In this document: positions 1 to 64,000 of the stretch, piece by piece | How positions within the stretch are numbered: position 1 is the stretch's first letter | How the letters are laid out: each line of letters begins with the position of its first letter | From: Limisphaerales bacterium | Lineage (GTDB): Bacteria > Verrucomicrobiota > Verrucomicrobiia > Limisphaerales > UBA1100 | Length of the DNA: 64,000 nucleotides | Assembly (NCBI GenBank): GCA_014382585.1 | Contig: JACNJL010000043.1 | Location: forward strand, 54,429-118,428 | Reading direction: 5' to 3' | Program-made: the position numbers and the translations under genes | The notes under the pieces: generated by a model | Databases searched by the model: none | The model's input: only the letters and a program-made list of their open reading frames with translations | Told to the model about the DNA's origin: nothing

Positions 1-1
1 C

Positions 2-160
2 CCCTTTCTCGCGCCAATGCCCTTTCGCGGCAAACGCTGCGAGCCCGCGTACACGCGCCACACCGCCGAGCGCGTGGCGGAAGTGAAGGGCGTGTCGCTG
101 ATTGAATTGAGCGAAGCCACCTGCGCGACGGCTCACACTTTTTTTCCGAAGCTGGGTTAG
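2..160 (+). CDS. TatD-family metal-dependent hydrolase, C-terminal end (partial)
   Basis: Only the last 52 codons are inside the window; the gene starts upstream. The translation contains LAPMPFRGKRCEPAYTRHTA followed by a short helix and ends HTFFPKLG. The proline/arginine/glutamate segment (PxRGKRxEPAY) is the conserved C-terminal motif of TatD-type deoxyribonucleases and hydrolases, and the following helix matches the usual family end. The TatD barrel binds two divalent metals, but the metal ligands lie outside the window. The stop codon overlaps the stop codon of the convergent YggT-family gene, so the two genes meet tail to tail with no room for a terminator. Confidence 0.8.
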   Translation, partial: PFLAPMPFRGKRCEPAYTRHTAERVAEVKGVSLIELSEATCATAHTFFPKLG

Positions 161-966
161 TGCAGCAAGCTCGCTACGTGTTCCGGCGTGAGCGCGTGGC
201 TCAATCCGTAGGCGATCGCCAAGGCCACGATGGGGGCGAAATCCATCTTGCGTGTTTCCCACGGCAGAATGCGCAGGGGCGCGAGGAGGCGCTTGCCGGA
301 TTCATCCACGGTTTTCCAAACAGTCTGTTCGCCGAAATACACAAAGCAGTTCAATAAATATAACGCGAGCAGCACCATGATTAAATAAATCATTGCCCGC
401 AAATCCAGCAGCACCAGTAGAGGGAGATGGTTTGTGGGGATGTTGATTGCCTCTAGCGATTCAATCCAGCTTGCCTCGACAAATCGAAATCCAACGGCGA
501 GCGCCAAGACTCCCAACCATTGCGCGGGCACCGGCAACCCGCCCGGCCATCCGAATTGCGCTATGAGAAATTCGCGCCATTGACCGGTGACCTCGGAGCG
601 CGGTTGCACTGTGCTCAGCAGCGCGAGGCAAAAATACAGTGCCGCCAGCCAGTGCGCGAAGCTGAGCGCCGAGTAGGCCAACGCGTGCGGAAGCGAATCG
701 CTTTTAAAGGGGTGAAATACGTCAAGTAAGTTGAGGTGCGGATACCAATCCAGTCCCGGGCCGAATTGATTGTAAAAAACCGCGCGCCCGCCCAGCAACG
801 CCAGCAGCACGAGCAGGTAAATCCAAGAATGCCGATACACCGGGCCTTGGCGGGGCGTGGGGCCGGCGAGGTTGCGCGGGGGTTGGCTGCGCGGCATCGT
901 GCCTGTCCGCCAACTGACCCACAGTAAGAGCCCGGCGAGATTCAGGATTCCATGCAGCCAGTCCAT
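157..966 (-). CDS. YggT-family integral membrane protein
   Basis: A 269-residue protein with about four hydrophobic segments. Its C-terminal part reads LAPLRILPWETRKMDFAPIV followed by a hydrophobic helix, which matches the YggT pattern of a short amphipathic P-L-R-x-hP stretch, then D-h-S/A-P-I-V. A second similar unit (GLDWYPHLNLLD) lies in the N-terminal half, so this appears to be a two-repeat YggT protein. I start it at the ATG at 966. A longer reading frame continues upstream, but it runs antisense-like through sucD with arginine-rich nonsense composition. It lies 20 bases after sucD on the same strand. YggT proteins are poorly characterised membrane proteins, some linked to osmotic tolerance or division. 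Confidence 0.7.
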   Translation of the reverse strand: MDWLHGILNLAGLLLWVSWRTGTMPRSQPPRNLAGPTPRQGPVYRHSWIYLLVLLALLGGRAVFYNQFGPGLDWYPHLNLLDVFHPFKSDSLPHALAYSALSFAHWLAALYFCLALLSTVQPRSEVTGQWREFLIAQFGWPGGLPVPAQWLGVLALAVGFRFVEASWIESLEAINIPTNHLPLLVLLDLRAMIYLIMVLLALYLLNCFVYFGEQTVWKTVDESGKRLLAPLRILPWETRKMDFAPIVALAIAYGLSHALTPEHVASLLH

Positions 967-986
967 GCGTTCATCCGGCGCGGGGG

Positions 987-1877
987 CTACATCATTTTCA
1001 GTAGCGTGTCGGCCATTTCCGAGGGCGTTTCGGCCACGCCGATGCCCGCTTCGCGGAAGGCTTCCTGTTTGGCTTCGGCGGTGCCTTTGCCGCCACTGAC
1101 GATCGCGCCCGCGTGACCCATGCGGCGTCCGGGAGGCGCGGTGGCACCGGCGATAAATCCGGCGATGGGTTTGGTGCAATGTGCTTTGGCCCACGCGGCG
1201 GCTTCTTCTTCAGCGGTGCCGCCGATTTCGCCGATCATAATGATGCCCGTGGTTTCGGGGTCATCATTGAAAAGTTTTAACACATCGAGATGCGTCATCC
1301 CCGGCACGGGATCGCCACCAATGCCCACGCAGGTGGATTGCCCCACACCGCGGCTGGTGAGCTGCCACACCGCCTCGTAAGTGAGCGTGCCGCTGCGGGA
1401 GACGACGCCGATGTTTCCCTTTTTGTGAATGTACCCCGGTGCAATGCCAATGCGACAACCGCCGTGCGAATCCTCGCCCTCGCCGGGTGTCACCACGCCG
1501 GGGCAGTTAGGGCCGAGCAACGTGGTGGAGCTGTCTTTCAACGCCTCTTTTACCGAAATCATATCGCGCACCGGAATGCCCTCGGTGATACAGACCACCA
1601 AATCCAATCCCGCCGCCGCCCCCTCAAGAATGGCATCGGCCGCAAAAGGCGGCGGCACAAAAACCGCACTCGCCGTGGCTCCGGTTTCGGCCATCGCTTC
1701 GGCTACGCTGTCAAAAATAGGAACCGTGTCGGCAAACATTTGTCCGCCCTTGCCGGGCGTGACGCCGGCCACGAGCTGGGAGCCGTAGTCGAGGCTCAGC
1801 TGCGCGTGTCGACCGCCAAAGCCACCGGTGATGCCTTGGATGAGAAATTTGGTGTCGGGTTTTACGAGAATGGACAT
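987..1877 (-). CDS. sucD: Succinyl-CoA synthetase alpha subunit
   Basis: Catalyses succinyl-CoA + NDP + Pi = succinate + CoA + NTP with SucC in the TCA cycle. The 296-residue protein has the N-terminal CoA-binding Rossmann fold ([15 protein letters not shown]) and the phosphohistidine segment [17 protein letters not shown], in which His255 is the expected phosphorylated residue. Length and start ([10 protein letters not shown]) are normal for the family. It follows sucC after 5 bases, so the two subunits should be co-translated. Very secure. Confidence 0.97.
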
Positions 1878-1882
1878 AGGAA

Positions 1883-3085
1883 TTATCTTACTGCGGCTAC
1901 CGCTTTTTCGGCGGCTTCCGACAGGCTTTCAGCAGTGATGAGCGTTAGCCCTGATGCGGCGAGGGTGGCGCGGCCGGCTTCGACGTTGTTGCCTTCGAGG
2001 CGCACTATGAGTGGGAGTGTAAGTTGGGTTTCCTGCACGGCGGCGACGATGCCTTCGGCGATGGTGTTGCAATTCATAATGCCGCCAAAAATGTTTACAA
2101 GGATGGCTTGTACGTTGGGGTCGCCCACGATGATTTCGAAGGCGGCTTTCACCTGTTCCTTTGTGGCACCGCCGCCGACGTCTAGAAAGTTTGCGGGATC
2201 GCCGCCGTAATGTTTGATGGCGTCCATAGTGGCCATCGCGAGGCCGGCGCCGTTGACGAGGCAGGCGATGTTGCCGTCGAGCTTGATGTAGTTGAGGTCG
2301 TGCTCGCCGGCCTCTACTTCGAGTGGGTCTTCCTCGGATAGATCGCGCATCGCGACGATGTCCGGATGGCGAAAGAGCGCGTTGCTGTCGATGGACATTT
2401 TGGCGTCCAGCGCCACCACCGCTTCGGTGTCGTCTTCATTCGCGATGTGCGCCAATGGATTGATTTCCAGCATCGAGGCATCGCAATCGTGCCACGTGTT
2501 ATAGAGCGCTTGCAACAATCCGGCGGTTTGCCCGATGAGGCGACCGCGCAGCCCCAGCGCGATGGCAACCTTGCGGCCTTGGTGCGGTTGCAATCCCAGC
2601 GCGGGGTCAACGACTTCTTTGATGATTTTCTCGGGTGTCTTATCCGCCACCTCTTCGATGTCCATGCCGCCCTCGGCGCTGGCCATGACGATGGGTTTGC
2701 CCAGCGCGCGGTCGAGCAGCACGGCCACGTAAAATTCACTTTTGATTTCCTGTGCGGAAGTGATCAACAACCGGTTGACTTGTTTGCCCGCCTCGCCGGT
2801 TTGTTTGGTGACCAACACGTTGCCGAGCATTGCCTCGGCCTTGACGGTGGCATCCTCCACGCTATCGGCCAAATGTACCCCGCCTTTGAAGCCGTCTTTA
2901 AATGTGCCTTTGCCACGGCCGCCGGCGTGGATTTGGGATTTTACGACCACCCGTGCGTTGCCCGCGTCAAAAAGTTTCGCAATGGCCGCCTTGGCTTCGT
3001 CGAGGTTGGTGGCCGGTTCGCCCGGCGGCACTTTCACGCCGTGGCGTTCCATTAATTGTTTGGCCTGATATTCGTGGAGATTCAT
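1883..3085 (-). CDS. sucC: Succinyl-CoA synthetase beta subunit (ATP-grasp)
   Basis: Partner of SucD; supplies the nucleotide- and succinate-binding half of succinyl-CoA synthetase. The 400-residue protein starts [11 protein letters not shown], the family hallmark, followed by the ATP-grasp domain ([14 protein letters not shown], residues about 49-62). The C-terminal ligase half contains [17 protein letters not shown]. The start codon has no Shine-Dalgarno sequence. Instead it sits four bases after the T-tract of a terminator-like hairpin that follows gltA, an unusual arrangement described among the findings. Confidence 0.97.
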
Positions 3086-3089
3086 AGGT

Positions 3090-3122
3090 AAAAAACAGCG
3101 CCCCTGCTATGCGACAGGGGCG
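3090..3122 (-). terminator. Rho-independent terminator between gltA and sucC
   Basis: On the minus strand an 8-bp perfect stem (CGCCCCTG with CAGGGGCG, 3099-3122, 8-nt loop) is followed three bases later by six T (3090-3095). It lies 40 bases after the gltA stop and ends four bases before the sucC ATG. It has classic intrinsic terminator form, although its place suggests it also controls read-through into sucCD. Confidence 0.75.
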
Positions 3123-3162
3123 GGAGTGTGGCAAGAAATTTGTGTGTTCGCCAAAGTGCCGG

Positions 3163-4314
3163 TTAACGTTGGCTCAAGGCGACCCATGCCTTGCCATCGT
3201 CACCAGCGTATTGGGCGCGAGGGCGAATAAGGCGGTTGCCGTCGAGATGTTCGAGGACGTGGGCGGTCCAGCCTGCCGTGCGCGCAATGGCAAAGATGGG
3301 GGTGAATAAATCGGTCGGAATGCCGAGGCTGTAATAGACGGTGGCAGAATAAAAATCGACGTTGGCGTTGAGGTTCTTTTTCTCAAGCATCAATTCGGCG
3401 ATGCGCTCGCTCATTTGGATCCACTTGGGTTCGCCCAATTCTTTGGTGAGTTTTTGCGCCATCCGCTTGAGGTGCGGCGCGCGGGGGTCGAGCGTGGTGT
3501 AAACGCGATGGCCAATGCCCATGATTTTGCGTTTGTGCGTGAGGCAATCTTCAACGTAGGCGTCTACTTGATCCAATTCACCAATCTCGTGCAGCATTTT
3601 AATGACGCCTTCGTTGGCACCGCCGTGGAGCGGTCCTTTCAACGTGCCGATGGCGCTGGTGATGGCACTGTACACATCGCTGAGCGTGGCGATCGTCACA
3701 CGGCTGCTGAAGGTGCTGGCGTTGAAGCCGTGGTCGGCGTGGAGGATGTAGCAAATATCAATGGTGCGCTCCATGTCGGCACTGGGTTTTTCGCCATTGA
3801 TGAGCCAGAGAAAGTTTGCGGCTTCGCCAAGCGAAGGATCGGAGGCGAGTAATTCCTTGCCTTGCCGTTGCCGGTGAAAGGTGGCGATGAGAACCGGGAT
3901 TTGCGCGATGAGGGTTAAGGATTTTTCGCGCGCGAGGGCGATGTTTTCACCCGTTTCGGGCTCGGCATCGTAGCAGCCCAACGCACTGACGGCGGTGCGC
4001 AGCACGTGCATCGGCGCGGCCTCAGCGGGCATCGCACTGATGAGGTCGATGACGCCCTGCGGGATTTCGCGTCGGCAGGCGAGGTCTTGTTTCAGCGTAG
4101 CGAGTTCGTCCGGAGTGGGCAGGCGATTGTGGTACAGCAAATGAATGACTTCTTCAAACGAGGCGTTTTCCGCAAGGTCATTGATGTTGTAGCCGCAATA
4201 AACCAACTCGCCGAGATCGCCGCGCACGTCGCTCAGTTCCGTTTCGGCGGCCACCACGCCAGCCATTCCTTTGTCGATCGGTTCCGCTGTCATTCCTGAT
4301 TCGCTCATTGTCAT
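3163..4314 (-). CDS. gltA: Citrate synthase
   Basis: Condenses acetyl-CoA and oxaloacetate to citrate. The 383-residue protein carries the family blocks ADHGFNASTFSSRV (first catalytic His region), GPLHGGANEGVIKML (second His), GIGHRVYTTLDPRAPHLKR, and the C-terminal YYSLGIPTDLFTPIFAIAR with the catalytic-side Asp/Arg. Its length fits the shorter citrate/2-methylcitrate synthase type. I start at the ATG at 4314, which has GGGAG nine bases upstream; the frame can be extended to a TTG at 4368 without support. It sits upstream of sucCD on the same strand, giving a small TCA cluster. A methylcitrate synthase role cannot be excluded from sequence alone. Confidence 0.93.
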   Translation of the reverse strand: MTMSESGMTAEPIDKGMAGVVAAETELSDVRGDLGELVYCGYNINDLAENASFEEVIHLLYHNRLPTPDELATLKQDLACRREIPQGVIDLISAMPAEAAPMHVLRTAVSALGCYDAEPETGENIALAREKSLTLIAQIPVLIATFHRQRQGKELLASDPSLGEAANFLWLINGEKPSADMERTIDICYILHADHGFNASTFSSRVTIATLSDVYSAITSAIGTLKGPLHGGANEGVIKMLHEIGELDQVDAYVEDCLTHKRKIMGIGHRVYTTLDPRAPHLKRMAQKLTKELGEPKWIQMSERIAELMLEKKNLNANVDFYSATVYYSLGIPTDLFTPIFAIARTAGWTAHVLEHLDGNRLIRPRAQYAGDDGKAWVALSQR

Positions 4315-4377
4315 AGCTATTTGCTCCCAAAAACAGGGGGTTGAGGTCGGGGAACTTAAAAAAATCAACCCGTCGCG

Positions 4378-5034
4378 TCAAGCTTTCCGCAATACCAGAA
4401 ACAATTCATCACCCACCTGTTTGCGGGATTTTAAGGTGAATTGCGTGGCGTTTTTGAGCGGTGCAAAACCAAGGCCATCGGCGATCGTGGGTGCATCCCG
4501 CCCTCCGAATAAACGCGGGCACACCGTGAGGTTTACCTCATCGACCACGCCCGCACGGAAGAGCGAATCATTTAATTGCCCGCCTCCTTCGCAAAGCAGC
4601 CGTTTCACGCCCCATTTTTTGCTGAGCCAATCGAGCGCCTGTTTGAAACTAATAGCTTCGGTGCCGCAAATTTCCACCGCGTTGGCTGCGGCCTTCAAAT
4701 GCGTCAACCGCTTTGGGCTGATGCCTTCGGTGGTGAGCACCAACACAGGCGCGCCTTTGGACCGGAAAATTTTATGGCGCGTATTAACTTGCCCGCTGCC
4801 GCTGGCAATGATTCGTAGAGGCGGTTTGGGTTTAGATTTAGGGCCTGGGCCGAGGATGATTTCGGGCTGAGCGTTGAGCGTGCCCGCGCCGGTGAGGATG
4901 GCGTCAGCTTGATCGCGCAGGGCGAGCAAATGTGCATGGTCCGCGCGACTGCCGAAACTGGTCACTTCGCGGTTGGCGCTGGCGATTTTGCCATCGGCGG
5001 TCATCGCCATATTGATGGAAACGTGCGGACGCAT
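4378..5034 (-). CDS. RibD C-terminal-type pyrimidine/dihydrofolate-like reductase
   Basis: A 218-residue protein of the RibD C-terminal / DHFR-like fold. The N-terminus PHVSINMAMTADGKIASANR, the DAILTGAGTL block and the later LLCEGGGQLNDSLFRAGVVDE block are the NADPH- and substrate-binding elements of 5-amino-6-(5-phosphoribosylamino)uracil reductase. No deaminase domain is present, so it is the stand-alone reductase form. It may serve riboflavin synthesis or act on another pyrimidine. I start at the ATG at 5034, which overlaps the queA stop as ATGA; the longer frame upstream is inside queA. Translational coupling to queA is likely. Confidence 0.85.
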   Translation of the reverse strand: MRPHVSINMAMTADGKIASANREVTSFGSRADHAHLLALRDQADAILTGAGTLNAQPEIILGPGPKSKPKPPLRIIASGSGQVNTRHKIFRSKGAPVLVLTTEGISPKRLTHLKAAANAVEICGTEAISFKQALDWLSKKWGVKRLLCEGGGQLNDSLFRAGVVDEVNLTVCPRLFGGRDAPTIADGLGFAPLKNATQFTLKSRKQVGDELFLVLRKA

Positions 5035-6134
5035 CACAGAATCAACATCGCATCGCCGTAGCTGAAGAAGCGATACTTTTTGCGGATGGCCTCGGCGTAC
5101 GCTTCGAGCATCCATTGGCGTCCACTCAATTCGCCTGGCACCGCGAAGGCGCTTACCAGCATCAGCAGCGTGGATTGCGGTAAATGAAAATTAGTGAGCA
5201 ATCCATCCACCACTTTGAACTCGCGTGGCGGATAAATGAAAATATCCGTGCTGCCCGAAGTGGCGGAGAGCGACTCTTGTTGTGCCGCCACACTTTCGAG
5301 CACGCGCACGGTGGTGGTGCCCACGGCAATCACGCGCCGCCCTTCAGTTTTGGCAGCATTGATGGCGGCGGCGGTTTTGGCGGGCAAGGTAAAGCGCTCT
5401 GAATGCATTCGATGCTCCGCCAATGCCTCCGCTTTCACTGGCGCAAATGTCCCAAGGCCAACGTGCAAGGTCACCGTGTGTGTTTCTACTCCCTGCGCGC
5501 GGAGTTGATCAAGGAATGGCTCCGTGAAGTGTAGCCCCGCGGTGGGCGCGGCAATGGAACCGGTGGGTTTGGCGTACACCGTTTGGTAGCGCTCGGCATC
5601 TTCACCCGATTTCCCGTGCGTTTCACGGTGGATGTAAGGCGGCAATGGTATTTCGCCGAGGGCATCCAATTCCGCGAGCAAATGATCGGTGCCCTCGAAG
5701 TGCAGGCACGCGTGGCCTTCTTCATTTTTTTTCAGCACCTCGGCGGTGAACGGGGTGGGGCGGCCTTGGTTGTCGAGAATTTCGATTTGTGTTTTGGGTG
5801 GCAGACGTTTGCCGGGGCGTACCATCGCCCACCACGTGGCATCGGACGCAGGCTCGGTGAGTAGGATTTCCACTGCGCCACCGCCAATTGCTTTGCGTCC
5901 GCGCAGGCGGGCAGGGATCACGCGGGAATTGTTCATCACCAGCACATCGCCCGCGCGCAGGAATTGCGGGAGATCGAGGAATTGATGGTGGGCGAAAGTG
6001 CCCTCAACCCTCTTTACATTCAGCAAGCGTGAGCCATCACGCGCAGGTGCCGGGTTTTGAGCAATCAACTCAGGGGGTAAACTGAAGTTGAAATCCTCAG
6101 TTTTCAGAGGTTTTTCCTGATTTTCCGTGCTCAC
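5034..6134 (-). CDS. queA: S-adenosylmethionine:tRNA ribosyltransferase-isomerase
   Basis: Transfers and isomerises the ribosyl group of SAM onto preQ1-modified tRNA in queuosine synthesis. The 366-residue protein contains FNFSLPPELIAQNPAPARDGSRLL at the N-terminus (the family's DFxLPxxLIAQxP), PTAGLHFTEPFLDQL, and the C-terminal TNFHLPQSTLLMLVSAF and YRFFSYGDAMLI, all QueA signatures. The best start is a GTG at 6134, giving about 11 residues ahead of the usual family start; no ATG lies nearby. It is transcribed divergently from mraZ, with a repeat-rich 163-base control region between them. Confidence 0.95.
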   Translation of the reverse strand: MSTENQEKPLKTEDFNFSLPPELIAQNPAPARDGSRLLNVKRVEGTFAHHQFLDLPQFLRAGDVLVMNNSRVIPARLRGRKAIGGGAVEILLTEPASDATWWAMVRPGKRLPPKTQIEILDNQGRPTPFTAEVLKKNEEGHACLHFEGTDHLLAELDALGEIPLPPYIHRETHGKSGEDAERYQTVYAKPTGSIAAPTAGLHFTEPFLDQLRAQGVETHTVTLHVGLGTFAPVKAEALAEHRMHSERFTLPAKTAAAINAAKTEGRRVIAVGTTTVRVLESVAAQQESLSATSGSTDIFIYPPREFKVVDGLLTNFHLPQSTLLMLVSAFAVPGELSGRQWMLEAYAEAIRKKYRFFSYGDAMLIL

Positions 6135-6156
6135 GGCCGGAATTGAGGCATTTTTT

Positions 6157-6240
6157 GTGAATAAACGCGAGCCTCAGGCGAATTGGGTGAATAAAAATAA
6201 CCCAAAAATCCCAACAAAAATGTTGACGAATGTGAATAAG
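6157..6240. repeat. Three direct repeats of GTGAATAA[A/G] in the queA-mraZ intergenic region
   Basis: Nine-base copies lie at 6157-6165, 6187-6195 and 6232-6240, the first two identical and the third differing in the last base. Start-to-start spacings are 30 and 45 bases. They lie between divergent promoters of queA and mraZ. Regulator binding is an inference; the sites differ from the GTG boxes just downstream, although the third copy abuts the first box. Confidence 0.5.
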
Positions 6241-6286
6241 TGTCACTAAAGTGTTGCGCTGTGTGGCGAAGTGGGTTAAAGGTGCA
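6223..6286 (+). promoter_or_regulatory. dcw promoter with a tandem MraZ-box operator
   Basis: A -35-like TTGACG (6223-6228) is followed at 17 bases by a weak -10 (CTAAAG, 6246-6251). Across and after it are four to five GTG-centred boxes at near 10-bp spacing: AAGTGT (GTG at 6240), AAAGTGT (6251), GTGTG (6261), AAGTGGG (6271) and AAAGGTG (6282). MraZ proteins bind tandem repeats of the AAAGTG[G/T] or TGGG type with a 10-bp period immediately upstream of their own gene, so autoregulation of the dcw cluster is the likely function. The boxes are clear; the -10 is not. Confidence 0.6.
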
Positions 6287-6297
6287 TCACGCAAACG

Positions 6298-6762
6298 ATG
6301 TCAGACGAAACGGACAACGTGGCAGTTTATTACAATTCGCTCTATCGACATGGAGTGGATGGCAAGCGGCGTGTGCAGGTGCCGGCAAAGTGGCGGCCGT
6401 CGCGGCCGGACGTAGAATTTACTTTGATCGTTTGGCCGAAGTCGACGCACGGCCCGTGCTTGCGGGTTTTGCCGCCGGAACAGATGGGCCACTTGATGGC
6501 GGATATTAACGCGATGAGCAATGACGACCCAAACAAGGTAGTGCTCAAACGTTTTATCGGAAGCGAGAGCGCGCAAGTGCCGTTGGACAAGGCGGGCCGA
6601 ATTTGTTTGCCGGAAGAAATGGTGAAGGCGGCCGGCATCAAAAAGGATGCCGTGCTGGTGGGCTTGCTGGATCGTTTTGAAATTTGGAACCCGAACCGAT
6701 ACGGCGCCGTGCGCGGCGAAGATCAAGTGATGGCCGGCGCGGCTTTCACGTTGATGGAGTAA
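6298..6762 (+). CDS. mraZ: Transcriptional regulator MraZ
   Basis: First gene of the dcw cluster. The 154-residue protein has two SpoVT-AbrB-like repeats typical of MraZ: YRHGVDGKRRVQVPAKWRP (about 16-34) and the second unit SAQVPLDKAGRICLPEEMVK (about 91-110), followed by GIKKDAVLVGLLDRFEIWNP. In other bacteria MraZ binds tandem boxes upstream of its own gene and regulates dcw transcription. Matching boxes are present just upstream here. The length is close to the usual 140-150. It is followed by a 100-base gap holding a leader ORF and hairpin, then a non-canonical secreted protein instead of rsmH. Confidence 0.93.
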   Translation: MSDETDNVAVYYNSLYRHGVDGKRRVQVPAKWRPSRPDVEFTLIVWPKSTHGPCLRVLPPEQMGHLMADINAMSNDDPNKVVLKRFIGSESAQVPLDKAGRICLPEEMVKAAGIKKDAVLVGLLDRFEIWNPNRYGAVRGEDQVMAGAAFTLME

Positions 6763-6815
6763 CGGCGGGTGAGGATGTGTTCTGCCATTCGGTAGACGCC
6801 AAGGAGGTGGGTAAC

Positions 6816-6866
6816 GTGGTGGCCGGGGCAAGGGCCCCGGTCATCGCGGCCCCATTATTAAAATGA
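6816..6866 (+). CDS. Possible 16-codon leader peptide coupled to the 1002-residue protein
   Basis: AAGGAGGTG at 6801-6809, a full anti-16S complement, precedes a GTG at 6816 by six bases. The frame encodes MVAGARAPVIAAPLLK and stops with TGA at 6864-6866, overlapping the ATG of the next gene (6863) as ATGA. The next gene has no Shine-Dalgarno sequence of its own, so it probably depends on ribosomes arriving through this ORF. A perfect 7-bp GC hairpin (CCGGGGC / GCCCCGG, 6823-6840) lies inside the leader and could pause or modulate translation. No known peptide family is recognised; the case rests on spacing and overlap. Confidence 0.45.
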   Translation: MVAGARAPVIAAPLLK

Positions 6867-9800
6867 GGAAGAATTGGAAAAACCGATGCGGCCTTGCCTT
6901 TGTGTTGGCGGCGCTGTGCCTGTCGCCGTTCGGGGCGCGGGCGTTTGTGTTAATCGGGCCTACCAATCCGTCCATTGCATCGGGCGGGCGATTGCAGGCT
7001 CCCAATGGCGTGGGCACGGCCACAGTGCCGAATGTGAACATGGATGACCCGATGGGGCGCCCCACGCCGGTGAAGGAGTTTAACCGCTGGAATTATCCGG
7101 AGCTTACGTATGCGTTCGACAGCACATTCATTCGATACTTCGGTCACAACGGGATGGCAGCGATCAGTAATGCGTTTACTGTGCTGAATGATTATTTTGA
7201 GCCTACGGATAAGGCGTACACAAACGGTGTAAGTTCGTTGAACTTGATCACTGAATTCGACCAGCATTTTTCAACGTGGGAATTCAATCCGTCGGCCAAC
7301 ATTAATAGCGTGACGGATATGGAATCCATTACGTTGGGATTGCTGGTAAACCATTTAGGGCTAGGGAACCCGCATCGTTACTGCTTCGTGATTCACGATG
7401 TGATGGGTTATAACACAGCAAATAACGCTGGCACATTTCAGATTTCGATGCGGAATTTTGATCCGTATACCTACCAGCCGACGGCGGTGATTAATGGGGT
7501 GTCGCATAGCTACTGGTTATATAATAATAGCCCGGCCAATACGGCTAATATTACGATTTGGGATGCGGTTGAGTACACAATTGGAAATGATAACCAATAT
7601 AGCGCCATCGCCGCGATTCGGGATGTCATCAACTTCGGCGGGATGCCTTGGCCTTCGGTGGCGCCAACGGTGTTCCGCACGCCGGGCGTTTTCTTTCGTC
7701 CGGACTATTCAGGGAATCTCCCGGCCCCTCCAAATGTGGGAGGCAAATCACGTGATCAGCCCCGTCATACGCTAACTTTTGATGACGCGGGTGGGTTGAA
7801 ATACCTTTACCGCACAAATAACGTGGTGTTCGAGGCGTTGGATGCATCCGTCACGTTGGTGACCCCTGCGAATATGAATCCAGTAACTTCCGCTCAAACT
7901 GGAGCCGTGCCGCCAAATTCACCGTTCCTGACACCGCAAAGGCGGGCGATTGTTGGAATTGTGGCCGCTGGTTTTACGCCGGTGGCACCGACAGGGGGAA
8001 ATATACGGCCAAACCCAACTGGATTGGTAGGTGGTGCGGCTGCCGGGGCTGTATCAGCCAATGCATTACGTGGAGGAATTAACAAAATTAAATTTGTCTA
8101 TCGGGCATTTGATTCGTTGATTGGCCAGGATTTTCTTCCGTACTCAACAGTGTGGACGGATGTGTTCATCACAAATGCCGTTCAAAATGCAGCGATGGTG
8201 CACGGAACGCCTCCTTATTTTTCACAGTTAGTTTCAAGAACAACAACGATCCCGGACATCATTTTTATAGCTAATGATTTGGGGGTGGCGGGCAATACCA
8301 TTCCAGTAATTTCGCTTCCCGATACAGCGGGGTGGACATCATTAACCGCTCCAAATACTCAACAGGGCAGTGTGGCGGTAATGCAGGGGCCCGGTACAAT
8401 TTTGAGGCCAGCACCGACGCAATCCATCCAATTTATCTACACAACACGTGCGCCATTCCATCAAGTCGTATGGACAGGTGAGCCTGGTATTGAGGGAAAT
8501 TTTGTGACGCAATTTCAATGGGGATGGGTCACAAACACGGGCCCTGAAGATTACATAACTTTTCCAGAGTCAGACATTACCCAAATGGAAGCAGTTACGG
8601 CACCGTCGGGGACGGTTGCGTCAATCGCGCACATCGATATTTTATCCGGAGTGACTGGGGAAATTCGAACGGACAGCACAATTAATCGGACCCGCGACAC
8701 AATTTATATTTACGGCTCGAGAACGGATACGGTTACCGAAATCCAAATTTTAGATACGACAGGATTGGTCATCTTACAAAAGATAAATCCGCGGGCTTAC
8801 ATTTTGAGTGATCAGCTCATTAAACTGCCGCCGGGTGTTCTGGGGAGCGTGACAGAAGGCGCGACACGATTGATTCGGTTGATCAATCCGAAAGGTGAAA
8901 GTGCATTATATAATTTTGCAACAATTAACGCCGGGTATCCAATTGTTCAAAGTACTCAATACGACGGGCTGCCGTTGAATACCCGAAAAAGTTTGTTGAT
9001 CCGAGGAAGCGGATTCATCACGGCAGCAGGTGCGGTCGCAAATCAGATCGAGTTCTATGATGATAATAATGTCACGAATTATGAACTTGATACACCCAAT
9101 TATAATATTATCACGGCACCGGACAATAATGCGAGTGGTAGGAAATGGACCGTGACGGACACGACAATATACATTCCAGCAGATTACTTTTCAGAAAATA
9201 ATTCAACAGCCTTTGGTTCAGATATAGGGTTGGCAAATACAAGAATTCGTAGTGATGGGAACAATTCAGATGTAACGCGTAATACGTTTGGAAGGAATAT
9301 ACGGGTAACGCGGTCAGATGGTCAGCGGAGTCCGGCGCGACCCAATGCGCATAAATTTACGCACTTGGGTGTGGGTGGCGAACGCGCGGTTACGGGGCAA
9401 ACTTGGCCGGTGATTAAGGAGGTGTTCACCGTGTCGACGATTCCAACAGGGTTGACTGTTGACGATGGCAACAGGACTTGGACGCGTGGAAATAACGCTG
9501 ATATATTAACCATTAGAGGGTCTGGGTTGGATTTGGCGCTATCAATTGAGTTCGTTGATGGAAGCGGAAATTTAATTCAATCAACCGATAACAACGGGTT
9601 GCCGCCAAGCGCTTTGAGTTTGAGGAATGCGGTTGAGCCAAGCGTGCTTGCTGTCGGAGTTTCGCTGAGGGCCTGGGATGATCCGACGATTGTTGGGGAT
9701 ACCGACGGATTTGAAATTCAAATTACCCCTGTAGATTTTGGTATGAACGGAATATCGCTATTCGATAGTCAAACCGGAACGAATCTCGATGCCAGAAGGC

Positions 9801-9871
9801 GTGTTGTGATTAGGACCCCATTTGGAACTGCGATCGGCCCTCCGGTCAGTTATCTATTTATTCAAAACTGA
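6863..9871 (+). CDS. Large secreted protein of unknown function inside the dcw cluster (1002 aa)
   Basis: Not recognised as a named family. A signal peptide is clear (basic start, hydrophobic LAFVLAALCLSPF, then ARA at 24-26). The first third (about 70-320) is a folded region rich in aromatic and Asn residues with RWNYPELTYAFD, YFGHNG and LNDYF; it recalls secreted verrucomicrobial proteins, and I see no HExxH metalloprotease motif. From about residue 600 there are at least three IPT/TIG-like beta units (DTIYIYGSRTD, KSLLIRGSGF, DILTIRGSGLD), ending SYLFIQN without a sorting signal. Its stop is four bases before the rsmH start. The DNA is visibly richer in A+T than most flanking dcw genes. 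An envelope or surface role is inference from secretion and context. Confidence 0.75.
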   Translation: MRKNWKNRCGLAFVLAALCLSPFGARAFVLIGPTNPSIASGGRLQAPNGVGTATVPNVNMDDPMGRPTPVKEFNRWNYPELTYAFDSTFIRYFGHNGMAAISNAFTVLNDYFEPTDKAYTNGVSSLNLITEFDQHFSTWEFNPSANINSVTDMESITLGLLVNHLGLGNPHRYCFVIHDVMGYNTANNAGTFQISMRNFDPYTYQPTAVINGVSHSYWLYNNSPANTANITIWDAVEYTIGNDNQYSAIAAIRDVINFGGMPWPSVAPTVFRTPGVFFRPDYSGNLPAPPNVGGKSRDQPRHTLTFDDAGGLKYLYRTNNVVFEALDASVTLVTPANMNPVTSAQTGAVPPNSPFLTPQRRAIVGIVAAGFTPVAPTGGNIRPNPTGLVGGAAAGAVSANALRGGINKIKFVYRAFDSLIGQDFLPYSTVWTDVFITNAVQNAAMVHGTPPYFSQLVSRTTTIPDIIFIANDLGVAGNTIPVISLPDTAGWTSLTAPNTQQGSVAVMQGPGTILRPAPTQSIQFIYTTRAPFHQVVWTGEPGIEGNFVTQFQWGWVTNTGPEDYITFPESDITQMEAVTAPSGTVASIAHIDILSGVTGEIRTDSTINRTRDTIYIYGSRTDTVTEIQILDTTGLVILQKINPRAYILSDQLIKLPPGVLGSVTEGATRLIRLINPKGESALYNFATINAGYPIVQSTQYDGLPLNTRKSLLIRGSGFITAAGAVANQIEFYDDNNVTNYELDTPNYNIITAPDNNASGRKWTVTDTTIYIPADYFSENNSTAFGSDIGLANTRIRSDGNNSDVTRNTFGRNIRVTRSDGQRSPARPNAHKFTHLGVGGERAVTGQTWPVIKEVFTVSTIPTGLTVDDGNRTWTRGNNADILTIRGSGLDLALSIEFVDGSGNLIQSTDNNGLPPSALSLRNAVEPSVLAVGVSLRAWDDPTIVGDTDGFEIQITPVDFGMNGISLFDSQTGTNLDARRRVVIRTPFGTAIGPPVSYLFIQN

Positions 9872-9874
9872 TGC

Positions 9875-10819
9875 GTGAAGGATTTCGTTCATTTACCAGT
9901 ATTAGCCAAAGAAGTGTTGGCAGGGATTCGGCCTCGGGAAAATGGAAGGTATGCCGACGGGACTGTGGGCGGTGGTGGTCATGCTGAAATGATTTTAAAA
10001 GCCGGCGCTGGGAGCTGGCTTGGGGGAAGCGATCGGGATGGCGCTGCTGTGGAGGCTGCGTCATCCCGGCTCGCACCCTTCGGTGAAAGGGTTGAGATTC
10101 GCCGTGGCAATTATTCGGCGATGAGTGATTGGATTGGGTTAGGCACGCTTGACGGTGTTTTGTTGGATTTGGGAGTGAGTTCGCCGCAATTGGATGAAGC
10201 AGGTCGCGGGTTTAGTTTGCAAAACGAAGGACCGCTCGATATGCGAATGGATGACAATCAGAAAGTAACTGCAGCAGATTGGGTCAATGCCCGGTCCGAG
10301 TTGGAATTATCCAATTTAATTTATGAGTTAGGCGGAGAAAGGAAATCAAGGAGAATTGCACGGTCAATTGTTCGCCGACGCAAAGTTAAATTATTTGAAA
10401 CAACAACAGAATTAGCAAATTTAATTGAGCAGGAATGCCCGCGAAGAGGGCAAAAAATTCATCCAGCAACTCGAACTTTTCAAGCATTGCGAATGACGGT
10501 AAATAATGAAATTGAAGAGTTGCGAACAGGATTGCCGCGTGTGGCCAGTTTATTGAAACGAGGGGGAAGATTGGCGATCATCACATTTCATTCAGGTGAA
10601 GATCGGATTGTGAAACAATTTGGGCGTGAGGAGTCACGTGAATATGACGTGGTGGGTGATGTCGATATCCCGGACCTGCGAGTGCAGCGGCCGGCTCGAA
10701 TGCGATGGGTAAATCGTCGCGCAATTAGAGCAACTGAGCGTGAGGCAGAAAACAACCCTCGATCAAGAAGTGCACAGTTACGTGTATTAGAAAAACTGGG
10801 GGAAATGGAAGGCGAATAA
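9875..10819 (+). CDS. rsmH: 16S rRNA (cytosine1402-N4)-methyltransferase
   Basis: RsmH (MraW) methylates C1402 of 16S rRNA and is a standard early dcw gene. The 314-residue protein shows FVHLPVLAKEVLAGI at the N-terminus, the SAM-binding TVGGGGHAEMIL, the DGVLLDLGVSSPQLDEAGRG block, GPLDMRMD, and HPATRTFQALRMTVNNEIEE. The start is a GTG at 9875; the ATG at 9871 is out of frame. The gene lies between two large secreted-protein genes, three bases after the first and overlapping the second as TAATG. Its third codon positions are A/T-rich like its two neighbours, unlike the mur genes. Confidence 0.95.
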   Translation: MKDFVHLPVLAKEVLAGIRPRENGRYADGTVGGGGHAEMILKAGAGSWLGGSDRDGAAVEAASSRLAPFGERVEIRRGNYSAMSDWIGLGTLDGVLLDLGVSSPQLDEAGRGFSLQNEGPLDMRMDDNQKVTAADWVNARSELELSNLIYELGGERKSRRIARSIVRRRKVKLFETTTELANLIEQECPRRGQKIHPATRTFQALRMTVNNEIEELRTGLPRVASLLKRGGRLAIITFHSGEDRIVKQFGREESREYDVVGDVDIPDLRVQRPARMRWVNRRAIRATEREAENNPRSRSAQLRVLEKLGEMEGE

Positions 10820-13287
10820 TGAACGCAATTCAAAAAAACCTAATGATCAGTTTGATATTGGTGTTGGTGCCGGCAAATGTTCAGTCTGCGATAGGGCCAA
10901 TTGGCGAAGTATTTACTTTGGGCGGTGATTTGGTGGGCCACCAAAGCAACCCCGAGTTGGATTTTAATTCGAACGGAGGGTTTGCGGTATGGGAACACAC
11001 ATCAAAAAACAGCAATGGAAGTAAAATACTGTTGCAGCCATTAAATGTTTTGATGGAGCAAAATGGCGGGCCAGTCCGGGTGAGTGAATCTACTTCGCGG
11101 GATGATGAGGCGCATCCTCAAGTGGCGATGTTGCCAAATGGTGGGGCGGTGATTGTATGGGAAGCGGGCGCACGGAAATCACGGGATGTTTATATCAGGT
11201 TTGTCAATCAAAACGGCAACCCCATGGGCGGGACTCAAGTGGTAAATTCATTTACACGCGGTAATCAGGACAGGCCGGATGTGGCAGTAAATCAAAAGGG
11301 AGAGGTTTGTGTATGTTGGGAAAGTCAATATCAGGACGGTGCGGGAGACGGGGTTTATGCCAGACGGTTTAATGCGCAGGGAATCAAGGTCGGCGCGGAA
11401 ATTCAAATGAACCAAACAATTAAATGGAGCCAGTTTAACACTGCCATCGCAGCGCTTAAAGGTGACGGGTTTATGGTTACATGGGTAAATGAAGTCGAGC
11501 AAGGCAAGCAGTATGCAATGGCCGGTAATGGCCAATATGGCCAAGCGGGAGGGGGTGAAGAATTGCACCAAGTTAGTGTTTCGTTTATGAGAAGTCAGAT
11601 TATGGGACGTGGAATAGATGGTCGGGGGAATTTATTGGGCAATGAGTTTAGATTAGATGGCGGCCAGGCAATTTGTGCAAATCCGGATGTGGTTTCAACA
11701 GCGGCCGGTGGATTTGCCGTGGCTTGGGAGGAGCTGAATGAAAGTGGGCTAGGCATGGGCCAGGATATTTATACCCGTTCATTTACAGATCAAGGGCAAC
11801 CATTGGGGCCACGAACATTACATAATCGGTTTGGCGGGGGGGACCAGGTAAGTCCAGCATTGGCGGCGACTGCGGATGGTGTATTGGTGGCATGGGATTG
11901 TGGGTCAAATACAAAATCAGGAAGTGAAATTCATGGAAGAATGTTAAAAGGGGGAGCTGAGTTTCGGGTCAACACTCGAGTGATAAACAAACAAAATATG
12001 ACGGCAGCGGCGGGCAATGGAAACGGGATGTTGATGGTGGCATGGGTAGATGTAATCAGCCCGACAAGTTTTTTATTAAAAGCACAGCGTTATTCAACGA
12101 AAAATCCATCCATTGATTTAGCAGCAGGAGCAGATGTCACTGGAGGCGGGCAGGGGCCTAATAAGGTGGTTCTTGCTATAAAGAAAGAGGGTAAAAGTCC
12201 GGGTGGTGTAAAAATGGAAGAAAAAAAAGAGGAGGCGGTTGGGAATGTTGTGGTCCAGCACGAGAGTGCAATTGCAGAAGCAGTGAGGACGACACAAGCC
12301 TCAGCAAGAGCAGCACAAAATGCCGTAAAGCAAGCGTCCCGCCAAAGCACGCGTAATGTGGGTAACGTGATCAAGCCCCCGTCAGCAGGTGCAATTGCTC
12401 GTCCAGTAAACGCCGAAGTAGTCAATAACGGGGGTGGCCAGCAAAACATAAATTCTAAACCGTCAGGAGGGCAATCGGTATTTGGAATGCATACAGTCAG
12501 CGGTGGAAGTTCAATGAGAATGAGTGCCGCGGGTCGGCCCACAATCATTCAGCGGCCAACAACACAGAATGTATCAGCTAAAACGGGAACATCTGCAGGG
12601 GCAAGGCACAATGCTGCTGGGGTATCTCGGGGTGCGGGTGCACCGATGGCGGGCGGACGGCCGGCCGCTTCAATGGTTACGACTCAAGCAGCGCGCAACG
12701 CGTTATTATCGACCGCCAGGAATTATTCGGGGGCGAGGCGGATTGGATCTCTTGGGTCAGCGCCATCAATACGCAACCCAATAACAACTGCAAGAGGAGC
12801 AACTTCCTCAGTGAGAAATCGAGCCACCTTTAATACTCAATCGCGGTTATCTTCGGTGCCGGGAACCCGAGGAAATTTTTCACCCGGGACAGTTGTTAGT
12901 CAGGGTAATTCACAGCGCCAATTGTTTGCATTCAGAGGTTCGCAGAGTGGTAGCGTGGCGACTCGCGGAACGATAAGTGGGCCGTATAGGGCGACACAAA
13001 CAACAGTTCAATCACGATTTAATGAGATCCGAAACAGGGCAAACACAGGCAGTGCAGTTGCACAACAAATGCGCAATATCCCTGTACCATCAAAAGTGAC
13101 ATTACAAAATGGCCGAATGAGTTTACGGTTTGATAGCCGGCCGGGAAGTCGGTATGTGGTTCAAACCTCGAACGACCGAAGTAATTGGACAGCAGTGGGT
13201 AATCCGAAAGTGGGTACAGGGCGATCAATGTCAGTGCCGTTTCAATCGAATGGACAACGTTTCATCAGGGTGGTACCGCGCGATTAA
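10819..13287 (+). CDS. Secreted beta-propeller-like protein with basic low-complexity tail (822 aa)
   Basis: Unknown function. After a signal peptide (LMISLILVLVPANVQSA) residues about 35-430 hold repeats of about 50-60 residues with the pattern P-x-V-A-x-x-x-x-G-G-x-V-x-W-E...Y-x-R-x-x-x-x-x-G, for example HPQVAMLPNGGAVIVWE, RPDVAVNQKGEVCVCWE and NPDVVSTAAGGFAVAWEE; this suggests a beta-propeller or stacked beta repeats. Residues about 480-755 are low-complexity, rich in Ala, Ser, Gly, Gln, Asn and Arg and strongly basic. A final domain of about 65 residues (GSRYVVQTSNDRSNWTAVGN ... RFIRVVPRD) matches a C-terminal module common in verrucomicrobial exoproteins. The start overlaps the rsmH stop (TAATG). 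Its place before ftsL suggests an envelope role. Confidence 0.75.
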   Translation: MNAIQKNLMISLILVLVPANVQSAIGPIGEVFTLGGDLVGHQSNPELDFNSNGGFAVWEHTSKNSNGSKILLQPLNVLMEQNGGPVRVSESTSRDDEAHPQVAMLPNGGAVIVWEAGARKSRDVYIRFVNQNGNPMGGTQVVNSFTRGNQDRPDVAVNQKGEVCVCWESQYQDGAGDGVYARRFNAQGIKVGAEIQMNQTIKWSQFNTAIAALKGDGFMVTWVNEVEQGKQYAMAGNGQYGQAGGGEELHQVSVSFMRSQIMGRGIDGRGNLLGNEFRLDGGQAICANPDVVSTAAGGFAVAWEELNESGLGMGQDIYTRSFTDQGQPLGPRTLHNRFGGGDQVSPALAATADGVLVAWDCGSNTKSGSEIHGRMLKGGAEFRVNTRVINKQNMTAAAGNGNGMLMVAWVDVISPTSFLLKAQRYSTKNPSIDLAAGADVTGGGQGPNKVVLAIKKEGKSPGGVKMEEKKEEAVGNVVVQHESAIAEAVRTTQASARAAQNAVKQASRQSTRNVGNVIKPPSAGAIARPVNAEVVNNGGGQQNINSKPSGGQSVFGMHTVSGGSSMRMSAAGRPTIIQRPTTQNVSAKTGTSAGARHNAAGVSRGAGAPMAGGRPAASMVTTQAARNALLSTARNYSGARRIGSLGSAPSIRNPITTARGATSSVRNRATFNTQSRLSSVPGTRGNFSPGTVVSQGNSQRQLFAFRGSQSGSVATRGTISGPYRATQTTVQSRFNEIRNRANTGSAVAQQMRNIPVPSKVTLQNGRMSLRFDSRPGSRYVVQTSNDRSNWTAVGNPKVGTGRSMSVPFQSNGQRFIRVVPRD

Positions 13288-13304
13288 AAAAGTTGGGGAT
13301 AACA

Positions 13305-13655
13305 ATGAATCGAAAACGAACAGCAATGTCAGTACGATTTGGGCCTGCGCTCAAGGCGGTGTTAATTTGTCTTGTCACGTGTAGCCTTGGGTTGGGCTAT
13401 GTGTGGCAGAAAAAACAAATTAACGACCTCGGGGCGCAGATCAAAAAAAACGAAAATAAGCTGGAGGATTTACGGCGGGAGAATAAACGCCGCGGGGACA
13501 CACTGGCGTACCTGATGAGTCCGCAGGAACTGGATGCCCGGCTACGTCAGTTAGGGTTGGATCTGGAAGTGCCGAGGCCGGAACAAATCGTGGTCTTGGT
13601 TGACGCAAAAATCGAGACCGCCCCATCGCGGCCGGTGCGCACTGCCAGTCGTTAA
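13305..13655 (+). CDS. ftsL: FtsL-like bitopic cell division protein
   Basis: A 116-residue protein with a basic cytoplasmic N-terminus, one membrane helix (about 17-34, AVLICLVTCSLGLGYVW) and a periplasmic coiled coil (KKQINDLGAQIKKNENKLED continuing to about 75), then YLMSPQELDARLRQLGLDL. Size, topology and position just before ftsI match FtsL, which joins FtsB and FtsQ in the divisome. Sequence conservation of FtsL is always low, so the name rests on architecture and synteny. The ATG at 13305 has GGGG six bases upstream; a TTG at 13293 is in frame but less likely. Confidence 0.75.
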   Translation: MNRKRTAMSVRFGPALKAVLICLVTCSLGLGYVWQKKQINDLGAQIKKNENKLEDLRRENKRRGDTLAYLMSPQELDARLRQLGLDLEVPRPEQIVVLVDAKIETAPSRPVRTASR

Positions 13656-13682
13656 TCCGTTTCCTCCAGCCGGGAAAGGTGC

Positions 13683-15548
13683 ATGGAGGGTAAAGATACT
13701 ACTCAAATTCGCAAAGGCGCACGGCGTTGGCTTTTCTTTTTTGCTGCGGTGATGCTCCTTTCATTCGGAGCGCTCGGCTATCGGTTGGTTGATCTTCAAG
13801 TGTTGCGGCACGATGAATTGCAATCATTTGCGCGCGATAACACCATCCGCACGATCATCCGTGAGCCACGCCGGGGTGATATCCGTGATATCCGAGGCAA
13901 TCTTCTTGCCACGAGTTTATTTGTGAAAACCGTGTGCGCGGATCCTGCTTTGATCGGGCGTTGGCATCCCCAAGTGGCGCATGCGTTGGCACCCATTTTA
14001 GATTTAGATGAGCAGGCATTAAGCCAACGCCTTAAACCGCAAATGATGCTTAACGAACAAGGCATCCTTCGCACCAATCGATATGTCGTACTCAAACGCA
14101 AAGTACCGCGCGAAGTGTGGGAGCAAGCAGCCGGAGCATTGCGGGACATGGATGTGGGCTTGGATGAAACTAAATTTTCACGGCAACAACATCTTGCGTT
14201 CCGGAGTCTTCGCCGTCAATCGGTGTTTGCCGATCGCAAGGAAGGCCAGTTACGTGTGTATCCAGGCAAAAAACACGCCGCGCATGTGCTTGGCTTTGTG
14301 GGCGGCGTGAGTCATCGCGGTAAAGAAGGCATCGAGCACGTGCTCGATAGTAAACTGGTGGGCTCGCGTGGATGGCGCGTCACCGAGACCGATTCCCGTA
14401 AGCGGGAAGTGGTGGCGTTGCGCCAACAGGATGTTGCGCCGCGCAATGGTTTACACGTAGTGCTTACGATTGATTCCGGCGTGCAACATATCGTTGAAGC
14501 TGAACTCGCCAAGGCAATGGCCAAACACCAACCGCTCGGCATTACCGCCATTGTGGTACGCCCCAAGACGGGCGCCATTGTCGCCATGGCAAACTTGCCG
14601 GATTTTGATCCAAACAACCCGGGAATTGCAGCCGCCGAAACCCGCCGCAACCGCGCTGTTACTGACACCGCGGAGCCGGGCTCCACATTTAAGATCGTCC
14701 CGATCGCAGCTGCGCTCAATGAGCGGATCGTTGGGCTGGCTTCCACGTTCCACTGTGAAAATGGATCCTTTCGATACGCGGGCAAATTGTTGCGTGATCA
14801 TCACGCGTACGGCAGTCTTACGGTCAAATCTATCATTACCAAATCTTCCAACATCGGTGCCGCCAAAGTGGGGCTTCGTCTCGGGGCGCCGCGTTTGCAC
14901 GGTTATATGAAGCAGTTTGGGTTTGGGGAACGCTCACGCATCAGTTTGCCCGGAGAAGTGCGCGGCACAGTGCATCCATTAACTAAATGGAACAAACTTT
15001 CCATCACCCGTGTGCCGATGGGGCATGAGGTGACTGCCACGCCGTTGCAAATGGCAATGATGATGAGCGCCATCGCGAATGGTGGAAAGTTAATGCGACC
15101 GATGGTGATGGATCATTTGGAGGATGATCGCGGGCGGGTGGTGGTGCAATACCATCCTGAACCTGTGCGGCAAGTGGTTTCCCCCGAAGCCGCTCGCGCC
15201 ACCACGGAGGCGCTTAAAACTGTCCCTCAACCGGGCGGCACCGCCAAACTCGCTGCGTTGCAATATTACACCGTGGCCGGCAAAACCGGTACCGCTCAAA
15301 AAGCCGGTCGCGGGGGATATCTGCCCGGCAAATATTATGCCTCCTTCGTAGGGTTTTTCCCGGCAGACGCGCCGGCGTTATGCATCCTTGTTTCGATGGA
15401 CGAACCGAAGGGCGACTACTACGGCGGACTCACCGCCGCGCCGGTTTTCAAAGCAATCGCCGAACGCACCGCCGGTTACCTTGGCTTGAAGCCGGACCTC
15501 GTTCAACAAGGCTCCATGGTTTCCGGCAATAACTCCGAACCGCGTTGA
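13683..15548 (+). CDS. ftsI: Division-type class B penicillin-binding protein (transpeptidase FtsI/PBP3)
   Basis: Cross-links septal peptidoglycan. The 621-residue protein has a cytoplasmic tail, one membrane anchor (about 17-35), the PBP dimer domain (RRGDIRDIRGNLLATS at about 64-79), and a transpeptidase domain with all three active-site motifs: S334-T-F-K337, S388-S-N390 and K534-T-G-T. There is no PASTA domain. The start ATG has AAAGG a few bases upstream. It lies between the FtsL-like gene and murE, as expected in dcw clusters, and is the presumed partner of FtsW encoded at 22-23 kb. Confidence 0.95.
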   Translation: MEGKDTTQIRKGARRWLFFFAAVMLLSFGALGYRLVDLQVLRHDELQSFARDNTIRTIIREPRRGDIRDIRGNLLATSLFVKTVCADPALIGRWHPQVAHALAPILDLDEQALSQRLKPQMMLNEQGILRTNRYVVLKRKVPREVWEQAAGALRDMDVGLDETKFSRQQHLAFRSLRRQSVFADRKEGQLRVYPGKKHAAHVLGFVGGVSHRGKEGIEHVLDSKLVGSRGWRVTETDSRKREVVALRQQDVAPRNGLHVVLTIDSGVQHIVEAELAKAMAKHQPLGITAIVVRPKTGAIVAMANLPDFDPNNPGIAAAETRRNRAVTDTAEPGSTFKIVPIAAALNERIVGLASTFHCENGSFRYAGKLLRDHHAYGSLTVKSIITKSSNIGAAKVGLRLGAPRLHGYMKQFGFGERSRISLPGEVRGTVHPLTKWNKLSITRVPMGHEVTATPLQMAMMMSAIANGGKLMRPMVMDHLEDDRGRVVVQYHPEPVRQVVSPEAARATTEALKTVPQPGGTAKLAALQYYTVAGKTGTAQKAGRGGYLPGKYYASFVGFFPADAPALCILVSMDEPKGDYYGGLTAAPVFKAIAERTAGYLGLKPDLVQQGSMVSGNNSEPR

Positions 15549-15551
15549 GCC

Positions 15552-16994
15552 ATGACGGGTGCCGAGTTGCTTCATGATTTGCCGTTCGAACTAGTGCGCG
15601 GCAGTCTCGAAATCCCCATCATCGGTCTTGCCTACGATTCGCGTCGCGTCACTCCGGGCACGGCCTTCATCACGCTCCCCGGCACGCGCGTCGATGGTCA
15701 CGATTTCGCTGCGGCCGCGATTCATCAGGGTGCTTCACTCGTCATCACCGGCCGCGCCATGAAGTTGCCCGGCCGAACGACTATTGTTCAAGTGGATAAC
15801 CCACGCGCGGTGTTGGCGCAATTAGCCGCTCGTTTTCACGGTGAACCCGCGCAACGTCTTCACTTGATTGGCATCACCGGCACCAACGGTAAAACCACCG
15901 TCGCCTTCCTCGTGCGCGAACTCCTGCGAGGGCTTGGCCGCCACTGCGGCCTCATTGGAACAGTGGAGTATGATCTCGGCGATCGCGTAATTCCCGCTGC
16001 CCGCACCACGCCCGAATCCCTTGAGCTGCACGGATATTTTTCCGGAATGGTTCGTGCCGGATGCGAGATATGCGTGATTGAAATCAGCTCACACGCACTC
16101 GAGCAATCCCGAGTGGCGGGACTGAACTTTCAAACCACCGCCTTCACCAACCTCACGCAAGATCACCTCGATTACCATGGTGACATGGAGCGTTACTTTG
16201 CCGCGAAGCGCATACTCTTCACCCAACAACCCGTTGAGGGTCAACGCCTCGTTAATGCCGATAGTCCGTACGGCCAACGCCTCGCCAATGAATTTTCCGT
16301 CACGACTTTTGGCGAATCAAATTCGGATTTGGATCTGCGTATTTCCCAACTCAATTTAGGCCAGAAAAAAACTCAATTCACCTTGGGCAGCATTGACTTC
16401 ACTATGCCGCTCATTGGCCGACATAATGTTTCCAACGCTGCCGCCGCTCTGGGCATTGTCCGCGCCATGGGAATTGAAATGGCCGACTGCGTTCCGTTGC
16501 TCGCGGCAATGCCCCCGGTGCCCGGCCGGCTCGAGCCCTTGCACGAAGGGCAGCCCTTTGCGGTTTACGTGGATTATGCGCACACGGATGATGCCCTGCG
16601 TCAAGTGCTCGTCACGTTGCGGGAAATTACCCCCGGCCGCCTGCGCGTGCTCTTCGGGTGTGGCGGAAATCGCGATACCGGGAAACGTCAGAAAATGGGT
16701 GAAGCCGCCGCCGCCTTGGCCGATGATATAATTATCACCACCGACAATCCGCGCCGCGAAAATCCATATCTCATAGCCGAACAAATTGCCGAAGGCTGCC
16801 CCGGCAAAAACCGGATTGAGCTCGACCGCGAGCGGGCCATTGACGAAATTTTGCGCGAAGCCAAACCGGGCGACACCGTGCTCATCGCCGGTAAAGGCCA
16901 CGAAACCTATCAGGAAATTAATGACACCGTGATGCCGTTCGATGACCGTCAAATAGCACGCGCCGTGCTCGCCACTTTAAACAAAGGTTGCTGA
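15552..16994 (+). CDS. murE: UDP-MurNAc-L-Ala-D-Glu: meso-diaminopimelate ligase
   Basis: Adds the third stem-peptide residue in the cytoplasm. The 480-residue protein has the Mur-ligase ATP site GITGTNGKTT (107-116), the SSHALEQSRV block and the substrate-recognition motif D398-N-P-R401, which in this family marks meso-diaminopimelate rather than lysine addition. The wall is therefore inferred to be DAP-type. Three bases separate it from ftsI, and its stop overlaps the murF start as TGATG. Confidence 0.96.
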   Translation: MTGAELLHDLPFELVRGSLEIPIIGLAYDSRRVTPGTAFITLPGTRVDGHDFAAAAIHQGASLVITGRAMKLPGRTTIVQVDNPRAVLAQLAARFHGEPAQRLHLIGITGTNGKTTVAFLVRELLRGLGRHCGLIGTVEYDLGDRVIPAARTTPESLELHGYFSGMVRAGCEICVIEISSHALEQSRVAGLNFQTTAFTNLTQDHLDYHGDMERYFAAKRILFTQQPVEGQRLVNADSPYGQRLANEFSVTTFGESNSDLDLRISQLNLGQKKTQFTLGSIDFTMPLIGRHNVSNAAAALGIVRAMGIEMADCVPLLAAMPPVPGRLEPLHEGQPFAVYVDYAHTDDALRQVLVTLREITPGRLRVLFGCGGNRDTGKRQKMGEAAAALADDIIITTDNPRRENPYLIAEQIAEGCPGKNRIELDRERAIDEILREAKPGDTVLIAGKGHETYQEINDTVMPFDDRQIARAVLATLNKGC

Positions 16995-18343
16995 TGGAGC
17001 CGAGATCACTCCAATTCATACTTGATGCCTGCCACGGTGAAGCGCATGGCATCGATCCGGCCACACCTGTTCACCGTGTTTGTACCGACACCCGGAAGCT
17101 TCAGCCCGGCGATTTATTCGTAGCTTTGCGCGGGGATAATTTTGATGGAAACCAATTCGCGACCGCCGCCATTGAGGCCGGTGCGGTTGCCGTGGTGGTG
17201 GATGCCTCATGCGACGGGCCGTCCTTGGTCGTGCCCGACACCCGCCGCGCGTTCGGGCAATTGGCCGCCGCTCACCGCGCGGAAATGGAAGCGGTTGTGT
17301 TCGGCATCGCCGGCTCAAACGGCAAAACATCAACCAAGGAAATGCTCGCTGCAATTCTGCGTGCGCAAATGGAAACCCTTCACAGTGAAGCCAGTTTTAA
17401 TAATGACGTGGGCGTGCCATCCACGCTGTTAGCCATTGAGCCGAGCCATCGCGCCGCTGTGTTGGAACTGGGCACGAATCATCCCGGCGAGTTGGCGCCC
17501 CTTGTTTCGATGGCCGCACCACAATTCGGATTGCTCACCGGAATCGGCCGAGAACACATGGAATTTTTTAAAACGCTCGAAGGCGTGGCCCGGGAGGAGG
17601 GCGTGCTGGGCGAATTGTTGCCGGCCGGTGGAAAACTTTTTCTGTATGGCGATGATAAATGGAGTCAATCCATTGCCGAACGCAGCAATGCCCCGGTGAT
17701 CCGCGTAGGGTTTGCTGAACCAAACGACTGGCGCGTGGGTACCGTGGAAGTGACTGAAAGCGGAACGACATTTGAAGTACACGCACCATCTATCGAGCTC
17801 AGTGGAAATTACACCACCCCACTGCTCGGCCGCCATCAGGCCGCCAACGGCACGCTGGCCATCGCGGCGGCGGCGGAGTTGGGTCTTAGTCGAGACGCCA
17901 TCACGCGTGGCTTGGCCGAATGCCCGGTGTCGGCGATGCGTTTGCAGTTGAGTGAAAAAAACGGCGTGCGCTGGCTGAATGACGCCTACAACGCCAATGC
18001 CGATTCAGTGCGCGCCGCGCTGGATACATTGGCCAGCCTGCCAATGAAAGGGAATCGCTTTGCCGTGCTGGGCGATATGGCCGAGCTGGGCAGTCACGCC
18101 GAATCTGCGCACCGGGAGGCGGGGGAGCGTGCGGCGAATTGTGTGAATGGGTTGATCGCAGTCGGCGAACAGGCATCGGTCACCACGGCGGCTGCTCGCG
18201 AGGCAGGATTGGCTCAGGCCGAAGCCGTGCCGGATATCGGAGCGGCATCTGAGTTGTTACGGAATTGGTTGCAGCCGGGTGACAGCATTTTACTAAAGGC
18301 TTCACGCGCCGAGCGATTGGAGCAACTTGAAGAATTGATTTAA
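16994..18343 (+). CDS. murF: UDP-MurNAc-tripeptide: D-Ala-D-Ala ligase
   Basis: Adds D-Ala-D-Ala to the UDP-MurNAc tripeptide. The 449-residue protein carries GIAGSNGKTSTKEML (ATP site, 104-118), NNDVGVPSTLL, ELGTNHPGEL and the C-terminal LNDAYNANADSVRAAL block, all diagnostic of MurF. I start at the ATG at 16994, which overlaps the murE stop; an in-frame TTG lies six bases upstream. The D-Ala-D-Ala substrate would come from the ddl product encoded at 26.6 kb. Confidence 0.95.
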   Translation: MEPRSLQFILDACHGEAHGIDPATPVHRVCTDTRKLQPGDLFVALRGDNFDGNQFATAAIEAGAVAVVVDASCDGPSLVVPDTRRAFGQLAAAHRAEMEAVVFGIAGSNGKTSTKEMLAAILRAQMETLHSEASFNNDVGVPSTLLAIEPSHRAAVLELGTNHPGELAPLVSMAAPQFGLLTGIGREHMEFFKTLEGVAREEGVLGELLPAGGKLFLYGDDKWSQSIAERSNAPVIRVGFAEPNDWRVGTVEVTESGTTFEVHAPSIELSGNYTTPLLGRHQAANGTLAIAAAAELGLSRDAITRGLAECPVSAMRLQLSEKNGVRWLNDAYNANADSVRAALDTLASLPMKGNRFAVLGDMAELGSHAESAHREAGERAANCVNGLIAVGEQASVTTAAAREAGLAQAEAVPDIGAASELLRNWLQPGDSILLKASRAERLEQLEELI

Positions 18344-18349
18344 GGGAGG

Positions 18350-19528
18350 ATGTTTTATTATTTGAGTCAACTACCGGAATGGCTGGTTGCCAATGGCCAT
18401 GCCCAGTGGGGCGACTGGCTTTCGCCGCTGCGCGTGTTTCAGTACATCACCTTTCGCGGCGCGGGCGCGGCGGTGACGGCATTGGGGTTATGTTGGCTGC
18501 TCGGGCCGATGGTGGTTCGCTGGCTCAAACGCATTGGCGTGCGGCAGGAATATGAAGACCGCGCGCGTGCGGATGGCAAAATGACCGACGGCGTGTCCAA
18601 ACGCGGCGTGCCGACTATGGGCGGTTTACTCATCGTCGGCGTGATCGATCTCTCGGCTTTACTGTGGGCACAATGGAATCCGCTGGTTACCTTAACGCTG
18701 CTCTCAATGTTGGTGCTGTGTCTGTTGGGGTTTTATGACGACTATTCAAAAATCAGCCAGCAAAACAGCGAGGGACTCACGGAAAAAGTAAAGCTCGTCG
18801 TTCAGTTTGTCCTCAGCGCAACCATCGCCGTGTATCTGTGGCGGCTGGAAGAAACGCGCCAACTCATCACTGATGTGATGGTGCCATTTCTGAAGGATCC
18901 GATTCTATCCGGCCCCTCAGCCACAATGGTGTTTTCGTGGGCAGCGGGAGTGGGCTTGCTCATTACTGTATGTGCGATTATGGGCAGCTCAAATGCGGTG
19001 AACTTCACCGACGGCCTGGATGGGCTTGCGGTGGGCAGCGTGCTGATTGTGTCGATGGTGTTTTTTGTGTTCACCTATATCGCGGGACACGCAAAATTTG
19101 CCGCCGAATTATACGTGCCGGCGGTGTCCGGCGCGGGCGAACTTTCGGTGGTGTGTGCCGGAATGATGGGCGCGTGTCTTGGGTTTTTGTGGTTCAACTG
19201 TTTTCCCGCCCGTGTGTTTATGGGCGACACCGGTTCACTGGCGCTGGGCGGTTCGCTCGGCATCATAGCCGTGCTGATTCACCAACCTTGGGTGCTGGTT
19301 ATTGCCGGAGGCATTTTCGTACTCGAAGCGGTTTCGGTGATCCTCCAACGCGGCTGGTATAAATGGACGCGCATCCGTACGGGCGAAGGTCGCCGCATAT
19401 TTTTGAAAGCCCCGTTGCACCATCATTTTCAGGAAAAAGGCTGGCACGAAAATCAAGTGGTGGTGCGCTTTTACATCCTTGGCATATTATTTGCCGTGCT
19501 TGCTCTCGCCACGCTGAAACTCCGCTGA
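18350..19528 (+). CDS. mraY: Phospho-MurNAc-pentapeptide translocase
   Basis: Makes lipid I at the inner membrane from UDP-MurNAc-pentapeptide and undecaprenyl phosphate. The 392-residue protein has about ten membrane helices and the family blocks KRGVPTMGGLL, LGFYDDYSKI (the DDxxK catalytic pair), NFTDGLDGLAVG and GDTGSLALGGSLG, ending with APLHHHFQEKGWHE. The start codon is odd: GGGAGG runs directly into the ATG with no spacer. A TTG four codons in (18362) would have normal spacing, but the ATG gives the usual family start. Confidence 0.95.
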   Translation: MFYYLSQLPEWLVANGHAQWGDWLSPLRVFQYITFRGAGAAVTALGLCWLLGPMVVRWLKRIGVRQEYEDRARADGKMTDGVSKRGVPTMGGLLIVGVIDLSALLWAQWNPLVTLTLLSMLVLCLLGFYDDYSKISQQNSEGLTEKVKLVVQFVLSATIAVYLWRLEETRQLITDVMVPFLKDPILSGPSATMVFSWAAGVGLLITVCAIMGSSNAVNFTDGLDGLAVGSVLIVSMVFFVFTYIAGHAKFAAELYVPAVSGAGELSVVCAGMMGACLGFLWFNCFPARVFMGDTGSLALGGSLGIIAVLIHQPWVLVIAGGIFVLEAVSVILQRGWYKWTRIRTGEGRRIFLKAPLHHHFQEKGWHENQVVVRFYILGILFAVLALATLKLR

Positions 19529-19531
19529 CCT

Positions 19532-20911
19532 ATGGATTGGGCAGGGAAAAACGCGTGTGTGATCGGGCTTGGCCGCAGCGGCATATCTGCGGCGGAGCTA
19601 TTGCTGCAACAAGGCGCAACAGTCACCGCAGTGGATAACACGGACACGTGCGTGCTGCAGCAAACCGCTGCTGCCCTCACCGAAAAAGGGGCAACGTGCC
19701 GGCTTGGTGTGGATGAGATTCCGGATGCTTTTGATCTTGCCGTGATCAGCCCGGGGGTGCCTTTAGCGTTGCCAATGGTCGCCAGCCTGCGTTCACGCGG
19801 CGTTCAAATTTGGGGAGAAATGGAATTAGGCTGGCGATTCACCGAATGCCCTGTCATCGCCATCACTGGCACCAACGGCAAAACCACCACCACCGAATGG
19901 GTCGCCTCGCTCCTGAGCCAAGCGCAGTGCCGCACGGTCGCTTCCGGTAATATTGGCACGCCACTTTGCACGGTGGTGAGCCAAACCCGTGAACTTGATG
20001 CGGTGACGCTTGAGGTGAGTTCCTTTCAGCTTGAGACCATTGCGGACTTTCGCCCCGCCATTGGAGTGCTGCTCAATCTCGCCCCGGACCATTTAGACCG
20101 GCATGGTTCGATGGGAAAATACATTCGCGCCAAAGCGCGTTTGTTTGAAAACCAAAAGCCCATCGATTACGCGATCGTTCAACTCGAAGCCCTGCGCGAA
20201 TTGGAAAAACTCGATCTATCGCCTCCCTCGAAAATCATTACCTTTAGTGCGACCGATGCCTCCGCTGATTTGCATATGGACCGCCGGTTGCTTGTGAGTC
20301 AGTTGCCCGGATGGCCCGGACCGTTACTTGACCTTGATGAATGGGCGATCGACGGCCTGCACAACGCCGAAAATCTGATGGCCACGTTCGCGGTGGGGTA
20401 TTGCCAGAAAATTTCCGTCGACAAAATTAAAGCCACGATGAGTCGTAGTCACGTCGGGCCGCATCGCTGTGAGATTGTGGCTGAAATTGGAGGCGTGCGA
20501 TTTGTGAACGACTCGAAAGCCACTAACGTCCACGCCCTATGTGGCGCATTGCAATCAATGCCGACGGGCAATTCACAGAAAAATATTTGGCTGATCGCGG
20601 GCGGGCAGGACAAGGGGTTGGATTTTCTCGCGGCCGGCCCGGAAATTGCCCGACGGGTGAAAGGCGCCTTTTTGATCGGTGAGGCACGAGAGCAAATTCT
20701 TGGTGATTGGACCCTCTTTTCGCCTTGTAAAACGGTGGCAAATCTGCTAGAAGCAGTGGCAGAAGCAAGGAGGAAAGCTGTTCCCGGAGATGTGGTTTTG
20801 CTGTCACCGGCTTGTGCCAGTTTTGATCAATTTGACAGCTATGAACACCGGGGCCGCGAGTTTTGCCAGGCAATCGTCGGGTTAAACACGGGCACCCGAA
20901 CCGACGATTGA
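19532..20911 (+). CDS. murD: UDP-MurNAc-L-alanine: D-glutamate ligase
   Basis: Adds D-Glu to UDP-MurNAc-L-Ala. The 459-residue protein has an N-terminal Rossmann unit (VIGLGRSGISAAELLL), the ATP site ITGTNGKTTTTEWV (111-124), LNLAPDHLDRHGSM and the C-terminal LIAGGQDKGLDF, matching MurD. Three bases separate it from mraY. It is followed by the only long non-coding stretch inside the dcw cluster, a structured leader before the LysM gene. Confidence 0.95.
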   Translation: MDWAGKNACVIGLGRSGISAAELLLQQGATVTAVDNTDTCVLQQTAAALTEKGATCRLGVDEIPDAFDLAVISPGVPLALPMVASLRSRGVQIWGEMELGWRFTECPVIAITGTNGKTTTTEWVASLLSQAQCRTVASGNIGTPLCTVVSQTRELDAVTLEVSSFQLETIADFRPAIGVLLNLAPDHLDRHGSMGKYIRAKARLFENQKPIDYAIVQLEALRELEKLDLSPPSKIITFSATDASADLHMDRRLLVSQLPGWPGPLLDLDEWAIDGLHNAENLMATFAVGYCQKISVDKIKATMSRSHVGPHRCEIVAEIGGVRFVNDSKATNVHALCGALQSMPTGNSQKNIWLIAGGQDKGLDFLAAGPEIARRVKGAFLIGEAREQILGDWTLFSPCKTVANLLEAVAEARRKAVPGDVVLLSPACASFDQFDSYEHRGREFCQAIVGLNTGTRTDD

Positions 20912-20944
20912 ACGTCAGAAGCACTCCGGGAAGTAACCCGAATG

Positions 20945-21072
20945 GCGTGTGCCTGTTCACACGCTGTCGACAAGTTTTTCACAATGGGTTTGGCGGGCTA
21001 CCCTCCTTGCTGTTAACTAATGCCTCGCCTTCGGGCGTGGGAGACAAGGAGGTGTTGACCCGATGACCGGGT
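20945..21072 (+). promoter_or_regulatory. Structured leader RNA upstream of the LysM gene with a sequestered Shine-Dalgarno
   Basis: Three helices can be read by eye in this 189-base gap. A perfect 7-bp hairpin (GCGTGTG / CACACGC, 20945-20964, 6-nt loop) comes first, followed nine bases later by TTTTT. Next, CCTCCTTG (21002-21009) is the exact complement of CAAGGAGG (21045-21052), so a full-strength Shine-Dalgarno can be buried in an 8-bp helix; that helix encloses a CGCC-TTCG-GGCG tetraloop hairpin (21026-21037). Last, ACCCG / CGGGT (21058-21072) places an ATG (21063) in its loop. The arrangement looks like a cis-regulatory RNA or a terminator plus translational switch. No known riboswitch class is recognised. 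Confidence 0.5.
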
Positions 21073-21104
21073 TTCCACAAATCAACAGGAGGGTGTTATT
21101 ATGA
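21063..21104 (+). CDS. Possible 13-codon leader ORF before the LysM gene
   Basis: ATG at 21063 follows AAGGAGGTG (21046-21054) by eight bases and encodes MTGFPQINRRVLL. Its TGA (21102-21104) overlaps the LysM gene ATG (21101) as ATGA. Unlike the leader near 6.8 kb, the downstream gene has its own perfect Shine-Dalgarno (AGGAGGG, seven-base spacer), so coupling is not required and the overlap could be chance. The strong ribosome site and its place in a hairpin loop are the only arguments for it. Confidence 0.3.
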   Translation: MTGFPQINRRVLL

Positions 21105-22018
21105 AGGAAACCAATCCAATTATTCCGCCGGGATTAAACTTTGAGGGCGTGAGCCGCGGGCGATCCAACATGCGTATGGCAGTCATCGTTGTGGTGCTGT
21201 TGCACGTGGCACTGTTTACCGGCATTTTGTTTAATGCCTGCAAACAAAAAGATGAGGCTGCCGAAGGCCCTAAATCCACCGCCGAGCAAATGGCAGAAAT
21301 CGCCGGCCCGGCGCCCCAGCCTAAAAACGAGTCGATGCCCGATCCGGTGGTGACTCCGCCGATCGGAAGCGGAGGATTCAATGGCGATCCCATTCCCGCA
21401 CCGGTGGCCTCACTGCCCATCTCCGCACCGCCCATTGGCGTTACTCCAACGGGTTTGGCAAACACAGGTGTGCCTCAGCCCGTTCACTCAGCGATTCCCT
21501 CGCCAATTCCGCCCGCACCGGTCACCGGCACAGTCGAGCATGTCGTGACCAAGGGGGACTCCTTTTATTCCATCGGCAAAAAATATGGCGTGGGAATGAA
21601 TGCCGTGTCGAAGGCTAATCCGAATATCGTTCCCACCCGATTACGCATCGGACAGAAAATCATCATCCCCGCTGCGACACCAAAGCCATTGGCTGCGCTG
21701 CCCCCGGCCAACAGTGTGCCCGATGCGCCCAACACGTACACCGTGAAAAAGGGTGACACGCTTGGCCACATTGCACTTAAACATCGCACCAAAGTTGCCA
21801 ACCTAAAATCGATGAACGGATTGACATCTGATTTCCTTAAGATCGGCCAAAAACTCACCGTACCCATGAGAGCATCCGCACCCGCATTGCCGACGCCAAT
21901 TCCGTCCGCACCCCCGGCGTTGTCGCCAACCACCGGATTGCCGATCAGCGTGCCCGTGGTACCCGAAGCGGTTGGGCCACCGAGCAGTAGTGTGGCACCT
22001 CCTCCGCCCGCGGAGTAA
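21101..22018 (+). CDS. Single-pass membrane protein with two LysM domains
   Basis: A 305-residue protein: cytoplasmic N-terminus, one membrane helix (about 27-46), a proline-rich spacer (about 65-142), LysM 1 (about 147-190, HVVTKGDSFYSIGKKYGVGM ... IGQKIIIP), LysM 2 (about 212-255, YTVKKGDTLGHIALKHRTKV ... IGQKLTVP) and a proline-rich tail. LysM binds N-acetylglucosamine glycans, so it probably anchors to peptidoglycan from the inner membrane. No catalytic domain is present. Its location between murD and ftsW is not part of the standard dcw order and suggests a role in division or septal wall remodelling. It has a strong own Shine-Dalgarno and a structured leader. Confidence 0.85.
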   Translation: MKETNPIIPPGLNFEGVSRGRSNMRMAVIVVVLLHVALFTGILFNACKQKDEAAEGPKSTAEQMAEIAGPAPQPKNESMPDPVVTPPIGSGGFNGDPIPAPVASLPISAPPIGVTPTGLANTGVPQPVHSAIPSPIPPAPVTGTVEHVVTKGDSFYSIGKKYGVGMNAVSKANPNIVPTRLRIGQKIIIPAATPKPLAALPPANSVPDAPNTYTVKKGDTLGHIALKHRTKVANLKSMNGLTSDFLKIGQKLTVPMRASAPALPTPIPSAPPALSPTTGLPISVPVVPEAVGPPSSSVAPPPPAE

Positions 22019-22033
22019 GGCTGGCCAGCCGCC

Positions 22034-23173
22034 ATGCGGTACGCCACCACCATTCTTGCGTTTTGCGTAGCCGGTCTGCTGGCGCTGGGCATGGTGATGC
22101 TCTATAGTGCCGGTATGGCCACCGGCGGCGCCCGTTATATCATAATGCAACTCGTGTGGGGCGGGATTGGATTGGGCGTATGTTTTGCCGCCACTTCCGT
22201 GGACTACCGGATTCTCCAACGCTTTGCACTGCCATTATTCGTTGGCACGCTGGTGATGCTGGTGTTGGTTTTAATTCCGGGCATCGGCATTAAACTCAAC
22301 GGCGCCCGCCGGTGGTTTGATCTTGGGCCGATGAATTTCCAGCCATCTGAATTAGCAAAAATTACTCTGCTGATTGCGATCGCTGCGTGGGCTGATGAAC
22401 ATGTCAAAAAAATGCGTGAATTTCGGTATGGACTCCTTTTGCCCGGGGCATTTATTGGCCTCACTTTGGGTTTAGTTTTTCTGGGGCCTGATTTTGGCAC
22501 CACCATGTTACTCGCAACGGTGTGTTGTATTTTGTTGTTCGTGGCCGGCACTCACTGGAAATATCTGATCCCGCCAATGGGAGCAGGCGCGGCAGCCATT
22601 TCCGTGGCCGTCATGAACGATCCCGTTCGGATGAAACGTATCATGGCATTTTTGCATCCGGAACAGCACCGCGAAGGCACCGGGTTTCAGGCGTACCAAG
22701 CCATGCTCGCGCTGGGCTCCGGAGGATCCACCGGGGTGGGATTGGGGAACGGACGGCAGAAGTTGGGCTTTGTTCCTGAACATCACACGGATTTTATTTT
22801 CTCCGTGATCGGTGAGGAACTGGGTGTGGTGGCGAGCTTATTGGTGGTGCTCGCATTCGCAGCGATTGTTATTTGTGGATTGTACATCGCATGGCATTCA
22901 CGCGATCGATTTGGAATGATTCTTGGAACGGGCATTACTTTTCTAATTGGGTTGCAAGCGTTCATTAACATCGGCGTGGTGACCAGTGCACTGCCCAATA
23001 AGGGATTGCCGTTGCCGTTCATCAGCTACGGCGGATCGAGTTTGGTGATGATGCTTGGCAGTGTGGGCGTGCTGCTCAGCATTGCCAGTCGTGCAGACGA
23101 ATCTCCACCCGAAAAATCCGAGGGGCGGGAACCCGCTCACGAATCCCAGAAACTGTTGCCCGAAACATCCTGA
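22034..23173 (+). CDS. ftsW: SEDS-family septal peptidoglycan polymerase
   Basis: A 379-residue polytopic protein (about ten helices) of the FtsW/RodA/SpoVE family that polymerises lipid II with its partner class B PBP. Diagnostic blocks are NGARRWFDLGPMNFQPSELAK, FLGPDFGTTMLLA, HTDFIFSVIGEELG and the C-terminal NKGLPLPFISYGGSSLVMML. Synteny with ftsI and murG makes FtsW more likely than RodA. It lacks a clear Shine-Dalgarno; a 12-base palindrome (GGCTGGCCAGCC) fills the gap from the LysM gene. Its stop overlaps the murG start as TGATG. Confidence 0.94.
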   Translation: MRYATTILAFCVAGLLALGMVMLYSAGMATGGARYIIMQLVWGGIGLGVCFAATSVDYRILQRFALPLFVGTLVMLVLVLIPGIGIKLNGARRWFDLGPMNFQPSELAKITLLIAIAAWADEHVKKMREFRYGLLLPGAFIGLTLGLVFLGPDFGTTMLLATVCCILLFVAGTHWKYLIPPMGAGAAAISVAVMNDPVRMKRIMAFLHPEQHREGTGFQAYQAMLALGSGGSTGVGLGNGRQKLGFVPEHHTDFIFSVIGEELGVVASLLVVLAFAAIVICGLYIAWHSRDRFGMILGTGITFLIGLQAFINIGVVTSALPNKGLPLPFISYGGSSLVMMLGSVGVLLSIASRADESPPEKSEGREPAHESQKLLPETS

Positions 23174-24207
23174 TGCCTCTCCACGTGGCCATTGCGTGTG
23201 GAGGGACCGGCGGCCATTTCTTCCCCGGCGTGGCAGTGGCCCGTGAACTGCAGCGATCCGGCGCGCGGGTGACGCTCGTGGTTTCCGAAAAACCGGTTGA
23301 CCAGCAAGCCGTTGCGACTGTGCCGGATATTCCACATTGGAGCGTGCCTGCGGTGGGCTTCAGTGCGCGGCATCCCATTCGTTTTCTACTCGGGTTACGC
23401 GCGGCGAAGAAATGTGTTCGTCGTCATTTTGAAATAGACCGGCCTCAAGCCGTACTGGCAATGGGAGGCTTCACCTCCGCAGCACCCATTTGGGAGGGGC
23501 GGCGCCTCGGCGCGGCTACGTTTTTGCATGAATCTAATGCAATTCCCGGACGGGCGAACCGTTTACTGGCGCGCAGTGCGGATGAAATTTTTGTGGGCTT
23601 CGAGGCTGCGGCTAGCCATTTCCGCGGGCGGGCCAGAGTGACCGGCACGCCTGTGCGGGAGGCCTTCCGCAAGCAACCCACAATAGCGGAACCGTTGTTG
23701 CTGATCACCGGCGGCAGTCAAGGTGCTCGCGCAATTAACCAATTGGTGACAGCAAGAAAATTGACCGACTTACCAATCCTCCATCTTTGTGGTCCGGATG
23801 ATTTGGCTTCGGTGAAAACCGCATACGCCAAGCACTCCCCGCACGCGGAAGTTCACGCGTTTTGTGAGGACATGCCTTTGGCTCTGGCGCGTGCGTCATT
23901 AGTCATTAGTCGGGCGGGAGCTTCTTCTCTGGCAGAATTTGCCGCCGCGCGAGTGCCGGTGGTATTAATTCCACTCCCCAATGCAGCGGACGATCATCAA
24001 CGCGCCAATTCCCAGGTGGCAGAGCAGGGGGGAGGTGCAATTGTGTTGGAGCAAAACGAAATCACTCCCGAGCTCTTATCCGAACGGGTTCAGGAGTTGA
24101 TGAATGATTCTTCCCGCCTTCACAAAATGTCTGAAGCCATCGGCAAACTCGATGCGCCCGATGCAGCGCGGCAAATTTCCAGCCGCATTCTTGAGCATTT
24201 GGGATAA
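23173..24207 (+). CDS. murG: Lipid I: UDP-GlcNAc glycosyltransferase
   Basis: Adds GlcNAc to lipid I at the inner membrane face to form lipid II. The 344-residue GT-B protein shows the N-terminal glycine loop CGGTGGHFFPGVAVA, MGGFTSAAP, LHESNAIPGRANR, TGGSQGARAIN and the C-terminal donor-site ISRAGASSLAEFAA with PLPNAADDHQRANS. All MurG signatures are in place and the length is normal. Translationally coupled to ftsW. Confidence 0.95.
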   Translation: MPLHVAIACGGTGGHFFPGVAVARELQRSGARVTLVVSEKPVDQQAVATVPDIPHWSVPAVGFSARHPIRFLLGLRAAKKCVRRHFEIDRPQAVLAMGGFTSAAPIWEGRRLGAATFLHESNAIPGRANRLLARSADEIFVGFEAAASHFRGRARVTGTPVREAFRKQPTIAEPLLLITGGSQGARAINQLVTARKLTDLPILHLCGPDDLASVKTAYAKHSPHAEVHAFCEDMPLALARASLVISRAGASSLAEFAAARVPVVLIPLPNAADDHQRANSQVAEQGGGAIVLEQNEITPELLSERVQELMNDSSRLHKMSEAIGKLDAPDAARQISSRILEHLG

Positions 24208-24251
24208 CGTGCCGTAGACAAACACGCCCGTACCCATTAAACCGTCCGTGG

Positions 24252-25709
24252 ATGAAACGATTGAACCGCGAGACGATGGCGCATTGGCTGGCAAACGCTC
24301 GGCCTGGAGCGCCGGTGTATCTTGTGGGCATCGGCGGATGTGGGATGAGTGGGTTGGCGCATTTACTGCTTGATGCGGGCTTTGCGGTTCGCGGATCCGA
24401 TTTGCGGGAAAACAAAGAGGTGCGCCAACTACGCGAGCGCGGCGCAGGAATTTTCATAGGCCATGCGCCGGAACAACTTCAAAACGCCCAACCCGAGCTT
24501 GTCGTTTATAGTTCGGCTATTCGCACAAATAATCCGGAGTTATCCGTAGCCGAAGCATTAGGCGCACCCGTTGCCCGCCGAGCCGTGTTGCTGGCGGCAC
24601 TGGCGCATCGGTGCCGGAGTGTTTGCATTGCGGGCATGCACGGAAAAACCACCACCACGGCTCTGTTGGCGCATGCGTTGGAGGTCATTGGAGCGACTCC
24701 GGGCTTTGCGGTCGGGGCGTTGGCGCCGCAACTGGGCCGCCACGCGCGGGGAGGGGAGCGTGAGGGCGGCGATTCTTTTTTTGTGGTGGAAACCGACGAG
24801 AGCGACGGCACGCTGCGTGAGTTTTATCCGCATCAATCCATCGTGCTCAATATCGATGAGGAGCATCTTGATTTTTATTCAGATTTCAAAGCGGTGTGCG
24901 ATGAGTTCAGCACGTTTGCGGAGCAGACGAGTGGCACGCTGTTTTATTGCGCCGATGACCCGAGGTTGGAGGAACTGTACGGCGACCGGCCGGAAGCGGT
25001 AACATTTGGGTTCGATCCATCGGCCAATTATCGCGCCCAAATTCAGCCGGACCACAGCTTTACGGTTTGGCGGGGTACGGTAAATTTAGGTGAATTTACC
25101 ATTCGGTTGATTGGCGAAAAAAATATTTCCAACGCTGTCGCCGCAATTGCCTTTTTACATCACAACGGATTTGCTGAGAGAGAAATTAACAGGGCCGTCG
25201 CGGGGTTTCGGGGCGTGGAACGCCGGCAACAGGAAATTTTTTGTGATGATCGCTTCCGCATTTTTGATGATTACGGGCATCATCCTCGGGAAATCACCGC
25301 GACGATCCGCGCGATTAAGGAACATTGCGGCGGTCGATTGTTGGTGGCTTTTCAGCCACATCGCTACTCGCGCACGCAATACTTGCTCGGCGAATTTTCA
25401 GAGAGCTTTGATGGCGCGGATTTGTTGTGGATCACTGAAGTGTACGCCGCAAGCGAATCTCCCATCGCGGAAGTGAACGGGCAACGCCTTGCTGCTGCCA
25501 TCAGCAAACAAGGACAACCGGCAGTCTACGCAGACTCACTGGAAGTGTTGCGCGGAATGGTGCATGAGGCATTGCGACCGGGCGATGTGGTGGTGTTTCT
25601 GGGTGCGGGAGATATCACCGGTGTGGCGCATCAGGTGGGTGAAGATTTGAGTTTAATTAAAAATGAACGGCCAAACACATTCCAAAACACTGCGTGCTCA
25701 GTTGAGTGA
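24252..25709 (+). CDS. murC: UDP-MurNAc: L-alanine ligase
   Basis: Adds L-Ala to UDP-MurNAc, the first stem-peptide step. The 485-residue protein has VGIGGCGMSGLAHLLLDAG, the ATP site GMHGKTTTTALL, ETDESDGTL, NIDEEHLDFY and the C-terminal DDYGHHPREITATI and FQPHRYSRT, all MurC-specific. Two ATG starts are possible (24252 and 24276), neither with a clear Shine-Dalgarno; I keep the first. The C-terminal 15 codons overlap murB, an unusually long overlap if the murB ATG is right. Confidence 0.94.
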   Translation: MKRLNRETMAHWLANARPGAPVYLVGIGGCGMSGLAHLLLDAGFAVRGSDLRENKEVRQLRERGAGIFIGHAPEQLQNAQPELVVYSSAIRTNNPELSVAEALGAPVARRAVLLAALAHRCRSVCIAGMHGKTTTTALLAHALEVIGATPGFAVGALAPQLGRHARGGEREGGDSFFVVETDESDGTLREFYPHQSIVLNIDEEHLDFYSDFKAVCDEFSTFAEQTSGTLFYCADDPRLEELYGDRPEAVTFGFDPSANYRAQIQPDHSFTVWRGTVNLGEFTIRLIGEKNISNAVAAIAFLHHNGFAEREINRAVAGFRGVERRQQEIFCDDRFRIFDDYGHHPREITATIRAIKEHCGGRLLVAFQPHRYSRTQYLLGEFSESFDGADLLWITEVYAASESPIAEVNGQRLAAAISKQGQPAVYADSLEVLRGMVHEALRPGDVVVFLGAGDITGVAHQVGEDLSLIKNERPNTFQNTACSVE

Positions 25710-26574
25710 AGCCTCGCGCGTGGCGGAACATGAGCTGTTGGCCAAACGCACCACGCTTGGTGTGGGCGGGCCGGCGGAAATTTTTATTGAGCCTGCGAAC
25801 GAAGCGGACCTCGCATTGGTGGTACGATACTGTAAGGCAAACGAGGTGCCCCTGTTCGTGCTTGGGCGCGGTTCCAATTTGCTGATTCGGGATGGTGGAA
25901 TACGAGGGGTGGTGCTGAGTTTGCATCAAGATTTTTTTTCGCGTCTTAAAGTGCGCGGCGGTGAACTGCATTGCGGCGCGGGCGCGCGGTTAAAGCACGT
26001 AGCAAATGCCGCGCGTGATGCGGGGCTGGGAGGCTTGGAGTTTCTTGAGGGCATTCCCGGCTGCATTGGAGGTGCGTTGCGGATGAATGCCGGTGCGATG
26101 GGCGCGATGATTTTTGAGGTGGTGGAGTGTGTGCGGTTTATGGGTGATGATGGGACAGTCGAGGAACGTCCGGCGGCGGTGATGGCGGCGGAATATCGAA
26201 GCTGTCCCCTGCTTCGCGATCACATCGCTCTTGGAGCGGTGCTGCGAGGTGAAGGGGCCGACTCGGAAACGGTACGGGCGCGGATGGAGGGATTTCGCAA
26301 ACATCGCACATCTACCCAGCCGCATAACCGGAGTGCGGGGTGTATGTTCAAAAATCCGATCGAAAAACCGGCCGGTCAACTCGTGGACGAATGCGGGTTG
26401 AAGGGGTACCGCGTGGGAGGTGCAAGCGTTTCGGAGCTGCACGGTAATTTCATTATTAATGACGGCCAAGCTACAGCCGACGAAATCATTGCCCTCATCC
26501 AGCACGTGCGTGCGGAGGTGTTAAAGGCAACCGGAATTGAGCTTCAAATTGAGGTGCAAGTCGTCGGCGAATAA
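25663..26574 (+). CDS. murB: UDP-N-acetylenolpyruvoylglucosamine reductase
   Basis: FAD/NADPH enzyme that makes UDP-MurNAc. The 303-residue protein has RTTLGVGGPAEIFIEP, the FAD-binding LGRGSNLLIRDGGIRGVV, EFLEGIPGCIGGALRMNAGA and SAGCMFKNP. The last block normally reads SAGSxFKNP; here the serine thought to donate the proton to the flavin adduct is cysteine, a substitution known in the family and compatible with activity. Length and lack of the tyrosine-loop extension fit type II MurB. The ATG at 25663 overlaps murC by 47 bases; a GTG at 25720, just after the murC stop, is an alternative start. Confidence 0.93.
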   Translation: MNGQTHSKTLRAQLSEASRVAEHELLAKRTTLGVGGPAEIFIEPANEADLALVVRYCKANEVPLFVLGRGSNLLIRDGGIRGVVLSLHQDFFSRLKVRGGELHCGAGARLKHVANAARDAGLGGLEFLEGIPGCIGGALRMNAGAMGAMIFEVVECVRFMGDDGTVEERPAAVMAAEYRSCPLLRDHIALGAVLRGEGADSETVRARMEGFRKHRTSTQPHNRSAGCMFKNPIEKPAGQLVDECGLKGYRVGGASVSELHGNFIINDGQATADEIIALIQHVRAEVLKATGIELQIEVQVVGE

Positions 26575-26607
26575 CTCGCATTTTTTCCTTAAACGGCGTC
26601 TTTTGGA

Positions 26608-26635
26608 TTGTTAATAAATCGGATTTTTGTATACT
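26608..26635 (+). promoter_or_regulatory. Putative sigma-70 promoter internal to the dcw cluster, before ddl
   Basis: TTGTTA (26608-26613) and TATACT (26630-26635) are separated by 16 bases in the A+T-rich 75-base gap between murB and ddl. A start near 26642 would leave a very short leader before the ddl start, running straight into the GGAGG. It is one of the better promoter matches in the window, but unproven. Confidence 0.5.
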
Positions 26636-26649
26636 CGCGGTTAGGAGGT

Positions 26650-27558
26650 TTGACGAATCAGTTCCACATCATTGTCATGGCCGGAGGGCCAGGCGCGGAA
26701 CGGGAGGTTTCATTGCGTTCGGGCATGGCCGTGTGCAAGGCATTACGCGCGAAGGGGCATGACGTGAAGGAAATCGATCCGTTGGAAAAAGACTGGAATC
26801 TTCCCCCCGACACGGAGGTGGTTTTTTTGGCATTACACGGCGAATACGGCGAGGACGGTCAGGTGCAAACCCGGCTCGAATCATTGGGCATTCCTTACAC
26901 CGGCAGCGGGCCTGAAGGCAGTCGCGTGGCGTTTGACAAAGAATTAACAAAACAGGTGTTTGAGCAAAACAAAATCCCCACGCCGCGCTGGACAATGCTG
27001 CGTACCCCCAATGCGCCCGTGCCCGAACACCTCGGCAAAGGGTGGGTGCTCAAACCGCCACGACAAGGCTCTAGCGTGGGTCTGAACATAGTGGAAACAC
27101 CCGATCTTTGGAGTGCGGCCTTGGCCGTTGCGGGCAGTTATGGGGGGGCGGTGTTGTGTGAGGAACTCATCCGAGGCCGGGAAATCACGGTGGGTATTCT
27201 CGGTGACGCTGCGCTGCCGATCGTCGAAGTCCGGCCCAAAAGCGGAGCATACGATTACCGCAATAAATATACCGTGGGCGCCACGGATTATTTTTGCCCG
27301 GCGGATTTACCCGATGACACTGCCGGCCTTGTTACAGAAATTAGCCTCAAATCATTTAAGGCCGTGGGGGCAACAGAATTTGGACGGGTGGATCTGATGC
27401 TTGACGAGGCGCTCAATCCGTATGTGCTCGAGGTCAACACTCTGCCTGGTCTTACCGAGACCAGTCTCCTGCCCAAAGCTGCCGAAGTCAACGGGATGAA
27501 GTTTCCTGAGTTGTGCGAGCAGATGGTAGGTTTGGCAATGCAACATCATGTGGGGTAG
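26650..27558 (+). CDS. ddl: D-alanine: D-alanine ligase
   Basis: ATP-grasp enzyme making the D-Ala-D-Ala used by MurF. The protein of about 302 residues has HIIVMAGGPGAEREVSLRSG, FLALHGEYGEDGQVQ, VLKPPRQGSSVGLNIV, DYRNKYTVGATDYFCPA and FGRVDLMLDE...YVLEVNTLPGLTETSLLP, all Ddl motifs. The first beta strand must be included, so the start must be upstream of the ATG at 26677. The TTG at 26650 is the best in-frame choice, but the GGAGG (26644-26648) is only one base from it. Further upstream TTG codons lie inside the promoter region. The last 11 bases overlap ftsQ. Confidence 0.92.
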   Translation: MTNQFHIIVMAGGPGAEREVSLRSGMAVCKALRAKGHDVKEIDPLEKDWNLPPDTEVVFLALHGEYGEDGQVQTRLESLGIPYTGSGPEGSRVAFDKELTKQVFEQNKIPTPRWTMLRTPNAPVPEHLGKGWVLKPPRQGSSVGLNIVETPDLWSAALAVAGSYGGAVLCEELIRGREITVGILGDAALPIVEVRPKSGAYDYRNKYTVGATDYFCPADLPDDTAGLVTEISLKSFKAVGATEFGRVDLMLDEALNPYVLEVNTLPGLTETSLLPKAAEVNGMKFPELCEQMVGLAMQHHVG

Positions 27559-28453
27559 AAAACGAAATCGCCGCCAAGGCCGATACCGGTTGTTGGAAGT
27601 GGACCTGCCAGTGGACAAGGTTCGCCGCCAGCGTGTGAAAGTGTTTGCCCGCTGGGCCGGGGGGGTGATTGGGTTGGCGGCATTATTTTTCGGCGTGTGG
27701 CAGGGCGGCGCATGGGCGATGCGCGTTGGCTTTTATGAAAATGACATTTTCACGGTCAAAACAATCGACGTGCAAGTTCGGGGGGTTATCCGGTCTGATC
27801 AATTGGAGAAAATGGCTGGAGTGCGTACCGGCGAAAATTTATTTCGGGTAGATTTGCTGCGCATAAAACGGGATCTCGAGCTGACTCCGCTCATCGAATC
27901 GGCAGCTGTGGAACGCGTACTGCCCGACACGCTGCGGTTACGCATCGTGGAGCGACGTCCGATAGCGCAAGTGGTGGGGTTTCGCCAAAGACACGATGGG
28001 CAACTCGTGCGGCAGGTTTACTGGCTCGACGCACGCGGCGTGGTGATCCCGCCAATCGCCGCCCGGCTCACCGTGCAAAAAAAACAACCCAAGTGGCTTC
28101 CGCTTATCGTCGGAATCCCGCCCGCCAAACTATTGCCCGGCCGTACCGTGGATTCACCTGCGGTGCGCTCGGCATTGCAACTAGTCAGCCGATACGAACT
28201 TTCGTCGATGGCCGGCTTGGCCCACTTGCGGCAAATCGATGTGACAAATCGTGAAACGCTGGTTGTTGTCACCTGGCAGGGTGCACACGTGACGCTTGGC
28301 CTGAATGGATTGGATGGCCAACTTCGGCGTTGGCGGCAAATTTACGACCTCGGCCGACAACATCATCGCGCCGTGTCCACGGTTGATTTATCCATCAAAA
28401 ACAATCTTCCCGTGCGCTGGGTGCACGCGCCTTCCCGTCCAACGGGCGGTTGA
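27548..28453 (+). CDS. ftsQ: Cell division protein FtsQ (POTRA domain)
   Basis: A 301-residue bitopic protein: a basic cytoplasmic tail, one membrane helix (about 39-58), a POTRA domain (about 72-140, FTVKTIDVQVRG ... ESAAVERVLPDTLRLRIVER) and the FtsQ/DivIB beta domain to the C-terminus. It links FtsL/FtsB to the rest of the divisome. The order ddl-ftsQ-ftsA-ftsZ is the classic one. Start codon overlaps ddl by 11 bases. Confidence 0.9.
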   Translation: MWGRKRNRRQGRYRLLEVDLPVDKVRRQRVKVFARWAGGVIGLAALFFGVWQGGAWAMRVGFYENDIFTVKTIDVQVRGVIRSDQLEKMAGVRTGENLFRVDLLRIKRDLELTPLIESAAVERVLPDTLRLRIVERRPIAQVVGFRQRHDGQLVRQVYWLDARGVVIPPIAARLTVQKKQPKWLPLIVGIPPAKLLPGRTVDSPAVRSALQLVSRYELSSMAGLAHLRQIDVTNRETLVVVTWQGAHVTLGLNGLDGQLRRWRQIYDLGRQHHRAVSTVDLSIKNNLPVRWVHAPSRPTGG

Positions 28454-28458
28454 GAGCT

Positions 28459-29673
28459 ATGTTTGATCGATCAGAAATAATTGTGGGTTTGGAAATTGGG
28501 ACCACCAAGGTTTGCGCTGTGGTGGGTGAGGCCGATGCCGAGGGCGCGTTGCAAATCATTGGCGTGGGAACCGAACTCACCCGGGGTGCGGTGCGCAAGG
28601 GCGAGATCGTGAATCGGGACCTGGCCGAAGAGGCAATCCGCGGGGCGCTGGCGGCTGCTGAAGAAAGTGCGGATGTGGAATTGCGCAGGGTTTATTTGTC
28701 AGTTACCGGCAGTCATATCGAAGGCAATAATTATCATGGCGTGCATCCGATTGCTTCGGTTGATCGGGAAATCGAAGAGGAAGATCTCACAGCAGTGGCA
28801 CGCAAAGCGCGGCCGCAATTAACCGAGGGGCGTGAGGTGTTGCATGCGTTATGTCAGGGATATCGAGTGGATGGGCAGGGCGGGGTGGACAATCCATTAG
28901 GCCGGTTTGCATCGCGTTTGGAAGTGGATGTGCATGTGATCAGCGGCCAAATCACTCGGTTACAAAACCCTGTGTATGCAGTGAAAGGGCTGGGATTACA
29001 GGTTGAAGATCTGGTTTTTGCCGGCCGATCCTCAGCCCGCGCTGCATTATCACCCGAGCAATGTGAGCAGGGAGCGCTGCTCATCGATCTCGGCGCAGGC
29101 ACCACGGAATATGTGGTTTATCATAACCGATCGTTGCGCCATAGCCATGTGATTGCCGTGGGGGGGGAGCACGTTTCCAACGATATTTCCGTGGGCCTCA
29201 AACTATCTAATGCGCGTGCGGAGGAACTCAAACTCAAACACGGTGCGGCAATGCTCGATCCCGCCGCACACGGACAAACCCATGATTTTGTCAGCGATGT
29301 CGGACTCTGTAACCGCACCGTGAGCATCAGTCATTTACACCAGATCGTGCACGCGCGCCTGGAGGAATTGCTGCTCCTCATCCGTGATGATCTTGCCCGC
29401 GAAGGCCTCTTGGCGCATCTGCGCGCCGGGGTAGTGCTTACCGGGGGAGGGGCGCGTATGCCGGCGATGGAACGTCTGGCTGCACATGTATTTCAAATGC
29501 CAGCGCAAACAGCCCGCGCATCGCTGGGGAGTGGGCCGAGTAGTATTCTCGATGAACCTGAGTGCAGCACCGCGCTGGGGCTCGTGAAACTGGGCGCGCA
29601 ACAACGCGCCACCGGGCGTCAATCGCGGACCGGGGTGTTCAACTGGTTGGCGGGTAAATTGGTGGGAAGTTAA
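28459..29673 (+). CDS. ftsA: Actin-like cell division protein FtsA
   Basis: Membrane tether for FtsZ. The 404-residue protein starts IIVGLEIGTTKVCAVVGE (phosphate-1), contains the SHI-domain region with LSVTGSHIEGNN, IDLGAGTTEYVVY (phosphate-2) and VVLTGGGARMPAM (adenosine motif). It ends with FNWLAGKLVGS, a short amphipathic helix that matches the FtsA membrane-targeting sequence. All ATP-site elements look intact, in contrast to the following FtsZ. The ATG at 28459 lies five bases after the ftsQ stop; an in-frame TTG at 28450 is less likely. Confidence 0.93.
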   Translation: MFDRSEIIVGLEIGTTKVCAVVGEADAEGALQIIGVGTELTRGAVRKGEIVNRDLAEEAIRGALAAAEESADVELRRVYLSVTGSHIEGNNYHGVHPIASVDREIEEEDLTAVARKARPQLTEGREVLHALCQGYRVDGQGGVDNPLGRFASRLEVDVHVISGQITRLQNPVYAVKGLGLQVEDLVFAGRSSARAALSPEQCEQGALLIDLGAGTTEYVVYHNRSLRHSHVIAVGGEHVSNDISVGLKLSNARAEELKLKHGAAMLDPAAHGQTHDFVSDVGLCNRTVSISHLHQIVHARLEELLLLIRDDLAREGLLAHLRAGVVLTGGGARMPAMERLAAHVFQMPAQTARASLGSGPSSILDEPECSTALGLVKLGAQQRATGRQSRTGVFNWLAGKLVGS

Positions 29674-29675
29674 TT

Positions 29676-30887
29676 ATGGCCGAACAACAAAAATCAAAAG
29701 AGGTCAGTATTAAAATCGTGGGCCTAGGAAGCGCAGGCGGACGCGTGGTGGATAGTCTTGCGGCACTGGGTTTTCCCGCTAACCGTTTTTTAGCATTGGA
29801 TACCGACAGCGAGAAATTGCAGCACTGGCAACTTGCCGAAAAGTTGCAGCTTGGGGAAAGTAACCGGCGCGGATGGAGTTGCAGTGGCGATGACAGCGTA
29901 GGAGCTGCATGTTTGCGTGCGGCTAAAAATACGCTGGCAGGAAAGCTGGCAGACACGGATTTAGTCCTGATTGTCTCCGGCCTGGCGGGCGGTCTGGGCG
30001 GCGGCGGCGCCCCTGTGGTGGCGGAGATCGCCGCAGATGCCGGGGCACTAGTGGTTGCGGTGGCCATTGAACCGTTTGATTTGGAAGGCCTTGATGCTCA
30101 GGCGGAAGAAGCCCTCCAACGTCTGCGAGGCATCGCCGACACCGTTGTATGCGTACCCAACCAAACGGTGATGGATTGCCAACCTAATGGAGCATCGGTG
30201 CCGGAATGTTTTGAGGCGGCCAATAATTTAATTCTTGAAGCTCTGTTGGGCATCGGCAGGTTGCTGCGAACCAATGGGCAGATGAGCATCGATTTCGCAC
30301 ATTTTCATTCGCTATTTGCCGGGCAACATGCCGAGAGCGTGTTAGCCACGCTTGAGGTGATGGGCGACTCACGCCCAAGTGCATTGATGGATGCGATTCT
30401 TCGCCACCCCCAACTCGATGCCGGGAAAATATTAGGCCAAACAAACGGCATTGTTTTATGTCTTTCGAGTGGTGAAGATTTGCCGATGGATGAAGTGGAG
30501 GACGTGGTGAGCCATCTTCGCGATGCTGCGCCTACCGCCAAAGTATTGCTTAGTGTGCACAGCGAAAGCGGGCAGGGCGATGGACTTGCGGCGTTGATTA
30601 TGATGCCGAAACCCACGGATAACATCACGGCTGATGCGGGTGTCGCAGCGCCCGCCAAAACAGATGCTGAACCGGTCAATCGACTGGAACAAATACCGGT
30701 TGATTCACCGCCGGAAATTGTCACTGAAACGCCACCGGCCCGCCCGGCACTCTGGACGGCGTACCAACAACAACTTCCGCTGATCAATATTTCAAAAGGC
30801 CGTTTTGATAAAGGCGAACCCACGGTGTTTAATGGGGAAGATCTTGATATCCCCACTTATCAGCGCCGAAATATTGTCCTGAACTGA
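29676..30887 (+). CDS. ftsZ: Divergent FtsZ with degenerate GTP-binding and catalytic loops
   Basis: A 403-residue tubulin/FtsZ homologue by position after ftsA, the N-terminal IKIVGLGSAGGRVVDSL, LALDTDSEKLQ, the T5-like PFDLEG and the C-terminal peptide DLDIPTYQRRN (about 386-396), the FtsA-binding tail. The nucleotide site is abnormal. The GGGTGTG signature (T4) reads AGGLGGG (104-110), the T2 block GLGAGxxP reads GWSCSGDD, and the T1 Asn is Arg. The T7 synergy loop NxDxxD reads S204-I-D206-F-A-H209, losing the Asn and the second Asp that completes the neighbour's GTPase site. Verrucomicrobial FtsZs are known to be divergent. Polymerisation with weak or no GTP hydrolysis is inference. Two bases separate it from ftsA. 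Confidence 0.85.
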   Translation: MAEQQKSKEVSIKIVGLGSAGGRVVDSLAALGFPANRFLALDTDSEKLQHWQLAEKLQLGESNRRGWSCSGDDSVGAACLRAAKNTLAGKLADTDLVLIVSGLAGGLGGGGAPVVAEIAADAGALVVAVAIEPFDLEGLDAQAEEALQRLRGIADTVVCVPNQTVMDCQPNGASVPECFEAANNLILEALLGIGRLLRTNGQMSIDFAHFHSLFAGQHAESVLATLEVMGDSRPSALMDAILRHPQLDAGKILGQTNGIVLCLSSGEDLPMDEVEDVVSHLRDAAPTAKVLLSVHSESGQGDGLAALIMMPKPTDNITADAGVAAPAKTDAEPVNRLEQIPVDSPPEIVTETPPARPALWTAYQQQLPLINISKGRFDKGEPTVFNGEDLDIPTYQRRNIVLN

Positions 30888-30941
30888 TGGCCCCGAAATC
30901 CCTCGCCATAAGCTCGGCTTTGGGGCAACGTTCCTTCAGCC

Positions 30942-32177
30942 ATGCAGTGGTATACTGAACTGGCTTTATTGCTACTTTTTACGGGGATCGGCTTTTTCTT
31001 TGCTTTGGCGGAAACGGCGCTGCTCACCTTGGGTAAATGGCGCCTTCGCCAAATCACCGCGCACCAACCTGAAAGCGGTGTTTTTATTCGAAAACTACTC
31101 GCCGCCCCGCATGATTTGCTGGCGACAATGACGCTGGTGACCACGCTCGCGCACGCGGCGATTATCGCCACGGCACTGGCCATCAGTTGGAAACTCGACA
31201 AACAACACTTTGTCTTCGTCGCTCTTTTGTTGGCAGCGGGATTATTGCTTTTCTGTGAAGTGGTGCCCAAGACATTGGCCATGCGTCGTCCGCAATCCTG
31301 GGCGCCGCGTGTGGCTCGTCCTTTGTTGTGGTTGGTTTGGTTCACTCAACCTGTCCGTTTTGTGGCACAATGGATCAATCGACAACTGCTCCGGCTGGTG
31401 CCCAACTCCATCAAACCGATGCCGGAACTTTCGGATGAAGAATATAGCGAACTGATCGAACTGGGTTGGCAATCAGGCACATTAGGTATTTCGGAAAAGG
31501 AAATTATCCTCAATATCATGCGGTTGGATCGGCGACCGGTGTCAGATTTAATGCGCCCGCGTTCACAGATGGCGTGTATCCCGCACAATCTTGAATTGCC
31601 GGAGCTCATAGCTTCTGCACGGGAAAATCAGCATCGGCGATTGCCCATGTACGATGAATCGCCCGACACCATAGTGGGTGTATTAAATGCACCCCGCCTG
31701 TTGGCTGATCCGACGGTGGATATGGTGGAGGTGATTGATTTCCCCTCATTTGTTCCAGAAGAAATGAACCTGCTGGAATTGCTAAAAAGTTTTCAACGTT
31801 ACCAACATAACATGGCGATTGTGCTTGATGAGTTTGGCGGTACAGTCGGGTTGGTCACACTGGAGGATATTCTTAATGACGTGGTCGGTGGACTGCGACG
31901 CGAGGGAGGTGCGGATGAATTTGTAATGGAGGAAATTGCTCCGGGCAATTGGCGACTAAGCGGCAGCGTGTGGTTGGAAGATTTTCGCCGTGAATATCCC
32001 CAGCTTCAACGCGCGAAAGGGGTGGACACGATCGGCGGTTTGGTTGCTTCCCAAATGGATGTAATCCCGCCGGTCGGCACGGAAGTAGAATATAGTGGAT
32101 TGAAACTCAAAATCACCGAAGCGGATGGTCGACGCGTGCTGGAGGTGGAAGCTCAACGAATTGGGGGAGGCCGATGA
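30942..32177 (+). CDS. CNNM/CorC-type membrane protein (DUF21-CBS-CorC_HlyC), copy 1
   Basis: A 411-residue protein with an N-terminal DUF21 membrane domain (about 1-150, including FALAETALL and FCEVVPKTLAMRRP), a CBS pair (about 205-325, VSDLMRPRSQMACIP and VLDEFGGTVGLVTLEDILND) and a C-terminal CorC_HlyC domain (about 330-405). The family is linked to magnesium or other cation export and to nucleotide sensing by CBS. It follows ftsZ after a 54-base gap that can form a GC-rich helix (GCCCCGAA / TTTGGGGC) without a T-tract. Its 3' end overlaps copy 2 by four bases. Confidence 0.88.
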   Translation: MQWYTELALLLLFTGIGFFFALAETALLTLGKWRLRQITAHQPESGVFIRKLLAAPHDLLATMTLVTTLAHAAIIATALAISWKLDKQHFVFVALLLAAGLLLFCEVVPKTLAMRRPQSWAPRVARPLLWLVWFTQPVRFVAQWINRQLLRLVPNSIKPMPELSDEEYSELIELGWQSGTLGISEKEIILNIMRLDRRPVSDLMRPRSQMACIPHNLELPELIASARENQHRRLPMYDESPDTIVGVLNAPRLLADPTVDMVEVIDFPSFVPEEMNLLELLKSFQRYQHNMAIVLDEFGGTVGLVTLEDILNDVVGGLRREGGADEFVMEEIAPGNWRLSGSVWLEDFRREYPQLQRAKGVDTIGGLVASQMDVIPPVGTEVEYSGLKLKITEADGRRVLEVEAQRIGGGR

Positions 32178-33202
32178 CCGGATTGCAATGGATATTGTTA
32201 GGGGCTGGGTTTGCGAGCTGTCTCGGTGTTTCTGCTTTTCTCTCCGGAATGGAAGCGGGATTGGCGGAAGTGAGCCGATTGCGTCTACGCCGACGTGCCC
32301 GTGAAGGAAATAAAAAAGCAATTCGGTTGCAACGCTATCTCGATCAACCGGAAGACACGCTTTGGACTATTTTGGTCGGGAACACCCTGGCCAATCTGCT
32401 TGTGCTGTTAGCCACCCTTTATTTTTTACAATTTTTGCTGGATGTAAAAGACCCCGGCAAGTTGGTGCAATGGAATGCAATGGCCTGGGTTTATTGGGCT
32501 CTCTTTGGCGTGTGTGTGCTGGTCTTTTATACGTTGTGCGAGCTGTTGCCCAAAATGGTTTTTCGCAAATATCCCAACCGATTGTGCTTATTTTTGACGT
32601 CGATTTTTGGGATCATCGATACCCTGCTCGGGCCGCTAGTGGAATTACTGCGAATTGTTTCACGCTTGCTGCTTTTCACCACGGGCGGGCGGGAATTGCA
32701 AGGTCATCTGTTTGGCAGCCGTGAGGAACTCAGGCAATTGATGACTGAAAGCGGGCATGGGCTTTCGGAAGACGAACGTGAAATGATTGACCGCGTACTC
32801 GATTTGCAAAAAATTCCAGTGCGTGATTTAGCAGTGTCCTTCGAGGACTTGCCGCTGGTTACAACTGAAACGCCCATCGCAGAAGTGGTTCGAAATGTCG
32901 GCGTGGTGCCCTACACCCGAATGCCCGTTTGGCAGGAAAACGATGGGCGCCGGCGCATCGCGGGTGTTGTCAACCTGCGTCGGCTCATATTTTTGCCGGA
33001 AAACGAATGGCAACGACCCATTGGGCATTTTTTGGAATCGGCATTGTATCAGGACGAAGATATTCGTCTGCAAAAACTGCTGCATCTGATGCAACGTTCC
33101 GGCCAACGGGTGGTGATCATTCTGGACAAACGCAAACGTGAACTCGGCATCGTGAGCTTACCGGATATTTTGAAGGTCGTCTTCGGGGAGGTGAAAGTCT
33201 AA
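32174..33202 (+). CDS. CNNM/CorC-type membrane protein lacking the CorC_HlyC domain, copy 2
   Basis: A 342-residue paralogue with a DUF21 domain (about 1-180; GMEAGLAEVSRLRLRRRARE, LCELLPKMVFRKYP) and a CBS pair (about 205-335; VRDLAVSFEDLPLVT, ILDKRKRELGIVSLPDILK). It ends straight after the second CBS motif, so the C-terminal CorC_HlyC domain present in its two neighbours is missing. CBS motif residues are also more degenerate. It is joined by ATGA and TAATG overlaps on both sides, so the three proteins are probably made together and may hetero-oligomerise. Confidence 0.87.
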   Translation: MTGLQWILLGAGFASCLGVSAFLSGMEAGLAEVSRLRLRRRAREGNKKAIRLQRYLDQPEDTLWTILVGNTLANLLVLLATLYFLQFLLDVKDPGKLVQWNAMAWVYWALFGVCVLVFYTLCELLPKMVFRKYPNRLCLFLTSIFGIIDTLLGPLVELLRIVSRLLLFTTGGRELQGHLFGSREELRQLMTESGHGLSEDEREMIDRVLDLQKIPVRDLAVSFEDLPLVTTETPIAEVVRNVGVVPYTRMPVWQENDGRRRIAGVVNLRRLIFLPENEWQRPIGHFLESALYQDEDIRLQKLLHLMQRSGQRVVIILDKRKRELGIVSLPDILKVVFGEVKV

Positions 33203-34569
33203 TGGACTGGGGGGAAGTTACTGTTGTTCCGCTGCTGATTCTTGCTGTTGGCGTTTTGGTATTTCTTAACGGCTTCTTTGTTGCGGCGGAATTTGCGTTG
33301 GTCAAACTTCGCGACACCCAGCTTGAACCCCTGGTAATTGCCGGCCAACGCCGCGCACGAATGGCACGGCATTTACTCAAAAATCTCGACGAATATCTTA
33401 GTGCTTGTCAACTTGGCATCACGCTTGCCAGTTTGGGTTTGGGATATGTCGGGCATCCAATTTTCAACAAACTACTTGCTCCCATTTATGAACTTCAGAT
33501 AAACGGATCGCCACTTTTATCAGATCCCCATTGGCAACATACTATTTCCATCGCTGTGGGTTTTACAGTTGTTACCTTGTTACACATTGTCGTGGGTGAA
33601 ATGGCACCCAAATGGTTGGCGATTCAGCGACCGTTGCCGACCAGTTTGTGGGTGGCGTATCCATTACGCTGGTTTTACTGGATTATGTATCCATTCATTT
33701 GGTTACTCAACAATTGTGCGCTTTGGTTGTTGAGGAAAGTTGGGTTGGATGTTTTTGATGAAAGCGAGCATAGTCATTCAGAAGAGGAATTACGAATGAT
33801 GATTGGTTCGACGGGTGGAAGATCCGACCGCGAACAATTTAGCCGCGATTTAGTGCTCAACGCATTTGATCTCAAAAACCGAGTGGCAAGGGATGTGATG
33901 CGTCCGCGACGCGAAATTATGGGGTTCAACACCCAATCGAATCTCGAGGATTGCCTTGTGATGGCGGAAGAATCGCGACACTCGCGCTTCCCATTGTGCG
34001 TCAACGGCAATCTCGATGAAACGCTGGGCGTCGTACACATCAAAGATTTATATGCCCGGCGCCGCACGGCTAAAACGGCGGATGAGTTACGGGAATTTGC
34101 GCGGGAATTAGTGTACACACCCGAAACGGCGCGGCTGGAAGGGTTGCTGCAAATCTTCCTAGACCGGAAACTGCATTTTGCATTGGTGGTGAATGAATAT
34201 GGCGACACGGTTGGGATGGTGACGCTGGAAAATATTTTGGAGGAATTGGTTGGGCAAATCCGCGATGAGTTTGATGAACACGAGAAACCGTTTTTCGTGC
34301 AAACCGATGAGGTCACTTGGACGCTGGAAGGCTCCATGCCCCTGCACGAACTGGAGGAGTTGACCGGCGAACCCTGTGACGACAAGGGCGTGACTACCGT
34401 GAGCGGATTAATCACCAAACGACTCGGCACTTTCGCCAAGGTGGGCGATATGCTGGAATTAGGCCGCTATGAATTGCGCGTGGAACAAACGTACCGGCGA
34501 CAAGTGGAGCGCGCACGGCTCATCAAGCTCAGTGAACGGGAGCCCACGGAAGAAGAGCCGGAAGGTTAA
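33202..34569 (+). CDS. CNNM/CorC-type membrane protein (DUF21-CBS-CorC_HlyC), copy 3
   Basis: A 455-residue full-length member: DUF21 (about 1-200; NGFFVAAEFALVKLRDTQLE, LHIVVGEMAPKWLAIQRP), CBS pair (about 225-345; ARDVMRPRREIMGFN, VNEYGDTVGMVTLENILEELVG) and CorC_HlyC (about 355-440; TLEGSMPLHELEELTGEP). It is closer to the usual YhdP/HlyC type than copies 1 and 2. It is the last gene of the plus-strand run; the convergent HAD gene ends six bases away and no terminator is visible between them. Confidence 0.9.
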   Translation: MDWGEVTVVPLLILAVGVLVFLNGFFVAAEFALVKLRDTQLEPLVIAGQRRARMARHLLKNLDEYLSACQLGITLASLGLGYVGHPIFNKLLAPIYELQINGSPLLSDPHWQHTISIAVGFTVVTLLHIVVGEMAPKWLAIQRPLPTSLWVAYPLRWFYWIMYPFIWLLNNCALWLLRKVGLDVFDESEHSHSEEELRMMIGSTGGRSDREQFSRDLVLNAFDLKNRVARDVMRPRREIMGFNTQSNLEDCLVMAEESRHSRFPLCVNGNLDETLGVVHIKDLYARRRTAKTADELREFARELVYTPETARLEGLLQIFLDRKLHFALVVNEYGDTVGMVTLENILEELVGQIRDEFDEHEKPFFVQTDEVTWTLEGSMPLHELEELTGEPCDDKGVTTVSGLITKRLGTFAKVGDMLELGRYELRVEQTYRRQVERARLIKLSEREPTEEEPEG

Positions 34570-34575
34570 AGGCAG

Positions 34576-35454
34576 TCACCACGGCGGATTTTGAGGAAGA
34601 CGGTTATCAAAGTCCGTTAATAACCCCTGCTGAAATTCGCCGGCAAACGTGCCGCTAAAAAATCGGTCCAAGCCTTCGCGATGTAAATTTTCCCAACTGC
34701 GTTCTTCGTCACCGGGATTGATCGGAAAAAACAATGCGCCACTTGTTTTCGCCGCCTTGTGATCGCCGGGAGCGTCACCAATCATCAGGATTTTTTCTGC
34801 GGGATATTTGCCTTTGGTAGCCAATTCGAGGTGCTGTGTTTTAGTGCCCATTTCCTGCCCGGCAATGGCGCACACAAATTCGTCCAAACGATTCTCGGCC
34901 CATTCGCGTTCGAGTGCCTCGGTTGGTGTTTGTGAAATCACCATGCAATCCGCCTTCGCAGCTGCAGAACTGAGCGATTCGCGTACGAGGGGAAACGGCG
35001 GCACACCCTGCACAATGTCTTTCACGGAAACATTCACTGCGTCGCTCCACGTCTTGATCCGAACAAGGCCCTCGTTGCCGTTGGCGACTTCGGCGTCGAG
35101 CGTGGCGTTGCCGAGTTTAGATTCGCGATTCACCCATTCAAGCAGGGCGGGGAACGTGGGCACTGCAATCCCGCGTGCGGAGATTTCTTTGCGTGCGCTT
35201 ATTAATTGCAAGGCACGGATGACTGCGTGGAAGCGATTGCATCCGCGGGTTTTGGAATAAAGGTTTACGAACTCCCAAACTTCACGGGCGTATTTGCTGG
35301 CGGCCTGTAGTTCAAAATGTTTGATGAACATTGGCGCAAAGCATTCTTTGTGTTTGATTTCCATCGAATCAAACACGCAGCCATCGGAATCGATTCCAAT
35401 GAAATAGTCCTGTGTCGGTTGAAACTCGCGAAGGGCTTGGGCTGGATCACTCAT
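34576..35454 (-). CDS. HAD-superfamily hydrolase
   Basis: A 292-residue HAD protein. Motif I is GIDSDGCVFDSM, with D22 as nucleophile and D24 as acid/base; motif II is MVISQTP; motif IV is ILMIGDAPGDHKAA. The helical cap lies at about 30-150. It resembles phosphoglycolate/beta-phosphoglucomutase type enzymes, but the substrate cannot be told. The start overlaps the gnd stop as ATGA, so it is made with 6-phosphogluconate dehydrogenase and may act on a sugar phosphate. Confidence 0.83.
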   Translation of the reverse strand: MSDPAQALREFQPTQDYFIGIDSDGCVFDSMEIKHKECFAPMFIKHFELQAASKYAREVWEFVNLYSKTRGCNRFHAVIRALQLISARKEISARGIAVPTFPALLEWVNRESKLGNATLDAEVANGNEGLVRIKTWSDAVNVSVKDIVQGVPPFPLVRESLSSAAAKADCMVISQTPTEALEREWAENRLDEFVCAIAGQEMGTKTQHLELATKGKYPAEKILMIGDAPGDHKAAKTSGALFFPINPGDEERSWENLHREGLDRFFSGTFAGEFQQGLLTDFDNRLPQNPPW

Positions 35455-36905
35455 GCGTTATAGGTCGTTGAGGAAACATCACCGCCGCGTCCGGTCCAGT
35501 TGGTGTGGAAGAATTCGCCACGTGGTTTGTCGAGGCGTTCGTAAGTGTGGGCACCGAAGTAGTCGCGTTGGGCTTGGAGTAGATTTGCGGGGAGACGTTC
35601 GGTGCGGTAGCTGTCGAAGAATGACAGGGCGGTGCTGAAGGCGGGCACGGGAATGCCGCGTTTGGCGGCGACGGCGATGACGTTGCGCCAACCTTTTTGT
35701 GTGTGGCGGATTTCGCGTTTGAAATAGGTGTCGAGCAGCAATGATTGGAGACGCGGATGTTTGTCGTACGCTTCCTTGATTTTGCCGAGGAACGCGCTGC
35801 GGATGATGCAACCGCCACGCCACATCATGGCAATATTGCCGTAGTTGAGGTGCCAGTGGTATTCTTTGGCGGCGGCGCGGAGGAGCATGAATCCCTGCGT
35901 GTAGCTGACAATTTTGGAGGCGTAAAGCGCGCAGCGAATGTCTTCGATGAACTTCGCCCGCTCGCGGGTAATGGCGGGTTTGGGGCCGCGGATTTTTTTG
36001 CTGGCTTTTACGCGCTCATTTTTTTGCGCTGAAATGCAGCGGGCGTATACGGCCTCGGCAATGAGGGTGATCGGCATGCCAAGTTCGGCGGAATTGATGA
36101 CGGTCCATTTGCCGGTGCCTTTTTGGCCGGCGGTATCGAGGATTTTTTCCACGAGCGGTTGGCCGTCGGTGTCTTTATAGCCGAGGATGTCACGGGTAAT
36201 TTCGATGAGATAAGAATCGAGCGGGCCGGTGTTCCATTCGGCGAAGACGGCGTGCATTTCGTCGGCGCTCATTCCGAGGCCGGTTTTCATGAGATTGTAT
36301 GCTTCGCAGATGAGCTGCATGTCACCGTACTCGATGCCGTTGTGGACCATTTTTACATAATGCCCCGCGCCATCGGCGCCTACCCAGTCGCAACAAGGTG
36401 TGTTGTCTTCCACTTTGGCGGAGATGGATTGGAAAATATCTTTTACGTGTGGCCATGCGGCTTGCGAGCCGCCGGGCATAATGGAAGGGCCGATTCGCGC
36501 GCCTTCTTCGCCGCCGGATACGCCGGTGCCAATAAAGAGTAATCCACGGGATTCCAAATATTTTGTGCGGCGGATGGTGTCTTCGTAAAGTGAGTTGCCG
36601 CCGTCGATAATGATGTCGCCTGGGGCGAGGTGAGGCAGGAGTTTTTCAATGAAGTCGTCGACCGGTTGGCCTGCCTTCACGAGCAGCATGATACGTCGGG
36701 GGGCTTTGAGATGGGCGATCATCTCGGGGATGCTGCGTGCGCCGATGATGTTTGTGCCTTGCGCTTCGCCGGCGAGAAATTCGTCCACGCGCGCGGTGGT
36801 GCGGTTGTGTGCCACGACGGTGTAGCCGTGGTCGTTCATATTGAGGATGAGATTCTGGCCCATTACGGCCAGTCCGATGAGAGCGATATCGCCTTGGGGT
36901 TCCAT
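35451..36905 (-). CDS. gnd: 6-phosphogluconate dehydrogenase, decarboxylating
   Basis: Oxidises 6-phosphogluconate to ribulose-5-phosphate with NADP+ in the pentose phosphate pathway. The 484-residue protein has GLAVMGQNLILNMNDHGYTV (Rossmann motif), VLVKAGQ-like LLVKAGQPVDDF, GVSGGEEGARIGPSIMPGG, GAGHYVKMVHNGIEYGDMQL and a long helical C-terminal domain with NIAMMWRGGCIIRSAFL. Length matches the homodimeric long type. A possible promoter (TTGGCT-17-TAGGTA on the minus strand) lies upstream in a 94-base gap. Confidence 0.96.
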   Translation of the reverse strand: MEPQGDIALIGLAVMGQNLILNMNDHGYTVVAHNRTTARVDEFLAGEAQGTNIIGARSIPEMIAHLKAPRRIMLLVKAGQPVDDFIEKLLPHLAPGDIIIDGGNSLYEDTIRRTKYLESRGLLFIGTGVSGGEEGARIGPSIMPGGSQAAWPHVKDIFQSISAKVEDNTPCCDWVGADGAGHYVKMVHNGIEYGDMQLICEAYNLMKTGLGMSADEMHAVFAEWNTGPLDSYLIEITRDILGYKDTDGQPLVEKILDTAGQKGTGKWTVINSAELGMPITLIAEAVYARCISAQKNERVKASKKIRGPKPAITRERAKFIEDIRCALYASKIVSYTQGFMLLRAAAKEYHWHLNYGNIAMMWRGGCIIRSAFLGKIKEAYDKHPRLQSLLLDTYFKREIRHTQKGWRNVIAVAAKRGIPVPAFSTALSFFDSYRTERLPANLLQAQRDYFGAHTYERLDKPRGEFFHTNWTGRGGDVSSTTYNA

Positions 36906-36999
36906 TAGATTGCGTCACACGGTTCGTGCGAAGCGCGAACGATTACCTAAGCGGGCGCCGGATAAAAGCCAATTTTTGAAAAAAAGAGTGAAAAATGGG

Positions 37000-37497
37000 T
37001 CAAAAGAGTTGTAGGCGCTCATCGCTTTCTAAAGCAGCTTCGAGATTTTGCCAACCGGCTTCGTTCATATTGTGGAAGGCGTGGAGATAAAGGACAACCA
37101 CGTCGCGCTCGTGATTGGCGAGGAGCGTCTCCAGTGCTGCGGCGAGAGCATCGTCGGCGATGGTTTTAGGTAAATCTTCAACGACGCCTTCCTCGTGTTC
37201 AATGCCGAGTGCATCGAGAAATTGAGTAAGAAGGCCAATCTGATGTTTGAGCAGCCAACCGCGCAGGAGCGATCCGGCAGCTTCATCGAAGGCGGGTTTG
37301 GACATGGCTTGCACCATGGTTTTGTGACGGGTGGGTTTGGGCTGGCGTTTGAGAAATTGCGGGCGCATGCCGCGCAGTCGGGCGACAGCGCTGAGGGTGG
37401 CCTCGTAGAGGTCGCGGTTGTCCTCGGCGGTGTCGGCGAGAATGCGGTGGGCCAATTCAGGTGAGATAAACCCAATCAATTCGTATGAACTCAGCAT
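37000..37497 (-). CDS. Hypothetical protein (165 aa)
   Basis: Not recognised. The sequence is mostly alpha-helical and soluble, with no signal peptide or membrane helix. It begins MLSSYELIGFISPELAHRIL and contains a central basic stretch (RPQFLKRQPKPTRHKT) and a helical second half ending EAALESDERLQLF. It follows lpxI with a three-base gap on the same strand, so it is co-transcribed with it. Codon use looks like that of neighbouring genes and supports a real gene. The function is unknown. Confidence 0.7.
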   Translation of the reverse strand: MLSSYELIGFISPELAHRILADTAEDNRDLYEATLSAVARLRGMRPQFLKRQPKPTRHKTMVQAMSKPAFDEAAGSLLRGWLLKHQIGLLTQFLDALGIEHEEGVVEDLPKTIADDALAAALETLLANHERDVVVLYLHAFHNMNEAGWQNLEAALESDERLQLF

Positions 37498-37500
37498 GGT

Positions 37501-38310
37501 TTAAATAGCGGTGAGGGTGATGCTGTGGCGTTGGGCCAGAGCGTCTACTTCCGGTTCGTCCAGCAACAGTGTGCGATCGGCCTCGAAGGCGAGCGCGCAG
37601 ATGTTGGCGGAGGCGCAGGTTTCCAGAGTTCGGGCGCCGAGGCAAGGAATATCAAAGCGCAAGTCGTGGCCGGGCTTGGGGATTTTAACGGCGATCGCAC
37701 CCTCTGCCAACTCACCGCCACGCGTGAGGCAGGCGTCGGTGCCTTCGAGGCCTTCGACGGCGAGTACAGTGCCGTTTTTGACAACGACGGTTTGGCCGAT
37801 CTCGAGTCGGCTGGTTTCGCGGGCGATGCGGAGGCCGTATTCAATGTCGGCGCGGACTGCATCGGTGGCATCAGGGCCGAGTTGAAAACCGGCGGTGGGC
37901 ATAGCGGGCTTGAGCCACGGGGTGGCTTCGATGAGCGTGATGCCGTCCTTTGCCAGTTCATCGGCGATGCCTCCAAATAGGGAGTGGGCGTTTTTCTCAG
38001 GCAAACTGGCAAGCAGTTTAATGGCGCGCAGATCGGGGCGTAGGTCAAAAAGATTCTTGGGCGCAATTTGGCCAACCATCACGCATTGAGTGACATTGTG
38101 TTTTTGGAACACCTCCACCAGCTTATTGAGCTGCCCGACGCGAAGCCATTCGATCACATCCACCAGATCAGCCAGTTCCGGCTCCGTTTCATCGGTGAAG
38201 GCAGCGGCCACGAGATGCTGGACGCCGGCGGCACGGGCTTCGCGTGCGAGGATGCGGGGCAGGGTGCGGTTGCCGGCGATGATGCCTAGCGTGTCCGTGG
38301 TGTCAGCCAT
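37501..38310 (-). CDS. lpxI: UDP-2,3-diacylglucosamine pyrophosphatase LpxI
   Basis: Cleaves UDP-2,3-diacylglucosamine to lipid X in lipid A synthesis, the LpxI alternative to LpxH. The 269-residue protein starts LGIIAGNRTLPRILAREARA and has VGQIAPKNLFDLRPD, GGIADELAKDGITLIEATPW and, near the C-terminus, KPGHDLRFDIPCLGARTLE, the conserved DUF1009 block. I start at the ATG at 38310; the frame extends further only to a TTG that lies at the edge of a terminator. Presence of lpxI supports an LPS-bearing outer membrane. Confidence 0.87.
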   Translation of the reverse strand: MADTTDTLGIIAGNRTLPRILAREARAAGVQHLVAAAFTDETEPELADLVDVIEWLRVGQLNKLVEVFQKHNVTQCVMVGQIAPKNLFDLRPDLRAIKLLASLPEKNAHSLFGGIADELAKDGITLIEATPWLKPAMPTAGFQLGPDATDAVRADIEYGLRIARETSRLEIGQTVVVKNGTVLAVEGLEGTDACLTRGGELAEGAIAVKIPKPGHDLRFDIPCLGARTLETCASANICALAFEADRTLLLDEPEVDALAQRHSITLTAI

Positions 38311-38344
38311 GGGCGGGAGGTTAACAGGATGAGTAGTTTGGCAC

Positions 38345-38376
38345 AAAAAAAAAGCCCCGCCGGTTTAGGGCGGGGC
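38345..38376 (-). terminator. Strong Rho-independent terminator after the 279-aa helical membrane protein
   Basis: On the minus strand an 8-bp perfect stem (GCCCCGCC / GGCGGGGC, 38354-38376) with a 7-nt loop is followed by nine T (38345-38353). It lies 16 bases after the stop of the gene at 38393-39232 and ends before lpxI, so lpxI is a separate unit. Confidence 0.9.
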
Positions 38377-38392
38377 GGTCAAAAAGGAGATG

Positions 38393-39232
38393 TTATTTGG
38401 AACCGTCTTCGGGGATTTGGAAGTTATCGGTGCCTTCCATCATCAGGGCAATGGCGAGCCGCAGTTGGCGTTGCTCACGATCCAAGTCCTTGGAATCTTT
38501 ACCAGCAAGCTCCTTGAGGATCTCATTGGCGTGTTGCAGCTTAGTTAGTACGTTCCGGGATTGATCAGCCAGCGTGCCTTTATTGGTGATTTCGGTTTCA
38601 TCCATAAACCGCACCAATTCAGATTGCAAACCGTCAGCGAGAATATTGAAGGCGTCTTCATCATCCGAATTTTCAGCGAATTTGGCGACGGCACTTTTGT
38701 TGTTTTCAAGATAGATATCAACGGTTTCGCCGAGTTCGGTGGTGGAATCTTGCAGCACCTGTAGGGTCCAGTTTTCCACACGTTTTTCCATGCTATTACC
38801 CAATTTGTAGGTGTCCTCGTCTTCAGCCCATTTAGGGATTTCTTTGAGGTTTGCTTTCAGATCGGCTACCCAGCTTTCCCAAGTGACTTTTTCACTTCTG
38901 ATGGTGGAATCAGTTTGTTCGGTGAGAGCACGAAGGACCACGCCGGGTGCTTTGTCCGGATCGGTTAGCACGTTGGCTACTTTGAGACTATCCTTTGAGA
39001 GTGCAGTGTATTTTTCCACTTTGCCTTTGTACAGGTCCGTGAAAGTTCCGGCAACATCGAGGGCATCATCTACGAATAGTCGATTGAGTAGCACAAAATA
39101 CAGTGTGACGAGTGACAGCACCACGATCGTGACGATGACATTGTTTTTGTAGGACCGCTCCAGGCGGTTGCGGGTGGTTTCCACAAATTCTTCCGCGATG
39201 TGGATTTCTTGAGGTTTAGAATCGTTGCTCAT
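38393..39232 (-). CDS. Hypothetical single-pass membrane protein, helical (279 aa)
   Basis: Not recognised. A cytoplasmic N-terminus of about 30 residues is followed by one membrane helix (about 31-50, VIVTIVVLSLVTLYFVLLNR) and a long, charged, predicted alpha-helical extracytoplasmic domain (51-279) with no cysteine. Composition (Asp, Glu, Lys, Leu, Thr) and heptad-like stretches suggest a helical bundle or coiled coil. It follows the gene at 39262-39975, which has the same overall design, after a 29-base gap, so the two probably form one operon and perhaps one complex. It is closed by a strong terminator. Confidence 0.7.
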   Translation of the reverse strand: MSNDSKPQEIHIAEEFVETTRNRLERSYKNNVIVTIVVLSLVTLYFVLLNRLFVDDALDVAGTFTDLYKGKVEKYTALSKDSLKVANVLTDPDKAPGVVLRALTEQTDSTIRSEKVTWESWVADLKANLKEIPKWAEDEDTYKLGNSMEKRVENWTLQVLQDSTTELGETVDIYLENNKSAVAKFAENSDDEDAFNILADGLQSELVRFMDETEITNKGTLADQSRNVLTKLQHANEILKELAGKDSKDLDREQRQLRLAIALMMEGTDNFQIPEDGSK

Positions 39233-39261
39233 GATTATGAAATGATTAGGTTGGGTTTGAA

Positions 39262-39975
39262 TTATTGATCAATGCTGTCGTCGATGTTTTGCTTCAGATC
39301 ATCCACCGTGGTGACGAGTAATTCGAGTACGGAGGAGACTAACATCAAGCCCGCTTGCATATTACTATCCACGGTGATTTGGTTCGCTTCTTTAGCGTGG
39401 ATGGTTTGGAGATGTTTGTTGATTGCGTCCACCACTGTGATGTGGTCGGCAAAGAGTGAGATTAAAACCTCATCACCGCGTTCCTCGGCAATTCGGCCGA
39501 AGGCGGCGATCATTTGATTTTGTTTTTCCTCGTTGAGATTGGGGAAGAGCTCACGCAGTTTTTCATCACGATCTTTTAGGATTTCAACCAGTTGATTCCT
39601 GGCGCTCAAGGCAACGCGATCAGGGATATGTTCCAGCCCGCTCAATTGTGAACGGAAGTTGGTGGCAATCTTGTCGAAGCGTTCGCCGCCGGTCACAATC
39701 TCCTGGATTGCCGTTGCGGTGTTTTGAGCTTCAGGCAGCATTTGCTGAACATCTTCCACAATTTGCATGGCCGGCTTTGCCGCACGTTGCACTTTGTTGA
39801 TGATGTTGATGACGCCAAGGGCGATGATGAGCAGGGTGCCGACTACCATGCCCCAACGAAGGAGGCGGATTTTGTGTTCAAATTCCGTGATCTCAGCAAG
39901 TTGATATTCAACTGAATTTTCGGAATCATGAGTGGATTCGTTTTCGTTTTCGTTTTCGTTTTCGTGTTCAGACAT
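39262..39975 (-). CDS. Hypothetical single-pass membrane protein with N-terminal Asn-Glu repeat (237 aa)
   Basis: Not recognised. The ATG at 39975 gives MSEHENENENENEST, an acidic N-terminus made by a six-base tandem repeat, then one membrane helix (about 47-64, GMVVGTLLIIALGVINII) and a long helical domain. Residues about 70-130 (VQRAAKPAMQIVEDVQQMLP, then TAIQEIVTGGERFDKIA) resemble HAMP/coiled-coil proteins, but no signalling domain is visible. It shares topology with the downstream 279-residue protein. It is divergent from the DUF5069 gene, with an inverted repeat between them. Confidence 0.7.
   Translation of the reverse strand: MSEHENENENENESTHDSENSVEYQLAEITEFEHKIRLLRWGMVVGTLLIIALGVINIINKVQRAAKPAMQIVEDVQQMLPEAQNTATAIQEIVTGGERFDKIATNFRSQLSGLEHIPDRVALSARNQLVEILKDRDEKLRELFPNLNEEKQNQMIAAFGRIAEERGDEVLISLFADHITVVDAINKHLQTIHAKEANQITVDSNMQAGLMLVSSVLELLVTTVDDLKQNIDDSIDQ
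39937..39966. repeat. Five-unit hexanucleotide tandem repeat inside a coding region
   Basis: TTCGTT occurs four times followed by TTCGTG on the plus strand. Read on the minus strand it encodes alternating Glu and Asn near the N-terminus of the 237-residue protein. Because the unit is six bases, copy-number change would alter tail length without shifting frame. Confidence 0.85.
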
Positions 39976-40079
39976 AGGTTGCTTGTATTGGGTTGGGTTG
40001 TGACAAACAGTGGTCGGTGAAAGTGAATGGCTTTGAGGAAAACTTGTCAATAACGTTTTTCGTTAATTATTTGGATGGG

Positions 40080-40108
40080 TTGACAGTGCCTTGCTGGTGG
40101 GGGACTAT
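40080..40108 (+). promoter_or_regulatory. Sigma-70-like promoter for the DUF5069 gene, apparently leaderless
   Basis: TTGACA (40080-40085), a 17-base spacer and GACTAT (40103-40108) are followed only five bases later by the ATG of the DUF5069 gene (40114), so transcription should start at or beside the start codon. A second TTGACA points the other way at 40045-40050, and between the two lies an inverted repeat TAACG-TTTTT-CGTTA (40051-40065) that could be an operator for both directions. Confidence 0.55.
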
Positions 40109-40113
40109 CAGAA

Positions 40114-40551
40114 ATGAGTGACACCATTTTTCCCCGAAGCCCCCGTGAAACCATGGCAGGCTGGATATATTTGCCCCGTCTGATCGACAAGATTCGCCTG
40201 AATTTAGCGGGTAAACTACACGAAGACTACCAGCCTAATTTCCTCCACCGTGGCTTTGATGGCAAATGGTTTGAATCCGCCGGAGTGGATGCGGGCGACC
40301 TTACCGCTCTGGTGGCCGCCAGCGATACGGACGGGCAAGTGGCCGATTGGGTGCGGCATAACGTCAATGCCCGGCTCGATTCCGCCGTTCAAGCGGCTTT
40401 CAATGATGCGGTGGGCAACTATGGCGCGGATGAATCTGATGCCGACTTGCGCGCCCGCCTCGCCCAACGCAAGGAAGACGCCGGAATGGGAGCCCGCAAT
40501 GATATTCAGTGCTTCGTTGATTTCATCGACGCTGACGAGGGGCGTTTGTAA
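40114..40551 (+). CDS. DUF5069 domain protein
   Basis: A 145-residue soluble protein. The N-terminal PRSPRETMAGWIYLPRLIDK and the following IRLNLAGKLHEDYQPNFLHR match the DUF5069 pattern (P-R-S-P, W/Y-x-x-L-P-R-x-I-D-K-x-R). The family occurs in Verrucomicrobia, Planctomycetes and others, with no known activity. It is a single-gene unit between a probable leaderless promoter and a bidirectional terminator. Confidence 0.8.
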   Translation: MSDTIFPRSPRETMAGWIYLPRLIDKIRLNLAGKLHEDYQPNFLHRGFDGKWFESAGVDAGDLTALVAASDTDGQVADWVRHNVNARLDSAVQAAFNDAVGNYGADESDADLRARLAQRKEDAGMGARNDIQCFVDFIDADEGRL

Positions 40552-40586
40552 AAAAAACACGGATTGCACAAAGGCAATCCGTGTTT
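40551..40586. terminator. Bidirectional Rho-independent terminator
   Basis: A perfect 13-bp stem (40555-40567 with 40574-40586) and a 6-nt loop. On the minus strand it is followed by a run of T (A-run at 40551-40557), so it terminates the Gfo/Idh/MocA gene efficiently. On the plus strand only TTTC follows, so termination of the DUF5069 transcript is probably weaker. Confidence 0.88.
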
Positions 40587-40620
40587 CAATTCTGATGAGA
40601 ATTGAGGGGGGTCGGGGAAA

Positions 40621-42054
40621 TCAGATCTTGATTTCTGGCACCACGAAGGGCTTGCGATATTCGCGGGTGAGCATTTTGCTTGCCGCGTTGTTGCCGGAAA
40701 AGGTTTCGGCTTTGCCGTCCATCTTCAGCTCCGAGCCGAGGGTGAGCGGGGTGGCTTTCAAGTCCACTTCGTTTTTTGCAGCCAAGTGATCGATCATCCG
40801 ATCCACCGCTTCGGTGCCGCCGAAATCTTTTTTCACAAAGTTCCGGATGTCTTCCACGTTGGCATCGTCGCCCAGTCGATGACTGATGTTGCCGGTGTGG
40901 CATAAGGCACTGGATAAATGGCCCTCTAAAATTTCGGCGTTGAGGTCCTTCGGGTTACGGCTGCGCACGGCATCGATGAAGTTGCCAAAGTGGTCGCCGC
41001 CGCCGTTGAACTCCTTGATTTTCTTGTCGTCGTTATCGTAGACCTGCACCGAGCCGTAGCCACGTACAGCGACCCAGCCTTTTTCGCATTCCACAAACAC
41101 CGCGACGCTGCCACCGCGGTAGGTCGGTAAATTCCTTGCGCCCAGTTTTGAGGCAAGCCCACGCACCTCAAAGATCAGCGGGGCGGTGTTGTAGTCGTGA
41201 TAAATAACCTGCGTGTTCGCCGTCTCGCCATCGTCCTTATAACCGAGCCGACCGCCAACGCTCCAGATGCGCGGTGAAAGTTCCATCTCGCCGAGGAACC
41301 ACCGGGCGATATCCATTTGGTGGATGCCCTGGTTGCCCAGATCGCCATTGCCGTAATCCCACATCCAGTGCCAGTCGTAATGCAGCCGGCCGCGGGTGAG
41401 TGGTTTCTTGGGCGCGGGGCCGAGCCAAAGGTTGTAATCAATCTCTTCTGGCACGGGTTTGGTTTCGGCGATGTCCCCGATGCTCGGCCGGCGCTTGTAG
41501 CAAAGGCCACGCGACACTTTGATCTTGCCGAGGTTGCCCGCTTGCACCCATTTCACGGCGTCTTGAATGCATTTGCTGCTGCGGGCTTGCGTGCCGGTTT
41601 GCACAATTTTTTTGTATTTGCGCGCGGCGTTCACCAATTGCCGGCCTTCCCAGACATTGTGGCTCACAGGTTTTTCCACATAAACATCTTTGCCCGCCTG
41701 GATGGCCCAGATGGCGGCGAGGCTGTGCCAATGGTTTGGCGTGGCGATGGTGACCACATCCAGGTCTTTGTTTTCGAGCATCTGTCGGATGTCGGTGTAG
41801 CCGGTGACGCCGTGTTTGGTGGTGCCGGCGTTGAGCACTTTGTTGTCCACATCGCACAGCGCGGTGAGTTTCGCCCCTTTGTTTTTGCCAATGTAACTAA
41901 TGTGACTGCCGCCCCGCCCGCGGAAGCCCACGGTGCCGCACTGCAATGTTTCGTTGGCTCCGTTTACTTGGGCCCAGCTCTTAGCGGTCCAAGCCACCGT
42001 GGTGCCGGTGTAAAGGGAGGTTTTGAGGAATGATCGACGGGTTTGTTTGTTCAT
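40621..42054 (-). CDS. Tat-exported Gfo/Idh/MocA-family oxidoreductase
   Basis: A 477-residue protein. The N-terminus MNKQTRRSFLKTSLYTGTTV is a twin-arginine signal (RRSFLKT) ending near AKSWAQ, so the protein is exported folded with its NAD(P) cofactor. The Rossmann part has GTVGFRGRGGSHISY, ALCDVDNK, TIATPNHWHSLAAIWAIQAG and VYVEKPVSHNVWEG, where the EKP lysine is catalytic in the family; the C-terminal half is the substrate domain with NGDLGNQGIHQMDIARWFLG. Such exported oxidoreductases are abundant in Planctomycetes and Verrucomicrobia and are thought to act on sugars. The start is the ATG at 42054; the longer frame upstream is unsupported. Confidence 0.9.
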   Translation of the reverse strand: MNKQTRRSFLKTSLYTGTTVAWTAKSWAQVNGANETLQCGTVGFRGRGGSHISYIGKNKGAKLTALCDVDNKVLNAGTTKHGVTGYTDIRQMLENKDLDVVTIATPNHWHSLAAIWAIQAGKDVYVEKPVSHNVWEGRQLVNAARKYKKIVQTGTQARSSKCIQDAVKWVQAGNLGKIKVSRGLCYKRRPSIGDIAETKPVPEEIDYNLWLGPAPKKPLTRGRLHYDWHWMWDYGNGDLGNQGIHQMDIARWFLGEMELSPRIWSVGGRLGYKDDGETANTQVIYHDYNTAPLIFEVRGLASKLGARNLPTYRGGSVAVFVECEKGWVAVRGYGSVQVYDNDDKKIKEFNGGGDHFGNFIDAVRSRNPKDLNAEILEGHLSSALCHTGNISHRLGDDANVEDIRNFVKKDFGGTEAVDRMIDHLAAKNEVDLKATPLTLGSELKMDGKAETFSGNNAASKMLTREYRKPFVVPEIKI

Positions 42055-42080
42055 AGTGTGTGTGTGCGTTGAAGTTAAAC

Positions 42081-43055
42081 TTATTTGCCTTTTGGCGCAA
42101 CCCATTCGCGATAGTGCGCTTCAATTTTCTTAGCCTCGCCTTTGCCCGAGTGCCAGTAGAATCGATATTTGAATGCGAGCAACTCGCCTTTATTCAATGT
42201 CACATTGCCGGCATTTTTATCTTTCAGGCGTTCAAAATGGTGTTTGCCAAAAATATTCGCAGTACAGAGGCCGTATGATCGGGCGTGCCAACTGGTGGGA
42301 TGCTTCGGATTTCCGGGGTGGTCAAAAATGGAAACGCCGAGCAACGTGCCTTCCACGCGTCCGGAGTAATCCACCCACTTCGCGCGCTTGCCCCACAGCG
42401 CCGCGCCGGTGTCGCCTTCGCTGTTAAGCATATAACCTTCGGCTTTTATTTTTGACGTGCCGTGCGGGGTGACGCACATGCTGTCGGGGACACGGATGCC
42501 CATTCCCGCGTCCTTGTCATCCATCAACACGATCTTCCCGTGTGAGGCATGGATGGTGATTGAGTAGTCAACGATGCGGAAATTTTTGCCGGCGTCGAAC
42601 CGGATTTCGCGGCTGTCGGTCGCAATGATTTCGCCCGCCTTGCTCACCCATTTATTTTGGGTATGAATGATTCCCTGTTTATCAAAGCGCACCTTCGTCA
42701 TGATTTGTTTGCCGCTGTTTGTCGTTTCTCCCCAAAAATCATGTGAGCCATTGTCCTTGCCTCCGCGCACAAAGCGATGTCCCCAAAATAAACTTCGATG
42801 GTGTTTGTGGTCATTCGATTCGCCGACTGCGGCCGGCTCCATCGGATAGCGCCGCGTGAGGCCCTTGCCATCGAGCCAACGGAGCGGATACAACGCCGGT
42901 TTTGGAACCCCTTTGTATTGATAGCTGGTGAACAGTTTCCCATTGATGGTGACATCAATGCGGCCTTCGGCTTGGGAGAGGGTGATGCCATCGGCAAATC
43001 GCTGAGTGGTCAGCAATGCTGTGGCCAAAAAGAAAAATCCCGCGGAGCGTTTCAT
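42081..43055 (-). CDS. Secreted DUF6807 (PmoA-like) protein
   Basis: A 324-residue protein with a signal peptide (MKRSAGFFFLATALLTTQRF). The mature part has GKLFTSYQYKGVPKPALYPL, DHKHHRSLFWGHRFVRGG, PHGTSKIKAEGYMLNSEG and HARSYGLCTANIFGK, matching DUF6807, often annotated as methane-oxygenase PmoA-like although it is not an oxygenase subunit. Histidines in DHKHHRS may bind metal. Pairing with a Gfo/Idh/MocA gene is typical and suggests shared carbohydrate metabolism. The ATG at 43055 follows a promoter; the frame continues upstream without coding character. Confidence 0.83.
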   Translation of the reverse strand: MKRSAGFFFLATALLTTQRFADGITLSQAEGRIDVTINGKLFTSYQYKGVPKPALYPLRWLDGKGLTRRYPMEPAAVGESNDHKHHRSLFWGHRFVRGGKDNGSHDFWGETTNSGKQIMTKVRFDKQGIIHTQNKWVSKAGEIIATDSREIRFDAGKNFRIVDYSITIHASHGKIVLMDDKDAGMGIRVPDSMCVTPHGTSKIKAEGYMLNSEGDTGAALWGKRAKWVDYSGRVEGTLLGVSIFDHPGNPKHPTSWHARSYGLCTANIFGKHHFERLKDKNAGNVTLNKGELLAFKYRFYWHSGKGEAKKIEAHYREWVAPKGK

Positions 43056-43066
43056 AGCGTGGCTGT

Positions 43067-43094
43067 ATGCTAGGCTGCGAGGTGTAAGGGTCAA
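43067..43094 (-). promoter_or_regulatory. Putative promoter for the DUF6807-oxidoreductase pair
   Basis: On the minus strand TTGACC (43089-43094) and TAGCAT (43067-43072) are spaced by 16 bases, with the ATG 11 bases further on. Expected leader length is only about five bases. Confidence 0.4.
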
Positions 43095-43110
43095 CGAAAA
43101 TGTGTCATAA

Positions 43111-43854
43111 TCAGCCGCCCGGCTGGAGGACTGCGCTGGCGGGGAGCCAGCCCTGGCGGCCGGTGGGATCCTGAGCAAGAATCCATTTCGCGCCGTTCGC
43201 GTCATGGGTGTTCCGTACGCGCAGCTCAGCGCCGTCGAACCATTTGAATTGTTCCGGTGAAGCCTCCACTGGCCCGTAACGCACGGAAACTTGATCTTGC
43301 ACGACCACCGCCCACGGTTGGGCCGCCTTAATCCGCCAACTTACAATCGCCAGCGCCGCCAATACCAACGCTGCCGCGCCGAGCACAGGCCGCACCACTG
43401 CGCCGCGTTTGCGCCATTGCGGGCGCCAGTTGATCGCCGCCAGCCACAGCCACCAGATCGTGAGCAATGCCGATGACGTGAGGGTCCATTCGTTCAGGGT
43501 GAAATAGCCGGTCAGCCGTCGCCAGAAACCGGCCTTGGGCGGGGTGCCGTTGTGGACTTCATCCTGCACTCGTTTGAGGTTGGATTGCGCGCCGGTATCG
43601 CGCGGGTTCAATGTGAGTGCGCGCCGATAATGGAAAATCGCGCGGCCCAATTCCTTCGCCTCGTACGACGCGTGGGCGAGGTTGAAATGCAATGCAGTGG
43701 AGGTGCGGCCTGTTTTCAGTTGCGATTGATAATGGGTGATGGCCGCCGGAAAGTCCCCCGCTTCAAATGCGGCATTACCTTTTGAAAAATCAGAATCGTT
43801 TTCACCCGCGTGGAGCGTTACCGCGAGCATCGGTAAGAGCAGTAGGATTTTCAT
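43111..43854 (-). CDS. batE: BatE-like TPR protein
   Basis: A 247-residue protein: signal peptide or anchor (1-16), TPR repeats (about 22-98, KGNAAFEAGDFPAAITHYQ; ALHFNLAHASYEAKELGRA; HYRRALTLNPRD), two membrane helices (about 122-141 and 157-175) and a C-terminal bacterial SH3-like domain (DQVSVRYGPVEASPEQFKWF ... GRQGWLPASAV). This is the BatE layout. It is the last gene of the Bat operon, overlapping batD by four bases (ATGA). Bat proteins act at the membrane in aerotolerance or envelope stress in other bacteria; their biochemical role is unclear. Confidence 0.82.
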   Translation of the reverse strand: MKILLLLPMLAVTLHAGENDSDFSKGNAAFEAGDFPAAITHYQSQLKTGRTSTALHFNLAHASYEAKELGRAIFHYRRALTLNPRDTGAQSNLKRVQDEVHNGTPPKAGFWRRLTGYFTLNEWTLTSSALLTIWWLWLAAINWRPQWRKRGAVVRPVLGAAALVLAALAIVSWRIKAAQPWAVVVQDQVSVRYGPVEASPEQFKWFDGAELRVRNTHDANGAKWILAQDPTGRQGWLPASAVLQPGG

Positions 43855-45560
43855 CGCAGGGAATGGATGACCCGCTCCAAATCTTTTAAGAGCAGCGGTG
43901 CTTTTACCGTCTCCGGCGGGTTGGCGGAGCCGGTGAAACGGGCGAGTTGATTGTGTTCATGCAAACGCTCCAGCGCCGTACGGTTTTCGCCGGAAAGCGG
44001 CAGCGTCTCGTCCTCAAGAATTTCACGGCCAATGCCTTCCGCCGGTCGGCCCATTGCCATCCCAAGGTGCTCACGCAAGATGAGTTGTACGCCCGCGTGG
44101 AAGGCTTCGGGGTCGGCTTGCGTTTCGGTTTGCCGCAGTGAGCGTAGTGTTTCGCGTGTTACTTTTTGAACGTGGATGCGGCGCACCACATCGGGATGTT
44201 GTTCCAAATAAGTTTGCCGCCGTCGCCAGCCCATCAACATCACCCAAGCTAATAACGGGGCAGATTGTGCGATCAGAAACCATGGGTGTGTTAGCAACGG
44301 GGTGGGGGCCGTGGCGAGTAATCCGGGGGTGCGCCGTAGCGGTTCCATTTTGCCGGCATCAGCTTGGGGATCAGTTTGCGATTGAGGTAACGTGGGCGGA
44401 TCACCGGCTGCCGTCTGGATTGCCGGCCCCGTGACGCGCAGAGGGAAGGGGCCCGCGGTGTGCGTGATGTATTGTTTTGTTCCGGTATCAAAATACACAA
44501 ATTCAATCTGGGGAATCTCAGTGATGTCCGGACGTAACGGAACAACGGTGCGCGTAAAGGTTTTGAATGCGTGCAGATGGCGGAGGTCCAAATGCTTGAC
44601 GGTGCTGGTGGCGGGGTAGACTTTTAATCCGTCCCATTGGTCCGGTCCGGGCACGGTGATTTGATCCAGCGCGGCGCGTCCGGAAAGTTCGATCGAAAGT
44701 TCCAGGGGGTCGCCGGTTTTCACGGCGGCATGGCTGGCCTTCACCTTGAATTGCAGGTTGCTGCCCACCGCGCCGGAGAAGTTTTCCGGCCGTCCCTCGG
44801 CAGGCACGGGCATAACTTCCATCGCGATGGGATTACTTGCCACGTGGATCTGTTTGCGTTTGCCAAAAAAATCATCCGAGTCCCGCACCGTCACATCAAT
44901 TTCAAACACCATATTTCGGCGGCCCACCTTGGTGGCTACTGCGCCGGTTTTAAACAGGAATACATGATAGCGTGATCCGTTTTCCAGTCGGAGGGTGTGA
45001 GAAAACTCCGGCCGCTTGCGCGTGAACCGGAACCCCGGCGTGGTGAGTTGTGGTACGGGCAAATCGCCCGGCAACAGCCGTTCCACAAACAATTCCATGG
45101 TCACCGGAAACGCCTGGCCAAGGTAAACTTGAGATCGGTCAAGCTGCACTTTAATAAAGGCAGCGCGGTTTTGGTTGGCAACTGAACTGCTGCCGTCACG
45201 ATCCAGTACCGTGAGCGCAAGCGGTTCGCTGCGAAGCATTGTCCCGTTGGGAAGTTTGGCGGTGAAGGCCGGGACAATATGCCTCCCGGCTTTGCTGGTG
45301 GTAACAAGATAGGTAAAGGTGACGGATAATTTGTCCGAGCCGTTTAACGTGGAACGGTTCACTTCGCGTCCGCGAAATGAAAACCCCATGCCCGCTGGAG
45401 TGCGTTCGGGATGAACTGTGGCCAGCTCATATCCATCGCACCGCACCGTGAGCACGGCGCTTCCAGTTTGTTGAATGGCGCCGGGGTTGAGGGTGGAGGT
45501 GAGCACCGCGGCGGAGGCGGCGTTTCCGAGGCAAACTAATATTAAGAATAGGCCGCGCAT
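43851..45560 (-). CDS. batD: BatD-like protein
   Basis: A 569-residue protein: signal peptide (MRGLFLILVCLGNAASAAVL), an extended periplasmic region of Ig-like beta domains typical of BatD (for example AVLTVRCDGYELATVHPER, KVKASHAAVKTGDPLELSIE, RTVVPLRPDITEIPQIEF, FVYFDTGTKQY), one membrane helix near 425-442 (PWFLIAQSAPLLAWVMLMGW) and a cytoplasmic helical tail. The order batA-batB/C-batD-batE supports the assignment. The start overlaps the stop of the fusion gene (TAATG). Confidence 0.85.
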   Translation of the reverse strand: MRGLFLILVCLGNAASAAVLTSTLNPGAIQQTGSAVLTVRCDGYELATVHPERTPAGMGFSFRGREVNRSTLNGSDKLSVTFTYLVTTSKAGRHIVPAFTAKLPNGTMLRSEPLALTVLDRDGSSSVANQNRAAFIKVQLDRSQVYLGQAFPVTMELFVERLLPGDLPVPQLTTPGFRFTRKRPEFSHTLRLENGSRYHVFLFKTGAVATKVGRRNMVFEIDVTVRDSDDFFGKRKQIHVASNPIAMEVMPVPAEGRPENFSGAVGSNLQFKVKASHAAVKTGDPLELSIELSGRAALDQITVPGPDQWDGLKVYPATSTVKHLDLRHLHAFKTFTRTVVPLRPDITEIPQIEFVYFDTGTKQYITHTAGPFPLRVTGPAIQTAAGDPPTLPQSQTDPQADAGKMEPLRRTPGLLATAPTPLLTHPWFLIAQSAPLLAWVMLMGWRRRQTYLEQHPDVVRRIHVQKVTRETLRSLRQTETQADPEAFHAGVQLILREHLGMAMGRPAEGIGREILEDETLPLSGENRTALERLHEHNQLARFTGSANPPETVKAPLLLKDLERVIHSLR

Positions 45561-48334
45561 TACCAGTTCTTGCGAAGGCGTCGGGGTGGCTTGGGCATTC
45601 GGCCCAGTTCACCTACGCCGAGGGGTTTTTCGTCGCCCTTCATGGCCTCGAGCATTTCTTTGATTTGACGTAGCGTCTCCTGCAATTCGAATGGCACTTC
45701 GCTTTCTTTTTGCTCTTCGGGTTTACCGCCTTCACCGGGTTGTTCTTGCGGCTCGCCTTCGCCTTGGCCCTCAGGATTTTCATTCGGTTCACCTTCACCC
45801 TCGCCTTCGGAATTTTCCTGTGGTTCGCCCTCACCGCCTTCACCCTCACCCTGGCCTTCCTCCGGCGGGGTGGGGTCCACGCGGATCCAATGCGTGCCAT
45901 TAAAAATTTCCGCCCACGCGTGGGCTTCGCTTTGTTTGCTCACCCAACACTTTTCTTTTTTATCCCACTTGCCGCCGTGGAAGCCGCACGCGATGCGGGC
46001 CGGATATCCCGCCGCGCGTGCCAGTAATACGTGGCTGTACGCAAAATATTCGCAATGCCCATCCTCGCGGCTAAAGAGCCAGCGCACGACGGGATCTTTG
46101 TCAGCGTTTTTGGGGATACGCGTCTCGCGGGTGTACTTGTGATTTTTGTGGAGAAACTCAATCACGCGTTCATTAAACGTTTCAAAGTCGATGGGCTCGT
46201 TATTGGCCAGCCGTTCAACGGCTTGGTGAAGTTGATGGCGTTCGGAATCTTTGAGGCGCAGTTGACGGGTGGTGTGCGGATATTCGTTCGGGGAATTCAC
46301 GGCGACAGTATTAAGCGCCGCATCTGCGGGGCCGGGTGCGAGCACGCTGCATTCCGCCGGATCGGTCACACGATACGCGACCGCCGCGCTGGGCACTTCC
46401 GGCAGGCGACCCTGCAAGGCTTCTTTATTATAGTGCCATTGTTTCACCTTCGCCTCGCCTGTGGCAAATGGCCCCGGGATGGGCAGGAATTCGCTGAACA
46501 ACGGCTCGAACTTGAAGCGCCATTCACCGGGCAAAATTGGCCCCGCTGGCGCGCGCCCGCCGTGGGCACTCTCCCACGGGCCGGTGCGGCGGGAGGAAAG
46601 TTTCCGTAACGAATCAGACACCACTGCCACGCCGTCTTGGTAATCATCCAACGCAAACATTCGCCAATACGCATCTTCCGGAATGGCGTCCTCGCTGGGC
46701 GGATAAACGCGTAGCGCGATTTCGTCTTTTTGTTTAAAGCGATTAACCCCATCGAGCGGCAGTTCGTCGGTGAGTTGTTCCATCCGGCGTTTTTCTTCGG
46801 CAATTTTTTGGCGCACGAAGGCGAGGTTTTGTCGCGCGGATTTGTCGCCGGCATTCAATCCCACGGCCGCTTCGTAGTGGCGTGCGGATTCCTCCCAAAT
46901 CTGAATTCGCTCTTTCGGTTTTTCCTGAGAACTGCCGAGCCGAAAGTGGGTGTTGCCGAGGTTATAAAATGCCCGCTGTTGCAGTGAGAGATCCGGCGTG
47001 CGCAATGCAGACTGAAAATGCCGCTCGGCGTCGCCAAATTTTTCCGCTTGAAACGCCGCCGCTCCGGCATTGAACAGCAGCACCGGATCACCCGGACGCA
47101 GCGTTAATAATTTTTCGTATTCCGCCTGTGCCTCCGCAAAATTACCACCGGCGTATTCACTGTGCGCTTTTTTCAGGCTCGGCTTATCCGCGGCCATCGC
47201 GCCGAATGGCAAAATGAAAAACAACAGTATCGCCGTCGTGCTCGCTGTGTTGGAGGAAGCGGGCCGGCGACCTTTCGGCCACAGCAATTCCACCAACAAC
47301 AGCAGCACGCCCGCGCCGAGGAACCATTGGAATTGTTCTTTTTGGCGTCGCACCGTGGTCGGATTATGCTCTGATTTGGGCAGCGGCGCGAGCCCGTTTT
47401 TGTATAGCCAATCCATCGAGCCGGCGCCGGTGTGGCGCAGGTAAAATCCCCCAGTTTCCGTAGCTAATTCCTGTAACATCGGCTCATTTAATTTGCTACG
47501 GACCAGCCGCCCATCGTCTTTCAAATACTCCCGCGTGGTCGACCAGTCGGCCAAATAAGCATCGCACTCCCGGCAGCGATTGCGTTCGGGCACGTTGGGT
47601 TCATCGCAGCTCGGGCAAGTGAGCACCGGCACCAATTCGCCTTCGGGCGTGCCCATTCCTACGGTGAAAATTTTCATCCCTTGCGCGCCCGCCAATTTTG
47701 CCGCCGCCACCGCATCGGGTTCGTGCTCTTCGCCGTCGGTAAAAATCACCAGCACTTTGTGGCGATCCATTTCCTCTTCACCAAACATTTCCAGCGCGGT
47801 GTTGATGGCCGCAGCAATGCTCGTGCCGCCGTGGGGAATGACGTCCACTTGCACCAAATCCACGTGCTGCCGCAGTGCCTCGTGGTCGACCGTTAACGGG
47901 CATTGCAAAAACGCCACCCCGGCAAATGGAATGAGCGCGAAGCGATCTCCCTCACCGAGCTTTAGTAAATCGACGGCGGCGAGTTTGGCGCGCGACATCC
48001 GCGAGGGCACGAGATCGTTGGCCAACATACTGCGCGAAGTATCGATGGCGATCACCACGTCGAGACTTGTGGCGCGACTTTCGAATTCACGAAATCCCCA
48101 GCGCGGCCCGGCCAGCGTGGCAATGAGGCAACCCATCGCCGCGAGCAGTGCCACTGCGCGCAGCCATTGGCCTTTCGCGGACAAACTGCCCGCCAATTCC
48201 TCCACCCGATGCGGGCTCACAAAAAGCCCCAGCAAACGCCGCCGCCGCGCCCACGCAAAGGCAAAGCCACCGAGCAATGGCGGCAGCAGAATGAGCAGCC
48301 ACAATCGATCGGGGTCGGTCCAAGTCATGTTCAT
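45560..48334 (-). CDS. BatB-BatC-transglutaminase fusion protein (924 aa)
   Basis: Read in order: two N-terminal membrane helices (about 12-28, 58-76); a BatB-type vWA domain (about 90-300) with an intact MIDAS D98-T-S100-R-S102 and FTDGEEHEPDA; inside its end a four-Cys zinc-ribbon-like unit (C240-PS-C243 and C254-RE-C257); a helix at 335-352; then a stretch at 364-381 that looks like a signal peptide ending AMA-A; BatC-like TPRs (about 385-520); a TgpA-like soluble region beginning AYWRMFALDDY (555-565) leading to a transglutaminase core with the triad C761 (EDGHCEYFA), H805 (SEAHAWAEI) and D820 (RVDPTPP); a Gly/Glu/Pro acidic repeat (about 825-872); and a basic C-terminus. I infer fusion of three usually separate proteins. 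It is continuous with no frame break. Substrate unknown; protease, cross-linking or scaffold are possible. Confidence 0.85.
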   Translation of the reverse strand: MNMTWTDPDRLWLLILLPPLLGGFAFAWARRRRLLGLFVSPHRVEELAGSLSAKGQWLRAVALLAAMGCLIATLAGPRWGFREFESRATSLDVVIAIDTSRSMLANDLVPSRMSRAKLAAVDLLKLGEGDRFALIPFAGVAFLQCPLTVDHEALRQHVDLVQVDVIPHGGTSIAAAINTALEMFGEEEMDRHKVLVIFTDGEEHEPDAVAAAKLAGAQGMKIFTVGMGTPEGELVPVLTCPSCDEPNVPERNRCRECDAYLADWSTTREYLKDDGRLVRSKLNEPMLQELATETGGFYLRHTGAGSMDWLYKNGLAPLPKSEHNPTTVRRQKEQFQWFLGAGVLLLLVELLWPKGRRPASSNTASTTAILLFFILPFGAMAADKPSLKKAHSEYAGGNFAEAQAEYEKLLTLRPGDPVLLFNAGAAAFQAEKFGDAERHFQSALRTPDLSLQQRAFYNLGNTHFRLGSSQEKPKERIQIWEESARHYEAAVGLNAGDKSARQNLAFVRQKIAEEKRRMEQLTDELPLDGVNRFKQKDEIALRVYPPSEDAIPEDAYWRMFALDDYQDGVAVVSDSLRKLSSRRTGPWESAHGGRAPAGPILPGEWRFKFEPLFSEFLPIPGPFATGEAKVKQWHYNKEALQGRLPEVPSAAVAYRVTDPAECSVLAPGPADAALNTVAVNSPNEYPHTTRQLRLKDSERHQLHQAVERLANNEPIDFETFNERVIEFLHKNHKYTRETRIPKNADKDPVVRWLFSREDGHCEYFAYSHVLLARAAGYPARIACGFHGGKWDKKEKCWVSKQSEAHAWAEIFNGTHWIRVDPTPPEEGQGEGEGGEGEPQENSEGEGEGEPNENPEGQGEGEPQEQPGEGGKPEEQKESEVPFELQETLRQIKEMLEAMKGDEKPLGVGELGRMPKPPRRLRKNW

Positions 48335-48338
48335 GGTG

Positions 48339-49355
48339 TTAGGGTAATTTGCGCAGCCATGTTTGGCTAAGGATGAGTTCGAGGATCAAGAGCACCAGCC
48401 CCGCGCCCACGAACCAGCCGAACAAATCGTGGTAGCGCAGGAAGCGTTGCTCCTCGCGATCGGTTTTTTCCAGTTGATCAATCTCGTGATACACCGCGCG
48501 CAGTGCCTCGGTGCTTTCGGCGTAAAAAAACTTGCCGCCCGTGCGCGTGGCGATGTCGCGCAGGCGATCCTTATTGATGCCCACCAACTGATGATGACGC
48601 GGTAACCCAAACTGATCGCGCAACACCAGCTCCGTGCCTTCTTTGCCGATGCCGATGGTGTAAATTTTGATGCCCATCACCGCCGCCGCTTCGGCGGCTT
48701 CCTCGGGCTCCACCTTGCCGGTGTTGTTTTCTCCATCGGTCATCAAAATAATAATTTTGCTTTTGGAATCCTTAATGCCGCGCAGCCGGTTGACCGCCGC
48801 CGTGATGCCCGAACCAATCGCAGTGCCCTCGTCGTCGTTCTGCGGCGAAGCGGTGTCATTGTCAAAACGGTCAATATTCTCCAATAAATAATCGTGGTTC
48901 AAGGTTGGCGGACTGGCAATGAAGGCCAACCCGGAAAACACAATTAACCCAATCCGATCACTGGGCCGGCCCTCCACAAATTCTTTGAGCACTTGTTTTG
49001 AAATATCCAATCGCGTGACATTGCGGCCTTGGTTGCGAAAATCTTTTGCCTCCATGCTGTCGGACAAATCCAGCGTGAGCATAATATCAATTCCGCTGGC
49101 CTTGATGCGTTCGCGGCCTTCGCCCCATTGCGGGCGCGCAAGCCCGAGGATGCAAGCGGTGAGCGCCAGCCAGCGCAGTGCTGCCACCAGTCGACCTGCG
49201 CGATGCGGCGCGATGTGCGAGAATCGTTTCACCAACTTCAGTGACGAAAACACCACCGCCGGAGGCGCACCTGATGCCCCCTGCAACCACCCCGCCAGCG
49301 GGAGGAGCAGCAGCAACCCCAGCCACGCGGGATCTTCGAAGGTGAAATTGTTCAT
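48339..49355 (-). CDS. batA: BatA-like vWA membrane protein
   Basis: A 338-residue protein: two N-terminal membrane helices (about 12-30 and 58-76), a vWA domain with MIDAS LTLDLSDSM, IGLIVFSGLAFIASPPTLNH and IILMTDGENNTG, and a C-terminal helix (about 312-330). The layout matches BatA. It sits directly upstream of the BatB-containing fusion (4-base gap) and overlaps the DUF4381 gene by ATGA. Confidence 0.88.
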   Translation of the reverse strand: MNNFTFEDPAWLGLLLLLPLAGWLQGASGAPPAVVFSSLKLVKRFSHIAPHRAGRLVAALRWLALTACILGLARPQWGEGRERIKASGIDIMLTLDLSDSMEAKDFRNQGRNVTRLDISKQVLKEFVEGRPSDRIGLIVFSGLAFIASPPTLNHDYLLENIDRFDNDTASPQNDDEGTAIGSGITAAVNRLRGIKDSKSKIIILMTDGENNTGKVEPEEAAEAAAVMGIKIYTIGIGKEGTELVLRDQFGLPRHHQLVGINKDRLRDIATRTGGKFFYAESTEALRAVYHEIDQLEKTDREEQRFLRYHDLFGWFVGAGLVLLILELILSQTWLRKLP

Positions 49356-49894
49356 CGTGTTAATTGTGGTGGCGACACGCGCGGGGGCAGTGCGCCCGGC
49401 AGCGGCGGCGCGGTTTCTTTGACCAACTGCACTGCCATCGCGTGCAGTCGGCGGCAGTCTTCTTCAGTTGGCTCGTGCCGCGCGAATTTTGAGAGATCAC
49501 AAAATTCCAGAAATTGCCCGAGCAAATCTTTTTGGGGTGGCGTCATTTGCGGGGCGCGATGGAGTTCATCCAAAAATTCTTCCGTCGTGCGCTCCGGCGC
49601 GTGGAATTCAAACCGTTCCCCGAGGTACATCCGCAAAATATCCGCCACCGCCCGCGCAAACAAAACCGGTGAAGGCAACAATCCCCAAACCTCGCGCAAC
49701 TTCCGCAACGCCTCCGCATCCGGCGCGGGTAACACCGGCGCGCGCTTCGGCTCGCGCAACGCCCAAAATAACAGCACTGCTCCCGCTACAAACACCGCCA
49801 GTAAAACCCAAAGCGCCCAGTTCGAGCCCTCGCCCGTTTCCAAAACCAGCGGCGGTTTGATTTCCAGAATGTCAGTGAGATTCGTGTTGTTCAT
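49352..49894 (-). CDS. DUF4381-like membrane protein of the Bat operon
   Basis: A 180-residue protein with one membrane helix (about 27-46, WALWVLLAVFVAGAVLLFWA) and a cytoplasmic helical domain (ADAEALRKLREVWGLLPSPV-like, then RMYLGERFEFHAPERTTEEF and SKFARHEPTEEDCRRL). The R-T-T-E-E-F-L and K-F-A motifs are typical of DUF4381, a family between DUF58 and batA in MoxR/Bat operons. I start at the ATG at 49894 because GGGAG lies five bases upstream; an ATG at 49921 has no such site. Confidence 0.78.
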   Translation of the reverse strand: MNNTNLTDILEIKPPLVLETGEGSNWALWVLLAVFVAGAVLLFWALREPKRAPVLPAPDAEALRKLREVWGLLPSPVLFARAVADILRMYLGERFEFHAPERTTEEFLDELHRAPQMTPPQKDLLGQFLEFCDLSKFARHEPTEEDCRRLHAMAVQLVKETAPPLPGALPPRVSPPQLTR

Positions 49895-50324
49895 CCGGCT
49901 CCCGCTGGAAAGGTAACTCATGAAAGAGTGGGACAGAAGTTAGAAGTTGGAAGACAGGAGGCAGAATGCAATATGTAGCCTGGGCCGGTGGCCCGGGAGA
50001 TTGAACCGCCAAGGCGCAAAGACGCCAAGGGGGGAATGAGCAATGACCAAAACCCAAGAACCAAGGAATGACAAATCACCAAGCCCCAAATTGGTTTTGT
50101 GAATTGGGGTTTCCTTGGGATTTGGGCCTTGGTCATTCCCCGGTAGGGACACGCCTCGCGCGTCCGTGGACACGTGAAGCGCGTCCCTGCCGTCGGCGTG
50201 TTTTGGGGACGGGCAAGTTCCCCCTTGCCCCAAATTGATTTTGTTGGGTGATAATAGGGACGAGGTGGAACTCATCCCTCCCGTCGCACTGCGGCGGTTT
50301 CGGAGAAACCGCCTTGCCCGCAAC
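49895..50324. other. Long non-coding gap inside the Bat operon
   Basis: About 430 bases with no credible gene. It contains intergenic repeat units: a 22-base unit at 49976-49997 (TAGCC...CCCGGG type), an AACCGCCAAGGCGCAAAGAC stretch beginning at 50004 of a kind scattered in many bacterial genomes, a 96-base inverted repeat (50042-50137), and two copies of a GGGAC...GCGTCC inverted unit (50142-50186). It separates DUF58 from the rest of the bat genes on the same strand. I see no convincing promoter or terminator. Confidence 0.7.
50042..50137. repeat. 96-base imperfect inverted repeat (hairpin element)
   Basis: The ends are AATGACCAA (50042) and TTGGTCATT (50129-50137), followed inward by CCCAA / TTGGG and CCAAGG / CCTTGG pairs and an inner CCCCAA / TTGGGG helix. 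It can fold into one long interrupted hairpin. Size and form resemble a REP- or MITE-like intergenic element; no terminal target duplication could be verified by eye. Confidence 0.6.
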
Positions 50325-51227
50325 CTACCTTCGGCGTTCCAATCGGGTGCGGAAGAAGTGCGATAGCGCGGGGGCGTAGGGCTCGCCGGTGACGAGGCGG
50401 ATGTGGTCGATGTTTAGGGCACCGAATTCTTTGACCAATGCGGCTTGGTCTTCGGCGCGGTGGGCGGCGAAGGCAGTGCGATCGGCTTCGGTTCGGAGGT
50501 GCAGTTCGCCGACTTCGCCGGTCTCGGCATCTTCGAGCACCAAGCGGCCGAGCGGGGGCAGGGCGTCTTCGTGCGGGTCGTTGATTTGGATGGCCACCAC
50601 GTCGTGCCGGCGTTGGGCGCGGCGCAGGGCGGAGTGGGGGAGGGGATCGAGGAAATCAGAAATCACAATCATCACCGCGCGGCGGCGGAAGGTCTTTTGC
50701 AAATGCTGGAGGGCGGAGCGCAGATCGCCGGTGCGATGGACGGGGGTGTGATGCAAAATATCGCGCACGACGCGCAGCACGTGGCGTTTGCTTTTTCCCG
50801 GTCGCACATACTTTTCCACGTGATCGGAAAACAATGTGAGGCCGACTTTATCGTTGTTGCGCTGGGCGGCGAAGGCGAGCGCGGCGGCTACTTCGGCGGC
50901 GAGTTCCTGTTTGGTTTGCTCGCCACTGCCGAACCGCCCCGACGCGCTGATGTCCACCAGCAACATCACCGTCAGCTCGCGTTCCTCCACGAATTGTTTC
51001 ACAAACGGCTGGTTCAATCGCGCCGTGACGTTCCAATCGATATTGCGCACCTCATCGCCGGGCTGATACTCGCGCACCTCATCAAAATCCATTCCCTGCC
51101 CGCGAAACACACTGCGGTATTGGCCGACCATCACATCGCTTACCAGCCGCTTAGTGCGGATTTCAATTTGGCGAACTTTTGAAGGGTTCAAAAGGCGGTT
51201 GAGGGTTGAGGGTTGTGGGGAAACCAA
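50325..51227 (-). CDS. DUF58 protein (vWA-like, MoxR-associated)
   Basis: A protein of 289-300 residues. The core blocks are RTKRLVSDVMVGQYRSVFRG, FDEVREYQPGDEVRNIDWNV and the vWA-like LLVDISASGRFGSGEQTK with a partial MIDAS (DISAS), followed by VIVISDFLDPLP. DUF58 proteins pair with MoxR AAA+ ATPases and, often, transglutaminases. Possible starts are TTG codons at 51227 and 51191. The first lies in CCCTCAACCC-type repeat DNA, so the true protein may be 12 residues shorter. Neither has a Shine-Dalgarno. Confidence 0.87.
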   Translation of the reverse strand: MVSPQPSTLNRLLNPSKVRQIEIRTKRLVSDVMVGQYRSVFRGQGMDFDEVREYQPGDEVRNIDWNVTARLNQPFVKQFVEERELTVMLLVDISASGRFGSGEQTKQELAAEVAAALAFAAQRNNDKVGLTLFSDHVEKYVRPGKSKRHVLRVVRDILHHTPVHRTGDLRSALQHLQKTFRRRAVMIVISDFLDPLPHSALRRAQRRHDVVAIQINDPHEDALPPLGRLVLEDAETGEVGELHLRTEADRTAFAAHRAEDQAALVKEFGALNIDHIRLVTGEPYAPALSHFFRTRLERRR

Positions 51228-51228
51228 T

Positions 51229-51256
51229 CGTCATTCGTAAATCGTCATTCGTAAAT
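51229..51256. repeat. 14-base tandem duplication between moxR and DUF58
   Basis: CGTCATTCGTAAAT occurs twice in direct contact (51229-51242, 51243-51256). It fills almost the whole gap between the moxR stop and the DUF58 start, next to a GGTTGAGG-type repeat (51197-51218). Confidence 0.8.
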
Positions 51257-51259
51257 CAC

Positions 51260-52252
51260 CTACGGCACCGGCATGTGATCCAGGAACAACGCCAGCACAT
51301 GGTCGCTGGTTTTATCTTCGGCCTCGGCTTCGTAGCTTATTTGAATGCGATGACGCATCACGTCCGGCGCGATGGCCTTCACGTCTTGTGGCGTCACGTA
51401 GCCGCGCCCTTGCAGGAATGCGTGGGCCTTGGAGGCGAGCGTGAGGTAAATGGTGGCACGCGGCGAGGCGCCCAATTGGATGAGCCCCTGCGCGGGTACA
51501 TTGAAAATCCCCGGATCCCGCGTCGCGCACACGAGGTTCACGATGTACTCCTTCACCTTGTCATCCACATAAATCGTATCCACAACCTTGCGCGCCGTGA
51601 GCACCTGCTCCACCGTCACCACCTGTTGGGCCACGGGCGTGCCTTCCGTCTTGGCCCAGTCCTCCAGAATTTGTCGCTCCTCCTTTTGGGTTGGATAATC
51701 CATCACCACCTTGAGCATAAAGCGATCCACCTGCGCCTCGGGCAATTGATACGTGCCCTCCTGTTCAATGGGATTTTCTGTCGCCATCACGAGAAACGGT
51801 TGTGGCAACGGATACGTTTGATCGCCGATGGTCACCTGTTTTTCCTGCATCGCTTCCAGCAACGCACTCTGTACCTTCGCCGGCGCGCGATTGATCTCAT
51901 CGGCCAACAACAAATTTGCAAACACCGGCCCCTGCCGCGTGGTAAATTCCCCCGACTGTGGATTGTAAATCTGCGTCCCCGTCACATCCGCCGGCAACAT
52001 ATCCGGCGTAAACTGAATGCGCGAAAAGTCCACATTCAACGCCTCCGATAACGTCTTAATTGCCAGTGTCTTGGCAATCCCCGGTACGCCTTCGAGCAGC
52101 ACGTGCCCATTGGCCAGCAAACTAATCACCAGCCGCTCCAGCAAATATTTTTGGCCGACAATCACCTTGCCCATCTCATCCATCAACGGCTGCACAAACG
52201 CCCCCGCCTCCGTCACCGCCGAATTATCGGCCTCAATTTCCGCGTGATTCAT
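51260..52252 (-). CDS. moxR: MoxR-family AAA+ ATPase
   Basis: First gene of the Bat operon. The 330-residue protein has Walker A GVPGIAKTLAIK, Walker B NLLLADEINRAPAKVQSALLEAM, the QVTIGDQTYPLP insert, sensor 1 FLVMATENPIEQEGTY, the QVDRFMLKV arginine finger region and sensor 2 GASPRAT. MoxR proteins are chaperone-like ATPases that act on vWA partners, here DUF58, BatA and the fusion protein. I start at the ATG at 52252 (MNHAEIEAD); the frame runs on upstream through low-complexity repeat DNA without coding character. Confidence 0.93.
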   Translation of the reverse strand: MNHAEIEADNSAVTEAGAFVQPLMDEMGKVIVGQKYLLERLVISLLANGHVLLEGVPGIAKTLAIKTLSEALNVDFSRIQFTPDMLPADVTGTQIYNPQSGEFTTRQGPVFANLLLADEINRAPAKVQSALLEAMQEKQVTIGDQTYPLPQPFLVMATENPIEQEGTYQLPEAQVDRFMLKVVMDYPTQKEERQILEDWAKTEGTPVAQQVVTVEQVLTARKVVDTIYVDDKVKEYIVNLVCATRDPGIFNVPAQGLIQLGASPRATIYLTLASKAHAFLQGRGYVTPQDVKAIAPDVMRHRIQISYEAEAEDKTSDHVLALFLDHMPVP

Positions 52253-52356
52253 ACGCGCGGAAGATAGGGGAAAAGGGGAGAGGGGGGAAGGATTTTGGGG
52301 TTTCGATTGATGAGGGGGGAGGGAGTGGGGAATGGGGAATGGGGATTTGGGAAATC

Positions 52357-52480
52357 TAGCCCGGGCTGGTGGCCTGGGGGTAGGGCTGGCTCTCCGAGCC
52401 GGCCGCGGCGCGCTGGGACAGCGCGCCCTACCTTTACCGGATTGTGGATCGCCCCGGTAGGGACGCGCTTTGCGCGTCCG
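52357..52480. repeat. Intergenic repeat cluster upstream of moxR
   Basis: A 22-base unit at 52357-52378 matches 19 of 22 positions of the unit at 49976-49997. At 52455-52480 a GGTAGGGACGCGC unit with inverted GGACGCGC-TTT-GCGCGTCC matches the copies at 50142-50186. Between them is an inverted pair around CGCGCTGGGACAGCGCG. Short G-rich direct repeats (GGGGAAT) fill 52262-52350. The region 52253-52520 holds no gene. Confidence 0.65.
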
Positions 52481-52520
52481 ACCCGGGCTCAACCCTCAAC
52501 CCCCCGGGCCCTCAACCCAC

Positions 52521-53453
52521 TCACAATTGCGTGAATAAATACCTTGCGGCGACTAGGTCTTTTTGGATTTGGGTTTTTAGGGCGGTGGGGGTTTCGAATT
52601 TTTGTTCTTCGCGGAGTTTGCCGACGAAGGTGAGGGCGAGGTCTTGGCCGTAGAGATCGCCTTCGAAATCGAGGAGGTGGGCTTCGACGTGCAGGCGGGG
52701 ATCGGCATCGGCAAGGGTGGGGCGGTGGCCGATGTTGACGGCAGCGCGGTGGGTGGCTTCGCCGACTTGGGCGTGCGCGGCATAGACGCCGTTGGGGGGG
52801 AGGCAAAGGGCGGTGGCTTCAAGATTGGCGGTGGGATAGCCGAGGGTGCGGCCGCGTTGATCGCCTTGGATGACTTCGCCGGTGAGGGCGTATTCGCGCC
52901 CCAGCATTTGGCCGGCGGCATCGAGCTGGCCCGCCTCAATGGCTTGGCGGATGCGGGTGCTGCTGACGGTTTCGTCATCCAGCGAAACGCTGGCGAGTCC
53001 GTGCACAATGAAATTCATTTCCTGCCCGAGGCGTTGGAGGAGGTCCACATTGCCCTGGCGTTGATGGCCGAAGGCGAAGTGGGCACCGACACAGATGGAT
53101 TGGATTCGGCCAAGGTCAACGTATAATCCCTGAATAAACATCTCGGCGGGAATTTGGCTCATCGTCTCATCGAAGGGGAGGAGGAGGGTGGCTTCGATGC
53201 CGAGGGCTTCGATGGCGGCAAGGCGTTGGGGGAGGTGCTGGATGAGGCCGGGGGCGCGGTCGGGGGCAAGCACGGCGGCGGGGTGTTGAGAAAATGTCAC
53301 GCACAGCGGTGTGGCCTCAAGCTGGTGCGCATCGGAGACGGCCTGGCGAAGGACTTGTTGGTGTCCGAGATGGACGCCATCGAAGAGGCCAATGGCGCAG
53401 CAGACGCGGCCGTTGGGGGGCTGCACTTCGCGGGCGTCGTGGAGGATTCTCAT
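52521..53453 (-). CDS. ribF: Bifunctional riboflavin kinase / FAD synthetase
   Basis: Makes FMN and FAD from riboflavin. The 310-residue protein has the N-terminal adenylyltransferase part with AIGLFDGVHLGHQQVL (GxFDGVHxGH), VGAHFAFGHQRQGNVDLL and VSSTRIRQAIEAGQLDAAGQ, and the C-terminal kinase part with GRTLGYPTANL, PPNGVYAAHAQVG and NIGHRPTL. Last gene of the nusA operon; its start overlaps the truB stop as ATGA, a conserved truB-ribF arrangement. Confidence 0.95.
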   Translation of the reverse strand: MRILHDAREVQPPNGRVCCAIGLFDGVHLGHQQVLRQAVSDAHQLEATPLCVTFSQHPAAVLAPDRAPGLIQHLPQRLAAIEALGIEATLLLPFDETMSQIPAEMFIQGLYVDLGRIQSICVGAHFAFGHQRQGNVDLLQRLGQEMNFIVHGLASVSLDDETVSSTRIRQAIEAGQLDAAGQMLGREYALTGEVIQGDQRGRTLGYPTANLEATALCLPPNGVYAAHAQVGEATHRAAVNIGHRPTLADADPRLHVEAHLLDFEGDLYGQDLALTFVGKLREEQKFETPTALKTQIQKDLVAARYLFTQL

Positions 53454-54193
53454 TCGTCGGTGGCGGGCAGGAACATTCGGGCGATATCGAGCAGCGAAAC
53501 CATCCGCGCGGGGAGTTCCTCGGCGGGCAGCTTGACGAGGTCTTCAAGGCGGATGGCCGTGGCGACGTTGAATTTGCCGGACTCCGTGCGGTGAAGGGCG
53601 CTCAAGTGCGCGCCGCAGCCGAGGGTTTGCCCCAGCTCGTGGGCGAGGCTGCGGACGTAGGTACCTTTGGTGCAATGGACGCGGAAGCGGGCGACGGGCT
53701 CTTTGTACTCGTTGAAATCGTAGGAATAAATATGGATCGGCTTGGCCTCGCGTTCAATGGTCCTGCCTTTGCGGGCGAGTTTGTAAAGCGGCACACCGTC
53801 TTTTTTAACGGCGGAAACCATCGGTGGTTTTTGCTGGATGTCGCCAGTGAATTTGCGCGCGGCGAGGTTGAGGGCGTCGCAATCGAGCGGCGGCACGGGG
53901 GAGGTGGTCGTCACTTCGCCTTGGGCGTCGTAGCTGTCGGTGGCTTGGCCGAAGGTGATGGCGCCTTCATAGACCTTATCGTCGGCAGTGAGTTTTTGCG
54001 AAAGCTTGGTGGCGCGGCCGAGCAGGAGAATGAGCAGGCCGGTGGCGGCGGGATCGAGCGTGCCACAGTGGCCGACTTTTTTGATGCGAAAGAGATTGCG
54101 GACGATGTCCACGATGTCGTGCGAGGTAGGCCCGGCGGGTTTATCGATGAGCAGCGCGCCGTTGAGTTCGGATTCCGGTTGAGGATGGGGCAT
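53450..54193 (-). CDS. truB: tRNA pseudouridine-55 synthase
   Basis: Makes pseudouridine 55 in tRNA. The 247-residue protein has GALLIDKPAGPTSHDIVDIV, GHCGTLDPAATGLLILLLG (catalytic D47) and the thumb and C-terminal part RVHCTKGTYVRSLAHELGQTL. Size is normal for the short form lacking a PUA extension. Both neighbours overlap it by four bases. Confidence 0.95.
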   Translation of the reverse strand: MPHPQPESELNGALLIDKPAGPTSHDIVDIVRNLFRIKKVGHCGTLDPAATGLLILLLGRATKLSQKLTADDKVYEGAITFGQATDSYDAQGEVTTTSPVPPLDCDALNLAARKFTGDIQQKPPMVSAVKKDGVPLYKLARKGRTIEREAKPIHIYSYDFNEYKEPVARFRVHCTKGTYVRSLAHELGQTLGCGAHLSALHRTESGKFNVATAIRLEDLVKLPAEELPARMVSLLDIARMFLPATDE

Positions 54194-55182
54194 CAGACTT
54201 TTCCGTTGGCTTGGCGAAGGGCGGATTTCACAGCGGTCAATACGTTGCGTTGGGTGGCGCGTTGCGTGCCGAGAATGCGCGCGCCGGCGGCGGACATATG
54301 CCCGCCCCCGCCGAAGTCCATTGCGATGGTGGAGACATCCAGCTTGGGCAGTTTGGAACGCAAACTGATGCGCGTGATGTCCGGTTTGATTTCCTCAAAG
54401 AGGCACGCGACCTTTACGCCCTGAATATCGCGGATGTGATCGATGAGCCCTTCACTTTCATCAGGCACCGCGCCGGCTTTTTTGTAATCAGCCTGGCGGA
54501 TCCAAAAGTACGCGACTTGGCCTTGCTCGATGAGCTGGAAGCTGTTGTACATATGCTTCTGCAGTTTCACGCGCGAGAGGGGGTAGCTTTGGTAAACTTC
54601 ATCGCAAATGCGGGCGAGATTCGCGCCGCAGTTCACCAGCTCGGCGGCGGCGTGGTAAGTGGACGGGCGCGTGGTGGGATACTGGAAACTGCCGGTGTCG
54701 GTGCTGATGGCGGTGAAGAGGCAATCGGCAATGAGCGGCGTGACGGACCACTTGGCCTGTTTGATGAGGCGGAAAATCATCTCGCCCGTGCTCGCGCTTT
54801 TGCTGTCCACCCAGTTGAGGTCGCCATAGCGGGTGTTGGAATTGTGGTGATCGATATTGATGAGCGTGCCGCGTTTACTGACGGTTTCGCGGATGGTGCC
54901 GAGGCGCTCGTGGTTGGCGCAGTCGGTGACGAACACGCAATCGAAGGGGCGGCGCTTCTGCGCACTGCGTAATATTTTTTTCGGGTCAAGGAACGCCAGT
55001 TTGTCGGGCATTGCATCTTGATTAAACACAGTGACTTTTTTGCCAAGATCACGCAGGGCGTAGGCAAGTGCGAGCTCGCTGCCAATGCAATCGCCATCGG
55101 GCCGCATATGGCCGCCGATGGCAAAGGTGTCGCCTTCGTTCACGGAGCGGATAATGCGGTCGATGATTTTAAGCGTGCGCAT
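54193..55182 (-). CDS. DHH-family phosphoesterase (NrnA/RecJ-like)
   Basis: A 329-residue DHH/DHHA1 protein. Motifs are GHMRPDGDCIGSELALAYAL (motif I), FVTDCANHERLG, NIDHHNSNTRYGDLNW (DHH motif) and the C-terminal DHHA1 FGGGGHMSAAGARI. Relatives degrade oligoribonucleotides or pAp (NrnA) and are often encoded between rbfA and truB, exactly as here. It starts inside the rbfA stop (ATGA) and ends inside the truB start. Confidence 0.88.
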   Translation of the reverse strand: MRTLKIIDRIIRSVNEGDTFAIGGHMRPDGDCIGSELALAYALRDLGKKVTVFNQDAMPDKLAFLDPKKILRSAQKRRPFDCVFVTDCANHERLGTIRETVSKRGTLINIDHHNSNTRYGDLNWVDSKSASTGEMIFRLIKQAKWSVTPLIADCLFTAISTDTGSFQYPTTRPSTYHAAAELVNCGANLARICDEVYQSYPLSRVKLQKHMYNSFQLIEQGQVAYFWIRQADYKKAGAVPDESEGLIDHIRDIQGVKVACLFEEIKPDITRISLRSKLPKLDVSTIAMDFGGGGHMSAAGARILGTQRATQRNVLTAVKSALRQANGKV

Positions 55183-55568
55183 CAGTCGTCGTCTTTCGCA
55201 TCGCCAACGGTGGATTCAGGCGGGTTGGTTTGCTCCATTTCTTCGAGGATGGACATCACGCGGTTGCCGGCCTCGATGGCGTCGTCCAGCTCGAATTTAA
55301 TGCGCGGGGTGTACTTGAGCACCACCTCGCGGCCGAGCATATATTGGATGCGCGAGCGTTCGGATTTCAGGCGGTTGGCGGCGGTGCGTTTTTGTGCATC
55401 GCTGCCGAGCACGCTAACGAAGATCATCGCGGAGTGGAGGTCATTCGCCATTCCGACATCGTTGACGGTGATGAGGCCGCAGGATTCGGAGTCCAGTTCG
55501 CGCCGGAGGATTTCGCCGACCGTGCGTTTGAGGAGTTCGCGGACGCGTTGTTGGCGGAGCGAGGGCAT
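55182..55568 (-). CDS. rbfA: 30S ribosome-binding factor A
   Basis: A 128-residue protein with the KH-like RbfA fold: SLRQQRVRELLKRTVGEILR, LITVNDVGMANDLHSAMIFV, and KYTPRIKFELDDAIEAGNRV. RbfA helps 16S 5'-end maturation and cold-shock 30S assembly. The ATG at 55568 fits the usual start; the frame continues upstream into infB. Confidence 0.93.
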   Translation of the reverse strand: MPSLRQQRVRELLKRTVGEILRRELDSESCGLITVNDVGMANDLHSAMIFVSVLGSDAQKRTAANRLKSERSRIQYMLGREVVLKYTPRIKFELDDAIEAGNRVMSILEEMEQTNPPESTVGDAKDDD

Positions 55569-55587
55569 GCGCGGTGTGTGGCTGGGG

Positions 55588-57993
55588 TTAAAGAGTGGCG
55601 GCGATTTGTTCGGTGGTGATGCTCTGGATGAGATCGCCTTCCTGATAATCATCAAAGCCCTCGACGCGGATGCCGCATTCCATTCCCGATCGCACGACAT
55701 CGGCGTTGTCTTTGAAACGCTTGAGCGTGGTCACTTTGCCGGTGTGCAGCACTTTGTCATTGCGCGTCACACGCACTTTGCCGCGGTTGATGCGGCCATC
55801 GGTGACCATGCAGCCGGCCACCACGCCGCCTTTGCTGAGCGGGAAAAGTTGGCGCACTTCGGCGGTGCCAATGATGACCTGTTTTTCCTCGGGATCGAGC
55901 AGGCCGGCCATCGCGTCCTTCACTTCGTCGATGAGTTCGTAAATAATTTTGTACTGCTTAATTTGCACACCGTGATGTTTGGCGACGTCCGGCGCGCCTT
56001 TGTCCACACGCGTGTGGAAGCCAAGGACAACCGCCGAGGAGGACGCAGCGAGGTTGATGTCGCTTTCGCTCACGGTGCCGACGGCACTATGGATGACTTC
56101 AAGATTGACCTTGTCCGATTCAATTTTGCCGAGCGATTCCACGATCGCTTCGGCGGAGCCTTGAGTGTCGGCCTTGATGATGACCTTCAGCGTCTTGGCC
56201 GTGGCGGCCTCAATGGTGTCGAACAGGTTCTCCAATGTAACCCCCGCGGCGCGGCCATCGAGCCGTTGTTTGTGAGCGATTTCGCCGCGTTCTTCGGCGA
56301 GGTCGCGTGCTGCTTTTTCGTGTTCCACCGCGTGAAAATCATCGCCCGCTTCGGGTACGCCATTGAGGCCGAGGAGTTTGACGGCGTACGACGGTCCGGC
56401 TGTTTTCAATCGTTCACCTTCTTCATTAATCAGCGCGCGGGCTTTACCGTAATACTGGCCACAAATTACAAGGTCACCCAGGTTGAGCGTGCCTTTGCGG
56501 ACGATGACCGTGGCGGTGGGGCCGCCCGGTTCCATTCCGCTTTCCACCACGTTGCCGGCGGCGCGGCGGTCGGGGTTGGCCTTTAGCTCGAGCAATTCGG
56601 ACTGCAGCAAAACGGCGTCCAGCAGTTTATCGATGCCCTCGCCCTTGAGCGCGGAGACGTCAACGAAGAGTGTGTCGCCCCCCCAATCCTCGGCGGACAG
56701 GCCGTGCTCGCTCATTTGCTCGCGCGCGCGCATCGGGTTGGCGCCGTGTACATCACATTTGTTGACTGCGACGATTATTGTCGCGCCGGAAGCTTTGGCA
56801 TGGTTGATGGATTCGATGGTCTGCGGCATCACGCCGTCGTCGGCGGCGATAACCAGCACGATGAGGTCGGTGACATTTGCACCGCGCGCACGCATCGCGC
56901 TGAAGGCGGCGTGGCCGGGGGTATCCAAAAAAGTGATGGGCTCGAGGCGTTTTTTGTCTTCGGGGTGGGGGACGTCGATGGAGTAGGCGCCGATGTGCTG
57001 AGTGATGCCGCCGGCTTCGCCGGAGACTACATTGGCGCTGCGGATGGCATCGAGCAGGGTAGTTTTGCCGTGATCCACGTGGCCCATTACGGCGACCACG
57101 GGTGGGCGTGGTTTGAGATCACCCTCGGCATCGTCGAGGTCCAGCTCGAGCTTTTTCTCGGGCACCGGTGCGGGGGCAGCGGCATCGCGCTGCCGTTTTT
57201 TGGCTTCGAACCTAAATCCGTTTTTGGCGCAAAGCTGCTTGGCCGTCGGCTCGTCAACCGCTTGGTTCACGTTGGCAAACACACCGAGATGCATCAAGTC
57301 GGCGATGAGTTGGAATGGTTTGCGGCGGATGGCCTCGGCCAGTTCGCGCACCATAATCGGTGGCTTGAGGGTGATGACCGGCGCGTCGGCCTTGGCAACG
57401 TAACGGGGCTTGGCCGGTTGGGCGTCGCGCTTTGCGGCGGGCTTGTCGGCGGGTTTCTTTTTGTCTTCCTTTTTATCGCGCCGTCCGCGCGCTTCGCGGC
57501 GGATGGGCATATTGCCTAAATCAATAAAGCCGATCTTTTCGCCAACCTTCGGCCCGGCAGGTTCTTCGGGGGCGGCAGGTGTTGAGGGCGCTTCTGGTTC
57601 CGTCGCAGCTTCGGCTGTGGGGGCTTCGGTGGGTTCAGCCGTTGCGGGTTCTTCCGCAGCTTCGGGTCCGGATTCTTCTTCGGGTTTCAGCTCGGGTTCA
57701 GGTTCAGATTCTTCCTCGGGTTCCGGCTCGGGTTCCGGTGCCACAATCAAAACGGGACCGCTTTCTACTGGTGTGGCGGCTTCTGCTTTTTTGGCTTCGG
57801 CGGCGGCGTCGGCTTGTTCCTCGGCGGGGGCAAGTTCCTTGGCGATTTCCTGTTCTAGATATTCGCCGGTGATTTTATCGAGCGAACTGGACGCAACGCG
57901 CGCATTGGCGATTCCGAGGTCCTTGGCTTTGGCCAGCACCTCTTTGCTCTGGATACCCAGTTTCTTGGCGATGTCGTAAATGCGTACGGGCAT
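55588..57993 (-). CDS. infB: Translation initiation factor IF-2
   Basis: GTPase that places initiator tRNA on the 30S subunit. The 801-residue protein has the N-terminal IF2_N helix (MPVRIYDIAKKLGIQSKEVL), a long acidic Pro/Glu/Ala-rich linker (about 60-150), a second IF2_N-like segment (MVRELAEAIRRKPFQLIADL, about 214-233), the G domain (G304HVDHGKT311, FLDTPGHAAFSAMR, NKCD) and domains II-IV. Located 8 bases after nusA. Confidence 0.96.
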   Translation of the reverse strand: MPVRIYDIAKKLGIQSKEVLAKAKDLGIANARVASSSLDKITGEYLEQEIAKELAPAEEQADAAAEAKKAEAATPVESGPVLIVAPEPEPEPEEESEPEPELKPEEESGPEAAEEPATAEPTEAPTAEAATEPEAPSTPAAPEEPAGPKVGEKIGFIDLGNMPIRREARGRRDKKEDKKKPADKPAAKRDAQPAKPRYVAKADAPVITLKPPIMVRELAEAIRRKPFQLIADLMHLGVFANVNQAVDEPTAKQLCAKNGFRFEAKKRQRDAAAPAPVPEKKLELDLDDAEGDLKPRPPVVAVMGHVDHGKTTLLDAIRSANVVSGEAGGITQHIGAYSIDVPHPEDKKRLEPITFLDTPGHAAFSAMRARGANVTDLIVLVIAADDGVMPQTIESINHAKASGATIIVAVNKCDVHGANPMRAREQMSEHGLSAEDWGGDTLFVDVSALKGEGIDKLLDAVLLQSELLELKANPDRRAAGNVVESGMEPGGPTATVIVRKGTLNLGDLVICGQYYGKARALINEEGERLKTAGPSYAVKLLGLNGVPEAGDDFHAVEHEKAARDLAEERGEIAHKQRLDGRAAGVTLENLFDTIEAATAKTLKVIIKADTQGSAEAIVESLGKIESDKVNLEVIHSAVGTVSESDINLAASSSAVVLGFHTRVDKGAPDVAKHHGVQIKQYKIIYELIDEVKDAMAGLLDPEEKQVIIGTAEVRQLFPLSKGGVVAGCMVTDGRINRGKVRVTRNDKVLHTGKVTTLKRFKDNADVVRSGMECGIRVEGFDDYQEGDLIQSITTEQIAATL

Positions 57994-58001
57994 ATTTGGC
58001 T

Positions 58002-59429
58002 TTAGTCTGTCTTGATGTCGGCGGCGGGCTCGGTAGCCTCCGTGGTTTCGTCGTCAGTGTCGGGTTCGGCTTCCGTTTCTTCGGTCGCGGGTTCTTCAGT
58101 GGTTTCGGCGGCCTCCGGTTGTGGGGCAGATTCTTCTTCGGCTGGAGTTTCGGTGGCTTCCGTTTCAGTCGCGCTGTTAACCACGGAGGCGAGCGCGGTC
58201 ATAATTGTTTCCGCGTGCGGGGCGAGATCGGGGATTTCCGCGAGGTCGGCGGCTTCGGCTTGTTGCAAATCGGCCACGGAATGGAAGCCGCTTTGGACAA
58301 GCGTTTGCGCGAGCGTATCGTCGATGCCGGGTAGAGCGGTCATCGCGGCTACGGCGCTGGCGACTTGGTCATCGAAGGAGAGGACTTCCACTTGGTACGC
58401 TTCGATATCGATATGCCAGCGGACGAGCTTTTGGGCGAGGCGCGCGTTTTGGCCGCGCTTGCCGATGGCAAGTGAAAGTTGGTCTTCATTAACAAAAACC
58501 TGAATGCGTTTGTCGGCCTCATTGATTTTGAGGGTTTTGATTTCCGCAGGCTTCAGGGCTTCGATGACGAAAGTGCTGATGTCCGGGCTCCAGTGGATGA
58601 TGTCCACTTTTTCGTTATTCAGCTCGCGTACGATGTTTTTCACGCGTTGACCACGCAAGCCTACGCAAGCGCCCACGGGATCCACCCGGCTGTCGGCCGA
58701 ATGCACGGCGAGCTTGGTGCGCCAGCCCGGCTCGCGGGCGACGGCGATGATCTCCACCGTGCCGTCGGCGATCTCGGTGACTTCCTGCGTAAAAAGTTTA
58801 ATGACAAAATTCGGGTCGGCGCGGGAGAGAATAATTTCCGGGCCACGTCCGGTTTCTTCTACGGCTTTGACGTAGCAGCGTAGTTGCTCGCCCGGCTGAT
58901 ATTCTTCGATGGGCACTCGCTCGCGGTTGGGCAGCAACGCCTCGTACCGGCCGAGGTCGATGATCACGTCGCTGCGCTCAAAGCGCCGGACGGTGCCGCG
59001 CACAATGTCGCCGGTGCGGTCTTTGAATTCCTCGAAGATGAGCGCCTTTTCAGCGCGTCGGATGTATTGCTTGAGATTTTGATTGGCGTACTGCGCGGCG
59101 ATACGGCCGAAACCGGTGGGGGTAACTTCCTTTTCAATCTCGTCACCGGCCTTGGCGTCGTCCTTGAATTGCATCGCGTCGAAGCGCGAAATTTCGTCCT
59201 GCTCATTCTGCACGCGATCCACCACGAGCAGCCGCGCAAAGGCGCGGATTTCCCCGGACTTGGGATCCGTCTCAACACGTAAATCTCGACTGGCGCCAAC
59301 GGCCTTTTTTGCCGCAGCGAGAATCGCTTCGTTGATCGCCTCAGTCAGTGCCTCGCGGCTGATGCCTTTTTCTTTTTCGTAAAAATCCAGCAGAGCCAAA
59401 AACTCCGCGCTGTTTATGCCTTTATCCAT
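58002..59429 (-). CDS. nusA: Transcription elongation/termination factor NusA
   Basis: A 475-residue protein: N-terminal RNAP-binding domain (MDKGINSAEFLALLDFYEKE), S1 domain (GDIVRGTVRRFERSDVIIDL), KH domains (GACVGLRGQRVKNIVRELN; SLAIGKRGQNARLAQKL), one C-terminal helix-hairpin repeat (ALPGIDDTLAQTLVQSGFHS) and a long acidic Glu/Thr/Ala tail. The ATG at 59429 is used; a GTG at 59465 is in frame. rimP, usually just upstream of nusA, is absent. The gene is preceded by a promoter and a terminator-like leader structure. Confidence 0.95.
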   Translation of the reverse strand: MDKGINSAEFLALLDFYEKEKGISREALTEAINEAILAAAKKAVGASRDLRVETDPKSGEIRAFARLLVVDRVQNEQDEISRFDAMQFKDDAKAGDEIEKEVTPTGFGRIAAQYANQNLKQYIRRAEKALIFEEFKDRTGDIVRGTVRRFERSDVIIDLGRYEALLPNRERVPIEEYQPGEQLRCYVKAVEETGRGPEIILSRADPNFVIKLFTQEVTEIADGTVEIIAVAREPGWRTKLAVHSADSRVDPVGACVGLRGQRVKNIVRELNNEKVDIIHWSPDISTFVIEALKPAEIKTLKINEADKRIQVFVNEDQLSLAIGKRGQNARLAQKLVRWHIDIEAYQVEVLSFDDQVASAVAAMTALPGIDDTLAQTLVQSGFHSVADLQQAEAADLAEIPDLAPHAETIMTALASVVNSATETEATETPAEEESAPQPEAAETTEEPATEETEAEPDTDDETTEATEPAADIKTD

Positions 59430-59485
59430 ATATTGGGCGCCTTTCACGGGTGGGTTGCCGGGCACTTTGACCCCATCGGGGGAAC

Positions 59486-59533
59486 AAAAAAGCCGGTATT
59501 AAACCGACTTGCCGCATCTGGCTCCACGAGCCA
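59486..59533 (-). promoter_or_regulatory. Attenuator-like leader of the nusA-infB operon
   Basis: On the minus strand, downstream of the promoter at 59553-59581 and upstream of the nusA ATG, two hairpins are visible: TGGCTC-GTG-GAGCCA (59519-59533) and GTCGGT-TTAAT-ACCGGC (59492-59508) followed at once by six T (59486-59491). The second has intrinsic terminator form, yet no minus-strand gene lies upstream, so it can only act on transcripts of the nusA operon. Autoregulation through NusA-dependent termination is an attractive inference. Confidence 0.6.
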
Positions 59534-59552
59534 ATACCTACCTGTCGGGCGG

Positions 59553-59581
59553 AGATTAGGCGCGGGGCGGGTTAGCGTCAA
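59553..59581 (-). promoter_or_regulatory. Sigma-70 promoter of the nusA operon
   Basis: On the minus strand TTGACG (59576-59581), a 17-base spacer and TAATCT (59553-59558). The predicted start near 59546 gives a leader of about 117 bases before nusA. One of the best promoter matches in the window. Confidence 0.65.
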
Positions 59582-59596
59582 GGGCAAACCAACCGC

Positions 59597-59625
59597 TTGC
59601 GGGCAGGGGCACCGGGCGGTAAACT
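59597..59625 (+). promoter_or_regulatory. Putative leaderless promoter of sppA
   Basis: TTGCGG (59597-59602), 17 bases, TAAACT (59620-59625), then six bases to the sppA ATG (59632). Transcription should start at the ATG, and no Shine-Dalgarno is present. It is divergent from the nusA promoter, with the -35 elements about 15 bases apart. Confidence 0.5.
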
Positions 59626-59631
59626 CGCCGA

Positions 59632-60747
59632 ATGAGCGATCACGAAACTAACCCCACGCCGCCTGTTTTGCCCCAGAACCCGCAGCCCTATCCCCGCTCC
59701 ACCGGCGCGGGGCGTTGGGTGTTTACGTTCCTGTTTTTAACGCTGGGGGGCATCTTGTTGCTGGGGGGGTGGTTTGTTTCTTCCGTGGGTGAGGCGATGG
59801 ATTCGCTGGCGGCGCCCGCAGATCTTTATTCCGAAACCATCGTGCGCAGTGGCGACACCGGAGAGCGCATCGCCATCGTTCCAGTCACCGGTGTCATCAC
59901 CAGCTATGGGCTCAGTGCGGAGCAAAATATGGTGACGCGGATCAAGAAACAGTTCGACCTCGCCGCTGCCGATTCCCGCATCAAGGCGGTCATTCTCCAC
60001 ATCGATTCCCCCGGTGGCGAAGTGCTTGCCTCCGATGAAATCCACAAGGCTATCGTGGATTTCCAGGCCGACACCGGCAAACCCGTCATCGCCTCGATGG
60101 GCGGGATGGCCGCGTCCGGCGGTTATTACGTCGCCGCTCCGTGTCAGCTCATCGTCGCCAACAAACTCACCATCACCGGCTCTATTGGCGTCATTATGCA
60201 GTCCATAAATTTACACGGGTTGATGGATAAAGTCGGGGTCCAAGCGGTTACCATTAAGAGCGGCGCCAACAAAGATATGCTTTCACCCTTCAATCCGCCG
60301 GAGGACACTAGCGATGAGCAACAAAAAATTCTGCAGGATTTTATCGATTCCACTTACGAACAATTCGCCACCATCGTCAAGGATGGCCGCGAAAAGAAAG
60401 GTCGCCGTACGAACAAACATGCTAAAGAATTAGTCGCTGATTGGAAGGACTACGCCGATGGCCGCATCCTTACCGGTGCGCAAGCGCTCGAGCTGGGGAT
60501 GGTGGATAAGCTCGGCAACTTCGACGCCGCCATCCGCCTCGCCGAAGATATCACCGGCATTCCCGAGGACACCGCCCGCCTTGTGCGGCATGATCCGCCC
60601 GTAGATTATTTGGGCATCTTCAACCTCTTCACCAAAAGCAGCACTCCGCCCGCGGGCAGCACCGTGAAGGTTGATCTCGGGCTCAACCCCATTTCGCTTC
60701 GGCCCGGATTGCCCTATTACATCGCCCCCCATCTTTTTGCCCAATAG
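59632..60747 (+). CDS. sppA: Signal peptide peptidase SppA (short type)
   Basis: Membrane-anchored serine protease that degrades signal-peptide remnants. The 371-residue protein has a Pro-rich cytoplasmic start, one membrane helix (about 30-50), IDSPGGEVLASDEI, the nucleophile S162 in GMAASGGYYVA and the general base K214 in KSGANKDMLSPF, followed by GRILTGAQALELGMVDKLG. This is the single-repeat, homo-oligomeric type. A five-base gap leads to upp. Confidence 0.93.
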   Translation: MSDHETNPTPPVLPQNPQPYPRSTGAGRWVFTFLFLTLGGILLLGGWFVSSVGEAMDSLAAPADLYSETIVRSGDTGERIAIVPVTGVITSYGLSAEQNMVTRIKKQFDLAAADSRIKAVILHIDSPGGEVLASDEIHKAIVDFQADTGKPVIASMGGMAASGGYYVAAPCQLIVANKLTITGSIGVIMQSINLHGLMDKVGVQAVTIKSGANKDMLSPFNPPEDTSDEQQKILQDFIDSTYEQFATIVKDGREKKGRRTNKHAKELVADWKDYADGRILTGAQALELGMVDKLGNFDAAIRLAEDITGIPEDTARLVRHDPPVDYLGIFNLFTKSSTPPAGSTVKVDLGLNPISLRPGLPYYIAPHLFAQ

Positions 60748-60752
60748 TTTTT

Positions 60753-61376
60753 TTGAAAAACGTCCACCTCATCCAGCACCCCCTCGCGCAAGCACGGCTC
60801 GCCACCTTGCGCGACAAGACCACGCCGCATCCGGAATTTCGCCGCACCCTCGGCCAGCTCGGGCTGCATTTGCTGCACGAGGCCACCGCCGATTTGGCAG
60901 TTAAACAAAAGCGTGTGCGGACCCCACTCGGCCCCGCGCCCGCCACCGTGCCCGCGCGCGAAATCCTGCTCGTCCCCATTCTGCGCGCGGGGCAGGGGCT
61001 CATCACCCTCGCCGATCAAATCCTCCCCGAAGCCCGCATCGGCTACCTCGGCATTGCCCGCAACGAAACCACCCTCCAACCCGAATGGTACCTCGAAAAA
61101 CTCCCGCCGCGGTTGGGCCGGTTTGAAGTATTGGTGGTCGACCCCATGCTCGCCACCGCCGGCAGCGCCATCGCCGCCGGACAACTTTTACAAAAGCGCG
61201 GCGCGAAGCACCTTCGCTTCATCCACGCCCTCGCCGCCCCCGAAGGCCTCCGCGCGTTGCGGCGGGCTTTTCCCAAAAACCAAATTTACACCGCCGCCCT
61301 CGATAGTCACCTCAACAAAAACGGCTACATCATCCCCGGGCTTGGTGATGCCGGGGACCGCTGTTTTGGATGTTAA
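60753..61376 (+). CDS. upp: Uracil phosphoribosyltransferase
   Basis: Salvages uracil to UMP with PRPP. The 207-residue protein shows HPLAQARLATLRDKTTPHPE, LVPILRAGQGLI, the PRPP loop LVVDPMLATAGSA and the C-terminal GYIIPGLGDAGDRCFGC. The start is a TTG at 60753, five bases after the sppA stop; no ATG or Shine-Dalgarno fits better. With apt nearby it gives a small base-salvage pair. Confidence 0.93.
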   Translation: MKNVHLIQHPLAQARLATLRDKTTPHPEFRRTLGQLGLHLLHEATADLAVKQKRVRTPLGPAPATVPAREILLVPILRAGQGLITLADQILPEARIGYLGIARNETTLQPEWYLEKLPPRLGRFEVLVVDPMLATAGSAIAAGQLLQKRGAKHLRFIHALAAPEGLRALRRAFPKNQIYTAALDSHLNKNGYIIPGLGDAGDRCFGC

Positions 61377-61458
61377 ACTCCATTTTCACTCGAGGGTTTT
61401 TCGGTCGTTGTCGTCTATTTGCTTGCCCCGAGGGGTGGATTGATTAGCTTTCCCGCGC

Positions 61459-62463
61459 ATGGCTGCTGCCCGCAAAACATCACCCAAGAAAACCGCCAAG
61501 AAAAAAGCGGTGGCCAAGAAGCGTGCCTCCGCCAAGGAAAATTCGGCCAGGAAAAAATCTGTGCGAAAGCCCAAACCCATCTCGGTGATTTCGCACATCA
61601 AACAACCCGATCACACGGGGGGGGCGTATGGCGAAAATTCGGCCATCAATATTTATCTCAAGGAGATTGCCCGGACCCCGCTGGTTAAGCCCGCCGAGGA
61701 AGTGGCACTCGCCGCGCGGATCAAGCAAGGCGATGAGGAGGCTGAGCAACATCTGATCAAAGCGAATCTTCGGCTCGTGGTGAAGATCGCCCGCGACTAC
61801 GACGGCCTCGGCTTGCCTTTGCTGGACCTCATCGAGGAAGGCAACTTGGGGCTGATGAAAGCCGTGAAACGGTTTGACCCCAGCAAGGGCGGCAAGCTTT
61901 CCACCTACGGCTCGTGGTGGATCAAGCAATCCATCAAACGCGCACTCTCAAACAAATCCAAAACCATTCGCTTGCCTGTGCATTTGGTGGATAAAATTTC
62001 CAAAATGCGCCTCGCATCCATTAAGTTGCAGGAACACCTCGGCCGCGAACCCACCGACGAGGAGATTGCCGAGGAGATGCATCTGCCGCCCGCGAAGGTG
62101 ATGCAGCTGCGCGCCGCCGCCATTCGCCCCGCCTCGCTCGATGCCCCGCTGGGCGATGCCGACGAGCCCGATACGCTCGCCGATGTAGTAGAAGACGACC
62201 ATATGCACACGCCTTATCAGGATTTGGAGGACAAAACAGTGTTTGCAATGTTACATAAAATGCTTGATAGCATCGATGGTCGCGAGGCGGATATTTTGCG
62301 CTATCGCTTTGGCTTCGGAGAGGGCGACGAAATGCGCACGCTCGAAGATGTGGGCGAACATTTCGGCGTCACCCGCGAACGCGTCCGGCAAATTCAAAAT
62401 GTTGCACTCGGCCGCCTACGCCGATTGATTACTAAATTCGAACACATCAAAGACCACCACTGA
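61459..62463 (+). CDS. rpoD: RNA polymerase sigma-70 factor with Lys/Ala-rich histone H1-like N-terminus
   Basis: A 334-residue sigma-70 protein: region 1.2 (SAINIYLKEIARTPLVKPAE), region 2 with HLIKANLRLVVKIAR, LDLIEEGNLGLMKAVKRFDP and TYGSWWIKQSIKRAL, region 3, and region 4 with ADILRYRFGF and the helix-turn-helix TLEDVGEHFGVTRERVRQIQ. In place of region 1.1 is a 40-residue tail of SPKKTAKKK and AKKRASAKE type, very like bacterial histone H1-like proteins. Primary (RpoD) versus group 2 sigma cannot be settled here, so the symbol is provisional. Its stop overlaps apt as TGATG. Confidence 0.85.
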   Translation: MAAARKTSPKKTAKKKAVAKKRASAKENSARKKSVRKPKPISVISHIKQPDHTGGAYGENSAINIYLKEIARTPLVKPAEEVALAARIKQGDEEAEQHLIKANLRLVVKIARDYDGLGLPLLDLIEEGNLGLMKAVKRFDPSKGGKLSTYGSWWIKQSIKRALSNKSKTIRLPVHLVDKISKMRLASIKLQEHLGREPTDEEIAEEMHLPPAKVMQLRAAAIRPASLDAPLGDADEPDTLADVVEDDHMHTPYQDLEDKTVFAMLHKMLDSIDGREADILRYRFGFGEGDEMRTLEDVGEHFGVTRERVRQIQNVALGRLRRLITKFEHIKDHH

Positions 62464-62993
62464 TGAGCAAAGTAACCGTCGGCGATCTCGAGGCCGCCAT
62501 CCGCAATGTGCCCGATTTCCCCAAGCCGGGCATTCAATTCAAAGACATCACCCCCGTCCTCGGCAACGCCGCACTTTTTGCCGGCTCCATCGATCTCCTC
62601 GCCTCGCATCACGCTGATTCGCGCATCGACGCTGTGGTGGGCATCGATGCGCGCGGCTTCATCTTTGCCGCCGCCGCCGCGCGCCAGCTCGATGCCGCCT
62701 TTGTGCCCATCCGCAAAAAAGGCAAACTTCCGCACAAAACCATCGAAGAAAATTTCGAGCTCGAATACGGCGAAGACACCGTGGCCATTCACGAGGATGC
62801 CCTTCAACCCGGCGCGCGCGTGCTGCTCCTCGATGACCTTCTCGCCACCGGCGGCACCGCGGCCGCCGCCGCCAGCCTCGTCCAGAAAGTCGGCGCCGAA
62901 ATCGTCGAGATCGGTTTCCTTATCGAACTCAGCTTCCTCAATGGCCGCGAAAAACTCAATGGTCATCCCATCCACTCCGTCATCACCTATTAA
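62463..62993 (+). CDS. apt: Adenine phosphoribosyltransferase
   Basis: Converts adenine and PRPP to AMP. The 176-residue protein has IRNVPDFPKPGIQFKDITPV, GIDARGFIFAAAAARQL, FVPIRKKGKLPHKTIEENFE and the PRPP loop VLLLDDLLATGGTAAAAASL, all Apt signatures. Translationally coupled to the sigma factor gene upstream; three bases separate it from the glycosylase gene. Confidence 0.95.
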   Translation: MSKVTVGDLEAAIRNVPDFPKPGIQFKDITPVLGNAALFAGSIDLLASHHADSRIDAVVGIDARGFIFAAAAARQLDAAFVPIRKKGKLPHKTIEENFELEYGEDTVAIHEDALQPGARVLLLDDLLATGGTAAAAASLVQKVGAEIVEIGFLIELSFLNGREKLNGHPIHSVITY

Positions 62994-62996
62994 GCG

Positions 62997-63854
62997 ATGA
63001 CCCGCACCGCAGTCTTCCCGCTGCGTGATTACAATCTCGCCGCCACGCTGACCTCCGGCCAATCCTTTCGCTGGCGCGAAGTGGATGGTGCCTGGGAAAA
63101 CGTCCTCACTGGCCGTTGGGTACGCTTGGCAATCGATGGCCAAACCCTCACCGCCCGCGTTGCCCGACCTATCGGAGACTGGCAATGGCTGCGCGATTAC
63201 CTGCAGCTCGATCTCGATCTGCAAACCATCTACGACGGATTCCCTGCCGATGATCCGCATCTCGCCGCTGCGCGCGGCACGTGTCATGGTTTACGCCTTC
63301 TGAAGCAGGATCCCTGGGAAACCCTCGCCGGTTTCATCTGTTCTTCCAATAAACAGATCGTACAGATTGAGCAAATCATCGGCGAGGTGTGCGACCGATT
63401 TGGTGAACCGGTACGTGACAATTGGAAATCCTTCCCCACCGCCGATCGCATTGCCACCTGTACTGAGGCCGAACTTCGCGCCTGCCGCATGGGTTACCGT
63501 GCCAAGTACCTCCTCGACAGCGCCCAAATGATCACGCGCGGTGAACTCAACCTCGAATCGTTGCGCTCAATGTCCTACGACGAGGCCTGCGCCGAAATTC
63601 AGCGGCTTCCCGGCATTGGCCCCAAGGTCGCTGATTGCATCCTGCTGTTTGCCTACGGCTACCCCGAGGCGTTTCCCGTCGACACCTGGATCATCAAGGC
63701 CTTGCACCAACTTTACTTTCCCCGCCGCGCCCCCAAGCCCAAGCGGCTGCAGGCCTTTATCAAAAAGCACTTCGCTCCGCACCACGGCTACGCCCAGCAA
63801 TATTTGTTTCATCACGTCCGCACGCAGGGCGGTTTGTTGGAGGAAACTAGTTAA
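62997..63854 (+). CDS. OGG1-type 8-oxoguanine DNA glycosylase/AP lyase
   Basis: A 285-residue HhH-GPD glycosylase of the OGG1 rather than MutM or MutY kind. The N-terminal OGG domain has LTSGQSFRWREVDGAWENVL. The interrogation loop SSNKQI corresponds to the SSNNNI of eukaryotic OGG1. The helix-hairpin-helix LPGIGPKVADCILLFAYGYP carries catalytic K210, and VDTWI carries D229. No Fe-S cluster cysteines are present. It should remove 8-oxoguanine opposite cytosine. OGG1 relatives are uncommon in bacteria but known in several phyla. Confidence 0.9.
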   Translation: MTRTAVFPLRDYNLAATLTSGQSFRWREVDGAWENVLTGRWVRLAIDGQTLTARVARPIGDWQWLRDYLQLDLDLQTIYDGFPADDPHLAAARGTCHGLRLLKQDPWETLAGFICSSNKQIVQIEQIIGEVCDRFGEPVRDNWKSFPTADRIATCTEAELRACRMGYRAKYLLDSAQMITRGELNLESLRSMSYDEACAEIQRLPGIGPKVADCILLFAYGYPEAFPVDTWIIKALHQLYFPRRAPKPKRLQAFIKKHFAPHHGYAQQYLFHHVRTQGGLLEETS

Positions 63855-63869
63855 GAGTAGGGGGTTAGT

Positions 63870-64000
63870 CTACTTTACACGACCAGTGCGTTGGGCATTC
63901 TGCCCCCCCCATTGGCCAAGGACTTTGGGCCGGGCCTTTGGGAGTCGGTCTTGATGGCATAGAGCTTGTTGTCCCTTGACCCGACGTAAACCGTGCCATC
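63870..64000 (-). pseudogene. C-terminal end of a PQQ-repeat (quinoprotein-like beta-propeller) gene, frame-shifted
   Basis: The minus strand enters the window with DGTVYVGSRDNKLYAIKTDS, a PQQ/beta-propeller repeat end. As written, the frame then becomes unlike the family and stops at 63875-63877. Removing one C in the TCCC near 63937 restores KGPAQSPWPM, and removing one G from the eight-G run (63903-63910) restores GGQNAQRTGRVK with a stop at 63870-63872, the usual family ending. Two single-base insertions therefore separate it from an intact gene. Either the gene is decaying or the sequence has errors; the second site is a homopolymer. The 5' part is outside the window. Confidence 0.6.

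What the first reader, a model, noticed from the sequence alone, without database searches (positions are those of the whole stretch)
45560..48334. BatB, BatC and a TgpA-like transglutaminase fused in one polypeptide
The 924-residue chain carries a vWA domain with intact MIDAS, TPRs and a transglutaminase core with C761, H805 and D820. An internal signal-peptide-like helix (364-381, ending AMA-A) sits exactly where a separate BatC would begin, a relic of fusion. MoxR-DUF58-Bat operons and MoxR-DUF58-transglutaminase operons are usually distinct layouts; here they are physically merged. This supports the idea that Bat and TgpA systems perform one process in the envelope.
Basis: partly seen in the sequence, partly recalled or inferred. 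Interest (0 to 1): 0.78.

Follow-up and report, generated by a model that had tools for sequence, protein, structure and literature searches.

The report
Transglutaminase domain spliced inside BatB-BatC
In one family of uncultured Verrucomicrobiota, a predicted membrane protein of the Bat operon carries, inside its BatC half, a whole TgpA-type transglutaminase domain that its closest relatives elsewhere have as a separate protein, which suggests that two poorly understood systems likely act on the same process in the cell envelope.

The parts
45560..48334 (-). fused gene BatB-BatC with an inserted TgpA periplasmic domain (924 aa)
47372..48070 (-). vWA domain with MIDAS (residues 89-321)
47564..47617 (-). 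zinc-ribbon-like insertion CPSC-x10-CREC (residues 240-257) inside the vWA domain
   Evidence: Cys invariant 31 of 31; pattern absent in 90 of 90 plain database relatives and 28 of 28 plain order/family proteins; alignment gap; zinc binding not shown
47192..47245 (-). internal hydrophobic helix (residues 364-381), predicted fourth membrane segment or signal
   Evidence: seen in relatives by hydropathy; two hydrophobic windows in 30 of 30 fusions and 90 of 90 plain BatB-BatC
46784..47182 (-). BatC TPR solenoid (residues 385-517)
   Evidence: Pfam TPR; helices at high confidence
45848..46783 (-). inserted TgpA periplasmic domain (residues 518-829)
45872..46171 (-). Transglut_core (residues 722-821) with C761, H805, D820
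   Evidence: Cys, His and Asp align with 6g49
45695..45847 (-). Gly/Glu-rich linker (residues 830-880)
   Evidence: pLDDT under 50 over 826-881; plain relatives have a low-complexity linker in the same place
45563..45694 (-). BatC C-terminal helix and K(N/D)W tail (residues 881-924)
   Evidence: K[DNK]W-type end in 30 of 30 fusions and 77 of 77 plain database relatives of 600 aa or more
51260..52492 (-). MoxR AAA+ ATPase
   Evidence: AAA_3 220.8 bits
50325..51227 (-). DUF58 protein
   Evidence: 259 bits
49352..49921 (-). DUF4381/DUF4129-like protein
   Evidence: E 8.6e-5 and 0.0012, both below the curated cut-off
48339..49355 (-). BatA
   Evidence: VWA and BatA_N
43851..45560 (-). BatD
   Evidence: 61 bits
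43111..43854 (-). BatE (TPR plus weak SH3)

Best explanation
One polypeptide holds BatB's vWA domain, BatC's TPRs and tail, and, inserted between TPRs and tail, a whole TgpA-type periplasmic domain with a Cys-His-Asp triad, and it likely works as an inner-membrane-anchored periplasmic enzyme of the Bat complex that is predicted to act on envelope proteins or peptides brought to it by the vWA and TPR parts. The anatomy, its spread, its conservation and the altered residues of one genus are shown. Inferred: positive-inside topology places vWA, TPR and transglutaminase in the periplasm and MoxR/DUF58 in the cytosol; the TPRs and the MIDAS of the vWA hold partner or substrate; MoxR's ATPase cycle, passed on through DUF58 and the membrane helices, gates access; Cys761 makes a thioester and passes the acyl group to an amine (cross-link) or to water (peptidase). 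The zinc-ribbon-like loop would be an added docking surface. In genus g153 (2 genomes) the Cys is lost and the domain would remain as a binding module. The likely event is one insertion into a plain BatB-BatC gene within this family; the module came from a TgpA gene, most likely of the Opitutae type.
Against: No activity, substrate, topology or interaction was tested. Two of 16 fusion genomes have a Ser at the catalytic Cys, and one of them (G311) also has a separate MoxR-DUF58-TgpA operon with the Cys, so catalysis in the fused protein is dispensable there. Residue 820 is Glu in 10 of 31. The AU test does not reject grouping the module with the order's own TgpA (p 0.171), so the Opitutae-type source is not proved. 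A bat-deletion mutant of L. biflexa had no growth, morphology or oxidative-stress phenotype (PMC3557215, abstract). Bat and transglutaminase hits are about independent across the order.
Confidence: 0.5

Rival explanations
1. The module is kept as a binding or structural domain and catalysis is secondary everywhere; the Cys is a leftover of the donor.
For: Ser at the catalytic Cys in G311 and G409 while the module stays constrained at dN/dS 0.19; residue 820 varies between Asp and Glu.
Against: Cys is kept in 14 of 16 fusion genomes (window) and 29 of 31 aligned proteins, His in 31 of 31; dN/dS is lower (0.070-0.094) where the Cys is present, though the vWA domain shows the same shift.
Confidence: 0.2
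2. Signal peptidase cuts after the internal helix, so BatB and a soluble BatC-transglutaminase are two proteins made from one gene, and the joining to BatB has no mechanistic meaning beyond co-expression.
For: Hydrophobic helix followed by A-x-A-like ends in the window and several relatives.
Against: The small residue at -3 is not kept (TEGA, SQGA in P0016, P0010) and the segment evolves fast. Even if cut, the transglutaminase stays joined to the BatC TPRs and tail.
Confidence: 0.2
3. Neutral domain shuffling: the fusion is a chance insertion without functional link between Bat and TgpA.
For: Only one origin is seen; Bat and transglutaminase hits are about independent in the order.
Against: Kept in 16 of 20 family genomes with dN/dS well below 1 for the module and the cysteine loop; a chance insert would be expected to decay among relatives that are only 40-45% identical.
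Confidence: 0.1
4. Assembly error or chimeric contig.
For: The named relatives are MAGs.
Against: 30 database proteins and 16 genomes with the same boundaries.
Confidence: 0.01

Closest known systems
BatB-BatC fusion proteins (batB-batC fused in L. biflexa, passage in PMC3557215; here P0031-P0120)
   Same: vWA domain, a membrane helix after it plus an internal hydrophobic helix, TPRs, low-complexity linker, in 77 of 90 the C-terminal K(D/N)W tail, and, in G362, the same MoxR-DUF58-DUF4381-BatA-BatD-BatE surroundings
   Different: no TgpA domain between TPRs and linker, no zinc-ribbon-like loop in the vWA domain
TgpA (P. aeruginosa PA2873; 6g49/6g4h) and Opitutae-type TgpA
   Same: complete periplasmic domain, Cys-His-Asp core, MoxR (and, where scanned, DUF58) neighbours
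   Different: TgpA's own N-terminal membrane part (TgpA_N positions 1-200) is absent, and so is a C-terminal DUF4129; the domain hangs on BatC
PFNA operon of bifidobacteria (AAA-ATPase of the MoxR subfamily, DUF58, transglutaminase; passages in PMC12067865)
   Same: MoxR-type ATPase, DUF58 and transglutaminase genes together
   Different: separate genes; no Bat proteins named in the passages seen
MoxR-vWA ternary systems of PMC7159879
   Same: MoxR plus vWA with, rarely, a transglutaminase-like thiol peptidase (passage seen)
   Different: that text names neither BatB nor DUF58 (0 occurrences); the systems are described as conflict systems

Membership tests
BatB | vWA domain with MIDAS, BatB fold | tested here: met
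BatB | membrane helices flanking the vWA domain | tested here: met
   hydropathy of close relatives: L011, L013 and L016 each show windows near 9-30, 56-77 and 359-386; two 15-residue windows in 290-430 in 30 of 30 fusions; prediction only
BatB | lies between BatA and BatD in a MoxR-DUF58 operon | tested here: met
BatC | TPRs after an export segment | tested here: met
   export segment predicted only
BatC | C-terminal helix and K(D/N)W tail shared with plain BatB-BatC (feature found here, not from print) | tested here: met
TgpA | periplasmic domain with transglutaminase core | tested here: met
TgpA | N-terminal multi-helix membrane domain (TgpA_N 1-200) | tested here: not met
   only positions 201-325 match
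TgpA | C-terminal DUF4129 | tested here: not met
   no match in the protein; note that four of four Opitutae-type or same-class TgpAs scanned also gave no DUF4129 match
TgpA | transglutaminase activity | not tested
   needs purified protein
zinc ribbon | four Cys in two knuckles | tested here: met
   31 of 31; first knuckle CxxC, or CxxxxC in P0029 and P0030
zinc ribbon | match to a zinc-ribbon profile | tested here: inconclusive
   zf-ChsH2 E 0.039, DZR E 0.087, both below cut-off
zinc ribbon | zinc binding | not testable with these tools
   disulphides are an alternative in the periplasm

The most novel reading that the evidence does not exclude
The Bat complex is, in general, the scaffold on which a TgpA-type enzyme works: in bacteria with separate operons TgpA's periplasmic domain docks beside BatC's TPRs, and this family has hard-wired that contact by inserting the enzyme at the docking point, with a zinc-ribbon loop on the vWA domain added to steady or regulate it.
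Probability: 0.25. Interest if true: 0.78.

Novelty: new variant of a known kind. Interest (0 to 1): 0.6.

Why it matters
Neither Bat nor TgpA has an agreed function. A bat-deletion mutant of L. biflexa had no growth, morphology or oxidative-stress phenotype (PMC3557215, abstract), a batA mutant of R. anatipestifer was more sensitive to oxidative stress (PMC11834572, passages), and tgpA is reported as critical for viability in P. aeruginosa (PMC3507681, passages). A gene fusion is one of the few direct hints that two orphan systems meet. Because the insertion point is well defined and one genus has naturally lost the catalytic Cys, the link can be tested by structure prediction of complexes and by simple enzymology.

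Tried and rejected
Assembly error: rejected. End-to-end fusion: rejected, because the BatC tail follows the module. Internal helix as relic of this fusion: rejected, 90 of 90 plain relatives have two hydrophobic windows there. Independent fusions elsewhere: all 16 listed phylum matches with open frames of 900 aa or more outside the window's genome were fetched and scanned with a BatB-vWA profile; 0 of 16 carried a vWA domain (the list is capped, so shorter-listed weak matches were not seen). A second MoxR-transglutaminase operon in the window's genome: none found; the only other Transglut_core hit is a 313-aa protein beside ORFs that I read as selA/selB/selD (no family scan of those), and the three other MoxR-DUF58 loci lead into BatA_N/vWA proteins without transglutaminase (8 downstream ORFs scanned). 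Fusion replaces TgpA: no separate TgpA seen in 15 of 16 fusion genomes, one present in G311; many of these genomes are incomplete. Compensation of the lost Cys by a separate TgpA: seen in G311, not in G409. Rival source in the own order: not excluded by the AU test (p 0.171). Zinc ribbon as proof of zinc: not claimed. Rows dropped: six rows (five long-branch, one gappy) left out; one search used random subsets (12 of 30 Opitutae-type, 14 of 37 other, 14 of 29 class, 14 of 27 order loci); one search used 14 of 16 fusions (G406 and G417 are cut) and 10 of 90 database rows; one search left out G404's kin G406 and also G410, G417 and G418, and its pair G414/G411 had saturated dS. In the tree the fusion branch has support 80 only and L207 is a long branch. 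Foldseek and VIA lists are dominated by the vWA domain. One search did not list the known fusions P0027, P0028 and P0030, so its list misses diverged members. Literature: no paper in the held library has BatB with transglutaminase and MoxR, nor aerotolerance with transglutaminase; also searched; subscription papers and preprints are not covered.

Full report
Observation. The ORF at 45560-48334 (-) codes for 924 residues. Pfam finds VWA, TPR, the C-terminal part of TgpA_N and Transglut_core. The gene lies in a run on the minus strand: MoxR, DUF58, a DUF4381/DUF4129-like protein, BatA, this gene, BatD, BatE; BatA, this gene, BatD and BatE are 4 bases apart or overlap. The genome holding the window has 3.70 Mb in 70 contigs and is 95% complete.

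Reality. Thirty further database proteins share the architecture at 37-87% identity; for P0030 the best local alignment covers only 56% of the query. A search with the module alone lists the best 120 of 689 matches: 27 of the 120 carry VWA domains, and all 27 are among P0001-P0029 already known; P0121 is a partial protein with TPR, module and tail; most of the rest carry TgpA_N and none of them a VWA domain. P0027, P0028 and P0030 were not listed, so diverged fusions can be missed. In 116 genomes of the order the fusion occurs in 3 of 4 members of the window's family and in none of 112 others (judged by score and open frame). In 288 genomes of the phylum only the window's own genome scores as a fusion (507 bits against 221 for the next); all 16 other listed open frames of 900 aa or more were checked and 0 carry a BatB-type vWA domain. 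In the family, 16 of 20 genomes have the fusion; G362 has the complete operon with a plain 614-aa BatB-BatC, and the other three (G405, G412, G415) are 50-61% complete.

A second insertion. CPSC-x10-CREC lies in a loop of the vWA domain. The four Cys are invariant in 31 of 31 aligned fusions and the pattern is present in 15 of 15 fusion genomes where that part is on the contig (and window). It is absent from 90 of 90 plain database relatives, also with a wider pattern, and from 28 of 28 plain proteins of the order and family; at least one protein is in both sets. Profile matches to zinc ribbons are weak. If both insertions arose on one stem, their co-occurrence counts as one event; the conservation of the Cys is the stronger evidence. 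Zinc is not shown; disulphides are possible.

Catalytic residues. Cys761, His805 and residue 820 align with Cys, His and Asp of TgpA. Cys is kept in 29 of 31 aligned proteins and 14 of 16 genomes; both exceptions (G311, G409) are in one genus and have Ser. G311 also has a separate MoxR-DUF58-TgpA operon whose enzyme has the Cys (L180; Transglut_core and a DUF4129 match just below cut-off); G409 shows no separate TgpA (90% complete).

Selection. Nei-Gojobori dN/dS of the module is 0.070-0.094 in the six Cys-bearing pairs with a value, and 0.192 in the G311/G409 pair; the vWA domain gives 0.029-0.053 and 0.101 in the same sets, so the whole protein evolves faster in that genus. The TM3-4 segment is the least constrained in 5 of 7 pairs with all values (0.10-0.95 over all pairs). 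One pair had saturated synonymous sites.

History. With the inserted columns removed, BatB halves of fusions form one side of a branch (support 80) inside a 100* set of 18 rows with G362 and the three f69 proteins. In the transglutaminase tree fusions are one clade (100*) within a 99* branch holding 26 class/Opitutae TgpAs; 14 TgpA-like rows of the own order and G311's separate TgpA lie elsewhere. After six rows were dropped the same branch has 99*, but an AU test does not reject joining fusions with the order's TgpA (p 0.171). Profile scores point the same way as the tree: the best 29 class TgpAs reach 170-221 bits, most over nearly the whole model (other class members score 114 bits or less), the order's at most 71 bits, mostly over the core. 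A MoxR gene stands upstream of the Opitutae-type TgpA in 28 of 30 loci L024-L053; in L042 and L049 none was found on the stretch.

Mechanism. Hydropathy and positive-inside reasoning put vWA, TPR and module in the periplasm (inference). MoxR ATPases with vWA partners remodel targets or insert metal in other systems (PMC9976466 and PMC13036017, abstract starts in the listing only). The purified TgpA periplasmic region is active in vitro (PMC3507681, passages). I therefore favour a periplasmic thiol acyltransferase or peptidase held on the Bat complex. The substrate is unknown.

Against a general link: in the order sample, BatB-like hits occur in 54 of 59 genomes with a transglutaminase-profile hit and in 45 of 53 without (family members left out; hand count; the hits at E<=1e-8 were not all verified as TgpA). 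So the systems are not strictly linked in presence.

Verdict. New variant of a known kind: a nested fusion, not found in print within the searches named, that gives a direct test of whether Bat and TgpA share a process.

Noticed in passing
window 49922-50324: A 403-base gap separates DUF58 from the DUF4381-like gene in the operon; the gap is about 290 bases in L011, about 95 in L012 and absent in several relatives. Only a doubtful 127-aa ORF lies in it.
   Followed up: no
P0044, P0048, P0053, P0071, P0082, P0083, P0089, P0092, P0096, P0107, P0111, P0115, P0120: Thirteen plain BatB-BatC relatives of 515-569 aa lack the K(D/N)W tail that all 77 longer ones have; most look like a second subtype, P0071 is named partial by its source.
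   Followed up: partly
L007:8108-9049 (G000 C36): The genome's only other transglutaminase-core protein is a 313-aa, apparently exported one next to ORFs that read like selB, selA and selD (my reading); family genomes often show a second hit on a frame of similar size.
   Followed up: partly
L008, L009, L010: Three further MoxR-DUF58 loci in the window's genome lead into long BatA_N/vWA proteins, followed by large ORFs with few or no Pfam matches.
   Followed up: partly
L011:8286-9017 and L012:12528-13263: BatE reads as two ORFs in these two relatives, as by a frameshift; real or sequencing error not decided.
   Followed up: no
L072: A public MAG titled Klebsiella pneumoniae carries a MoxR-TgpA locus; the title may be a mislabel.
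   Followed up: no
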